Positions 1 through 40,802 of a stretch of 40,802 nt of DNA are shown here, piece by piece. The DNA lies in assembly GCA_024653205.1 (NCBI GenBank), contig JANLFO010000021.1, positions 1 to 40,802 on the forward strand, written 5' to 3'. The position numbers and the translations under genes were made by a program. Below the pieces are notes generated by a model. The model worked only from the letters and a program-made list of their open reading frames with translations, was not told the origin of the DNA and did not search any database. This DNA is from Clostridia bacterium (lineage in GTDB: Bacteria; Bacillota; DSM-521; Neomoorellales; SLTJ01). How positions within the stretch are numbered: position 1 is the first letter of the stretch; each line of letters opens with the position of its first letter.

Positions 1-10
1 ATGTACTCAG

Positions 11-68
11 GCGAGCACCCGGTACCGCCAGTCAACTCAAGTTAACTCGAAAGTGAGGATAACTCAGT
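11..68 (+). repeat. Partial copy (tail) of the dispersed palindromic repeat
   Basis: The stretch carries the repeat-family terminal motif GAGCACCCGGTACCGCC and ends with GAGGATAACTCAG, the same tail seen at 17,390-17,420. It lies directly downstream of nifK. Bases 69-154 hold only GC-rich sequence that could fold but has no U tract, so no intrinsic terminator is called and no gene is seen. Confidence 0.6.
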
Positions 69-154
69 CCTCCTTCCTCTTGAGTCCGGCCCGGGCCGGG
101 CGGCGGCCTTCCTGACCCACCCGCCCGGTCCGGCCGGGGCGCCGGGACCCGTCC

Positions 155-1633
155 CTACAACTGCTGGGTGCGGTCGTCGGGATACTGGTAGTCCAGCAGG
201 GCGTTGACTATTTCCATCAGCAGCAGCTCCCCGCCGCGGTAGCCCACTATGGGCCGCTTCTGGTAGCCGAAGCGGTCGTAGATGGGAAAGCCCACCCGCA
301 CCAGGGGCACCCGCAGCTCCCGGGCGATGTCCACCGCGCGGGAGTTGCCGAGGATCAGGTCCAGCCGCGGCTGCTGCTTCAGGTACTCCTCGAACTCGAA
401 CAGGTCGCCGCCGTTGAGGATCAGCGGGGCCTCGCCCCGGTATTCGGCCTGGGCCAGGAGGCGTTCGGCGTCGTGCGTGAAGGTCTTGCTGGCGGTGCCG
501 CTGGCCAGGGCCACCGGTTCCATGCCCATTTCTAACAGAAAACCGGTGACGCCCAGCACCGTGTCCGGGTCCCCCATAACCGCCACCTTCTTCATCATGG
601 TGTGGTGGAGGGCATCGGCCAGAAAGTCTATCAGCCGGCCCCGCTCGTCCAGCAGCGCCCGGGGAACCGGCCGTCCGGTAAGCTCGGACAGCCGGGCGAG
701 AAATTCGTCCGTGGCCCGCACCCCGAGGGGCGGGGGCCCTATCACCGCCTTGACCCCGTACCTCCTTTCCAGGTAGACGGCCCCCGCCTGGCCGGCGTGA
801 GGCTGCAGGGCAAAGGTGGCCAGAGAGTTGGCCATGTCCCGGATAGCCTCCACCGGGGTGCCGCCCGGAGGATAGTAGGGCATGGTGGTGGGCGGCGCCA
901 GGGGGGCGTCCAGGGTGTCGCTGATGTCAAAGAGCACGATGCCCTCGATCTCCATGTGCCGCAGGAGGTGCTTGATTTCCCGGATGTCTCCCGGATATAA
1001 GAGCCCGGGAATGATGTTCACCCTGCCGTTGGGCCGGCCGCCAGGCACGGCCAGGCTTTCCACGAAGGCGCGCGCGGCGCGGTTGTAACCCTCCACGTGG
1101 GAGCCGGCGAAGCTGGGGGTGTTGACCAGGACGATGGGAATCCGCTCTGCCTTCTCCGTCCCGATTTCCTTGCGCAGTTGAGATCGGGCCATCTTGATGA
1201 AGCTGACCATGTCGTCGCCGATGATCTCGCTGGAGCAGGTGGTTACCACCCCGATCAGCTCCGGCCAGTAGCGCAGCACCAGATTCCGGAGGCCCTCCAC
1301 CAGGTTACGCCGGCCGCCGAAGACCGCGGCGTCCTCGTGAAAGGAGGCGGTGGCGATGGTGGCCGGCTCCTTGAACACCCGGCAGAAGGTGTAGCGCACG
1401 TAAGTGGTGCAGCCCTGGGCCCCCTGGACGAAAGGTATTGCCCGCCTCACCCCCAGCACCGCCCACATGGCGCCCAGGGGCATGCAGGTGCGGTTGGGGT
1501 TGATCACCACCGCCCGGTTGGCCGAGGGAACCAACTCCGGCGGCCGGGGGATGTACTCCGGCGAAGCCGGCACCTTCTGGATTTTGATCTGATCGTACGG
1601 CAGGCCGGTAATGGGGATTTCTACCGTGCTCAT
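155..1633 (-). CDS. nifK: Nitrogenase beta subunit (NifK-type)
   Basis: Beta chain of the catalytic dinitrogenase, which with NifD forms the P-cluster and supports N2 reduction in the cytoplasm. The three P-cluster cysteines are visible as Cys50 (RTCMPLGA), Cys75 (GAQGCTTY) and Cys133 (TTCSSEIIGDD), with the SFHEDAAVFGG motif at about residues 97-107. At 492 residues it is close to NifK/VnfK sizes, with an N-terminal extension of about 40 residues. The ATG at 1,633 was chosen because it overlaps the nifD stop as ATGA (translational coupling) and has a GGAGG about 13 nt upstream. The longer open frame to 1,696 lies inside nifD. No nifE, nifN or nifB follows within the window, so cofactor-assembly genes must be elsewhere or beyond the edge. 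Family assignment is certain. The metal type is not decided by sequence. Confidence 0.97.
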   Translation of the reverse strand: MSTVEIPITGLPYDQIKIQKVPASPEYIPRPPELVPSANRAVVINPNRTCMPLGAMWAVLGVRRAIPFVQGAQGCTTYVRYTFCRVFKEPATIATASFHEDAAVFGGRRNLVEGLRNLVLRYWPELIGVVTTCSSEIIGDDMVSFIKMARSQLRKEIGTEKAERIPIVLVNTPSFAGSHVEGYNRAARAFVESLAVPGGRPNGRVNIIPGLLYPGDIREIKHLLRHMEIEGIVLFDISDTLDAPLAPPTTMPYYPPGGTPVEAIRDMANSLATFALQPHAGQAGAVYLERRYGVKAVIGPPPLGVRATDEFLARLSELTGRPVPRALLDERGRLIDFLADALHHTMMKKVAVMGDPDTVLGVTGFLLEMGMEPVALASGTASKTFTHDAERLLAQAEYRGEAPLILNGGDLFEFEEYLKQQPRLDLILGNSRAVDIARELRVPLVRVGFPIYDRFGYQKRPIVGYRGGELLLMEIVNALLDYQYPDDRTQQL

Positions 1634-3087
1634 AATCTGGCGCCTTCCTCCTCCTCGGTCCTGAGCCCGGCCCCGAAGCCCCACTGCAGCCTCCACACCG
1701 GGGCGTAGAGGGCCTGGTAGATGTCCCGGGCGAAATTCACCAGGCCCACAAACCCGGCGTAGGGCCCCTTCTCGTAGGAATGGGAGTTGAGGGTGGGAAC
1801 GCCCAGCTTGCGGGCGATGTACTTCTCCTTCAAGCCGGTGATAAAGAGGTCGGGCCTCTCGGTCTTGAGCATCTCTTCGATTTCGAACTCGTTGGGGTTA
1901 TCGATGACCAGCATCCCCTCCGGCGCCCGGGCGTTTATCTTCTCGTAGTCGTCCTCGTGGGCAAAGGTGCAGGCCACGGCCACCACGGTCATTCCCAGCT
2001 CTTCCATCACCCTGATCCAGTGCCACACCCGCGGCCCCCCCACGTATATGGCCACCCGCTTTCCCGCCAGCCTTTCCCGGTAAAAGGCCAGGCTCCGCTC
2101 CACCCGTTGCCGCTCCTCGGCGATCACCTGCTCCGCCCGCTCTTCCAGGCCGAAGAAGGCGGCCGTCCTGCGCAGGGCTTCGGCGGTCTGGTGCAGGCCG
2201 AAGAGCGAAACCCGCACGAAGGGGATGTCAAAGCCGTCCTCAAGCATGTGGGCGATGTACTCGGCGGAACGCTGGCAATGCACCACGTTGAGCTTTACGT
2301 CCGGCATCTTCACCAGATTTTCGATGCGCTCGTTGCCGCTGAACACCGCCGCCACCCGCAGGCCGATCTTTTCAAACAGGGGCCTTACCACCTTCAGGTC
2401 CCAGTCGATGTTGTACTCGCCGATGAGGCAGATGTCGTAAGGGGTTTTCTCCTCTTCCGCCATCTTCAGCTCCGGGCGGCGCTCCCGAAGCTGGCGGATC
2501 TGGCGGTAGAACTGGGTGTTGAAATCGTGGTGCCCCTTGGACTGGCTCACCCCCGAGCAGCCCGGAGACTGCGAGGTAAAGACCAGCTTGCCGGTCCTCC
2601 TTTCCACCTGTCGGGCCACCGCCTGCACGTCGTCCCCTATCAGCCCGGTGGTGCAGGTAGTAAAGATTATCAGGCCCTTGGCCTCCGGGAACAGGCGTAT
2701 GGCCTCCAGGCAGGCCTGCTCCAGCTTCTTTACGCCGCCGAAGACCACGTCCTTTTCCTGCATGTCGGTGCACAAACAGTAGCGCCGGTTAAAGGCCACG
2801 TTGGTCAATCTGGCGGGCGTGGCCCAGGGGTAGAAATCCGAAAGGTGGCGGCGCGTGCCCCAGGTGTACCAGGCACAGCCCACCGGGGCGTGCACCACCT
2901 GCAGCACGTCGGCTATGGGCCCGCCCACCACCCCGCGGGCGCCGGCGAAGGCGCAACCCCGCTCGGTCATGTCCCCGGGAACGGTGGCAAGGTTGCAGGC
3001 CGGAATTATGGGTTCCCGCTCGGTGCGGTATATGTGCTTTTGCCTCTCCGGAATAGCCCGGTCGCACTCCATGCTGACGAAGGGCAT
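1630..3087 (-). CDS. nifD: Nitrogenase alpha subunit, VnfD/AnfD-like in several motifs
   Basis: Alpha chain holding the active-site cofactor. P-cluster cysteines are Cys45 (ERGCAFAG), Cys71 (APVGCAWYTW) and Cys145 (TTCTTGLIGDD). Cofactor ligands are Cys271 (VVHCQRSAEY) and His436 (NSHSYEKGPY). Gln182 and His186 of SPGCSGVSQSKGHH match substrate-channel residues. The N terminus (ECDRAIPERQKHIY), the GGPRVWHW motif at 350-357 and the His436-to-GPY spacing recall remembered VnfD/AnfD sequences more than classical NifD. The 485-residue length also suits that group. Gene order is nonetheless nif-type: nifK overlaps by 4 nt and no delta-subunit gene intervenes. An ATG start with GGAGG 9 nt upstream is convincing. 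It most resembles the poorly characterised Firmicute/Methanocaldococcus group of nitrogenases. This grouping is inference without a tree. Confidence 0.96.
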   Translation of the reverse strand: MPFVSMECDRAIPERQKHIYRTEREPIIPACNLATVPGDMTERGCAFAGARGVVGGPIADVLQVVHAPVGCAWYTWGTRRHLSDFYPWATPARLTNVAFNRRYCLCTDMQEKDVVFGGVKKLEQACLEAIRLFPEAKGLIIFTTCTTGLIGDDVQAVARQVERRTGKLVFTSQSPGCSGVSQSKGHHDFNTQFYRQIRQLRERRPELKMAEEEKTPYDICLIGEYNIDWDLKVVRPLFEKIGLRVAAVFSGNERIENLVKMPDVKLNVVHCQRSAEYIAHMLEDGFDIPFVRVSLFGLHQTAEALRRTAAFFGLEERAEQVIAEERQRVERSLAFYRERLAGKRVAIYVGGPRVWHWIRVMEELGMTVVAVACTFAHEDDYEKINARAPEGMLVIDNPNEFEIEEMLKTERPDLFITGLKEKYIARKLGVPTLNSHSYEKGPYAGFVGLVNFARDIYQALYAPVWRLQWGFGAGLRTEEEEGARL

Positions 3088-3109
3088 AGCCTCTACCTCC
3101 CCAACTTAG

Positions 3110-3472
3110 CTACAGGGCCGCCGGCCCCTTTTCGCCGGTGCGTATGCGCACCGCTTCCTCCACCGGGCAGACGAATATGCGGCCGTCGCCGATCTGCCCG
3201 GTGCGGTTTACCTTCATTACGGCCGCCACCACCAGGGGCACGTCCGCGTCCTCCAGCACCACCGAAACCATCCGCTTGGGGACGTACTTCATGCCCCCTT
3301 CCTGCCTCTGAAGCTCGGGGCTCACGGCAAAGGTTACCTCCCCGGCAATGCCTTTTTGCTTGCCCCTCCCCAGCACTTTCCAGGCGGTCATTCCCGGAAA
3401 CCCCAAAGCCTCCAGCACTCTCTTGGTAGCCGTCATCTTGCTCGGCCGGATGATGGCCACTATTTCCTTCAC
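3110..3472 (-). CDS. nifI2: Nitrogenase-associated PII protein NifI2
   Basis: PII-family regulator that, in methanogens, acts with NifI1 to inhibit dinitrogenase until 2-oxoglutarate relieves it. The chain has the PII start (KEIVAIIRPSK), a T-loop region longer than in GlnB (after GRGKQKGIAG) and the C-terminal TGQIGDGRIFV ATP/ADP-binding motif. It lies between nifI1 and nifD, the classical place for NifI2. The GTG at 3,472 is preferred: AGGAGG sits 8 nt before it, while the upstream GTG at 3,481 directly abuts the Shine-Dalgarno. This gives 120 residues. No uridylylation tyrosine motif of the GlnB type is evident. The gene is 22 nt from nifD and 12 nt from nifI1, so one operon is very likely. 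Confidence 0.93.
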   Translation of the reverse strand: MKEIVAIIRPSKMTATKRVLEALGFPGMTAWKVLGRGKQKGIAGEVTFAVSPELQRQEGGMKYVPKRMVSVVLEDADVPLVVAAVMKVNRTGQIGDGRIFVCPVEEAVRIRTGEKGPAAL

Positions 3473-3484
3473 CGGCTCCACCTC

Positions 3485-3802
3485 CTAGAGCCCGGCGGCG
3501 CCGGTGCGCACGGTGTAGGCCTCTTCTACCGGGGAGATAAAGATCTTACCGTCCCCAAAGCTTCCGGTGTAGGCCGTCCTGGAGATAATGCCCACCACCT
3601 CTTCGCACCGGTGATCCTCCACTACCAGCAGGAGCATCACCTTGGGCAGCTCGTCATAGTAGATGCCCCCGACGTGGAGCCCTTTCTGCTTGCCGCGCCC
3701 CACCACCTCCATCTTGGTTAGGGCCACGTATCCGCTCTCCGCCAGGGCGTCTACCACTTCCTCGCTCTTCTCGGGCCGGATGATGGCCCGGATCATTTTC
3801 AT
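3485..3802 (-). CDS. nifI1: Nitrogenase-associated PII protein NifI1
   Basis: Partner of NifI2 in post-translational switch-off of nitrogenase when ammonium is present, by family knowledge from methanogens. The 105-residue chain begins MKMIRAIIRPEK and carries the GRGKQKGLHVGG segment at the base of the T-loop and TGSFGDGKIFI near the C terminus, both typical of PII nucleotide and 2-oxoglutarate sites. The ATG at 3,802 was chosen because AGGAGG lies 8 nt upstream. A GTG three codons earlier lies too close to that site. It follows nifH after 58 nt and precedes nifI2 by 12 nt, matching the nifH-nifI1-nifI2-nifD-nifK order of methanogens and some Clostridia. Confidence 0.94.
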   Translation of the reverse strand: MKMIRAIIRPEKSEEVVDALAESGYVALTKMEVVGRGKQKGLHVGGIYYDELPKVMLLLVVEDHRCEEVVGIISRTAYTGSFGDGKIFISPVEEAYTVRTGAAGL

Positions 3803-3860
3803 ATGCCCCACCTCCTCCAGGCCGAAGTCTCGGTCGAAGCCGCCGGCGGCCGCACTTCCG

Positions 3861-4945
<1,085 letters not shown>

Positions 4946-4991
4946 AAGGTGCGGTTGCCTGAACCGGAGAAGGTCACCCCGATCCCCCCGG

Positions 4992-5345
4992 TCAGAGGGC
5001 GGCGGCTCCCTCTTCGCCGGTGCGGATGCGGATGGCATTGGCAATGGGATAGACGAAAATCTTACCGTCCCCGATTTCGCCCGTGCGCGCCACCTCGGCG
5101 ATGGCCGCAGTTACCGGCTCCAAGTCGCTTTCCTCCACCACCAGCTCCACCTTGATCTTGGGCAGGAAGGGGATCACGTAGGTGCGGCCGCGGAACTGCT
5201 CCTGCCAGCCCCCCTGCCTACCTCTTCCCCGCACCTCGGTCACGGTCATGGAAGAATATCCCCGCCGCCCCAATTCCTCCACCAGGGCCTCCACTTTTTC
5301 CTCCCGCAGGATAACCTCTACCTTGTAGAGCCGGGCCTCTGCCAT
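4992..5345 (-). CDS. glnK: PII signalling protein GlnK/GlnB, paired with Amt
   Basis: Trimeric PII protein expected to bind 2-oxoglutarate and ATP/ADP and to plug the adjacent ammonium channel. The 117-residue chain has the T-loop sequence FRGRTYVIPFLPK, whose tyrosine aligns with the uridylylated Tyr51 of enterobacterial GlnB/GlnK, and TGEIGDGKIFV near the C terminus. It therefore differs from NifI1 and NifI2, which lack that T-loop. The ATG at 5,345 has GGGAGG 9 nt upstream; a TTG at 5,354 is in frame but less likely. It starts 5 nt after the amt stop, so amt-glnK is an operon. Whether Tyr51 is modified here is unknown. Confidence 0.93.
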   Translation of the reverse strand: MAEARLYKVEVILREEKVEALVEELGRRGYSSMTVTEVRGRGRQGGWQEQFRGRTYVIPFLPKIKVELVVEESDLEPVTAAIAEVARTGEIGDGKIFVYPIANAIRIRTGEEGAAAL

Positions 5346-5350
5346 GCCGA

Positions 5351-6820
5351 TCAACCTCCCAGGAAGGTGGTACGCCGCAGGGCAAACTCCGGATAGGCCG
5401 GGGTGCCGTGCTCGGAGAGGTCCAGGCCCTGCAGCTCTTCCTCCGGCGACACCCGGATGCCCATGGCCAGATCCAGGAGCTTAAACAGCAGCAGGCCCAG
5501 GCCGAAGCTCCAGGCGGCGGCTACCCCGGCGCCGGCCAACTGGGCCAAGAGCTGCCCTGCCCCGCCGCCGTAGAAAAGCCCAACCGCATAGGGCGGCTCC
5601 AGGCTGTAGAGGCCGTAGGTGCCGTCGGCGAAAAGCCCCACGCTGATCAGGCCCCACAGGCCGCAGAAGCCGTGCACGCTAACCGCGCCCACCGGGTCGT
5701 CCACCCGCCGGGCCTCCAGCCCGTAGACCCCGGCCACCAGGATGACCCCGGCCACGGCGCCGATCACCACCGCCGCCCAGGCCTCGATCCAGGCCGCCGG
5801 AGCGGTCACCGCCACCAGGCCTCCCAGCACCCCGTTCAGGGCCATGCCCAGGTCCCAGCGCCGCGTCTTCAAGTAGACCAGGAGCAGGGCCACCAGGCAG
5901 CCGGCGGCGGCCGCCAGGTTGGTGTTCACCGCCACCACCGCCGTCCGCAGGTGGTGGGCGCTGAAGGTGCTGCCCGGATTAAACCCGAACCAGCCGAACC
6001 ACAGGATGAAGGTGCCCAGAGCCGCCAGGCTCATGCTGTGCCCGGGAATGGCCTGGGGCTTGCCCTCCCGGCCGATTTTGCCGTAGCGCGGCCCCAGGAC
6101 CAGGGTGCCGGCCAGACCCACCAGCCCGCCTATGGTGTGCACCACGCCCGAGCCGGCAAAGTCCAGGTGCCCCAGCCCCCAGGGGAGCTGCGAAAGCCAA
6201 CCTCCGCCCCACACCCAGTGGGCGTAAACCGGGTAGATGAAACCGCTTACCACCAAGGAATACATCAGGTAGGCGGGAAACTTGAGCCTCTCCGCCACCG
6301 CGCCGGACACGATGGTGGCGGCAGTGCCGGCGAACACCAACTGCCAGAAAAAGTCCAGATATGTGCCCACGTCGTAAGCCTCGCCGTGCAGGAACCACTT
6401 GCCGGCGCCGATCAGGCCCAGGTGGTCTGACCCCTTAAGAAAACCGTAGCCTACGGCGAAGAACACCAGCGAGGCCACCACGAAGTCCAAGAGGTTCTTG
6501 CTCATGAGGTTGGTGACGTTCTTGGCCCGGCAAAAGCCGGCCTCCACCAGGGCGAACCCGGCCTGCATGAAGAACACCAGGAAGGCGCAGACCAAAACCC
6601 AAACGTAGTCCACGGCCGCCGCCGGATTGGCCTCAATAGTGGCGGCCCCGCCCGGATCCTGGGCCAGGGCCGCGGCAGGCCATAGGCTCAAGAGAAGAGC
6701 CATCAGGACGAAACCTGCCGCCCAACCGGCGGCGGCCCGCCGGAGCAGTTGTAGCCCGGCGTCGCTCACCCCTATCCGACCCGGTCCCATCAATACCCTA
6801 TCCCGACTGGCCCCCCGCAC
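5351..6820 (-). CDS. amt: Ammonium transporter (Amt/AmtB family)
   Basis: Inner-membrane channel for ammonium uptake. The 489-residue product starts with a hydrophobic signal-like segment ending in AAALAQ, as in AmtB, followed by about eleven transmembrane helices. The two pore histidines are visible in FAGSGVVHTIGGLVG and SVHGFCGLWG. The GTG at 6,820 was chosen because GGGAGGG precedes it by 7 nt. The open frame extends to a TTG at 6,841 with no ribosome site. The C terminus keeps the RVSPEEELQGLDLSEHGTPAY segment that GlnK contacts in relatives. glnK follows after 5 nt. Expression is probably controlled by the leader at 6,987-7,173, with an activator site, promoter and ANTAR-type hairpins. 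Confidence 0.97.
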   Translation of the reverse strand: MRGASRDRVLMGPGRIGVSDAGLQLLRRAAAGWAAGFVLMALLLSLWPAAALAQDPGGAATIEANPAAAVDYVWVLVCAFLVFFMQAGFALVEAGFCRAKNVTNLMSKNLLDFVVASLVFFAVGYGFLKGSDHLGLIGAGKWFLHGEAYDVGTYLDFFWQLVFAGTAATIVSGAVAERLKFPAYLMYSLVVSGFIYPVYAHWVWGGGWLSQLPWGLGHLDFAGSGVVHTIGGLVGLAGTLVLGPRYGKIGREGKPQAIPGHSMSLAALGTFILWFGWFGFNPGSTFSAHHLRTAVVAVNTNLAAAAGCLVALLLVYLKTRRWDLGMALNGVLGGLVAVTAPAAWIEAWAAVVIGAVAGVILVAGVYGLEARRVDDPVGAVSVHGFCGLWGLISVGLFADGTYGLYSLEPPYAVGLFYGGGAGQLLAQLAGAGVAAAWSFGLGLLLFKLLDLAMGIRVSPEEELQGLDLSEHGTPAYPEFALRRTTFLGG

Positions 6821-6986
6821 GTTCGATCCCTCCCTAGCCAAGATGAGATGATTGCCCGAAGTGCGCGCTGCCCCGTTCCATCACCCCCTTCCAAACGCGG
6901 AACCCGGCTAGGCCGCTGTGCCTCCCGCCGTATCCCGGCCGTAAACGCTCGGGGCCCCAAGGCGCAGGATTAGTCTCCCGCACCGG

Positions 6987-7173
6987 GGCCCCGTTGCCAT
7001 GCGCGCCGCCACCGCTGGCGCCGCACCCCAACACCCAAAAAGTTAGGGTCCCCGCGCTTTCACCTGCAGGGACCCCGTCGTCCACCTTTCGGCTTCCTTG
7101 CCGACCTTCTGGCTACTAATTGTATCCGAATCCCGCCCCCTGGCAATACCCCCGAGGCAAAAATACGGTATAC
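6987..7173 (-). promoter_or_regulatory. amt promoter, upstream palindrome and ANTAR-type antiterminator leader
   Basis: In the minus sense the order is a palindrome-like site TATACCGTATT centred at 7,167, a -35 TTGCCA (7,146-7,141), a 16-nt spacer and a -10 TACAAT (7,124-7,119). Hairpin P1 UCGGC-AAGGAA-GCCGA follows (7,104-7,089; loop has A1 and G4). A second hairpin GGAC-GACGGG-GUCC (7,083-7,070; loop G4 but not A1) overlaps an intrinsic terminator (GGGUCCC with GGGACCC, then UAACUUUUU, 7,076-7,036). Further down, GGC-AACGGG-GCC (6,998-6,987) is another A1/G4 hexaloop that overlaps a long GC-rich hairpin. The layout fits transcription antitermination by an ANTAR protein. Confidence 0.72.
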
Positions 7174-7179
7174 ATCATC

Positions 7180-7690
7180 GGACGGCCCGAACACTGCCGC
7201 CGGAAATCCTGGGCCGCCGGAGGAGCCCTATCCCAAGACCTGCGACCCGGAGTACTTCGCCTCCGTCCAACAGGTGCTATTGGAAGCCCTGGAGGATCCA
7301 GGCTCTCCCCTGCGGCCCCCTGCCGTGTTGGGTAGCCGGAGTGAAGAACACTTGCACAATCAGATTTGGTGCACGTGGGTGCGGAAGGCCTGGAACGGCC
7401 GCTCTGAACCCAAATCCGGCTATGCGCCCAGTTCCTCAGGCAGCTTGAGAGGCGCGCTCTAAGCGTAGAGCACGTCCAGTCACAAGTCGGTGCCGTTCGG
7501 GCCAAGCTACAGTATGCGTGTCCGGGTCCGCCTTCACCTGGCGGAAACAGCGGGATCCCTTAAGGGCTCGAGCACCGGGCCTTCAAGCAAAGGACGGATA
7601 TCCGCCACCCGATACTCGCCGATTTCAAACTCTAGAGTCAGATGGTGGCCCCCCTAACGGGGTAAAGGCTGCGGATTTCGTGCAGCGGCA
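7180..7690. other. Intergenic stretch without a recognised gene
   Basis: About 500 bases between the amt control region and the gltB1 terminator. A plus-strand frame near 7,215-7,460 gives a protein-like stretch (CDPEYFASVQQVLLEALEDPG), and another frame near 7,518-7,750 contains NGVKAADFVQRHRKKG. Neither has a convincing start and ribosome site, and neither was recognised. The stretch may be a decayed gene fragment. No RNA gene was seen. Confidence 0.3.
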
Positions 7691-7693
7691 CCG

Positions 7694-7720
7694 TAAAAAG
7701 GGGCCGGCCCGAAGGCCGGC
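7694..7720 (-). terminator. Intrinsic terminator after gltB1
   Basis: Read on the minus strand, a perfect 7-bp stem GCCGGCC-UUCG-GGCCGGC with a UUCG tetraloop is followed by CCCUUUUUA. It lies about 115 nt beyond the gltB1 stop and would end the GS-GOGAT transcript. A weaker hairpin with UUGUU lies at 7,750-7,772. Confidence 0.8.
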
Positions 7721-7836
7721 GCATGAGAAAAGACAGGATGTGGTAGATTGAACAACCCGCCTGCCTTAGCGGGCGCGGTCGGGCTGCCCGGACCCAAGCC
7801 CGCCGACAGGAGGTGGAGATTAACTTGAGCTAGGGA

Positions 7837-8925
7837 TTAGGCCGCTTCGCCCATCAACTCCCCCACTACCGGCTCGCCCGCGCCCGGCACCCAAACCTCC
7901 CGGGGCGAGGGGCAAACCGCCCGGATGGCCGCCTCCTCCGAGGCGATGAAAAGGTGAGAACCGTCACGTGCCGCCAGCTGAGGCCGGAGCTTGATGCGGT
8001 CATTAAGGCCCACCATGAAGCCATGCCGGGCCACCACCACCGCAAAGGGCCCGTTCAGCATGGCGCCGGCGTAGACCGCCCGGAGGGTTTCGCATAAGGT
8101 TCGCTCCTCCTCCGGCAGATAGGGCATCTCCTCCCACAGAGGCGGGGCCAATACCCGGGCCACGGTGGCCAGGGGCAGGCGGTGGCGCCGGGAAAGCAGG
8201 TCGAACAGGTAGGCCACCACCTCGGTATCGGTGTGCAGGGTGCAGTGGTAGCCGTGGCTCAAAAGAAACCGGCGGTTGGCGCCGTAAGAGGAAATCTCGC
8301 CGTTGTGCACCACCGACCAGTCCAGGAGCCCGAAGGGGTGGGCCCCGCCCCACCAGGCGATGGAGTTGGTGGGGAAGCGGCCGTGGCCGGTCCAGATATA
8401 GCCTTCGTACTCCTCCAGCCGGAAGAAGCGGCCTATGTCCTCCGGATAGCCCACGCCCTTGAAGATGCCCATGTTCTTGCCGCTGGAGGCCACGAACGCG
8501 CCCGGCACAGAGGTGTTGATCCGCATCACCGCCGCCACTACGGCTTCCTCCTCCGCCTCCGCCGCGGCCGCAGGCCGGAGGCGCAGGAAATAACGCCACA
8601 GAATCGGCGGCCGGCCCACCTCCGCCACCGGCCGGGTGGGGATGGGCTCGTCGTGCACCGGCTCGAACCACTGGCGCAGCAGTTTCTCGGTGGCGGCCTG
8701 GGCTTCCCGGTCCTCGAACATAAGGTGAAAGGCGTAGCAGTCGGCGAACTGGGGATAGATGCCGTAGGCGGCAAACCCCCCGCCCAGGCCGTTGGCCCGC
8801 TCCCGCATGGTGGCCATGCCGGAGATAATCGCCTCGCCGCTGAAGCGCCGCCCGCTCAAATCCATTATTCCCATAATGCTGCAGCCCGAAGGGATGCGGT
8901 AATCCCGGTCGGGGCAAAGCGGCAT
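7837..8925 (-). CDS. Glutamate synthase, glutamine amidotransferase subunit (class II)
   Basis: Splits glutamine to deliver ammonia to the FMN-containing synthase subunit. The 362-residue product is a class II (Ntn-type) amidotransferase. The nucleophile is probably Cys15 in PSGCSIMGIM, which requires removal of a 14-residue propeptide. TGHGRFPTNS, VVHNGEISSYGANR and HTDTEVVAYLFD are typical glutamine-binding motifs. It corresponds to the separate first domain of the GltB large chain in archaeal-type enzymes. The ATG at 8,925 is preferred, with AGGGGG 8 nt upstream; a GTG at 8,934 is in frame. It is the last gene of the gltB cluster. The 60-nt gap from the GXGXG gene contains part of a dispersed repeat. 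Confidence 0.9.
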   Translation of the reverse strand: MPLCPDRDYRIPSGCSIMGIMDLSGRRFSGEAIISGMATMRERANGLGGGFAAYGIYPQFADCYAFHLMFEDREAQAATEKLLRQWFEPVHDEPIPTRPVAEVGRPPILWRYFLRLRPAAAAEAEEEAVVAAVMRINTSVPGAFVASSGKNMGIFKGVGYPEDIGRFFRLEEYEGYIWTGHGRFPTNSIAWWGGAHPFGLLDWSVVHNGEISSYGANRRFLLSHGYHCTLHTDTEVVAYLFDLLSRRHRLPLATVARVLAPPLWEEMPYLPEEERTLCETLRAVYAGAMLNGPFAVVVARHGFMVGLNDRIKLRPQLAARDGSHLFIASEEAAIRAVCPSPREVWVPGAGEPVVGELMGEAA

Positions 8926-8938
8926 GTTCCTCACCCCC

Positions 8939-8993
8939 TGACGTGTCGCCAGTTTCCCACAGGCGGTACCGGGTGCTCCCCGTTCGTACCGGA
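8939..8993 (-). repeat. Half-copy of the dispersed palindromic repeat inside the gltB operon
   Basis: On the plus strand CAGTTTCCCACAGGCGGTACC continues into GGGTGCTCCCCGTTCGTACC. This is the same as the copy starting at 40,738 and the reverse complement of the end of the copy at 13,941-14,200. It fills almost all of the gap between two genes that must be co-transcribed. Confidence 0.7.
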
Positions 8994-8994
8994 T

Positions 8995-9735
8995 TCAATA
9001 AGCGTAAAGGGTGCCGTAGGGGCGGTGACTCCTGGGCACTACTTTCACGAACTCCTCCGCCAGCAGGGACCGGTGGTCGAGCCCAAAAAAGCTAGCGTAC
9101 TCCGCCAGGTGGGTGTCGAGCACCCGCCGGTCTTCCTCCTCCAGCTCCTTTATGACCGCGCCCTGGCCCAGGAACCGCGGATCTAATCCCCCGCGCACGT
9201 AGATGACTCCGCCGTGCATGCCCGTGCCCAGGAAGCTGCCCACGGGGGAACCGCCCCGCCGCTCCAGCCCCAGGACGATGATTACCCCGCCGGCCATGTA
9301 CTCGCCCAGGAAGGCTCCGGCCCGGCCGCCGATCACTATTACCGGCACCCGCTCCCGGTAGGCCTTCATGTGGATGCCCACCCGGTAGCCCACGCCGGTC
9401 TGGACAAAGATCTTGCCCCCGCGCATGGCGTAACCCACGATGTCGCCGGCGTGGCCCCGCACCACCACCCGGCCCGCGCCCATGGTGTTTCCCGCCCCGT
9501 CCTGGGCGTTGCCCACCACCTCTACGTGGATTCCCGGCCCCATGAAGCAGGCCAGATCGTTGCCGGCCACGCCGTAAAGTTTGAGAGTTACTTCCCGGCC
9601 GGTCATCCCGGCGGCCAGGTAGCGGTGGCCGTTTACCCCGTGCACCTCGATTTCCTTCTCGCCCGCAGCGATCAGGGCGCGTAAACGGTCGTTCACTTCC
9701 CGGTAGGGCAGATGGTGAGCCTCAAGCCGCGTCAA
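8995..9735 (-). CDS. Glutamate synthase, GXGXG (alpha) subunit
   Basis: Structural beta-helix subunit equal to the C-terminal domain of the GltB large chain. The 246-residue chain shows the repeated GXGXG pattern, for example GAGNTMGAGRVVVRGHAGD, MRGGKIFVQTGVGYRVG and GGRAGAFLGEYMAGGVIIVLG. FwdC of formylmethanofuran dehydrogenase has the same fold, but the neighbours settle the role. The start is taken as the TTG at 9,735 because GGAGG lies 8 nt before it. This overlaps the end of the reductase gene by 14 nt, consistent with coupled translation. The upstream open frame to 9,813 is the shadow of the reductase. Confidence 0.9.
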   Translation of the reverse strand: MTRLEAHHLPYREVNDRLRALIAAGEKEIEVHGVNGHRYLAAGMTGREVTLKLYGVAGNDLACFMGPGIHVEVVGNAQDGAGNTMGAGRVVVRGHAGDIVGYAMRGGKIFVQTGVGYRVGIHMKAYRERVPVIVIGGRAGAFLGEYMAGGVIIVLGLERRGGSPVGSFLGTGMHGGVIYVRGGLDPRFLGQGAVIKELEEEDRRVLDTHLAEYASFFGLDHRSLLAEEFVKVVPRSHRPYGTLYAY

Positions 9736-11026
9736 CCTGCCCACCTCCCCGCCGGGCCCAGGCCCGCAACCCTTCCCAGTAGGCCTCGGGCAGATCCAAA
9801 AGCCCGGCGCCACCCAGAAGGAGCCCTTCGCGCACCGCCTCCGGCAGGGCCAAGCCGCTGCGGATTAGGCCGGTCAACAGCCCGGCCCGGGCCACCTGGC
9901 CGATCAGCACCGCCCCCACCAGCCGCTCCTCCCGGAAGACCAGCTTGCGGTAATATCCGCTTTCCCGGTCCGCCCGGACCAGCTCCGTAAAGCCTTCCTC
10001 CGCCGGAGCCTCTACCCGCCCCACGGTCACCAGGGAGAGCCCGGCCAGGCTGGTGGCGTTCATGGGCACTCCCGGACGGCAGGCCCGCCGCTCCCCGGCC
10101 AGATTGAGGCCGGCGGTAAAGCCCTGGCCACCGGCGACCGGCCACAGGGCCAGCACCCGGGGCTGACCGCTCAGGGCTTCCGGAGCCTGGGCCGCGTCTC
10201 CGGCGGCGTAAATCCCGGGTTGGCCGGTTTCCAGGTACTCGTTCACCACAATGCCCTGCTCCACGGCCAGTCCCGCCGCCCGGGCGAGCTCCACATTGGC
10301 CCTCACCCCGGTGGCCACCACCGCCAGGTCGGCGTCCAGGACCGTGCCGTCGTCTAGACTGACCCCGGTGACCCGGGAGCGGCCTTCTATGGCCGCCACG
10401 CCCCGGCCGGGAAGGCACTCCCAACCCAGGCGGCGCAGGTGGGCTTCCAGAAACGAAGCCCCCTCGGGGTCCAGGCCGGTGGGAAGCAAGTAGGGCTTGA
10501 GTTCCACCACCGCCACCTTGATCCCCAGGGCGGCAAGGGCCTCGGCCGCCTTAAGGCCGATCAGACCCCCGCCGATAACCACCGCCCGCTCCGGCTGCCG
10601 GGCGTTGAGATACTCCTGGATCGACCGCACGTCTTGCCAGGTGGTGAAGGTGAACACCCCCGGCAGGTCCCGGCCGGGAAGGGGCGGCAGCAGGGGGCGG
10701 CTGCCGGTGGCCAAAAGCAGGCGGCCGAAGCCGATTTCGCGCCCGTCGGCCAGAAGGGCCGCCCGGGCCGCACCGTCCAAGGAGACCACCCGGCAGCCGG
10801 TTATCCGCTCCACTCCTTGCCGGCTCCAGAAGCTTTCCGGCCGCCAGGGCAGGGCCTCCGGCTCCACCTTGCCCGCCAGTAAGTAAGATATTAGCGGCCG
10901 AAAATAGGGCGGGTCCGGCTCCTCGGTGACCATAACGATCCGCCCCGCCGGATCCCGGGCTCTTATCCCCTCCACCGCCCGGGCGGCGGCAATCCCGCCC
11001 CCCACGATCAGGTAGTCGGCCTGCAT
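9722..11026 (-). CDS. FAD-dependent NAD(P)H oxidoreductase, electron input subunit of glutamate synthase
   Basis: Pyridine nucleotide-disulfide oxidoreductase of the NirB-N/rubredoxin-reductase type that probably feeds electrons from NAD(P)H or ferredoxin to the FMN subunit. The 434-residue chain has an N-terminal FAD dinucleotide fold (YLIVGGGIAAARAVEG), a second NAD(P) fold (AVVIGGGLIGLKAAEAL), the GIYAAGDAA motif that contacts FAD, and a C-terminal domain of the nitrite-reductase type. The ATG at 11,026 is preceded by a GAGGAGG-like site and overlaps the ferredoxin gene by 19 nt. The frame extends to 11,428 only as a shadow of the ferredoxin gene. The electron donor is not decided by sequence. 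Confidence 0.9.
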   Translation of the reverse strand: MQADYLIVGGGIAAARAVEGIRARDPAGRIVMVTEEPDPPYFRPLISYLLAGKVEPEALPWRPESFWSRQGVERITGCRVVSLDGAARAALLADGREIGFGRLLLATGSRPLLPPLPGRDLPGVFTFTTWQDVRSIQEYLNARQPERAVVIGGGLIGLKAAEALAALGIKVAVVELKPYLLPTGLDPEGASFLEAHLRRLGWECLPGRGVAAIEGRSRVTGVSLDDGTVLDADLAVVATGVRANVELARAAGLAVEQGIVVNEYLETGQPGIYAAGDAAQAPEALSGQPRVLALWPVAGGQGFTAGLNLAGERRACRPGVPMNATSLAGLSLVTVGRVEAPAEEGFTELVRADRESGYYRKLVFREERLVGAVLIGQVARAGLLTGLIRSGLALPEAVREGLLLGGAGLLDLPEAYWEGLRAWARRGGGQVDAA

Positions 11027-11475
11027 CCCGCTTCCTCCTCTCTCACCAGCACCAGGGCCCGGTTGGGGCAGTGGGCCACGCACCAGGGAGCTTCGCTCCC
11101 GGCGCAGAGATCGCACTTCAGGGCGTGGCGCCGCCCCCCGGCCTCGTGCGGGACCACCGCGCCGAAGGGGCAGACCATTACGCAGGACCAGCACCCCACG
11201 CACCGGTCCTCCCGGCAGATCACCGCGCCGGTGGCCGCATCCCGCACCATGGCCCCGCTGATGCAGGCCTCCAGGCACGGCGCCTCGGCGCAATGCTGGC
11301 ACTGCACCGCCAGCGTTTGCTCTTCCTTCTCCTCCACCAGCACCCGCGGCCGGGGACGGGGAACCTGCCTCCAGGCCAGGAGAAGATTGCCAACCCCGGA
11401 ATGTGCCGCTACACAGAACACCTCGCACAAGCGGCAGCCGATACAGTACTCCTTACGGCAGACAACTGCGGCCAT
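11008..11475 (-). CDS. Ferredoxin-like protein with four [4Fe-4S] clusters (HycB/CooF type)
   Basis: Electron-transfer subunit of 155 residues with four cysteine groups: CRKEYCIGCRLCEVFC near the N terminus, CQHCAEAPCLEAC, CVGCWSCVMVCP and CDLCAGSEAPWCVAHCP. This pattern is that of polyferredoxin subunits which link a flavin or hydrogenase module to a catalytic subunit. It sits between the FMN synthase subunit and the FAD reductase and overlaps the latter by 19 nt, so it probably wires the two together. The ATG at 11,475 has AGGAGGGGGG 6 nt upstream. It replaces the Fe-S domain of the bacterial GltD small subunit. Confidence 0.88.
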   Translation of the reverse strand: MAAVVCRKEYCIGCRLCEVFCVAAHSGVGNLLLAWRQVPRPRPRVLVEEKEEQTLAVQCQHCAEAPCLEACISGAMVRDAATGAVICREDRCVGCWSCVMVCPFGAVVPHEAGGRRHALKCDLCAGSEAPWCVAHCPNRALVLVREEEAGCRPTT

Positions 11476-11502
11476 TTCCGTCCCCCCTCCTGTCCGACCG
11501 CC

Positions 11503-13011
11503 CTACCACGGCTCGCCCGCCGCCTTAACCCCGAGAATGGCCAGCTCCGCCGGGGTTAAGGCTACGGCCCGCAGGTGCTCGCGGTTGCCCCGCAGGGACT
11601 CCAGGGCGTTGATGCCCATGGCGCCCAGCATCTCCTTGATCTCGTGGCTCCAGCCTTCCAGGAGGTTGACCAGCCGCTCGGCCCCGATCTCCGGGTTGAG
11701 GCGCCGGGTGAGCTTGGGGTCCTGGGTGGCGATGCCCCAGTTGCACTTGCCGGTGTAGCACTTCTGGCAGACCCGGCAGCCCAGCGCCACCAGGGCGGCG
11801 GTGCCGATATAAACCGCGTCCGCACCCAGGGCGATGGCTTTCACCACGTCGGCGCTGGAGCGAAAGCCCCCCGCCGCCACCACCGCGGCCAGGTGCCTTA
11901 TTCCCTCTTCCCGCAGGCGGGCATCTACCTGCGCCAGGGCCAGCTCGATGGGCAGGCCCACGTGGTCCCGGATGACCTTAGGCGCCGCGCCCGTGCCCCC
12001 GCGCACGCCGTCGATGGCCACGAAGTCGGCTCCGGCGCGCACGATGCCGCTGGCGATGGCGGCCACGTTGTGCACCGCGGCGATTTTCACCCCCACCGGC
12101 TTGCGGTAGGCGGTGGCCTCTTTCAAGGCGTAGATGAGCTGGCGCAGGTCCTCGATGGAGTAGATGTCGTGGTGGGGAGCCGGGCTTAAGGCGTCGCTGC
12201 CTTCGGGAATGCAGCGGGTGGCCGCCACCTCCGGGCCCACCTTTTCCCCGGGCAAATGCCCCCCGATTCCCGGCTTGGCCCCCTGGCCGATCTTGATCTC
12301 AATGGCTCCGCCCCGCTCCAGGTACTCGTAGTCCACCCCGAAGCGGCCGGAGGCCACCTGCACGATGGCCCGGTGGGCGTAAGGATAAAGGGCCCGGTGC
12401 AGGCCGCCTTCCCCGGTGTTCCAGTAAGTACCTACCTCGGTGGCCGCCCGGGCCAGGGAGAGGCAGGCGTTGAGGCTGATGGAGCCGTAGGACATGGCGG
12501 TGAACATGATGGGCGTCTCCAGGACCATCTGCGGCCCCAGGAGGGTGCTGAGGTCCACCTGCTCCGGCGGCACCCGGTCGGGCTTGCGGCCCAGATAAGT
12601 CCTGAGTTCCATGGGCTCCCGCAGGGGATCGATGGAAGGGTTGGTTACCTGCGAGGCGTTGAGCAGCAGGTGGTCCCAGTAGATCCGGTAGGGCCGGTCG
12701 CAGCCCATACCGGTGAGCAGCACCCCGCCGGTGGCCGCCTGCTTGGTGATGTCGTTCACTACCCCCTCGGTCCAGTTGGCGTTGGGTCGAAGCCGGGCCG
12801 GGTGCGGGTAGATGGACAGCGCCCCGGTGGGGCACAGGCTGGCGCAAAACTGGCAGCCCACGCAGCGGCCGGGCTCGCTCAAGATCAGCTCTTCTTCCGG
12901 CCGGTACTCGTGCACCTGAAAGGAGCACACCCGGGCGCAGGCGCCGCAGACCAGGCAGCGCTCCTGATCCCTCTCCACCCGGAATTCCGGCAACAGCGCC
13001 GGTATGGCCAT
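11503..13011 (-). CDS. Glutamate synthase, FMN/Fe-S catalytic subunit (archaeal-type GltB2)
   Basis: Makes glutamate from 2-oxoglutarate and ammonia released by the amidotransferase subunit. The 502-residue chain begins with two [4Fe-4S] motifs (CLVCGACARVCS and CVGCQFCASLCPTG), then the FMN-binding TIM barrel with PAPHHDIYSIEDLRQLIYAL, GVRGGTGAAPKVIRDH and GCRVCQKCYTGKCNWGIATQ, the latter supplying the 3Fe-4S site. This is the stand-alone synthase domain found in archaeal and many anaerobic Bacillota enzymes. The ATG at 13,011 has AGGGAGG 8 nt upstream. A well-formed antiterminator leader lies just upstream (13,035-13,117), separating its expression from the ANTAR gene 112 nt before it. Confidence 0.95.
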   Translation of the reverse strand: MAIPALLPEFRVERDQERCLVCGACARVCSFQVHEYRPEEELILSEPGRCVGCQFCASLCPTGALSIYPHPARLRPNANWTEGVVNDITKQAATGGVLLTGMGCDRPYRIYWDHLLLNASQVTNPSIDPLREPMELRTYLGRKPDRVPPEQVDLSTLLGPQMVLETPIMFTAMSYGSISLNACLSLARAATEVGTYWNTGEGGLHRALYPYAHRAIVQVASGRFGVDYEYLERGGAIEIKIGQGAKPGIGGHLPGEKVGPEVAATRCIPEGSDALSPAPHHDIYSIEDLRQLIYALKEATAYRKPVGVKIAAVHNVAAIASGIVRAGADFVAIDGVRGGTGAAPKVIRDHVGLPIELALAQVDARLREEGIRHLAAVVAAGGFRSSADVVKAIALGADAVYIGTAALVALGCRVCQKCYTGKCNWGIATQDPKLTRRLNPEIGAERLVNLLEGWSHEIKEMLGAMGINALESLRGNREHLRAVALTPAELAILGVKAAGEPW

Positions 13012-13034
13012 ACACCCATCCTCCCTTAGGGCCG

Positions 13035-13117
13035 AAAAAGGCGTCTCCCCTCCGGTAAGAAGACTTCCGGAGGCCGGAAGGACGCCTTTGCCCTATCCTA
13101 TGGGGCCCCGTTGCCCC
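13035..13117 (-). promoter_or_regulatory. ANTAR-type antiterminator leader before gltB2
   Basis: In the RNA sense, P1 GGGGC-AACGGG-GCCCC (13,117-13,102) and P2 AGGGC-AAAGGC-GUCCU (13,094-13,079) are two hairpins with six-base loops, both with A1 and G4. The 3' arm of P2 (GGCGUCC) is also the 5' arm of an intrinsic terminator that closes with GACGCC followed by UUUUU (13,039-13,035). The mutually exclusive pairing is the defining arrangement of ANTAR-target RNAs. It lies between the ANTAR gene and gltB2, so it acts inside the transcript. Confidence 0.85.
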
Positions 13118-13123
13118 GAATAT

Positions 13124-13702
13124 TCACTTCTTCCCCTTAAGTTCGTTGGCCAGGATTATGGCCTCGGCTATGGCCCGCATGGGCAGGCAGCGGTCCATGC
13201 TCTCCTTCTGGATCCGGCGGTAGGCTTCCTGCTCGCTGAGGCCCAGGGTCTGCATGAGAATCCCCTTGGCCCTCTCCACCACCTTGCGGGTCTCCAGCTT
13301 CTCCTTAAGCCGGTTGACCTCCTCCTCCAGGGCGCTCACCCGCCGCCAAGCCGCCAGGCAGGTTTGAAGGCTGGACACCAGCAGGACCTTACGCACCGGC
13401 TTGGGTACCAGGCCGATTACCGCTCCGGGGTAGCGCTCCTCCAGCTCCTGCGGGCAGGAGCTTCCTAGAAGCAGCACCGCCCCGATGTGCTCGCCCGCGG
13501 CCACCCGGAGGACCTCCCACCCACCGGGCAGGTCTTCGTCCAGGATTACTACTTCCGGGGACAGGGCCCGGATCCGCCGCAGGGCTTCGGCGGCGCTGTC
13601 CGCCTGCCCCACCAGGTGGTACCCCTCCCGGAGCAACACCGCCTCCACGCGGCGCCGCAATTCGCCTTCGGTAGCGGCGAGGAAAACCTTGGCCCGGTAC
13701 AT
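13124..13702 (-). CDS. ANTAR-domain RNA-binding antitermination regulator with degenerate receiver
   Basis: Predicted to bind the dual-hexaloop RNA leaders in this window and block termination. The 192-residue chain has a receiver-like domain (about 1-115), a coiled-coil linker (RRVSALEEEVNRLKEKLETR) and a C-terminal ANTAR domain (ERAKGILMQTLGLSEQEAYRRI, then LPMRAIAEAI). The receiver keeps the phospho-acceptor-like Asp (VVILDEDLP) and the Lys of LVPKP. The acidic pair expected after the first strand reads AATEG, so phosphorylation may be altered. It is similar in position to nitR-type genes near glnA in Clostridium. The ATG at 13,702 has AAGGAGG 5 nt upstream. The open frame to 13,786 is leader. 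Confidence 0.92.
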   Translation of the reverse strand: MYRAKVFLAATEGELRRRVEAVLLREGYHLVGQADSAAEALRRIRALSPEVVILDEDLPGGWEVLRVAAGEHIGAVLLLGSSCPQELEERYPGAVIGLVPKPVRKVLLVSSLQTCLAAWRRVSALEEEVNRLKEKLETRKVVERAKGILMQTLGLSEQEAYRRIQKESMDRCLPMRAIAEAIILANELKGKK

Positions 13703-13784
13703 AGACGCCTCCTTGCGCAGAACCGCGATCTCCTCTACCCTAACAACCCCGATTGCCACCTCCTGCGCCGGCCATCCGGCCAGC

Positions 13785-13936
13785 AAAAAAGCTGCCTTGC
13801 GGCAGCCTAATTAGGTCTTCTGCCCGGTGAGGACGCCGTTGTCCTCCTGGAACCCTATCCCGTTTTACTCGAGAACTATTTTAGGGCCCCGGCCCCGAGA
13901 AAGTAAAGGGGGCAGGGCCATGTATACTGTATAAAA
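13785..13936 (-). promoter_or_regulatory. Promoter, upstream palindrome and hexaloop leader of the ANTAR gene
   Basis: Minus sense: palindrome TATACAGTATA (13,933-13,923, centre 13,928), -35 TTTACT (13,907-13,902), 18-nt spacer, -10 TAAAAT (13,883-13,878). Hairpin GAGGAC-AACGGC-GUCCUC follows (13,846-13,829; loop A1 and G4), then an intrinsic terminator GCUGCC-GCAA-GGCAGC with UUUUUU (13,806-13,785). An upstream segment GGCAG can pair with CUGCC of the terminator as an alternative fold. A standard first hexaloop was not found. The layout is nearly the same as the glnA3 leader and suggests autoregulation. Confidence 0.75.
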
Positions 13937-13940
13937 CCGT

Positions 13941-14200
13941 GAGTTATCCCCAGCTTCGGCTGCCAGGCGGTTCCGGGTCTCCCCGGAGTACATTGGCACC
14001 TCGCCGGGTGCTGAGCTTGGCGAGGGCAAGTCCGGAGGCGGGCCGAAGGCCACGGACGGCCGAAGCGGCGGGGCGCCATGGACGGCGCCTCCGCCGGGAG
14101 GCCGCCGGAGGACGAAGCCCGAGCCCTAGCTCGGCCGGCAAGGTGACAGTACGAACGGGGAGCACCCGGAACCGCCCACGGCAAACCGGAGATACACTGG
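13941..14200 (+). repeat. Full copy of a long imperfect-palindrome repeat (about 260 bp)
   Basis: Its two ends are inverted: the head runs GAGTTATCCCC through GGCGGTTCCGGGTCTCCCC, and the tail runs GGGGAGCACCCGGAACCGCC through GAGATACACTGG. Inner arms also pair imperfectly (CACCTCGCCGGG with the complement of CGGCAAGGTG), giving a near full-length hairpin. It closely resembles the copy at 17,171-17,420 over the whole length. It carries no credible gene and lies between glnA1 and the ANTAR gene promoter. Confidence 0.8.
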
Positions 14201-14235
14201 TACCAAACCCGGTTGACCGGCCGAAAAAGGGCGGA

Positions 14236-15672
14236 TCAGAGGTCGAAGTAAAGGTGGAACTCGTAGGGGTGCGGCCTTAAAGCTATGGGCAGGATCTCCT
14301 TCTCCCGCTTGTAGCGCACCCAGACCTCCAGCACGTCCCGGGTGAAGACCCCGCCCTTGAGCAGGAACTCGTGGTCCTTTTCCAGGGCCTCCAGGGCCTC
14401 CTCTAGGGACTTGGGCAGCACGCGCAACTTTCCGGCCTCCTCCGGTGAAAGGTCGTAGGTGTTCTTGTCTACCGGCGGTCCGGGGTCCAGGCGGCGCTCA
14501 ATGCCGTCCAGCCCGGCCATGAGCATGGCGGCAAAGGCCAGGTAGGGGTTGCAGGAGCAGTCCGGAGGCCGGAACTCCAGGCGCTTGCTCTTGGGGTTAT
14601 CACTGTAGACCGGGATGCGCACGGCGGCGCTGCGGTTGCGCATGGAGTACACCAGGTTGACCGGCGCCTCAAATCCCGGCACCAGCCGCTTATAGGAGTT
14701 GGTGGTGGGGGCGCAGAAGGCCATCAGCGCCGGCGCGTGGGCGAGTAACCCTCCGATGTAGTAGCGGGCCAGCTCGCTCAGGGAGGCGTAGCCCTTGGGG
14801 TCGTAGAAGAGGTTGTTCCCGCCCTTCCACAGCGACTGGTGGGTGTGCATGCCCGAGCCGTTATCCCCGAACAGGGGCTTGGGCATGAAGGTAACCACCT
14901 TGCCGTGGCGGCGGGCCACGTTCTTCACGATATACTTGTACATCATGCACTTATCGGCCATGCGGGTGAGCCGGTCGTACTTCATGTCGATTTCCGCCTG
15001 GCCGCCGGTGGCCACCTCGTGGTGGTGAATCTCCACCTCGACGCCAGCCTGCATCAGGGTGAGCACCATCTCGCCGCGCAGGTCCTGGTAGGAGTCGTGG
15101 GGCGGAACGGGGAAGTAGCCTTCCTTGTAGCGCAGCTTGTAGCCCAGGTTGGGGTTTTCCTCCCGGCCGGTGTTCCACTCGCCCTCGATGGAATCCACGA
15201 AGTAGTAGCCGTAGTGCACGTTCTGGGCGAAGCGGACGTCGTCGAAGATGAAGAATTCCATTTCCGGCCCCCAGAAGCTGGCGTCCGCCAGGCCGGTGCT
15301 CTTGAGGTACTCCTCCGCCTTCTTGGCCACGTAGCGGGGATCGCGGGAATAGGGCTTGCGGGTGAGGGGATCGTACACGTCGCAGATCAAGCTGAGTGTG
15401 CGGGCGCTCGTAATCGGGTCGATGACCGCGGTGTTCGGGTCGGGGATGAGGATCATGTCGCTCTCCTGGATCTCCTGAAACCCACGGATGCTCGAGCCGT
15501 CAAACCCGATCCCCTGCCGGAAAATGCCGTTTTCGGTCAGGTCCGGCTGATGGATGAGTTCGCCAGCGGGGACGGTAAAGTGCTGCCACACCCCGGGCAG
15601 GTCGTTGAACTTGAGGTCCACGAAGACTACCTTCTCCTTCTCGATCAGGGCAAATACATCCTCTGGCTTCAT
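14236..15672 (-). CDS. glnA: Glutamine synthetase type I (GSI-beta-like, with adenylylation site)
   Basis: Forms glutamine from glutamate, ammonia and ATP, the entry step of GS-GOGAT assimilation. The 478-residue chain has [51 protein letters not shown] (substrate His), [14 protein letters not shown] (flap Glu), NRSAAVRIP and RLEFRPPD. It also has [10 protein letters not shown], which matches the Tyr397 adenylylation region of enterobacterial GSI-beta. The length and that tyrosine separate it from the shorter glnA2 product. No adenylyltransferase gene is in the window. The ATG at 15,672 has GAAGGAGG 9 nt upstream. A strong sigma-A promoter and a textbook dual-hexaloop antiterminator precede it. 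Confidence 0.97.
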
Positions 15673-15708
15673 CGCTTTGGGCCTCCTTCAGCTGTTCACT
15701 TAAAAACG

Positions 15709-15813
15709 AAAAGCCCGGGGCGAACCATTTCCGCCCACGGGCTTCGTTGCCCTCTCTAGCGGCCCCGTTGCCGCTTTTGGCTACATTCTAGCAGCCCCCG
15801 GCAACCCTGTCAA
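15709..15813 (-). promoter_or_regulatory. glnA1 promoter and dual-hexaloop ANTAR antiterminator
   Basis: The promoter reads TTGACA (15,813-15,808), 17 nt, TAGAAT (15,790-15,785), and lies across the 3' end of hydF. Transcription should begin next to P1. P1 is AGCGGC-AACGGG-GCCGCU (15,775-15,758) and P2 is GGGC-AACGAA-GCCC (15,752-15,739). Both loops have six bases with A1 and G4. The 3' arm of P2 forms the start of the terminator stem GCCCGUGGGCG with CGCCCCGGGC, followed by UUUU (15,744-15,709). This is the clearest ANTAR target in the window. Confidence 0.9.
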
Positions 15814-17102
15814 TGCCAGCCTTCTGGCATGCGCCGGGCCTGCCGCAGCAGGGCCAGCTCGTCCTCCAGTTCCGTTCCCTCTTCTAGGAGGGCCTGGGCG
15901 GCCGGAAAAGGGGAAAGCGCCCGCTTCAGCACCCCGTGCATGTAGGCCAGGATCACCCCGTAGTTAACCACCGGTACCCCGGCCTGGCGGGCCTGGAGCA
16001 GGCGGTAGAGCATCTCCCGGCGGTTAAGCATGCAGGCCCCGCAATGCACCACCAGCTTATAATCGCCCAGATTGTCCGGCAGGGGGCCGCCGCCGGCTAC
16101 CACCTCGAAGGCCAGGTCGCCGCCCACGGTCTGGCGCAGCCAGCGGGGGATCTTCACCCGGCCGATGTCGTCCTGGACCGGGTGGTGGGTGCAGGCCTCG
16201 GCGATCAGCACCCGGTCGCCGGGACGAAGCCCCTTCACCGCCTTGGCTCCTTCCACCAGGGTGAGGAGGTCGCCCTTGTAGCGGGCGAAGAGAATGGAAA
16301 AGGAGGTGAAGGGCACGTCGGCCGGGGTGTCCGCCGCCGCCTTGAGGTAGGCGGAAGCGTCGGTGACCACCAGGGCCGGCCGCCGGCCGAGGCCGGCCAA
16401 TACGTGCCGCAACTCCCGCTCCTTCACCATCACCGCCGCGGCGTCGTGTTCCAGTACGTCCCGGATCACCTGCTGCTGGGGCAGGATCAGCCGGCCCTTG
16501 GGAGCCGCCTTATCGATGGGGATTACCAGCACTACCAGGTCCCCCGCCTGAATGAGATCGCCCACGATGGTGGGCAGGGCCCAGTCTCTGGGTGCGTGCC
16601 GCACCAGGGCCATTTTCAGCCGGTCGATGCCTTCCCGCCGCCGGGCGCTTACCGCCACCCAGGGCAAATCCAGCTCTTGATCCCAGGGCCGGGCCGCGGC
16701 CTCGGGGTAAAGGTCGATCTTGTTGACCACCCCTATAACCGGCACCCCGGTTTCGGCCGCCCGCCGGGCCACCTCCCGCTCGTACTCGCCAATTCCCTGG
16801 CCCGGATCGATTACCAGAAGCACCAGGTCGGTGCGGCCCAGCACGGCCAAGCTGCGCTGCACCCGCAGCTCTCCCAGGGGACCCACGTCGTCCAGGCCGG
16901 CGGTATCGATGATCATCACCGGGCCCAGGGGAAGCAACTCCATGGCCTTGGCCACCGGGTCGGTGGTGGTGCCGGGGACGTCGGAAACGATAGCCACCTC
17001 TTGAGCGGTGAGGGCGTTGATGAGGCTGGATTTCCCGGCGTTGCGCCGGCCGAAAAGGGCGATGTGTAGCCTTTCTCCCCTGGGGGTGGCGTTAAGGGTC
17101 AT
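15810..17102 (-). CDS. hydF: [FeFe]-hydrogenase H-cluster maturation GTPase HydF
   Basis: Scaffold and GTPase that carries the 2Fe subcluster to [FeFe]-hydrogenase. The 430-residue chain has an Era-like GTPase domain (FGRRNAGKSSLINAL P-loop at about 16-30, DTAGLDD, NKID) and a C-terminal domain with ACTHHPVQDDIGRVKIPRWL and VVHCGACMLNRREM, which supply the Fe-S ligands in HydF. The ATG at 17,102 has a modest AGGTGA upstream. HydE, HydG and the hydrogenase are not in the window. The glnA1 promoter overlaps its 3' end. A hydrogenase could recycle H2 made by nitrogenase, but that is inference. Confidence 0.95.
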   Translation of the reverse strand: MTLNATPRGERLHIALFGRRNAGKSSLINALTAQEVAIVSDVPGTTTDPVAKAMELLPLGPVMIIDTAGLDDVGPLGELRVQRSLAVLGRTDLVLLVIDPGQGIGEYEREVARRAAETGVPVIGVVNKIDLYPEAAARPWDQELDLPWVAVSARRREGIDRLKMALVRHAPRDWALPTIVGDLIQAGDLVVLVIPIDKAAPKGRLILPQQQVIRDVLEHDAAAVMVKERELRHVLAGLGRRPALVVTDASAYLKAAADTPADVPFTSFSILFARYKGDLLTLVEGAKAVKGLRPGDRVLIAEACTHHPVQDDIGRVKIPRWLRQTVGGDLAFEVVAGGGPLPDNLGDYKLVVHCGACMLNRREMLYRLLQARQAGVPVVNYGVILAYMHGVLKRALSPFPAAQALLEEGTELEDELALLRQARRMPEGWH

Positions 17103-17170
17103 GAGGAATCACCTGCCCTGGCGTATTCACGTTTTGCTTTGAGCGGGTCCGGGGATCCGGAACCACCCTA

Positions 17171-17420
17171 CTTTCACGTTGGCGGACGGTACCGGGTGCT
17201 CTCCTGAGTACATTGGCACCTCGCCGGGAACCGGACCAGGCGAGGGCGACCACGAAGGCAGGCCGTAGGCCATGGACGGCCGAAGCGGCGGGGCGCCACG
17301 GACGGCGCCTCCGCCGGGAGCCTGCCGGAGCGCGAAGACCGAGCCGTAGCTCGGTCGGCGAGGTGACAGTACGAACGGAGAGCACCCGGTACCGCCTAGG
17401 GCAAACTGGGGATAACTCAG
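17171..17420 (+). repeat. Full copy of the long imperfect-palindrome repeat
   Basis: It starts near CTTTCACGTTGGCGGACGG, contains GTACCGGGTGCTC and the core GCCATGGACGGCCGAAGCGGC, which is shared with the copy at 13,941, and ends GAGCACCCGGTACCGCC then AACTGGGGATAACTCAG. The terminal and inner arms are inverted. It lies between aspA and hydF and has no credible gene. Confidence 0.8.
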
Positions 17421-17438
17421 GGTAGCCCGGGGTTGACT

Positions 17439-18866
17439 TCAGTGGCCTGGGTGCTCCAGAAACCGCCTGAGCTTGCCGATCCCGGCGATCCCCGGGGTGG
17501 TCAGTTCCTCCGGCCGGAGCACCGCCTCGACTTCTTCCCGAGTAAACAGCCCCTCTTCCAGCAGCAGCTCGGTCACCGGCCGGTCTTCCGCCGCCGCCCG
17601 CCGGGCCAGCTCGGTGGCCTTCTCGTAGCCCAGATAGGGCACGAAGGCGGTAATCAAGGCCTGGCTCCGGTTCAGCAGTTCGGCGCAGCGGCCCGCGTCG
17701 GCCTCAATGCCGCGTATGCACCGGTCGGCCAGCAGCCGCGCCGCCCGGGCCAGCATTTCCATAGAATGCAGGAGATTATGGGCCACCAGAGGCAGGAAGG
17801 CGTTTAGTTCCAACTGCCCGGAAGCCGCGGCCAGGTTCACCGCCACGTCCGCGGCCATGACCTGGTAGGCCACCTGGGTAACCATCTCCGGAATCACCGG
17901 GTTCACCTTCCCGGGCATGATGGAGGAGCCGGCCTGCACCTCCGGCAGCCGGATCTCCGCCAGTCCCGCCTTGGGGCCGGAGGAAAGCAGCCGCAGATCG
18001 CCGCTGATCTTGGCCAGGTTCACCGCCGCGGTCTTGACCAGGCCGGAAACCTCGGCAAAGAGGTCGGCGTTCTGGGTGGCTTCTACCGGGTTTTCCGCCC
18101 GGGCCAGGCCGAAGCCGGTAAGCTCCCGCAGGATCTCGATCACCCGGAAGATGTACCGGCGGCTGGCATTAAGCCCCGTGCCCACCGCGGTTCCGCCCAG
18201 GTTCACCTGGCGCAGCCGCTCCTCGGCTTTGTACAGCCGCCACCAGTCCCGGGCCACGGCCTCCGCCCAAGCGGCAAATTCCTGCCCCAGGGTTACGGGG
18301 ACGGCGTCCTGAAGCTGGGTGCGGCCCACCTTGAGCAGGCCGGCGAACTGCCTTTCTTTCTCTTGCAAAGCCCCCTGCAGTCCGGCCAGGGACCGGGCCA
18401 GGTCTCGCACCAGCTTGATGGCCGCCACCCGCAGGGCAGTGGGATAGACATCGTTGGTGGACTGGCCTAGGTTCACGTGATCTATGGGATGAACCAGGGA
18501 GTAGTCGCCTTTTTTGCCTCCCAGCAGCTCGATGGCCCGGTTCGCCAGCACCTCGTTGACGTTCAGGTTGGTAGAGGTGCCGGCTCCGCCCTGGAAGGCG
18601 TCCACCACTATTTGTTCGCGCCAGTGCCCTTGGGCCAGTTCTTCCGCCGCCTGCACTATGGCTCGGCCCACGCGCTCTTCCAGCAACCCTAATTCCATAT
18701 TGGCCAGGGCGGCGGCCTTCTTCACCAGGGCCAGGGCCCAGATCAGCTCTGGATGCACCGGCCATCCGGACACGGCGAAGTTCTCCCTAGCCCTTTGGGT
18801 ATGGATGCCGTAGTACGCGTCTTCCGAGATGGGAACCATGCCCAGCAGGTCCTTCTCCAAACGCAA
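17439..18866 (-). CDS. aspA: Aspartate ammonia-lyase
   Basis: Interconverts aspartate with fumarate and ammonia. The 475-residue chain is a fumarase/aspartase superfamily member with the signature GSSIMPGKVNP, the GTSTNLNVNEVLANRA motif and HPIDHVNLGQSTNDVYPTA, the last being specific to aspartase-like members. The start is set at a TTG (18,866) giving LRLEKDLLGMVPI, which matches the usual aspartase N terminus, with AAGGAG 11 nt upstream. The next TTG two codons on is an alternative. An upstream open frame in another phase (ATG at 18,970) overlaps this start and is listed separately. It follows nifV closely and may share its transcript. Direction of reaction in the cell is unknown. Confidence 0.93.
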   Translation of the reverse strand: MRLEKDLLGMVPISEDAYYGIHTQRARENFAVSGWPVHPELIWALALVKKAAALANMELGLLEERVGRAIVQAAEELAQGHWREQIVVDAFQGGAGTSTNLNVNEVLANRAIELLGGKKGDYSLVHPIDHVNLGQSTNDVYPTALRVAAIKLVRDLARSLAGLQGALQEKERQFAGLLKVGRTQLQDAVPVTLGQEFAAWAEAVARDWWRLYKAEERLRQVNLGGTAVGTGLNASRRYIFRVIEILRELTGFGLARAENPVEATQNADLFAEVSGLVKTAAVNLAKISGDLRLLSSGPKAGLAEIRLPEVQAGSSIMPGKVNPVIPEMVTQVAYQVMAADVAVNLAAASGQLELNAFLPLVAHNLLHSMEMLARAARLLADRCIRGIEADAGRCAELLNRSQALITAFVPYLGYEKATELARRAAAEDRPVTELLLEEGLFTREEVEAVLRPEELTTPGIAGIGKLRRFLEHPGH

Positions 18867-18970
18867 ACCCGGATCATCTCCTTCAGCGGTCTCGGCGGTT
18901 CGTAGACAACCTCGTCCGCGAACCGTGCCGCCACGACCGGCCCCCCCGAATCGTCGATCTCCGCCGGCAT
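18855..18970 (-). other. Short open frame overlapping the aspA start
   Basis: Starting 12 nt after the nifV stop, an ATG at 18,970 with AGAGGGAAACAGG upstream opens a frame reading MPAEIDDSGGPVVAARFADE and on to PPRPLKEM. Around 18,875 it runs past the beginning of the aspA frame and stays open without recognisable protein. It could be a small leader protein that couples aspA to nifV, or the displaced N terminus of a longer AspA through a frameshift. A run of seven C lies at about 18,943-18,949. The end given is where the aspA frame takes over, not a stop codon. Confidence 0.35.
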
Positions 18971-18982
18971 CCTGTTTCCCTC

Positions 18983-20227
18983 TCACGAACCTCTTAACCT
19001 TATTATTTGGTGCCTCCCCTCCGGCGAGAACCCAGTTCGCCGTTGCAAATCCTTCCCGAGGGCGCGACCCGCCCAGCTCACAAGGGCGCGGCTCTCCCGG
19101 GAACAGTGCTCCAGGTAGTCTTCGTAGATGTAGATCAGCTCCTTGTCGAACAGCGAGCGCTTGAGCTCCACCGCCGCCTCCCGCACACGCTGCAGCAGGG
19201 CGGCGGCGTCCTCATCGGTAAGGGTGATGCCGTACTCGGTAAACTTGGCTTTTAGGGCCGCTGTGCCCGAGTGCTTGCCGATGACGATCTGGCGCTCCAG
19301 GCCCACTTCTTCGGGCGAGAAGACTTCGTAGGTGCGCGGATCCTTGAGGGCCCCGTCGGCGTGGATGCCGGACTCGTGGGCGAACATGTTGGTGCCCACG
19401 ATGGCCTTCCAGGCCGGCAGCTCGCGGCCGGAGGCCATGGCCACGTATTCGGCGATCTCCCTAAAACGCTCGGTCTTGAAGCCCAGATCCACGCCATACA
19501 GGTGCTTCAGGGCCATGACCACTTCCTCCAGGGCGGCGTTGCCCGCCCGCTCGCCCAGGCCCATGACCGTGACCCCGGCGTAGGTGGCGCCCGCTTTTAG
19601 CCCCGCCAGGGTGTTGGCCGTGGCCATGCCGAAGTCGTTGTGCATGTGCATCTCGATTTCGATGCCTACCTCGTCGATGATGGCCCTGACTTTCTCGTAG
19701 CTGGTGAAGGGCTCCAGACACCCCACGGTGTCGCAGAAACGCAGCCGGTCGGCGCCGGCTTCCTTGGCCACGCGGGCAAATTTGAGCAGGAAGTCCATGT
19801 CCGAGCGGGAGGCGTCCTCGGCGTTCACCGAAACGTACAGGTTGTGCTTTTTGGCGAACTCGCAGGCCGCGGCCATGTCCGACAGGACCCGCTCGCGCGT
19901 GCTGCGCAGCTTGTGCTCGATGTGGATGTCCGAGGTGGAGATGGAGATGGCCACCGCGTCCACACCGCAGTCCAGGGAATGCTTGATGTCCTCGATTACC
20001 GGCCGGTTCCACCCCATGATGCTGGCGTTGAGGCCCGCATCCACTATCTGCTTTATGGCCTCTTTCTCGTCCCCGCCCATGACCGGTATACCGGCCTCTA
20101 TCTGGTGCACCCCGACTTCGGCCAGCATGCGGGCAATGCGGATTTTCTCGTGATTGGAGAAGACCACCCCTGCGGTCTGTTCGCCGTCGCGCAGCGTGGT
20201 GTCACAGATGTAGACCGGCACGTTCAT
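18983..20227 (-). CDS. nifV: Homocitrate synthase NifV
   Basis: Condenses acetyl-CoA and 2-oxoglutarate to homocitrate, the organic ligand of the nitrogenase cofactor. The 414-residue chain has the DRE-TIM signature (CDTTLRDGEQTAGVVF at 9-24), HMHNDFGMATANTLAG with the metal histidines, and GLGERAGNAALEEV, which is typical of homocitrate and isopropylmalate synthases. It is too short for LeuA with its regulatory domain, which supports NifV. AksA-type homocitrate synthase is the main alternative. The ATG at 20,227 has AGGGGGG 7 nt upstream. It is 14 kb from nifHDK but has its own promoter and ANTAR-type leader, linking it to the nitrogen regulon. Confidence 0.9.
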   Translation of the reverse strand: MNVPVYICDTTLRDGEQTAGVVFSNHEKIRIARMLAEVGVHQIEAGIPVMGGDEKEAIKQIVDAGLNASIMGWNRPVIEDIKHSLDCGVDAVAISISTSDIHIEHKLRSTRERVLSDMAAACEFAKKHNLYVSVNAEDASRSDMDFLLKFARVAKEAGADRLRFCDTVGCLEPFTSYEKVRAIIDEVGIEIEMHMHNDFGMATANTLAGLKAGATYAGVTVMGLGERAGNAALEEVVMALKHLYGVDLGFKTERFREIAEYVAMASGRELPAWKAIVGTNMFAHESGIHADGALKDPRTYEVFSPEEVGLERQIVIGKHSGTAALKAKFTEYGITLTDEDAAALLQRVREAAVELKRSLFDKELIYIYEDYLEHCSRESRALVSWAGRALGKDLQRRTGFSPEGRHQIIRLRGS

Positions 20228-20410
20228 GAGACGTCCCCCCTCAGTGCATTCTGGTCCCGAACCTACCGTAGGCTCGCTCGGGCGCATAGGGCCACTCGCT
20301 TTGCTCGGCAGTGCAGATTGCGCACGGCCATCGTCATTCTCGAGCTTGACCTTCGGCAGGAGGTCGACGTGGCCCCCCCTCACGCCCACGAGCACCATTG
20401 CCCCAGCAGT

Positions 20411-20525
20411 GAAAAACCGCCGGTGCGAGCCTGCTACCGGCGGCCTCCTTGCCTGCTTGCCGGGCCTCTTTGCCCGACTTCACCTGGCCACCGATATCAT
20501 AACATGGCTCCCTGAGGAGCGTCAA
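20411..20525 (-). promoter_or_regulatory. nifV promoter and dual-hexaloop ANTAR-type antiterminator
   Basis: The promoter reads TTGACG (20,525-20,520), 18 nt, TATGAT (20,501-20,496). P1 is CGGGC-AAAGAG-GCCCG (20,476-20,461), a perfect 5-bp stem. P2 is GGC-AAGGAG-GCC (20,453-20,442) with a 3-bp stem. Both loops have six bases with A1 and G4. P2 overlaps the 5' arm of a terminator (CCGCCGGU with ACCGGCGG, then UUUUU, 20,443-20,411). About 180 nt separate it from the nifV start; that stretch shows no gene. Confidence 0.8.
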
Positions 20526-20566
20526 CAGCTTTGGGCCTCAGGGCTCGTGTCAAGCCCTAGTAGACC

Positions 20567-20826
20567 TGACGGATCCCCACTTTTTCGAGGGGAGTGCTGG
20601 TTTTGCCCGAGTACCTAAAGCGTGCCGGGTACCGAACTAGGTGAGAGCGAGCGCGGAGGCCGGTCGGAGGCCAAGGATGGCCGGAGCCGCGCCGGCGCCA
20701 TGGACGGGTTCTTGCGCGGGAAGCCGGCCGAAGCGCGAAGGTCGAACCCTAGTTCGGTCGGCTAAGCGACCGGTACGAGGGGCAAACCAGCACTCCCCCG
20801 AGACAAACTGGGGATACACCAGCTAG
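20567..20826 (+). repeat. Diverged full copy of the long palindromic repeat
   Basis: Inverted ends read GGGGAGTGCTGGTTTTGCCC (20,590-20,609) and GGGCAAACCAGCACTCCCC (20,780-20,798), followed by AACTGGGGATACACCAG, the family tail. The core CGGAGGCCGG...GCCATGGACGG resembles the other copies. It lies between the nifV promoter and carA. Confidence 0.7.
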
Positions 20827-21098
20827 TAGACGGCACGTGTTCCTGTCCCGATCAGGAGCTCTGATTGCCGGCTATCCCCGAGTTCTGGGCAGCAGAAAAT
20901 TCGCCCGACCATCGCCCGGGCTTGCGAAGGCGGAGTGCTTCTGATAAACTGTGCTGCGGGCTCGGTACTGCGCCCGGTACCGCTTCGCTGGTGGTGAGCC
21001 GTGAGAAAACGGCCAGGCGCTAGAAATCTTGCAAGAGTGTTCACCGAAGGGGAAGCGGGGGGCACCTCTTGCGACGAGCGGCAAGGAGAGGATAAGGC
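20827..21098. other. Region upstream of carA without a recognised gene
   Basis: No credible gene, RNA gene or clear sigma-A promoter was seen. The last part supplies the carA ribosome site (AAGGAG 10 nt before the ATG). Frames here are short and unrecognised. A decayed gene is possible. Confidence 0.3.
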
Positions 21099-22178
21099 AT
21101 GACCCTAGGTGTCCTTGTACTGGAGGACGGTACAGTATTTGACGGCCAGGCCTTCGGGGCCATGGGCCGTGCCTTTGGCGAAGTGGTGTTCAATACGAGT
21201 ATGACCGGCTATCAAGAGGTGCTGACTGACCCTTCCTACGCCGGCCAAATCGTCACCATGACCTATCCGCTGATCGGCAATTACGGCCTTAACGATCAAG
21301 ATGACCAGTCCCGCCGGCCCTGGGTACAGGGTCTGATAGTACGCGAGGCCTGCGCGGAACCAAGCAACTGGCGGTGCCAGGAGACCCTGGAAGAATACCT
21401 GGCCCGTCACGGGATTATCGGTCTTGCGGGCCTCGATACGCGGGCGCTTACCCGCAGGCTAAGAACGTACGGAACCATGCGTGGGCTCATCACTACTGAG
21501 CCGGAGGAAGTGGCTGAGCCTAAGAAGCTGGTGCAGGAAGTAAAGGCCACCCCCTTCGGCGGACCTTCCCTAGTACGTCGGGTGACTACTTCTCAGCCCT
21601 ATCATCTGGCCGGTCCTGGTCCCCGCGTGGTGGTGGTTGATCTGGGAGTTAAGCTCAACATACTCAAGGAGCTTCAAGGCTACGACCTTGACGTGGTCGT
21701 CGTGCCCAGCTTCTATTCGGCAGCCGAGATCCTGGCTTACTCTCCCAAAGGTGTGCTCTTTTCCAACGGGCCCGGCAATCCCAAGGACGTGCCCGAAGCC
21801 ATTGCTACCGCCCGAGAATTGGCATACTCCGGTCTACCGCTGTTCGGCATCTGCCTCGGGCACCAGATCCTAGGTCTGGCCCTAGGTGGAGACACCTACA
21901 AACTTAAGTTCGGTCACAGGGGCTCGAACCATCCAGTTAAGGACCTGCTTATCGGCAGAGTGTATATTACCGCGCAGAATCACGGTTACGCTCTGGCACA
22001 GGAAAGCCTGCCTCCCGAAACAGAGATAACCCATCTCAACCTCAACGACGGAACAGTAGAGGGTATCCGCCATCGGGAGCTACCGATACACGGCGTACAG
22101 TACCATCCCGAGGGCGGCCCCGGCCCCGAGGAGAACCGCTATTTGTTCCAAGAGTTTGTGTCCCGGCTCCAGGGCTGA
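21099..22178 (+). CDS. carA: Carbamoyl-phosphate synthase small subunit, orphan
   Basis: Glutaminase chain of carbamoyl-phosphate synthetase, supplying ammonia for pyrimidine and arginine synthesis. The 359-residue product is full length. The N-terminal domain has GRAFGEVVFNTSMTGYQEVL, and the class I amidotransferase triad is visible as Cys in GICLGHQ and His-Glu in VQYHPEGGPGP. The ATG at 21,099 follows AAGGAG by 10 nt. It is the only plus-strand gene in the first 34 kb. No carB lies next to it: the next gene is a convergent NAD synthetase 47 nt away. Base composition looks slightly less GC-rich than the neighbours. The partner large chain must be elsewhere. Confidence 0.96.
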   Translation: MTLGVLVLEDGTVFDGQAFGAMGRAFGEVVFNTSMTGYQEVLTDPSYAGQIVTMTYPLIGNYGLNDQDDQSRRPWVQGLIVREACAEPSNWRCQETLEEYLARHGIIGLAGLDTRALTRRLRTYGTMRGLITTEPEEVAEPKKLVQEVKATPFGGPSLVRRVTTSQPYHLAGPGPRVVVVDLGVKLNILKELQGYDLDVVVVPSFYSAAEILAYSPKGVLFSNGPGNPKDVPEAIATARELAYSGLPLFGICLGHQILGLALGGDTYKLKFGHRGSNHPVKDLLIGRVYITAQNHGYALAQESLPPETEITHLNLNDGTVEGIRHRELPIHGVQYHPEGGPGPEENRYLFQEFVSRLQG

Positions 22179-22225
22179 TCGCAGCCAACCGGGCAGGAGG
22201 AAGATAATTGGACGGGGTGGCAAGA

Positions 22226-23947
22226 CTAAAACCCGCGGTAGCGATTGGTAATGGGCATGCGCCGATCCTTGCCCAGGGCTCGAGGAGTGATCTTCACCCC
22301 CGGCGGGGACTGCCGACGCTTGTACTCGCTTCGGTCCACCAGGTAGATTACCCTTTTCACTGTTTCCGGGTCGAAACCCCGGGACAGTATTTCCTCGTAG
22401 GGCAGGTCCTGCTCCACGTAGGCTTCCAGGATGGCGTCCAGTAGCGGGTAGGGCGGAAGAGTATCCTGGTCCACCTGGTCCGGCTTGAGCTCGGCACTGG
22501 GCGCTTTGGTGAGCACTCTTTCGGGGATCACCGGACCCAGACTGTTTCGGTAGCGGGCCAGGGCGTAAACCTTGGTTTTAAACACGTCTTTCAGCACCGC
22601 GAAGCCGCCCGCCATGTCACCGTAAAGCGTGGCGTAGCCCACGCTCATTTCGCTCTTATTGCCGGTGGTGAGCAATAACCAGCCGAACTTGTTGGAAAGG
22701 GCCATGAGCAGGTTGCCTCTTATCCTGGCCTGGATGTTCTCTTCGGTAACGTCCCCCTCCCGTCCACGAAAAGGATCGGCCAGCACGCTCTGGTACGTGG
22801 AAAAAAGTTCGTTAATCGATAAAGTCAGGGTACGCAGGCCCAGGTTGCGGGCAAGTTCCAGTGCGTCCTCCACCGATTCCTGTGAAGTGTATGGGGAGGG
22901 CATCAGCACTCCAATGACGTTCTCCGGACCCAGGGCATCAGCGGCGATGGCCGCCGTCAGCGAGGAATCGATGCCGCCACTAAGCCCTAAGAGTACTTTC
23001 GTAAACCCGTTCTTGCGAACGTAATCCCGTGTGCCGACCACCAGGGCGGCGTAGATCTCTGCCTCTTCGGAAAGGGGCGGGGCAACCCGGGGCTCGACGC
23101 GCGGCTTCTGGCCTGGGCGCGGCTCGGCCCCGAGCACCACCAGGTTCACCCCCGCGTCTGCGGCCTCCGGAAGAATCGGCTGCTTTCGGTGCCGGGGATC
23201 GTGCAGGCGGGTACGGAATACCGCTTCCGGGTGCAGGTCTACCACCAGAAGCTCTTCCCTAAAGGCGCCTGCCCGGGCGATTACCTGCCCTTCCGGGTCC
23301 ACCACGAAGCTCTGGCCGTCGAAAACCAGCTCGTCCTGACCGCCCACCGTGTTCACGTAGGCCACTATCACCCGGTTGTCTAGGGCCCGGGTGGCCAGCA
23401 TCTTCTCCCGCTGCTCTCTCTTACCCGCATGATAGGGCGAGGCGTTGAGGTTTACAATTAGGCTCGCACCGGCCAGTGCCTGAAAGTGGTGGGGGCCCTC
23501 CGGATACCACACGTCCTCACAGATGTTTACCCCTACCTTCACCTCGCCAAGGGAAAAGACCGAGATTTCCCGCCCCGCCCGGAAGTAGCGTTCCTCGTCA
23601 AAAACGCCGTAGTTGGGCAGGAACATCTTGCGATAGGTACCCTGGTGCTGGCCGTCGTGGATGACGGCCGCAGCGTTGTAAATGTCCTGGTCCTGGTCCA
23701 CGAACCCCAAGATTACGGTGAGCCCGCGGCACCTAGGGATAATTTCCGCCAGGACCTTGAGATTGTCCAGGATGAACTGCGGTTTCAACAGCAAATCCTC
23801 GGGGGGGTAGCCGGTTAGGCACAGCTCGGGAAACGCCAGAAGGTCTACGCCCAGTCCGTGGGCCTGCTCCACCATGCTTAGGATCTTGTCTCGGTTGCCC
23901 TCGAGGTCGCCTACCGTGGAGTTGATCTGGGCCAACGCCAACCTCAC
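22226..23947 (-). CDS. nadE: Glutamine-dependent NAD(+) synthetase
   Basis: Amidates deamido-NAD to NAD using ammonia released from glutamine. The 573-residue chain has an N-terminal nitrilase-type glutaminase domain with the Glu-Lys-Cys triad in [31 protein letters not shown] and [11 protein letters not shown]. The C-terminal synthetase domain carries the P-loop [19 protein letters not shown] and [21 protein letters not shown]. The GTG at 23,947 is chosen because AGGGAGGG precedes it by 8 nt and because [18 protein letters not shown] is the usual start. The frame is open to 24,091 without support. A second, shorter NadE lies at 39,860-40,591. Confidence 0.96.
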
Positions 23948-24252
23948 TGTACATTCCCTCCCTTGCGCCTTGCCTAGCGCGAGGTCGCCCACTCGGCTCC
24001 TCATCTTCGAGCCTAGAAGCACCGCATTTACGACCCACTCCCCGTCTTGGGCTTCACGAAAACAACCCGCTCGCCCTGGGCCACCCGTCAACGATATGTG
24101 GGTGCGGTCTCGCCAGCGGGTAGCGGGCCACCTTCTCCAGCGCGAAGGCGCCTCAGCCCTTTACTGGCATTGCGCCCGGGTCCACGGCCAGCAAATTCTT
24201 AGTGCCGACCCTGGCCGGTTAAATCTTCTTAATGGTAACCGCCTCGCACTTG
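23948..24252. other. Gap between nadE and glnA2 with nothing recognised
   Basis: About 305 bases. No gene, repeat copy, hexaloop hairpin or U-tract terminator was recognised on either strand. Confidence 0.4.
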
Positions 24253-25584
24253 CTAGAACTTGGTGAGGTAACGAGTGATCTCCCAGGGGTGAACGGTCTC
24301 GCAGTACTCCTTCCATTCCAGTTCCTTGGCCTCGATGAAGCGCCGAACCACGTGCGGGCCCAGGGCGTCCGTGACCACTTCGTCTCTCTTGAGCTCTTCC
24401 AACGCTTCCGCCAGGCTTCCGGGCAAGAGCCCGATTCCGTAGCGCTCCCGCTCCGCCGGCGTTAGCTCGTACACGTTGCCGTCGAAGGGCGGCGGCGGCT
24501 CGATGCGATTGGCGATCCCGTCCAGCCCCGCGGCCAGGCAGGCGGCAAAGGCCAGGTAGGGATTGCAGGCCGGATCCGGGCTGCGGTACTCGATGCGGGT
24601 GGAAGGCCCTTTCTTGGCCGGGATGCGGATCAGGGGACTGCGGTTCTGGTAGGACCAGCAGATGTACACCGGAGCTTCAAAACCGGTGATGAGCCGCTTG
24701 TAAGAGTTGACCGTGCAGTTGGTTACGGCGGTAAGAGCACGGGCGTGCTTCAGCATGCCGCCGATGAAATGGCGCGCCACCACGCTGAGTTGATCCGGGG
24801 CAGAGGGGTCGAAAAAGGCGTTCTCATCTCCCCGCCGCAGGGAGATGTTGAGGTGCATGCCCGATCCCGGAATCCCGGCGATGGGTTTGGGCATAAAGGT
24901 GGCGTGAAACCCGTGGCGCTGGGCGAGGGTCCTTACGACGAACTTGAAGGTCATTACCATGTCCGCCATTTCCAGGGCCTCGGAGTACTTGAAATCGATT
25001 TCGTGCTGTCCCGGAGCCACCTCATGGTGGGAGGCCTCTACTTCAAAACCCATTTGCTGTAGCATTACTACAATCTCTTGTCGCGCTTCCTCGCCCAAGT
25101 CTACCGGCGTGAGGTCGAAGTAACCGGCCTGGTCGTGAGTGATCAGCGTGGGTTTGCCTTCGGCGTCGGTGTGGAAGAGGAAGAATTCCGCCTCCGGCCC
25201 CACGTCCATTGCGAACCCCATCTCCCGGGCCTTTTCCAGCATCCGCCGCAACCTGGCCCTCGGGCAACCGATAAAGGGGGTGCCGTCCGGGTTATATACG
25301 TCACAGATGAAGCGGGCAACGGCGCCGTCATACGGCTGCCAGGGGAAAACCACGAAGCTGTTGGGGTCCGGACGCAGGTACATGTCCGACTCCTCGATGC
25401 GAACAAATCCCTCTATCGAGGAGCCGTCAAACATGAGCTCCCCTGCCAACGCCTTGTCCAATTGCTCCACCGGAATAGCCACGTTTTTAAGCACACCGAG
25501 AATATCGGTGAATTGTAACCGGATGAACCGTACGTTCCTCCGTCGCACAACCTCCTTTACCTGTTCTGCAGTCATTTCTCCCAT
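24253..25584 (-). CDS. glnA: Glutamine synthetase type I (GSI-alpha-like)
   Basis: Second catalytic glutamine synthetase of the window. The 443-residue chain has the GSI-alpha length and the C-terminal segment [21 protein letters not shown] found in feedback-inhibited Bacillota enzymes. Active-site motifs are complete: [63 protein letters not shown] with the flap Glu, [10 protein letters not shown] and RIEYRSPD. The adenylylation tyrosine motif of glnA1 is not preserved here ([10 protein letters not shown]). The ATG at 25,584 has AAGGGG 9 nt upstream. A -10 TATAAT lies at 25,628-25,623 with no good -35, which suggests an activator. No hexaloop leader was found. Confidence 0.96.
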
Positions 25585-25622
25585 GGCCTAGTCCCCTTCC
25601 TTTGCCAGCCCTTATCGAAGCT

Positions 25623-25628
25623 ATTATA
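25623..25628 (-). promoter_or_regulatory. Probable -10 box of the glnA2 promoter
   Basis: A perfect TATAAT in the minus sense lies 38 nt upstream of the glnA2 ATG. No recognisable -35 is found 16-18 nt further upstream. Bases 25,629-25,815 show no gene that I can support. Confidence 0.45.
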
Positions 25629-25815
25629 ACACGCCTCGAACCGAGGTGAGGCCGAGGGCTCATATGGCCGGTGTCCACACCACCAGCGACACAAGGGCGT
25701 GCATACCGCCCTCGCCATCTCGACCTCCACCTGGTCCGAGGTTACGCCATGTGGTTCTTCGACGAGGAAGCAGGGCGCCGCCAGCCCCTGAAAAGGAGGA
25801 AGAAATCAAGCCCGG

Positions 25816-27393
25816 CTAACCCAGGATCCGATCGACCTCCGCCGCGTCCAGATCCATGACGTAGGCAATACCGCTAACCTCGGCCGCCTCCCGAGTGAGG
25901 GCCACCAGGTCGTCTCGACTCAGGTACTCCAGGGCGAACTTGCGGGCACCGCACATCAACTGCCGCAGTCCCTGAGCCACGCGCTCGAAGTAGGTATAAA
26001 CGCCGATGGCACCCACGGGCAACTCCTCAAAGGCATCTCTCACCATTTGCTTGACTTCCTGGGCCAGCACGAATACCTGTTCCAGGGTCTCACCATAAGC
26101 CTTGTATTCGTTGGAAACCTTGCCCTCCTTAAGGCGGGTCCCGATGGTCTTGCCCACCATGGCGGCGGCCAGCGGCGCGCGGGCCATGCCCACCGCCTTC
26201 ACATAGGGCGCGCCCAGAGCCAGCCCCTTGAAGACATGGTCTTCCAGCGTGAACCCGCCGGCAATGGCCACGGGCGGAATATACTGTCCCCTGGCAGCGA
26301 GGCGCTCCAAATAGCGGTACAGCAAGGACTCGATGTATACCGTGGGGATGCCCCATTCGTTCATCATGCGCCACGGGCTCATACCAGTTCCACCCCCGGC
26401 GCCGTCCACAGTCAAAAGATCTAACCGGGCCAGCGAGGCCAGCTTCACCGCCCGGGCCAGGTCGGCCGGCCGGTAGGCGCCGGTCTTAAGCATAACGTAC
26501 TTGGCCCCGGCCCGCCGCAGCTCCTCCACCCGGGCAAGGAAGGCCTCCTCGTCCACCATGCCGATGCGGGAGTGCCGCTCGAACTCCCGGAAGGCCCCGG
26601 CCCTGTAGGCCGCCTGGATCTGGGGGTCCTCCGGGTCGGGCAGGATAATGTAGCCCCGGCTCTTTAGTTCCAGCGCCCGCTCAAGGGTGCCCAGCTTGAC
26701 CTCACCGCCAATGTCCTTGGCACCCTGACCCCATTTAAGTTCTACAACTTCCACACCCAGCTTTTCAATGGCGTACTCCTGAACTCCCAAACGGCTGTCC
26801 TCTACGTTAGCCTGGACGGCTATAAAGCCATAGCCCCGGTACCACCGCCGGAAAGCCTCGACCCGCCGTGCCAAGTTCGGCGAATGTACCACCCGCCCGT
26901 TTCTTATCTCAGACTGAGGGTCCATGGCGCAAACGTTCTCGCCGATAGCCAATCCTACTCCCGAGAGCGCGGCGCCGGCCGCCAGATGATCCCAGTTGCG
27001 GGCAGCCACGTCGGTGGACCCCATGGCCGCTATCACTATCGGCAGCCTGAGACGAAGGTCTCCCTGGTTCCCCAAGCGGGTTTCCAGGTTCACCGCCGGA
27101 AAGACCGCCTTGTCGCTGTCCGCATCTATGCCATAGGCGCCGGTAGCACTACCCATGATATTGAAGTGGGAGAAGTCTACGGGGTAATCCTTTTGGGCGG
27201 CAGAGGTTATCTGCCCGAAGGGTTGAGGATAGATTACCTCTTTGCCCCGCACGGCTGACTTGCCGATCTCGCAGAAGCCCACGCACCCATCCAGGCAGGT
27301 GACGCACATGCCGCTAAACGGGCACCAGTCGCCTTTGGTCCTTCGGGAAGTACGGGTGGCCTCGCTAGCATTGATACCCGGGCTGTAGCTCAT
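25816..27393 (-). CDS. FMN-binding glutamate synthase-family protein, stand-alone
   Basis: A 525-residue protein with the glutamate synthase FMN barrel (LTVDGAGGGTGMSPWRMMNEWG, PPVAIAGGFTLEDHVFKGLALGA) and an N-terminal cysteine-rich segment, CPFSGMCVTCLDGCVGFC, that could bind an Fe-S cluster. It lacks the amidotransferase and GXGXG domains, which are also absent from the neighbouring genes. The GCRVCQKCYTGKC-type cluster of GltB2 is reduced to a single cysteine (LRQLMCGARKFALEYL). It lies between glnA2 and glnA3 on the same strand, which suggests a role in nitrogen metabolism. The reaction is unknown; ammonia-dependent glutamate synthesis or a different FMN reaction are possible. The ATG at 27,393 has AGGAGG 9 nt upstream. 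Confidence 0.85.
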   Translation of the reverse strand: MSYSPGINASEATRTSRRTKGDWCPFSGMCVTCLDGCVGFCEIGKSAVRGKEVIYPQPFGQITSAAQKDYPVDFSHFNIMGSATGAYGIDADSDKAVFPAVNLETRLGNQGDLRLRLPIVIAAMGSTDVAARNWDHLAAGAALSGVGLAIGENVCAMDPQSEIRNGRVVHSPNLARRVEAFRRWYRGYGFIAVQANVEDSRLGVQEYAIEKLGVEVVELKWGQGAKDIGGEVKLGTLERALELKSRGYIILPDPEDPQIQAAYRAGAFREFERHSRIGMVDEEAFLARVEELRRAGAKYVMLKTGAYRPADLARAVKLASLARLDLLTVDGAGGGTGMSPWRMMNEWGIPTVYIESLLYRYLERLAARGQYIPPVAIAGGFTLEDHVFKGLALGAPYVKAVGMARAPLAAAMVGKTIGTRLKEGKVSNEYKAYGETLEQVFVLAQEVKQMVRDAFEELPVGAIGVYTYFERVAQGLRQLMCGARKFALEYLSRDDLVALTREAAEVSGIAYVMDLDAAEVDRILG

Positions 27394-27552
27394 CTTATCA
27401 ACCTCCTGTCCCTTACTCTACTCTCCGGCTTTTCACCCTTCATAGCGCCCACCAACTTCGAAACGTCCTGGGCTTCCCTAAACCGGCACACCCTTTCTGC
27501 CGTTCCGTTCATTCGGTTCCTCTCTTACCCTGAAATTTTCTTACCGCCTCCC

Positions 27553-28887
27553 TCAGTAGGCCTTCAGATATTCTTGGAGTTCCCAAGGATGGACCTCGGC
27601 AATAAACCGCTCCCATTCTCCCGCCTTGGTCTGGTAGTACAGTTCGAAGAGAGTATCACCCAAAGTCTGCCGAACCAGATCATCCTCCTGCATGGCCGCC
27701 AGGGCCTGCTCCAGGGTACGGGGAAGGCAGACCGCGCCCGGTTGCCCAAGCCCGCCGCCTTCTGCAGGGTACAGTTTCTCCGATACCGGGGGCGGAGGCT
27801 CCACACCCTGGTGCATGCCCGCCAATCCCGCCCTCAGCAGCACCGCCAAGGCCAAATAGGGATTGCAGGTAGGGTCGGGATGGCGGACCTCTATCCTCAT
27901 ATCTATCCCCCGACGGGCAGGAAGACGGACGATGGTATTCCGACCTTCCTCCCCCCAAGCCACATAGGTAGGGGCGGTATCGCTCGGCACCAGACGCTTA
28001 TAAGAGTTCACCAAGGGATTGGTCAAGGCGGCCGCACCCCGAGCATGCCTCAGTATCCCGCCGACAAAACGGCGTCCTGCCGCACTCAGCCCCCACTCTC
28101 CATAAGGATCCCATAGATGGTTACGGTCCCCCTGCCAAACCTGCAACCCGAGGTTGAGGCCGGAACCGTTTGCTCCGGACAAAGGTTGGGGCATGAAAGA
28201 CGCGTGGAGCCCGTGCCGCTGGGCGATGGTGCGCACCACAAACTTGAACGTGACCAACTGGTCGGCGGCCTGCAAGGCCTCGGTCAGCCTCAAGGCGATT
28301 TCGTGTTGGCCGGGGCCCAATTCGTGGTGCGAAGAAGCAGTGCCAATGCCCATCTCCTGAAGGGTAAGCACCATATCCCGCCGGGCATTCTCGCCAAGGT
28401 CCACCGGAGTAAGATCGCAAAAGCTCGCAAGGTCATGGGTTACCGTTGTAGGGTGACCCCGGTCATCCAGTTGAAAGAGAAAGAACTCGGCCTCGGCGGC
28501 CACTAGAAACCTTATCCCCTGACCGCACGCTTCTTCCAGCACCCGCCGGAGGACCCAACGGGAGCACAACGGGAAGGGTTGGCCCTCGGGCGTGTGCAGA
28601 TCACACAAGAGGCGGGCCACCGCCCCATCGCGCGGCCGCCAAGGGAAGACCACAAACGTAGTGGGATCGGGCCGAAGCACCATGTCGGACTGAAGGTGAG
28701 AGGCTATCCCCCCCACTGCCGAGGCATCGAATAGCATGCCTTCCTCCAACACCCGTGGCAGGTCCTCGACGGTGATGGCTACGTTCTTTAAGGCGCCGAA
28801 GATATCGGTAAACTGCAGCCGCACGAACTTCACGTTATTCTCTTGTACCCTTTCGAGAACCTCCAATTGCGTCTGCTTACTACCCAT
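27553..28887 (-). CDS. Glutamine synthetase-like protein with altered active site
   Basis: A 444-residue full-length relative of the neighbouring glnA2 product. It keeps AEAEFFLF, SHHELGPGQHEIA and RIEVRHPDPTCNPYLA, which bind metal and nucleotide in GS. Compared with glnA2, FDGSSIEGF reads FDASAVGGI, GSGMHLN reads GSGLNLG (loss of the substrate-binding His269 equivalent) and PGFEAP-type flap reads PSDTAP (loss of the catalytic Glu327 equivalent). The frame is intact, so it looks selected rather than decayed. It is unlikely to be a normal GS; a regulatory or sensor role, or another substrate, fits better. The ATG at 28,887 has TGGAGG 8 nt upstream. Its promoter and hexaloop leader resemble those of the ANTAR1 gene. 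Confidence 0.88.
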   Translation of the reverse strand: MGSKQTQLEVLERVQENNVKFVRLQFTDIFGALKNVAITVEDLPRVLEEGMLFDASAVGGIASHLQSDMVLRPDPTTFVVFPWRPRDGAVARLLCDLHTPEGQPFPLCSRWVLRRVLEEACGQGIRFLVAAEAEFFLFQLDDRGHPTTVTHDLASFCDLTPVDLGENARRDMVLTLQEMGIGTASSHHELGPGQHEIALRLTEALQAADQLVTFKFVVRTIAQRHGLHASFMPQPLSGANGSGLNLGLQVWQGDRNHLWDPYGEWGLSAAGRRFVGGILRHARGAAALTNPLVNSYKRLVPSDTAPTYVAWGEEGRNTIVRLPARRGIDMRIEVRHPDPTCNPYLALAVLLRAGLAGMHQGVEPPPPVSEKLYPAEGGGLGQPGAVCLPRTLEQALAAMQEDDLVRQTLGDTLFELYYQTKAGEWERFIAEVHPWELQEYLKAY

Positions 28888-28912
28888 GACCGCAGCCTCC
28901 ATTTGGGGAAAG

Positions 28913-29057
28913 AAAAAAGCTGCCCTTGGGCAGCTCAAGTCTGCCGGCGAGGACGCCCTTGCCCTCCCTGCACCCGCTATCCCGTTTTCCCGGGGACCAA
29001 TTCTACCGGTACCTTAGGAAAAAGTAAAGAGGGGGCAATAATGTATACAGTATATTT
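28913..29057 (-). promoter_or_regulatory. glnA3 promoter, upstream palindrome and hexaloop leader
   Basis: Minus sense: palindrome TATACTGTATA (29,054-29,044, centre 29,049), -35 TTTACT (29,028-29,023), 17 nt, -10 TAGAAT (29,005-29,000). Hairpin GAGGGC-AAGGGC-GUCCUC (28,966-28,949) has a six-base loop with A1 and G4. The terminator GCUGCC-CAAG-GGCAGC with UUUUUU (28,935-28,913) follows, and an upstream GGCAG can pair with its CUGCC arm. A CCCG-GGAAAA-CGGG hairpin stands where the first hexaloop would be. Confidence 0.75.
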
Positions 29058-29083
29058 CTCGGCAGCAGGGCTGAACACGGACC

Positions 29084-29662
29084 TCAAGTTCCAAGATGCC
29101 CTTCCAGTACCGCCCTGGCCACCCTCCGCAGTGGTAGCCCGCGATTCATACTTGCCCGTCGCAAGAAGGCGTAGGCTTCTGCCTCACTCCAGCCTCGCGT
29201 TTGCATGAGCAAACCCTTTGCCCGTTCCACCAAACGCCGGGTTTCTAGTTCTTCTCTTAGTTTGCGGTTCTGGAGCGCCACCTCTCGGTAGCGCCTAAAA
29301 GTAGAAATAGCAATCTCTAGAGCGGGAATCAGCACTTGTTCGGTCAGCGGTTTGGGCAAAAGAGCCTGCACTCCCGCCTCCCGAGCCTCTTCCAACACAA
29401 ACCAGTTGAGCTCTTCGGCAGTAAGGACTACCGCGCATACCATTTGCTCCTCCACTACCCGGGCTACCTCCAGGCCGCTCCGCAAGGGCAGTTGCCAGCT
29501 GATTACCGCTGCCTCCGGCTCCCGTTGAAAGATGAGCTGGGCGGCACTGCGTCCGTCTCCAACGCTCCCTACAACCAAGTACCCGTAACGCTGCACTGCC
29601 TCTCTGATCTCTCGTCGGGTAGCTTCATCTGGGTCGGCCAAGATGAGCCGCGCGCCGTGCAT
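29084..29662 (-). CDS. ANTAR-domain regulator with pseudo-receiver
   Basis: Second predicted RNA-binding antiterminator. The 192-residue chain has a receiver-like domain (LILADPDEATRREI at the start, LLPKPLTEQ with the conserved Lys), a helical linker and an ANTAR domain (VERAKGLLMQTRGWSEAEAYAFLRRASMNRGLPLRRVARAV). The residue at the phospho-Asp position is Ser (AAVISWQLP where DxxLP is expected), so it cannot be phosphorylated in the usual way. It starts about 27 nt after mgtE and precedes the glnA3 control region, so it is probably co-transcribed with mgtE. Neither the ATG at 29,662 nor the one at 29,677 has a strong ribosome site. Targets are probably the hexaloop leaders in this window. 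Confidence 0.88.
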   Translation of the reverse strand: MHGARLILADPDEATRREIREAVQRYGYLVVGSVGDGRSAAQLIFQREPEAAVISWQLPLRSGLEVARVVEEQMVCAVVLTAEELNWFVLEEAREAGVQALLPKPLTEQVLIPALEIAISTFRRYREVALQNRKLREELETRRLVERAKGLLMQTRGWSEAEAYAFLRRASMNRGLPLRRVARAVLEGHLGT

Positions 29663-29689
29663 GCGTGACCACCACATCCACCGCCCGGC

Positions 29690-31030
29690 CTAGGAGCCGA
29701 AAAGGTGCCGGGCAACGTTAAAGTAGAGCAGGAGCCCCACGGCGTCGCCGATGGTCGAGATAAGAGGAGCCGACGCTACTGCGGGATCGAGCCGCAGTAA
29801 CCGGAAGAGGAAGGGCAAGGACATGGCCACCAGCCCGGCGCTGCTCACCGCCCCCGCCAGCGTCAGCCCCACGGTCAGGGCGACGCGCAGGTCCCGGGCC
29901 ATGGCCACGGCTATCCCGAAGGCGACGATTCCCAGCATGATTCCCAGAGAAATCAGGGTAACTATCTCTCCGGCCACCTGCCGGCGGGCCTTCCGGTCCA
30001 GCTCTCCGGTAGCCATGGAACGCACGATCAGGGTGGTAGTCTGGGAGCCCACGTTACCCGTGGTGGCCATGATCATGGGGATGAAGAGCGACAGCACCAG
30101 CACGGTTTCCAGCGCGTGCTCGTAAAGCCCGATAATATTACCGGACACCACCTCGGCCACCAGCAGCACCACCAGCCACGGGAGCCGACGCAGCAGCCGG
30201 GAGAAAACCCCCAGGTCGAAGTAGCTCTCCCACCCCCGCTCCGTTACCTTGGCCACGGCCATGATGCGCTGAAAGTCCTCGGATACCTCTTCCTCCAGCA
30301 CGTCCACCGCATCGTCTACGGTAACGATACCCACCAGACGCCCCTCGCGGTCCAGAACCGGCACCGCCAGCAGGTCGTACTCCTGGATTTGCCGGGCCGC
30401 TACCTCCTGGTCTTCCTCGGTGTGCACGGCCACCACCCGGCGGTCCATAATCTCTTCCACCGTCCGGTCGGGGTCGCTCAACACCAGGTCACGAAGGCTC
30501 ACTATGCCCTCCAGTCGCCTCTCGCTGTCGGTGACGTAGCAGGTATAGATGGTTTCCTTCTGGAGCCCCACCTGGCGTATCTTCTCCAGGGCCTGCCCTA
30601 CCTGCATATCTTTGTGCAGGCTCACGTAGTCCGGGGTCATTATGCGGCCGGCGGTCCGAGGCGGATATCCCAGAAGCAGGGCGGAAATCTCCCGCTCTTC
30701 GGGTGTCAGTTGCTCCAGAATGCGCTTGGTAACCTTGGCCGGCATCTCGTCCAGCAGGCGGGTACGGTCGTCCGGGCTCATCTCTTCCAATATGTGAATC
30801 ATTTCGCCGCTGTGCAGGTTCGCCAGTAAATCCTGCTGCTGCTCGCTGTTCAGGTTCTCGAACACGGCGATGGCCTGATCTTTCTGCAGGCACCGGAAGG
30901 CGAACGCCCGCTCCGCCGGCTCCAGCTCTTCCAGGATGGCGCTCAGGTCGGTAGGCAGCAGCTGCGCCGCCAGATTCCTTATCCCCTCTACGTCCCTTCC
31001 GGCAACCAGTTCGCGCAACTGTTCGAGCAC
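29690..31030 (-). CDS. mgtE: Magnesium transporter MgtE
   Basis: Membrane Mg2+ channel gated by cytoplasmic Mg2+. The 446-residue chain has the acidic N-domain of superhelical repeats (about 1-125, with LLDEMPAKVTKRILEQL), two CBS domains (TAGRIMTPDYVSL and EEIMDRRVVAVHTEED onward), a plug helix and five transmembrane helices with the pore motif PMIMATTGNVGSQTTTL. The GTG at 31,030 has GGAGG 8 nt upstream; upstream in-frame codons lack support. No M-box riboswitch was recognised upstream. It is followed closely by the second ANTAR gene, an unexpected partner for a magnesium channel. Confidence 0.94.
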   Translation of the reverse strand: MLEQLRELVAGRDVEGIRNLAAQLLPTDLSAILEELEPAERAFAFRCLQKDQAIAVFENLNSEQQQDLLANLHSGEMIHILEEMSPDDRTRLLDEMPAKVTKRILEQLTPEEREISALLLGYPPRTAGRIMTPDYVSLHKDMQVGQALEKIRQVGLQKETIYTCYVTDSERRLEGIVSLRDLVLSDPDRTVEEIMDRRVVAVHTEEDQEVAARQIQEYDLLAVPVLDREGRLVGIVTVDDAVDVLEEEVSEDFQRIMAVAKVTERGWESYFDLGVFSRLLRRLPWLVVLLVAEVVSGNIIGLYEHALETVLVLSLFIPMIMATTGNVGSQTTTLIVRSMATGELDRKARRQVAGEIVTLISLGIMLGIVAFGIAVAMARDLRVALTVGLTLAGAVSSAGLVAMSLPFLFRLLRLDPAVASAPLISTIGDAVGLLLYFNVARHLFGS

Positions 31031-31224
31031 GTTCTTCACCTCCCCCCGTTCTCTATTGGTGCCCGTTTTCGCCAATATAACACCAGGGAATTCCTCGTGT
31101 CAACGCAAAGGCTGGGCCGGTAGCCCTATCCGGTGCCGGCGGCTCCGACCTTTCCCGGCCCGCGCGGTCTCCCCGACTCGGAAAAACATGGGATGGGAAT
31201 TGCCCGGCGCGGTTCCGGCCTGCT

Positions 31225-31275
31225 CGGGGAAATCAGCACTGTCAGCCGAATTCGGGGATAACCCAGAGGGGTGGG
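31225..31275 (+). repeat. Tail fragment of the dispersed repeat in the mgtE-csd gap
   Basis: GGGGAAATCAGCACTG and AATTCGGGGATAACCCAG resemble the tails of the repeat copies. The matching head could not be placed with confidence. The rest of 31,031-31,343 is GC-rich and shows no gene. Confidence 0.4.
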
Positions 31276-31343
31276 CGGGTGGAGAGGGCAGGCAAAGCGA
31301 GCCTCGGGGAACCGGGCGAGAAGAAAAGGCACGATGCCGCCGC

Positions 31344-32492
31344 TCAGTTCGCTGCCCTCAAGGCTCTCAAGGCCCTTACCAGAGCTTTCACGTCGCCTTC
31401 CCGGTTAAAATAGCCCAAACCCACGCGCACCGTACCCTGCTCCAACGTGCCTATGGTGCGGTGCGCCTGAGGGGCGCAGTGCAATCCCGCCCGCACCTGA
31501 ATGTCGTAGACCCGGTCCAAAAGGAGGGCTACCCGGTCGGCTTCCAGACCCTCCAGGTTGAAGGAGACTATCCCTACCTGGCGTTCGGCCTCGCCCGGCC
31601 CGTAGAGCACGAGGCCCGGTATGCTCGCGAGTTCCTGCAGGGCGTAGGCAGTGAGCTCTTTCTCCCGCTTCCTTACCCTATCCACACCCTCGGCCACTAG
31701 GGTCTCCACCCCCGCCTTCAGACCCGCCAGTCCCGGCACGTTCATGGTGCCGGCCTCGTAGCGTTCCGGCAGCGTGGACGGCTGTTCCTCCAGCAGGGAC
31801 TGGCCCCCGGTACCCCCTTCCTTGAGGGGAACCAATTCCACGCCTTCCCGCACGTAGAGCCCGCCCGTGCCCATGGGACCCAAGAGCCCCTTATGGCCCG
31901 TAAAGGCCAGGAGGTCGATGTTCATGGCCTCCACGTCAATGGGGTAGACCCCGGCGGTCTGGGCGGCGTCCACCAGGAACACGATACCCCTCGGCCGGGT
32001 AAGCCGGCCCGCCTCGGCTACCGGAAGGAGGGTGCCCACCACGTTGGAGGCATGGGTGAGCACCACCAGGCGAGTCCTGGGCCCCAGTGCTTTCTCCAGA
32101 GCTTCCAGGGGCAGGGTTCCGTCCTTTTGACAGGGCACGGCGGTAACCACTATGCCCCGTGTTCTCTCCAGAACCTTTAACGGTCGCCAGACCGCGTTAT
32201 GCTCCACGGAAGAGGTGACCACCTCGTCACCCGGGCGCAGGAATCCCTTTAGGGCCAGGTTAAGCGCTTCCGTAGCGTTGGCCGTAAACACCAGACGTGT
32301 GGGGTCGGCGATGTTGAACAGCCGGCACAGGGCCAAGCGGGCCTCAAAAACCAGGCGCTCCGCCTCCAGAGCCCGGCGGTAAGTACTTCGGCCGGCGCTG
32401 GCCCCCACCCTACGCATGGCGTCTAATACCGCCCGGTAAACCGCTTCGGGTTTGGGAAAGGACGTGGCGGCATTGTCCAAATAGATACCCAT
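31344..32492 (-). CDS. Cysteine desulfurase family protein (NifS/SufS-like)
   Basis: PLP enzyme that takes sulfur from cysteine for Fe-S cluster or other sulfur chemistry. The 382-residue chain starts YLDNAATSFPKPEAV. It has the PLP lysine in LLAFTGHKGLLGPMGTGGLYV (about 195-215) and the catalytic cysteine in RAGLHCAPQAHRTIGT, and lacks the long active-site loop of NifS/IscS. It fits the cysteine desulfurase subfamily common in Clostridia. The ATG at 32,492 is supported by the family N terminus, although the ribosome site is weak. It could serve nitrogenase cluster supply, but it is 26 kb from nif and no nifU is seen. An inverted repeat covers its likely promoter. Confidence 0.9.
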   Translation of the reverse strand: MGIYLDNAATSFPKPEAVYRAVLDAMRRVGASAGRSTYRRALEAERLVFEARLALCRLFNIADPTRLVFTANATEALNLALKGFLRPGDEVVTSSVEHNAVWRPLKVLERTRGIVVTAVPCQKDGTLPLEALEKALGPRTRLVVLTHASNVVGTLLPVAEAGRLTRPRGIVFLVDAAQTAGVYPIDVEAMNIDLLAFTGHKGLLGPMGTGGLYVREGVELVPLKEGGTGGQSLLEEQPSTLPERYEAGTMNVPGLAGLKAGVETLVAEGVDRVRKREKELTAYALQELASIPGLVLYGPGEAERQVGIVSFNLEGLEADRVALLLDRVYDIQVRAGLHCAPQAHRTIGTLEQGTVRVGLGYFNREGDVKALVRALRALRAAN

Positions 32493-32502
32493 AACCGAAC
32501 CA

Positions 32503-32529
32503 CCCGAGGTCTATATTATTCTCCTCGGG
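32503..32529 (-). promoter_or_regulatory. Palindromic site in the csd promoter region
   Basis: A perfect 7-bp inverted repeat CCCGAGG...CCTCGGG with a 13-nt A/T-rich spacer that contains TAATAT, a possible -10, lies 11-37 nt upstream of the csd ATG. It may be a repressor operator or a 5'-UTR hairpin. The regulator is not known. Confidence 0.45.
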
Positions 32530-32559
32530 TAATAAGTAAATCAGGAGGACGAACATGTA

Positions 32560-32590
32560 AGAAAAAGTGCCGGGCGGGAAAGAACCGGCG
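32560..32590 (-). terminator. Intrinsic terminator after tatC
   Basis: In the minus sense GCCGG...CCGGC is followed by ACUUUUUCUU, about 40 nt downstream of the tatC stop. Confidence 0.7.
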
Positions 32591-32630
32591 GGAGCAGTAG
32601 ACGACCGCGGATTATCGCACGGCGGTCGGG

Positions 32631-33356
32631 CTAGATCTGGCGGGCTTCCGAGGCCTTTCGCTGGCGGACCGCAAGGCGCGCCACCCAGACGCTGACCTCG
32701 TACAGTATCAACAAGGGCCCGGCCATACAGAGCTGGGAGATCACGTCCGGACCGGGGGTCAGGGCCGCGGCCAATATGAAGACGATCACTATCGCGTAGC
32801 GGCGGTTCCTGACCAGCCAGTCCTCTCCCAATATCCCCCAGAGGCTGAGAAGGTACATGACCAAAGGCAGCTCAAAAGAAAGCCCGAAAGGGAGCAGGAA
32901 ACTGACCAGGAACGAGATGTAATGACCGATGGAAAACATCGGGGTTAGGCCCGGCCCGGCAATGGTTATGAGGAAGCGGACTACAAACCGGAACACGGCA
33001 AAGTAGGCGAAAAGCACGCCGGCAAGGAAGAGCAGCACCGAAAAAAAAACGACGGCGCCGATCGTGCGCCGCTCTTCGGGTTTGAGCGCGGGGACGATGA
33101 ATCCCCATACCTGCCACAGGATGACCGGCAAGGCGAGGACGAACCCGGCGGCCAGGCAAAGCTTTATTTGCGTGAGGAAGGCTTCCCCCACCCCTATATA
33201 GACCAGCGGGACGTGATACTTTTCCAAGGGAGAGGTCACCCAGGCCATGAGTTCCTGCCGGAAGAATCCGTAGACAATACCGGTGGTGACCCCCAGGGTG
33301 ATCCCGGACACCACCAGGACGCGCCGCAGTTCTTCCAGATGCTCCATCAGGGTCAT
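32631..33356 (-). CDS. tatC: Sec-independent protein translocase TatC
   Basis: Core membrane receptor of the twin-arginine export pathway. The 241-residue chain has the N-terminal MTLMEHLEELRRVLV motif with the conserved Glu that contacts the twin-arginine signal, six predicted transmembrane helices, and FGLSFELPLVMYLLS with the conserved Phe-Glu in the fifth segment. The ATG at 33,356 has GGAG 7 nt upstream; a GTG at 33,383 is in frame. No tatA or tatB is adjacent in the window. An intrinsic terminator follows it. Confidence 0.95.
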   Translation of the reverse strand: MTLMEHLEELRRVLVVSGITLGVTTGIVYGFFRQELMAWVTSPLEKYHVPLVYIGVGEAFLTQIKLCLAAGFVLALPVILWQVWGFIVPALKPEERRTIGAVVFFSVLLFLAGVLFAYFAVFRFVVRFLITIAGPGLTPMFSIGHYISFLVSFLLPFGLSFELPLVMYLLSLWGILGEDWLVRNRRYAIVIVFILAAALTPGPDVISQLCMAGPLLILYEVSVWVARLAVRQRKASEARQI

Positions 33357-33429
33357 TTCACTTCTCCGGCTCAATTGCGGCACCCCCGCCCGGAACCCCT
33401 GCCCCTTCTCCTCTTCTTACCCGAGGCCA

Positions 33430-33681
33430 CTAGGCCCTGGCCAGGAGAAGCCGGCGCTTGCGCAGAGCGTACTCGCGCACCGCCTTCTCGGCCAGGAGTA
33501 CGTCCCGGTGCTTCTCGGTATAGGCCCAGCACTCGCCGCGTTCCCAAATGCTCACCGGATCGGTAAGGGCCAGGCAGGAGGTTTTGCGCCGCCGCGCGCA
33601 GAACTCGCAGTACACGTGCAGCCGCCCCTCGCGTACGGCCTGGGCAAAGTGTTCCGGCAGATAGCTGTACGGGTCGTACAT
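33430..33681 (-). CDS. Small conserved-looking protein, function unknown
   Basis: An 83-residue soluble protein with four cysteines, including CEFCARRRKTSC in the first half and a later GECWAYTEKH, which together could bind a metal. It is rich in Arg and aromatic residues and its second half is helical (LLAEKAVREYALRKRRLLLARA). The ATG at 33,681 has GAGGGGGAA just upstream. It lies 73 nt upstream of tatC on the same strand. I do not recognise the family. Confidence 0.65.
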   Translation of the reverse strand: MYDPYSYLPEHFAQAVREGRLHVYCEFCARRRKTSCLALTDPVSIWERGECWAYTEKHRDVLLAEKAVREYALRKRRLLLARA

Positions 33682-33838
33682 GGCTTCCCCCTCGGGGCTA
33701 TTTTACCACGGTCCCCGTTCCAAGCCAAGGCTACCCGCTTCGAGGGCCCCTGCCGAGGATGGCACGGGGCGCCGGGGCGGCTTCGGCCCGGGCGCGGGAT
33801 TATCGGGCCGCGGCGGTCCGGCCACCCCCCATCCCCCT

Positions 33839-34204
33839 CTAGTCCGACCGCTTCCGCCCGGCTCCGTCGGCACCGGTCAGCAAACGCAGGCGGCGTGCCT
33901 CTGCAGACAGGCGCGGCAGGTTGGTTAACAGCTGGTGCACCCATTCGGTCCCCATACCGGCGAACAGCCCCGCCAGCAGGGCACCCAAAACGGGGTTGGC
34001 GTCGGGGAGACCCGCGATTACAAAAAGGTTGACCTTGAGAGCCACGGCAAGCAGTACCCCCCAGAAGAGCCCCAGCAGCCTCCAAAAGCTCTCCTGGTAC
34101 GGGCGCGGCCAGCCCTGCACCATGGAACCCAGCACCATCTTCAGTGCCTCAACCAGCCGTTCGGCAAACAGGGCCACCACCAGCAATGCGGTCAATTCCT
34201 CCAT
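33839..34204 (-). CDS. Small predicted membrane protein, function unknown
   Basis: A 121-residue protein with two or three hydrophobic segments (MEELTALLVVALFAERLVEAL, LLGLFWGVLLAVALKVNLFVIA, and a Gly-rich segment VLGALLAGLFAGMGTEW) and a charged C-terminal tail (RRLRLLTGADGAGRKRSD). Its size and layout recall holin-like or phage-shock small membrane proteins, but I cannot assign it. The ATG at 34,204 has GGAGG 9 nt upstream, which makes it a convincing gene. It diverges from the murein hydrolase gene to the right. Confidence 0.7.
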   Translation of the reverse strand: MEELTALLVVALFAERLVEALKMVLGSMVQGWPRPYQESFWRLLGLFWGVLLAVALKVNLFVIAGLPDANPVLGALLAGLFAGMGTEWVHQLLTNLPRLSAEARRLRLLTGADGAGRKRSD

Positions 34205-34414
34205 CTTTCAGCACCTCCCGTGCTTTCAACTTATGGCCTGCCGGAGGCAAAGGTGCCGAAACCGGGAAAAGGGCTTTCTCTGCCCGTGCGGCCGGCAAAG
34301 GCACACGGCGGGTAAAAAGTCGGTTCGCAACCGGATACGGGGAAGGAAATCCCCCATTTCTTGTCGAAACTTACCTTCAACAGTCAGCGTTCCACGGGGT
34401 GGGGGCATGACCGC

Positions 34415-35638
34415 ATGTTTTCAAAAGGTATGCGGATTCTGATGGCAGTATTGGGCATACTGGTTTTGCTGACCACGGCCACCGGCTGGGCCGGCGAGCT
34501 GGACGAGCTCAAGGAACGCCAGGAAGAGGTAAGCCGGCAGATAGAGCAGTACCGGCGCTACATAGCGGAGAAGCAGAGCGAGATCAAGGATCTGAACCGC
34601 CAGCTGGCCGAACTCGACCGGAAGATCGAGCAGGCGGAGGACAAGCTGGCGGAACTGGAGCAGGCCCTGGCTACGGCCGAGGTGGAACTGCAACAGGCGG
34701 AACAGGCGCTGGAGCAGGCAGAGGCCGATCTGGCGCGGGCGGAGAAGGAACTCGCCGAGGCCCAGGCGGCCTACGAGGAAAGAGTAGAGATATTCATGGA
34801 CCGCCTCCGGTCCATGTACAAGCAGGGCTCCCTTGACTACCTGGAAGTATTGCTGGGTTCGGCCAGCTTTACCGATTTCCTGGTGCGTTTCGACCTGGTG
34901 CAGAAGATCGCGGAATACGACGCCGAGCTGGTGCGGGATCTGGAAGCACGGTGCCGGGATCTGGAGGCCAGGAAGGCCGACCTGGAGGTCAGACGGCAGG
35001 ACATCGCCGCCAGGAAGGCCGACCTGGAGGCCAGGAAGGCACGAATCGCCTCGTTAAAAGGTCAGACCGAAACGCAAAAGCAGACTCTGGAGGGTCACCA
35101 GAAGGAAAAGGCGGCCTTGCGGGCCCAAGCCGAGGAGGAGAAGCGCCGGGCCGAAAGAGCGCTGGCGGCAGAGGAAGAGGCCTCCCGCAAGCTGGCCGCC
35201 AAGATAAGGGAACTCGAGGGGCAGCGCGGCAAGACCCCCTTCGTAGGCGGCCGGTTTGCCTGGCCGGTGCCCGGATACTATAGCGTGTCCTCCGATTACG
35301 GCTGGCGAATACACCCGATCCTGGGCGGGCGACGCTTCCATTCCGGGATCGACATCCCGGCGCCTACCGGAACCCGGGTGGTGGCGGCGGCCGAGGGTGA
35401 AGTCATCTTTTCCGGCTGGTACGGCGGGTACGGGAACGCGGTGGTAATCAGCCACGGCGGTAACGTGACCACCACCTACGGCCACCTTTCGCGGATCAGC
35501 GTCGGGGAGGGACAGCAGGTAAAACAGGGACAGGAAGTCGGCCGGGTGGGCAACACCGGCCTGAGCACCGGACCGCACCTGCACTTTGACGTCCGCGAAG
35601 GCGGCGAGCCGGTCAGCCCGTGGAGCTATTTGCGCTAG
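34415..35638 (+). CDS. Secreted murein hydrolase activator or endopeptidase (coiled coil plus M23)
   Basis: A 407-residue EnvC/NlpD-type protein acting in the cell envelope. It has a signal peptide (about 1-29, ending TTATGWA), then a long charged coiled coil (about 30-270, with heptads such as LDRKIEQAEDKLAELEQAL) and a C-terminal LytM/M23 domain. The zinc site is visible as His and Asp in RRFHSGIDIPAP and the HxH in STGPHLHFDVREG, so it is probably an active peptidase. The ATG at 34,415 lies about 9 nt after GGGGTGGGGG; an ATG five codons on is an alternative. In relatives such proteins work in daughter-cell separation or sporulation. Confidence 0.92.
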   Translation: MFSKGMRILMAVLGILVLLTTATGWAGELDELKERQEEVSRQIEQYRRYIAEKQSEIKDLNRQLAELDRKIEQAEDKLAELEQALATAEVELQQAEQALEQAEADLARAEKELAEAQAAYEERVEIFMDRLRSMYKQGSLDYLEVLLGSASFTDFLVRFDLVQKIAEYDAELVRDLEARCRDLEARKADLEVRRQDIAARKADLEARKARIASLKGQTETQKQTLEGHQKEKAALRAQAEEEKRRAERALAAEEEASRKLAAKIRELEGQRGKTPFVGGRFAWPVPGYYSVSSDYGWRIHPILGGRRFHSGIDIPAPTGTRVVAAAEGEVIFSGWYGGYGNAVVISHGGNVTTTYGHLSRISVGEGQQVKQGQEVGRVGNTGLSTGPHLHFDVREGGEPVSPWSYLR

Positions 35639-35704
35639 CAGGTCGCCAAGCGATAGAATAGAAATCCGGGCAACCATATCCGGCAAGGCAAAGGAGGCAA
35701 GCAT

Positions 35705-36754
35705 GTGTACCGCATAGCGGTGATACCGGGCGACGGCACCGGCCCGGAGCAGATTCGAGAGGGTATGAAGGTGCTCGAGGCCGTATCCGGGAAGCTGGGC
35801 TTCCGGCTCCGGTTCCAAACCTTTGACTACGGCGGAGAACGCTATCTGCGCACGGGAGAGACCCTGCCCGCGGGGGCCCTGGAAGAGCTGAAGACTTTCG
35901 ATGCCATCTATCTGGGGGCCATAGGCCACCCGGAGGTTCCGCCCGGGGTGCTGGAGAAGGGTATCCTGCTGGAGCTGCGCTTCAAGCTCGACCAATACGT
36001 CAACCTGCGGCCGGTGAGACTGTATCCGGGAGTGGATACCCCCCTAAAGGATAAAGGGCCCGAGGACATAGACTTCGTAGTGGTCAGGGAGAACACCGAA
36101 GGTCTTTATGCCGGAGCGGGAGGGTTTCTCAAAAAGGGAACCCCGGAAGAGGTGGCCATTCAGGAGTCCATCAATACCCGGCGAGGGGTGGAGCGGTGCA
36201 TCCGCTTCGCTTTTGAATACTGCCAGCGGAGGAACCGCAAGAAGAAACTCACCTTAGTAGCCAAGACCAACGTCCTTACTTATGCCTCCGACCTTTGGCA
36301 GCGCACCTTTTACGAAGTGGGCGAAGAATACCCGGACATAACCAAGGATTACGCCCACGTTGACGCCGCCTGCATGTGGATGGTCAAGAACCCGGAGCAG
36401 TTCGACGTAATCGTCACCGACAACATGTTCGGAGACATCATCACCGACCTGGGCGCCATAATCCAGGGAGGTATGGGCATCGCCGCCGGGGCCAACATCA
36501 ACCCCCAGGGGGTTTCCATGTTCGAGCCCATAGGCGGCTCTGCCCCCAAGTACGCGGGCAAGAACCTGATTAACCCCTTAGCGGCCATCTGCGCCGGAGC
36601 CATGATGCTGGAGAACCTCGGCCAGGAGGAGGCGGCCCGGAGGGTGGAAGAGGCGGTCATGCGGGTCTGCCGGGATCACCTGAAAAGCCTGGCCGCCGGA
36701 CAGATGGGCTATACCACCTCCGAAGTGGGGGACCTGGTGGTAAGCTATCTCTAG
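35705..36754 (+). CDS. Isocitrate/isopropylmalate dehydrogenase family protein
   Basis: NAD(P)-dependent beta-decarboxylating dehydrogenase acting on a 2-hydroxy-dicarboxylate. The 349-residue chain begins [19 protein letters not shown]. It has [27 protein letters not shown] (the substrate-contact loop), the metal aspartates in [15 protein letters not shown], and [12 protein letters not shown] for NAD binding. RENTEG rather than RELTGG argues against ordinary LeuB and for homoisocitrate, isocitrate, tartrate or malate specificity. A link with nifV through homocitrate chemistry is possible but unsupported by position. The GTG at 35,705 has AAAGGAGG 7 nt upstream. The out-of-phase ATG at 35,703 is ignored. 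Confidence 0.9.
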
Positions 36755-36776
36755 GAACCTATGGCCTACCTACGGC

Positions 36777-38381
36777 TTACTTTCCTCCCTTGTCGGGAGC
36801 GGGCAGGCGGCCGGCTTGCCCGTCTTCTTTTTCCGGCAGCGGTTTGGCCGCAGGCTGGGGTACCCAGCCCCAGCGGGCGGGGACCCCGGCCAACCGGCTC
36901 GCCCGGCGCCCGTACAGGAAGTATACCGCCAGCCCTAACCCCAGCCATACCGCGAAGCGGATCCAGGTGACCCCGGGGAGGTTGGCCATCAAGTAGAGGG
37001 AAGAGGCCATGGCTGCCAAAGGAATCCAGGGGAACCAGGGCACCCGGAAAGGCCGGGGCTGGTCCGGCCTTGCCCGCCGCAGTACCATCACGCCCAGCGA
37101 GACCAGCACAAAGGCGGCCAGCGTGCCTATATTGGCCAGTTCGGCCACCAGCCCTATAGGAAGGAACCCGGCGATGGCAAACACCGCGGCTGCGGTTAGC
37201 CAGGTGGTTAGTACCGGGGTACGGTGGCGGGGATGAAGCCGGGCGAACACCCGGGGCAGCAGGCCGTCCCGGGCCATGGCGAAGAATACCCGGGTCTGCC
37301 CGAACATGTCGACTATAATCACGCTGGTCAGGCCGGCGATGGCTCCCACGGATATGAGCGCCGAGGCCCAGGCCAGGCCGTGGCGCGCCAGGGCGTAGGC
37401 CAGCGGAGAAGGCACGTTGAGCTCCCGCCAGCTCACCATTCCGGTAAGGACGGCGGCCACCGCCACGTACAGCGTCCCCGACAGGGCCAGAGAGCCGAGA
37501 ATGCCCCGGGGAAGGTCCCGACGGGGGTTGGCAACCTCCTCGGCAGCAGTGGAAACGGCGTCAAAGCCGATATAGGCGAAGAACACTATGGAGGCACCGG
37601 TAATTACCCCGGCGGGACCGTAGGGAAACATGGGTACCCACAGGGAAGGGTTAACCCTCGAGACTCCCACGGCGAGGAAAACGACCACTACGGCCAGTTT
37701 GATCAAAACCACGAGATTGTTGGTGCTGGCGGACAACCGCGTACCCCAGGTGAGGGCGGCGGCCACGAATACCACCACCGGCAAGGCCAGCAGGTTAACC
37801 GCGCCTCCGGCCCCCGGAGGCGCGGACATCCAGGCAGGCAGCGCCACACCCGCGGCTTCCAGGAAGCTGGCCAGGTACCCAGCCCAGCCTATGGCCACCG
37901 CGCCCGCGGCGACGGTGTATTCCAGGATCAGGTCCCAACCTATTATCCAGGCGACCAACTCGCCCAGAGCGGCATAGGCGTAGGTATAGGCACTGCCGGC
38001 CACCGGCACCATGGAGGCCAGTTCGGCGTACACCAGGGCGGCCAGGGCGCTGGCCACCCCGGCCAGGGCGAAGGAAATGATGACCCCGGGCCCGGCAAAG
38101 CGGCTGGCGGCCACGCCGGTGAGAACGAAAATGCCGGTGCCGATGATGGCCCCTACTCCCAAGAATACCAAATCAAAAGGGCCAAGCCGCCGCCGCAGGC
38201 CTTGCTCTCCCCGCTCGGCCAGGACTTCCTCCAGCGGCTTGACCCGGAATAACGCTCTCCAGCTACCCGTCGTTCCTCGCCCCTCTACCGCCGGATGACG
38301 TTCTTCGTATACTAGTCTGGCCGGCGGAGCGGGGGCATTATTTTGGATTCCAGCGCTAGCGTTCCGCAGGCTTCTGGGCAA
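36777..38381 (-). CDS. APC-family amino acid permease (CAT type)
   Basis: Membrane amino acid transporter with about twelve or more helices. The chain has GLRRRLGPFDLVFLGVGAIIGTGIFVLTG in the first helix, a typical APC substrate motif, and FFAYIGFDAVSTAAEEVANPRRDLPRGI, the conserved loop of the cationic amino acid transporter group. The start is unsure. Relatives begin close to LFRVKPLEEVLAERG, but no ATG, GTG or TTG is in frame there. The only in-frame option is a TTG at 38,381, which overlaps the htrA end by 26 nt and lacks a ribosome site. A non-standard start or a sequence error near 38,250 is possible. It converges on the dehydrogenase gene. Confidence 0.88.
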   Translation of the reverse strand: MPRSLRNASAGIQNNAPAPPARLVYEERHPAVEGRGTTGSWRALFRVKPLEEVLAERGEQGLRRRLGPFDLVFLGVGAIIGTGIFVLTGVAASRFAGPGVIISFALAGVASALAALVYAELASMVPVAGSAYTYAYAALGELVAWIIGWDLILEYTVAAGAVAIGWAGYLASFLEAAGVALPAWMSAPPGAGGAVNLLALPVVVFVAAALTWGTRLSASTNNLVVLIKLAVVVVFLAVGVSRVNPSLWVPMFPYGPAGVITGASIVFFAYIGFDAVSTAAEEVANPRRDLPRGILGSLALSGTLYVAVAAVLTGMVSWRELNVPSPLAYALARHGLAWASALISVGAIAGLTSVIIVDMFGQTRVFFAMARDGLLPRVFARLHPRHRTPVLTTWLTAAAVFAIAGFLPIGLVAELANIGTLAAFVLVSLGVMVLRRARPDQPRPFRVPWFPWIPLAAMASSLYLMANLPGVTWIRFAVWLGLGLAVYFLYGRRASRLAGVPARWGWVPQPAAKPLPEKEDGQAGRLPAPDKGGK

Positions 38382-39537
38382 TCACTGCAGTGATTTCAAT
38401 GGTCTTGCCCAGACGCCATACTTTTATCTTCACCTGCTGGCCTACCTTTGTACTCCGGATGGCCTTGACCAAAGTGTCGGCATCGGTTATCTTCTGGCCG
38501 TTGAACTCCAGGATTATATCTCCCCGACGCAGGCCCGCCTTGGCAGCAGGACTGTTGCTCTCCACCGAATCCACCAGGGCCCCTTCAACGCGGCCCAGGC
38601 CGAAGTACTCGGCTACGTCAGGCGTAACGTCGTAAATGCCCACTCCCAGCCAAGGCCGCACGAGTTGACCCTTGGTCTTAAGAGTTTCAATTGCTCCCTT
38701 TACGGCACTGATAGGGATCGCAAAGCCGATCCCCTGCGCCTCGGCGTTGATGGCGGTGTTAATGCCCACCACCCTGCCCTGAAGGTTTAGGAGCGGGCCG
38801 CCGCTGTTACCGGGATTGATCGACGCGTCAGTCTGGAGCATATTCTCATACAGGCGATCTTCCACCGGTACCGGCCGCCCCTTGGCGCTGATCACTCCCA
38901 CGGTCACGGTGTGGTCCAGCCCGTACGGGTTGCCGATGGCAATCACCCATTCCCCTACCCGCACCGCGTCCGAGTCTCCCAGCTCCAGGTAAGGGAAGGC
39001 CCGCGGCCCGTCGATCTTCAAAACCGCCAAGTCAAGGTCGTAATCCGAACCTACCACCCGGGCCTCGAAGGGAGTATCATACCCGGCTACAGTGACCTTG
39101 ATCTCCTGAGCCTGATCGATCACGTGCTCGTTGGTGAGTATATAACCGTCGGCAGAAATCAGAAAGCCCGACCCCACTCCTTGCTGCACCTGGGGTCCGA
39201 GCTGGAAAGGAACCCCGAAGAAGCGGCGGAAGAAGGGATCGTTGAAGAAGGGATTGGACCCGCCAACCCGGGTTATGGTGTCGATCTTGACTACCGCCGG
39301 GCCGGCCTTAGACACGATATCGGCAATGGTGTTGGGGCCTACTCCGGGCGGCACGGCCGCCACGGCGGTACCGCTCCCACCGGAAGAAGCGGAATCGGAT
39401 GCCGGCGGCGGAGGATTGTCGGCCAAGGCGGCAGGCTGGCTGCACCCGCCCAGCAGGAAGCCGACGGTTAACACCAGGGTCAGCACCAGAAGAACGGCCA
39501 GCGCCCCTGATACTCGGTTTTCGGCTGCAAATCGCAT
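38356..39537 (-). CDS. HtrA/DegP-family serine protease, probably lipid-anchored
   Basis: Envelope quality-control protease of 393 residues. The N terminus is a signal with lipobox (VGFLLGGCSQPA), predicting a lipoprotein on the outer face of the membrane. The trypsin-like domain has the triad His in LTNEHVIDQA, Asp in DYDLDLAVLKID and Ser in NPGNSGGPLLNL. One PDZ domain follows (about 295-385, RGDIILEFNGQKITDADTLV). The ATG at 39,537 has GGAGGG 6 nt upstream. The downstream permease may share the transcript. Confidence 0.95.
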   Translation of the reverse strand: MRFAAENRVSGALAVLLVLTLVLTVGFLLGGCSQPAALADNPPPPASDSASSGGSGTAVAAVPPGVGPNTIADIVSKAGPAVVKIDTITRVGGSNPFFNDPFFRRFFGVPFQLGPQVQQGVGSGFLISADGYILTNEHVIDQAQEIKVTVAGYDTPFEARVVGSDYDLDLAVLKIDGPRAFPYLELGDSDAVRVGEWVIAIGNPYGLDHTVTVGVISAKGRPVPVEDRLYENMLQTDASINPGNSGGPLLNLQGRVVGINTAINAEAQGIGFAIPISAVKGAIETLKTKGQLVRPWLGVGIYDVTPDVAEYFGLGRVEGALVDSVESNSPAAKAGLRRGDIILEFNGQKITDADTLVKAIRSTKVGQQVKIKVWRLGKTIEITAVIAQKPAER

Positions 39538-39625
39538 TCTCGTCCCTCCTCTCCTGGCTTTCTTCCCCCGATCCTGCAAGCCCAATATACCACCGGGTCA
39601 CCGGACGGTCAAGAACCGACCGACC

Positions 39626-39846
39626 CTAGTTATCTTGGGCTGGCAGGCGGTACCGGGTGCTCTCTGGACATATTGGCACCGCGCCGGGTACCGAGCTCGG
39701 CGAGGGCAAGTCCGGAAGAGGGCCGGAGGCCACGGATGATTTCCGGCGCGGCTTAGGCCCGGCCCTCAGTTGCGCGAGTTCGGTGCCCGGCCCGCTTCAG
39801 GTGCCCGGGGAAACCAGGGCTGCCGGCGAAAACCAGGGATACCCGG
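39626..39846 (+). repeat. Diverged full copy of the long palindromic repeat
   Basis: Its head CTAGTTATCTTGGGCTGGCAGG continues into GCGGTACCGGGTGCTC, as at 17,187 and 40,766. The core GGCGAGGGCAAGTCCGGA matches the copy at 13,941. The tail ends ACCAGGGATACCC. It fills most of the htrA-nadE2 gap, which has no gene. Confidence 0.7.
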
Positions 39847-39859
39847 CCGACGATAGGGC

Positions 39860-40591
39860 CTATGCGGGTGCCACCGGAGGCATGCGGCGTTTGTGCTCGC
39901 TGGCCCGGCTCAGCCGGGCTATCCTTTCCCTTACCTCGGGGCGGGCCTTGCCGCTCAACAGGTAGGCGTCCAGCTCGGCGTAGGTCAGGCCCATTTCTCC
40001 CTCATCGGTCTGGCCGGCCCAGAGCCCGGCGGAGGGGGGCTTGCGCAGTACGCGCTCCGGAACGCCGAGGTAGGCCGCCAGCTCAAGCACCTGCCGCTTT
40101 ACCAGATTACCCAGGGGCAAGAGGTCTACCCCGCCGTCCCCGTACTTGGTGAAGTAGCCCACGGTGCGCTCGCTGAGGTTGGAGGTCCCGACTACCAGGT
40201 AGTTACGGCGGTTGGCGAAGTAGTAAAGGGCGAGCATGCGCAGGCGGGGCTTGAGGTTGGCCGCCGCCAGGTCCCGGGGATTCTCGATACCACCGGGGTC
40301 GAGGAGCTCCAACAGCATATCGTACACGCCGTCCAGCACCACCGTATGGTAGGGTACGCCGAAGGCTTGCGCCACCAGGACCGCATCCTCCGTATCCTGG
40401 GGGTCGCTGTGACAGGGAAGGATGAGAGCCAGATTGTTGTCGCCGAAGGCCCGCTGACACAGGCCCACCACTACGGCGGAATCCACTCCTCCGCTCAGGC
40501 CCACGACCGTGCCCCTGGCCCCGGCCGCCCCCACCTGCTCTCTGAGCCATTCTACCAATCTGGCCGCCAGGTCGGCCACCTCGGAGGTCAT
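39860..40591 (-). CDS. nadE: NAD(+) synthase, short (ammonia-dependent type)
   Basis: Amidates deamido-NAD with ammonia. The 243-residue chain is a single synthetase domain with the P-loop VVGLSGGVDSAVVVGLCQRAFG, TSNLSERTVGYFTKYGDGGVDLLPLGNL and KPPSAGLWAGQTDEGEMGLTYAELD, the adenylation and deamido-NAD contact loops. It lacks the glutaminase domain of the protein at 22,226-23,947, so ammonia is probably its nitrogen source. The ATG at 40,591 follows GGGGG by 8 nt. A strong sigma-A promoter and a terminator-like hairpin precede it. Confidence 0.94.
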   Translation of the reverse strand: MTSEVADLAARLVEWLREQVGAAGARGTVVGLSGGVDSAVVVGLCQRAFGDNNLALILPCHSDPQDTEDAVLVAQAFGVPYHTVVLDGVYDMLLELLDPGGIENPRDLAAANLKPRLRMLALYYFANRRNYLVVGTSNLSERTVGYFTKYGDGGVDLLPLGNLVKRQVLELAAYLGVPERVLRKPPSAGLWAGQTDEGEMGLTYAELDAYLLSGKARPEVRERIARLSRASEHKRRMPPVAPA

Positions 40592-40639
40592 CCCCGGATC
40601 CCCCCATCCGTTAGCTCTAGACCGGGAAAAGAAAGAGGT

Positions 40640-40724
40640 CCTTGCCAGGCGGCCGCCTGTCGGACCCCTCTTTTCCCCCACCTTGACTAGCGGCATTATA
40701 TCGGGCTCGACTCAGGCTTGTCAA
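40640..40724 (-). promoter_or_regulatory. nadE2 promoter and leader attenuator-like hairpin
   Basis: The promoter reads TTGACA (40,724-40,719), 18 nt, TATAAT (40,700-40,695). In the leader, AGAGGGGUCC pairs with GGACCUCU around an inner AGGCGGCCGCCU hairpin and is followed by UUCUUUU, a terminator-like structure about 50 nt before the ATG. The loops are not A1/G4 hexaloops, so ANTAR control is not claimed. Confidence 0.65.
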
Positions 40725-40737
40725 GAACACTAGCGGC

Positions 40738-40802
40738 TGAGTTATCACCACTTTCCCACGGGCGGTACCGGGTGCTCCCCGTTCGTACTGTCACCTCGCC
40801 GA
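40738..40802 (-). repeat. Repeat copy cut by the window end
   Basis: The plus strand reads CTGAGTTATCACCACTTTCC, continues into GGGCGGTACCGGGTGCTCCC and then CGTTCGTACTGTCACCTCGCC. This is the reverse complement of the end of the copy at 17,171-17,420. The remainder lies outside the window. Confidence 0.75.

Follow-up and report, generated by a model that had tools for sequence, protein, structure and literature searches.

A cysteine-bearing NifD of the Firmicute/Methanocaldococcus nitrogenase clade with close selenocysteine-containing relatives

The nifD gene of a draft Clostridia genome raised the question of which metal its nitrogenase uses, as the product carries motifs like those of the alternative enzymes (VnfD and AnfD), yet the gene lies in a nif-type operon with no gene for a delta subunit. 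To address it, we analyzed a 40,802-nucleotide stretch of DNA (the window), the entire contig C21 of a draft genome that comprises 51 contigs and 2.46 Mb. Based on sequence comparisons, we are fairly confident that the enzyme is a nitrogenase of the Firmicute/Methanocaldococcus (F-Mc) type which would be molybdenum dependent, use NifE without NifN in cofactor assembly, owe its VnfD/AnfD motifs to ancestry, and have a P-cluster cysteine, Cys45, that came back from selenocysteine (Sec). The F-Mc enzymes are of interest as they are the sister of the vanadium and iron-only nitrogenases and lack a scaffold protein regarded as essential, and their metal and assembly path bear on the origin of nitrogenase metal use.

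Gene cluster and family placement

The cluster in the window has the layout glnK / nifH-nifI1-nifI2-nifD-nifK (Table 1). The motifs quoted in the preliminary description were all present in the nifD reading frame, and the 4-nt overlap it had noted between nifD and nifK was evident as ATGA at 1633-1630, with the nifK ATG (1633-1631) running into the nifD stop codon. The nifI1 and nifI2 genes it claimed were found upstream of nifD, together with nifH. Its claim that vnfG and anfG are absent held across the whole genome, in which PF03139 (AnfG/VnfG) had no match, and the same profile search found no delta subunit in 19 of 20 related genomes. In the genome G108 (L045/L140), an F-Mc nitrogenase occurs together with an Fe-only-type system that includes AnfG.

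Table 1. Features of the window around nifD, with positions in the window
Feature	Position	Strand	Remarks
Arm of dispersed inverted-repeat element	11..29	+	Contig end, 126 bases beyond nifK
nifK, beta subunit, 492 aa	155..1633	-	beta-Ala92 and P-cluster cysteines Cys50, Cys75, Cys132
beta-Ala92 codon	1420-1418		Ala72 of the window NifK
nifD, alpha subunit of F-Mc / Nif-III nitrogenase, 485 aa	1630..3087	-	ATG at 3087
Stretch matching the bacterial SECIS hairpin of Sec relatives	2911..2955	-	Stem can pair; loop GGGGUG, not GGGGUC
nifD codon 45, TGC (Cys)	2953..2955	-	Equivalent of A. vinelandii alpha-Cys62, a P-cluster ligand; TGA (Sec) in close relatives
nifI2, PII-like regulator of nitrogenase	3110..3481	-	
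nifI1, PII-like regulator of nitrogenase	3485..3802	-	ATG at 3802
nifH, nitrogenase iron protein	3861..4688	-	ATG at 4688; 454 bits to TIGR01287
glnK-type PII protein	4992..5354	-	
amtB, ammonium transporter	5351..6841	-	Start not certain

Twenty other genomes (sample of 398) matched the window NifD over nearly its full length at 59-88% identity, a relatedness far beyond chance. The genes nifH-I1-I2-D-K-E-B were contiguous in relatives, followed in most by nifV. The window ends 154 bases past nifK, and nifE-nifB-nifV begin at the end of another contig, C37. Only three PF00148 genes were identified in the window genome, encoding NifD, NifK and a NifE-like protein. One related genome (G013, L035), which consists of a single contig, had a decaying nif cluster with an intact nifD, a nifK fragment and no nifH, nifE or nifB nearby. 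Elsewhere in the window, two response regulators (13124-13786 and 29084-29677) lie among genes for glutamine synthetase and glutamate synthase; the first has an ANTAR domain (Pfam) and the second is alike by eye, hinting at RNA-level control of nitrogen metabolism. No match to Rfam was found in the window.

The window NifD passed the NCBIfam cut-offs for nitrogenase alpha (TIGR01862, 545.1 versus 486.05 bits) and alt_nitrog_alph (TIGR01284, 540.5 versus 512.8 bits), but scored only 460, 452 and 406 bits against the nifD (TIGR01282), VNFD and ANFD equivalog cut-offs of 654, 823 and 874. We built a tree of 80 rows rooted on NifE, which contained a single VnfD, few Mo-type rows from methanogens and a long-branch NifE row that was misplaced. 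The window sequence was deep inside a single F-Mc clade of 28 rows (99/90), whose sister comprised VnfD/AnfD and a single Methanobacteriaceae sequence (98/97). Beside these two lay enzymes of the Chloroflexota and Methanoperedens types, and the 14 ordinary Mo-NifD rows (groups I/II) formed a clade apart. The tree proposed as a check in the preliminary description thus did not place the protein within classical Mo-NifD, and the match to the Firmicute/Methanocaldococcus type suggested there was borne out. These data indicate that the window NifD is another member of the known F-Mc, or Nif-III, clade, a thermophile lineage that has received little study.

The closest match among solved structures was 9spz (670 bits, nearly full length), ahead of VnfD (419 bits), AnfD (382 bits) and the lower-scoring Mo-NifD chains. 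The 9spz alpha chain is 74% identical to the NifD of Methanothermococcus; the 9spz/9sq3 chain fell in the same tree clade as the window NifD, although the two are only about 60% identical. An AlphaFold model of the window protein was of low confidence in residues 33-55 and 68-117, around the P-cluster loops, and no argument here draws on it. The clade had been called uncharacterised, a label that applies less well now than it once did, since members fix nitrogen (PMC8809328, PMC8209448), including Caldicellulosiruptor, in which nitrogenase activity has been reported (PMC8209448), and since 9spz has been deposited. The F-Mc enzymes of Desulfotomaculum, Desulforudis, Caldicellulosiruptor and Methanocaldococcus share with the window enzyme the clade, the retention of nifE without nifN, the position of nifI1/nifI2 between nifH and nifD, the missing delta subunit and the pocket residues. 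Two archaeal NifDK pairs from Methanolinea and Methanoregulaceae MAGs (L055, L056), whose retrieved flanking sequences had no NifE, were nested inside the Firmicute F-Mc subclade, which points to interdomain transfer or to misbinning.

Cofactor assembly and the missing nifN

None of 21 genomes (the window genome and 20 relatives) had a protein passing the nifN cut-off. Most weaker matches to the nifN profile were NifK itself and two were further NifK paralogues, including the AnfK of G108; G013 had not even a weak match. Garcia 2020 (PMC7216921) likewise described F-Mc without nifN, and Methanocaldococcus FS406-22 fixes nitrogen without this gene (PMC8809328). In the window genome nifB and nifE were present and nifN was not found, with the nifK-nifE junction falling in an assembly gap. 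We consider it unlikely that the gap conceals nifN because the contig ends carry paired repeat arms and because in 15 relatives nifK is directly followed by nifE. The arm at the start of the window has its partner at the end of C37, immediately before nifE. This arm had 59 matches in the genome with at most two mismatches, and the reversed control had none; ten arm pairs were inverted and 193 bp apart, and the arms at the two contig ends were oriented as one such pair. Between the contigs, probably some 150 bases of one repeat element are missing.

This dispersed element, which has inverted ends and is about 210 bp long, was also seen at 17185-17396 of the window, single arms were found at 11, 8962, 14158, 39646 and 40761, and several of the arm matches in the genome were at contig ends. 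Another relative (G002, L046) has a second NifK-like gene (3000-4334) between nifK and nifE, the usual place of nifN. Its product joined the NifK/AnfK branch (59% identity to the NifK of L050) rather than canonical NifN, and it could be an independent partner of NifE.

Based on this gene content, NifB would make an 8-iron core, in which NifE would exchange one iron for molybdenum and to which it would add homocitrate from NifV. As NifN is missing, NifE would act either with NifK or alone; a NifE-NifK partnership, suggested here by the absence of nifN, has already been put forward in the literature for taxa without nifN. The finished cofactor would then pass to NifDK, which would receive electrons from NifH via the P-cluster, and NifI1 and NifI2 would shut the enzyme down when ammonium is plentiful. 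Garcia 2020 allowed for a simpler, proto-type cofactor in taxa lacking nifN, either NifB-co or a Mo-free iron-only core. We regard such a cofactor as unlikely in the window enzyme, whose genome encodes nifE, nifB and nifV, and Roseiflexus makes true FeMo-co without NifEN (PMC11573651).

Cofactor pocket and metal use

For the pocket comparison, residue numbers are those of A. vinelandii, corrected by motif, and alignment columns follow the row L119, being two lower near the N-terminus. The cluster ligands were all present, as Cys45, Cys71, Cys145, Cys271 and His436 in NifD and the three NifK cysteines of Table 1, all in the numbering of the window proteins. At the positions used for metal classification the window protein was Mo-like, with alpha-65 Ala, 69 Gly, 96 Arg, 426 Lys and 428 Lys, and alpha-380 was Thr, as in other uncharacterised enzymes, and never Lys. 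Residues Trp361, Asn440 and Tyr444 were V/Fe-like. Across the 38 columns that separated Mo from V/Fe enzymes in our sample, the window was Mo-like in 10, V/Fe-like in 14 and neither in 14. The residue comparison proposed in the preliminary description was divided, with the metal-classification positions being Mo-type and the remoter columns more often V/Fe-like than Mo-like.

McGlynn 2013 (PMC3578447) described the same mosaic of residues and read it as FeMo-co, and both that study and Garcia 2020 (PMC7216921) classed the clade as Mo-like. Howard 2013 (PMC3760896) cautioned that metal content cannot be read from pocket residues, and we take the Mo-type residues as only suggestive of a FeMo-cofactor. 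The window genome encodes ModA, which is in keeping with molybdenum use but may serve other molybdo- or tungsto-enzymes. Overall, the window enzyme is most likely Mo-dependent.

A vanadium or iron-only type nitrogenase, or a multi-metal one, that never had a delta subunit would accord with the sister position to VnfD/AnfD and with the shared motifs. The window protein has the ERGC and WHW motifs, Tyr444 and Asn440 in common with VnfD and AnfD (5n6y, 8boq, 8oie), and Trp361 is likewise as in VnfD. It shares GGPRxWHW and GVSQSKGHH, present in the window as GGPRVWHW and SGVSQSKGHH, with VnfD only. However, VnfD and AnfD lack the Gly69, Arg96, Lys426 and Lys428 that the window protein has in common with Mo enzymes, and have Lys380 and a delta subunit. 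The window enzyme has no Lys380, Gly428 or Lys96, AnfG/VnfG is missing from its genome and from nearly all the related ones, and the VNFD and ANFD cut-offs were missed by hundreds of bits. We consider this origin quite improbable, and the motifs, which had been read as a hint of vanadium or iron use, would reflect shared ancestry; the Mo-like classification residues did not support that hint. It is even harder to credit that the protein is a nitrogenase-like reductase of another substrate, given the adjoining nifI1/nifI2, glnK and amtB, the P-cluster and cofactor ligands, the NCBIfam nitrogenase cut-offs passed and the nitrogen fixation by clade members.

Selenocysteine and cysteine at the P-cluster

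The window nifD has no in-frame TGA, its codon 45 being TGC, and on this count its product is not a selenoprotein. By contrast, NifD genes of its nearest relatives (83-88% protein identity) have an in-frame TGA at this position. In a first sample, six relatives had a single in-frame TGA, and in every one it coincided with the codon for the P-cluster cysteine; a wider sample had 15 Sec rows and 30 Cys rows, some of which were the same species from two collections. We rejected frameshift, pseudogene and sequencing error as explanations of the TGA because it fell at the same invariant cysteine in all 15 rows, the frames were intact downstream, and SelB was present in all six Sec genomes tested.

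Selenocysteine in NifD is not itself new. Howard 2013 (PMC3760896) reported it in D. audaxviator, D. kuznetsovii and T. indicus with support from SelA, SelB, SelD and a bSECIS, and a 2026 review lists the family as one annotated selenoprotein. These proteins share the clade, beta-Ala92 and the lack of nifN with the window enzyme, which differs in having a Cys codon in place of the Sec codon. The most useful new point beyond the 2013 report, as judged from the open-licence literature, is the repeated Sec/Cys exchange around the window enzyme. Near-identical Sec/Cys pairs amount to a one-atom substitution made by nature at the P-cluster, directly measurable and without a counterpart in model diazotrophs, so that the exchange supplies matched enzymes for experiment.

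In a NifD tree from which codons 40-60 had been left out, at least six changes between Sec and Cys were needed, compared with one change at beta-92. The window was in a 10-row clade with seven Sec members (99/99) and, inside that, in a 7-row clade with four (97/94). The window genome retains selB and tRNA-Sec, and its cysteine is therefore not explained by a lost Sec machinery.

Howard 2013 reported that Sec62 covaries with beta-Ala92. We did not find strict covariation, as Ala92 was in all 41 readable rows of the subclade (15 of 15 Sec rows and 26 Cys rows; L035 was unreadable), while beta-92 was Ser in L049, L050 and L061, as in every other nitrogenase examined. Ala92 either arose first, allowing Sec at the other site, or is left over from an ancestor that had Sec.

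A conserved hairpin, CCCGC-GGGGUC-GUGGG, follows the TGA of the Sec genes. Between two deep Sec groups, third codon positions agreed at 0.75 in the hairpin versus 0.47 in the rest of the gene (pooled pairs, which are not independent). The Cys members nested among Sec members (L034/L159, L156, L158 and the window) retained the greater part of the stem, each with a change in the stem or loop, and the third bases of the window gave no sign of extra agreement with the SECIS (core 4/6, elsewhere 65%). We regard these remnants as only suggestive of a former Sec, because the codons are few and the Cys members, tested singly, gave no significant result. The Cys45 of the window is nevertheless most likely a return from Sec, with the direction given by parsimony and the weak hairpin remnant. 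As a history for the subclade, we lean towards an early gain of Sec among beta-Ala92 enzymes followed by several losses, in which the window enzyme would be a sulfur revertant that kept beta-Ala92 and the Sec machinery. Among the Sec proteins, the Desulfovirgula-type NifDs (L052, L151) have Asp at codon 52, the alpha-69 equivalent, which is otherwise Gly in the clade, and their SECIS-like loop is shifted.
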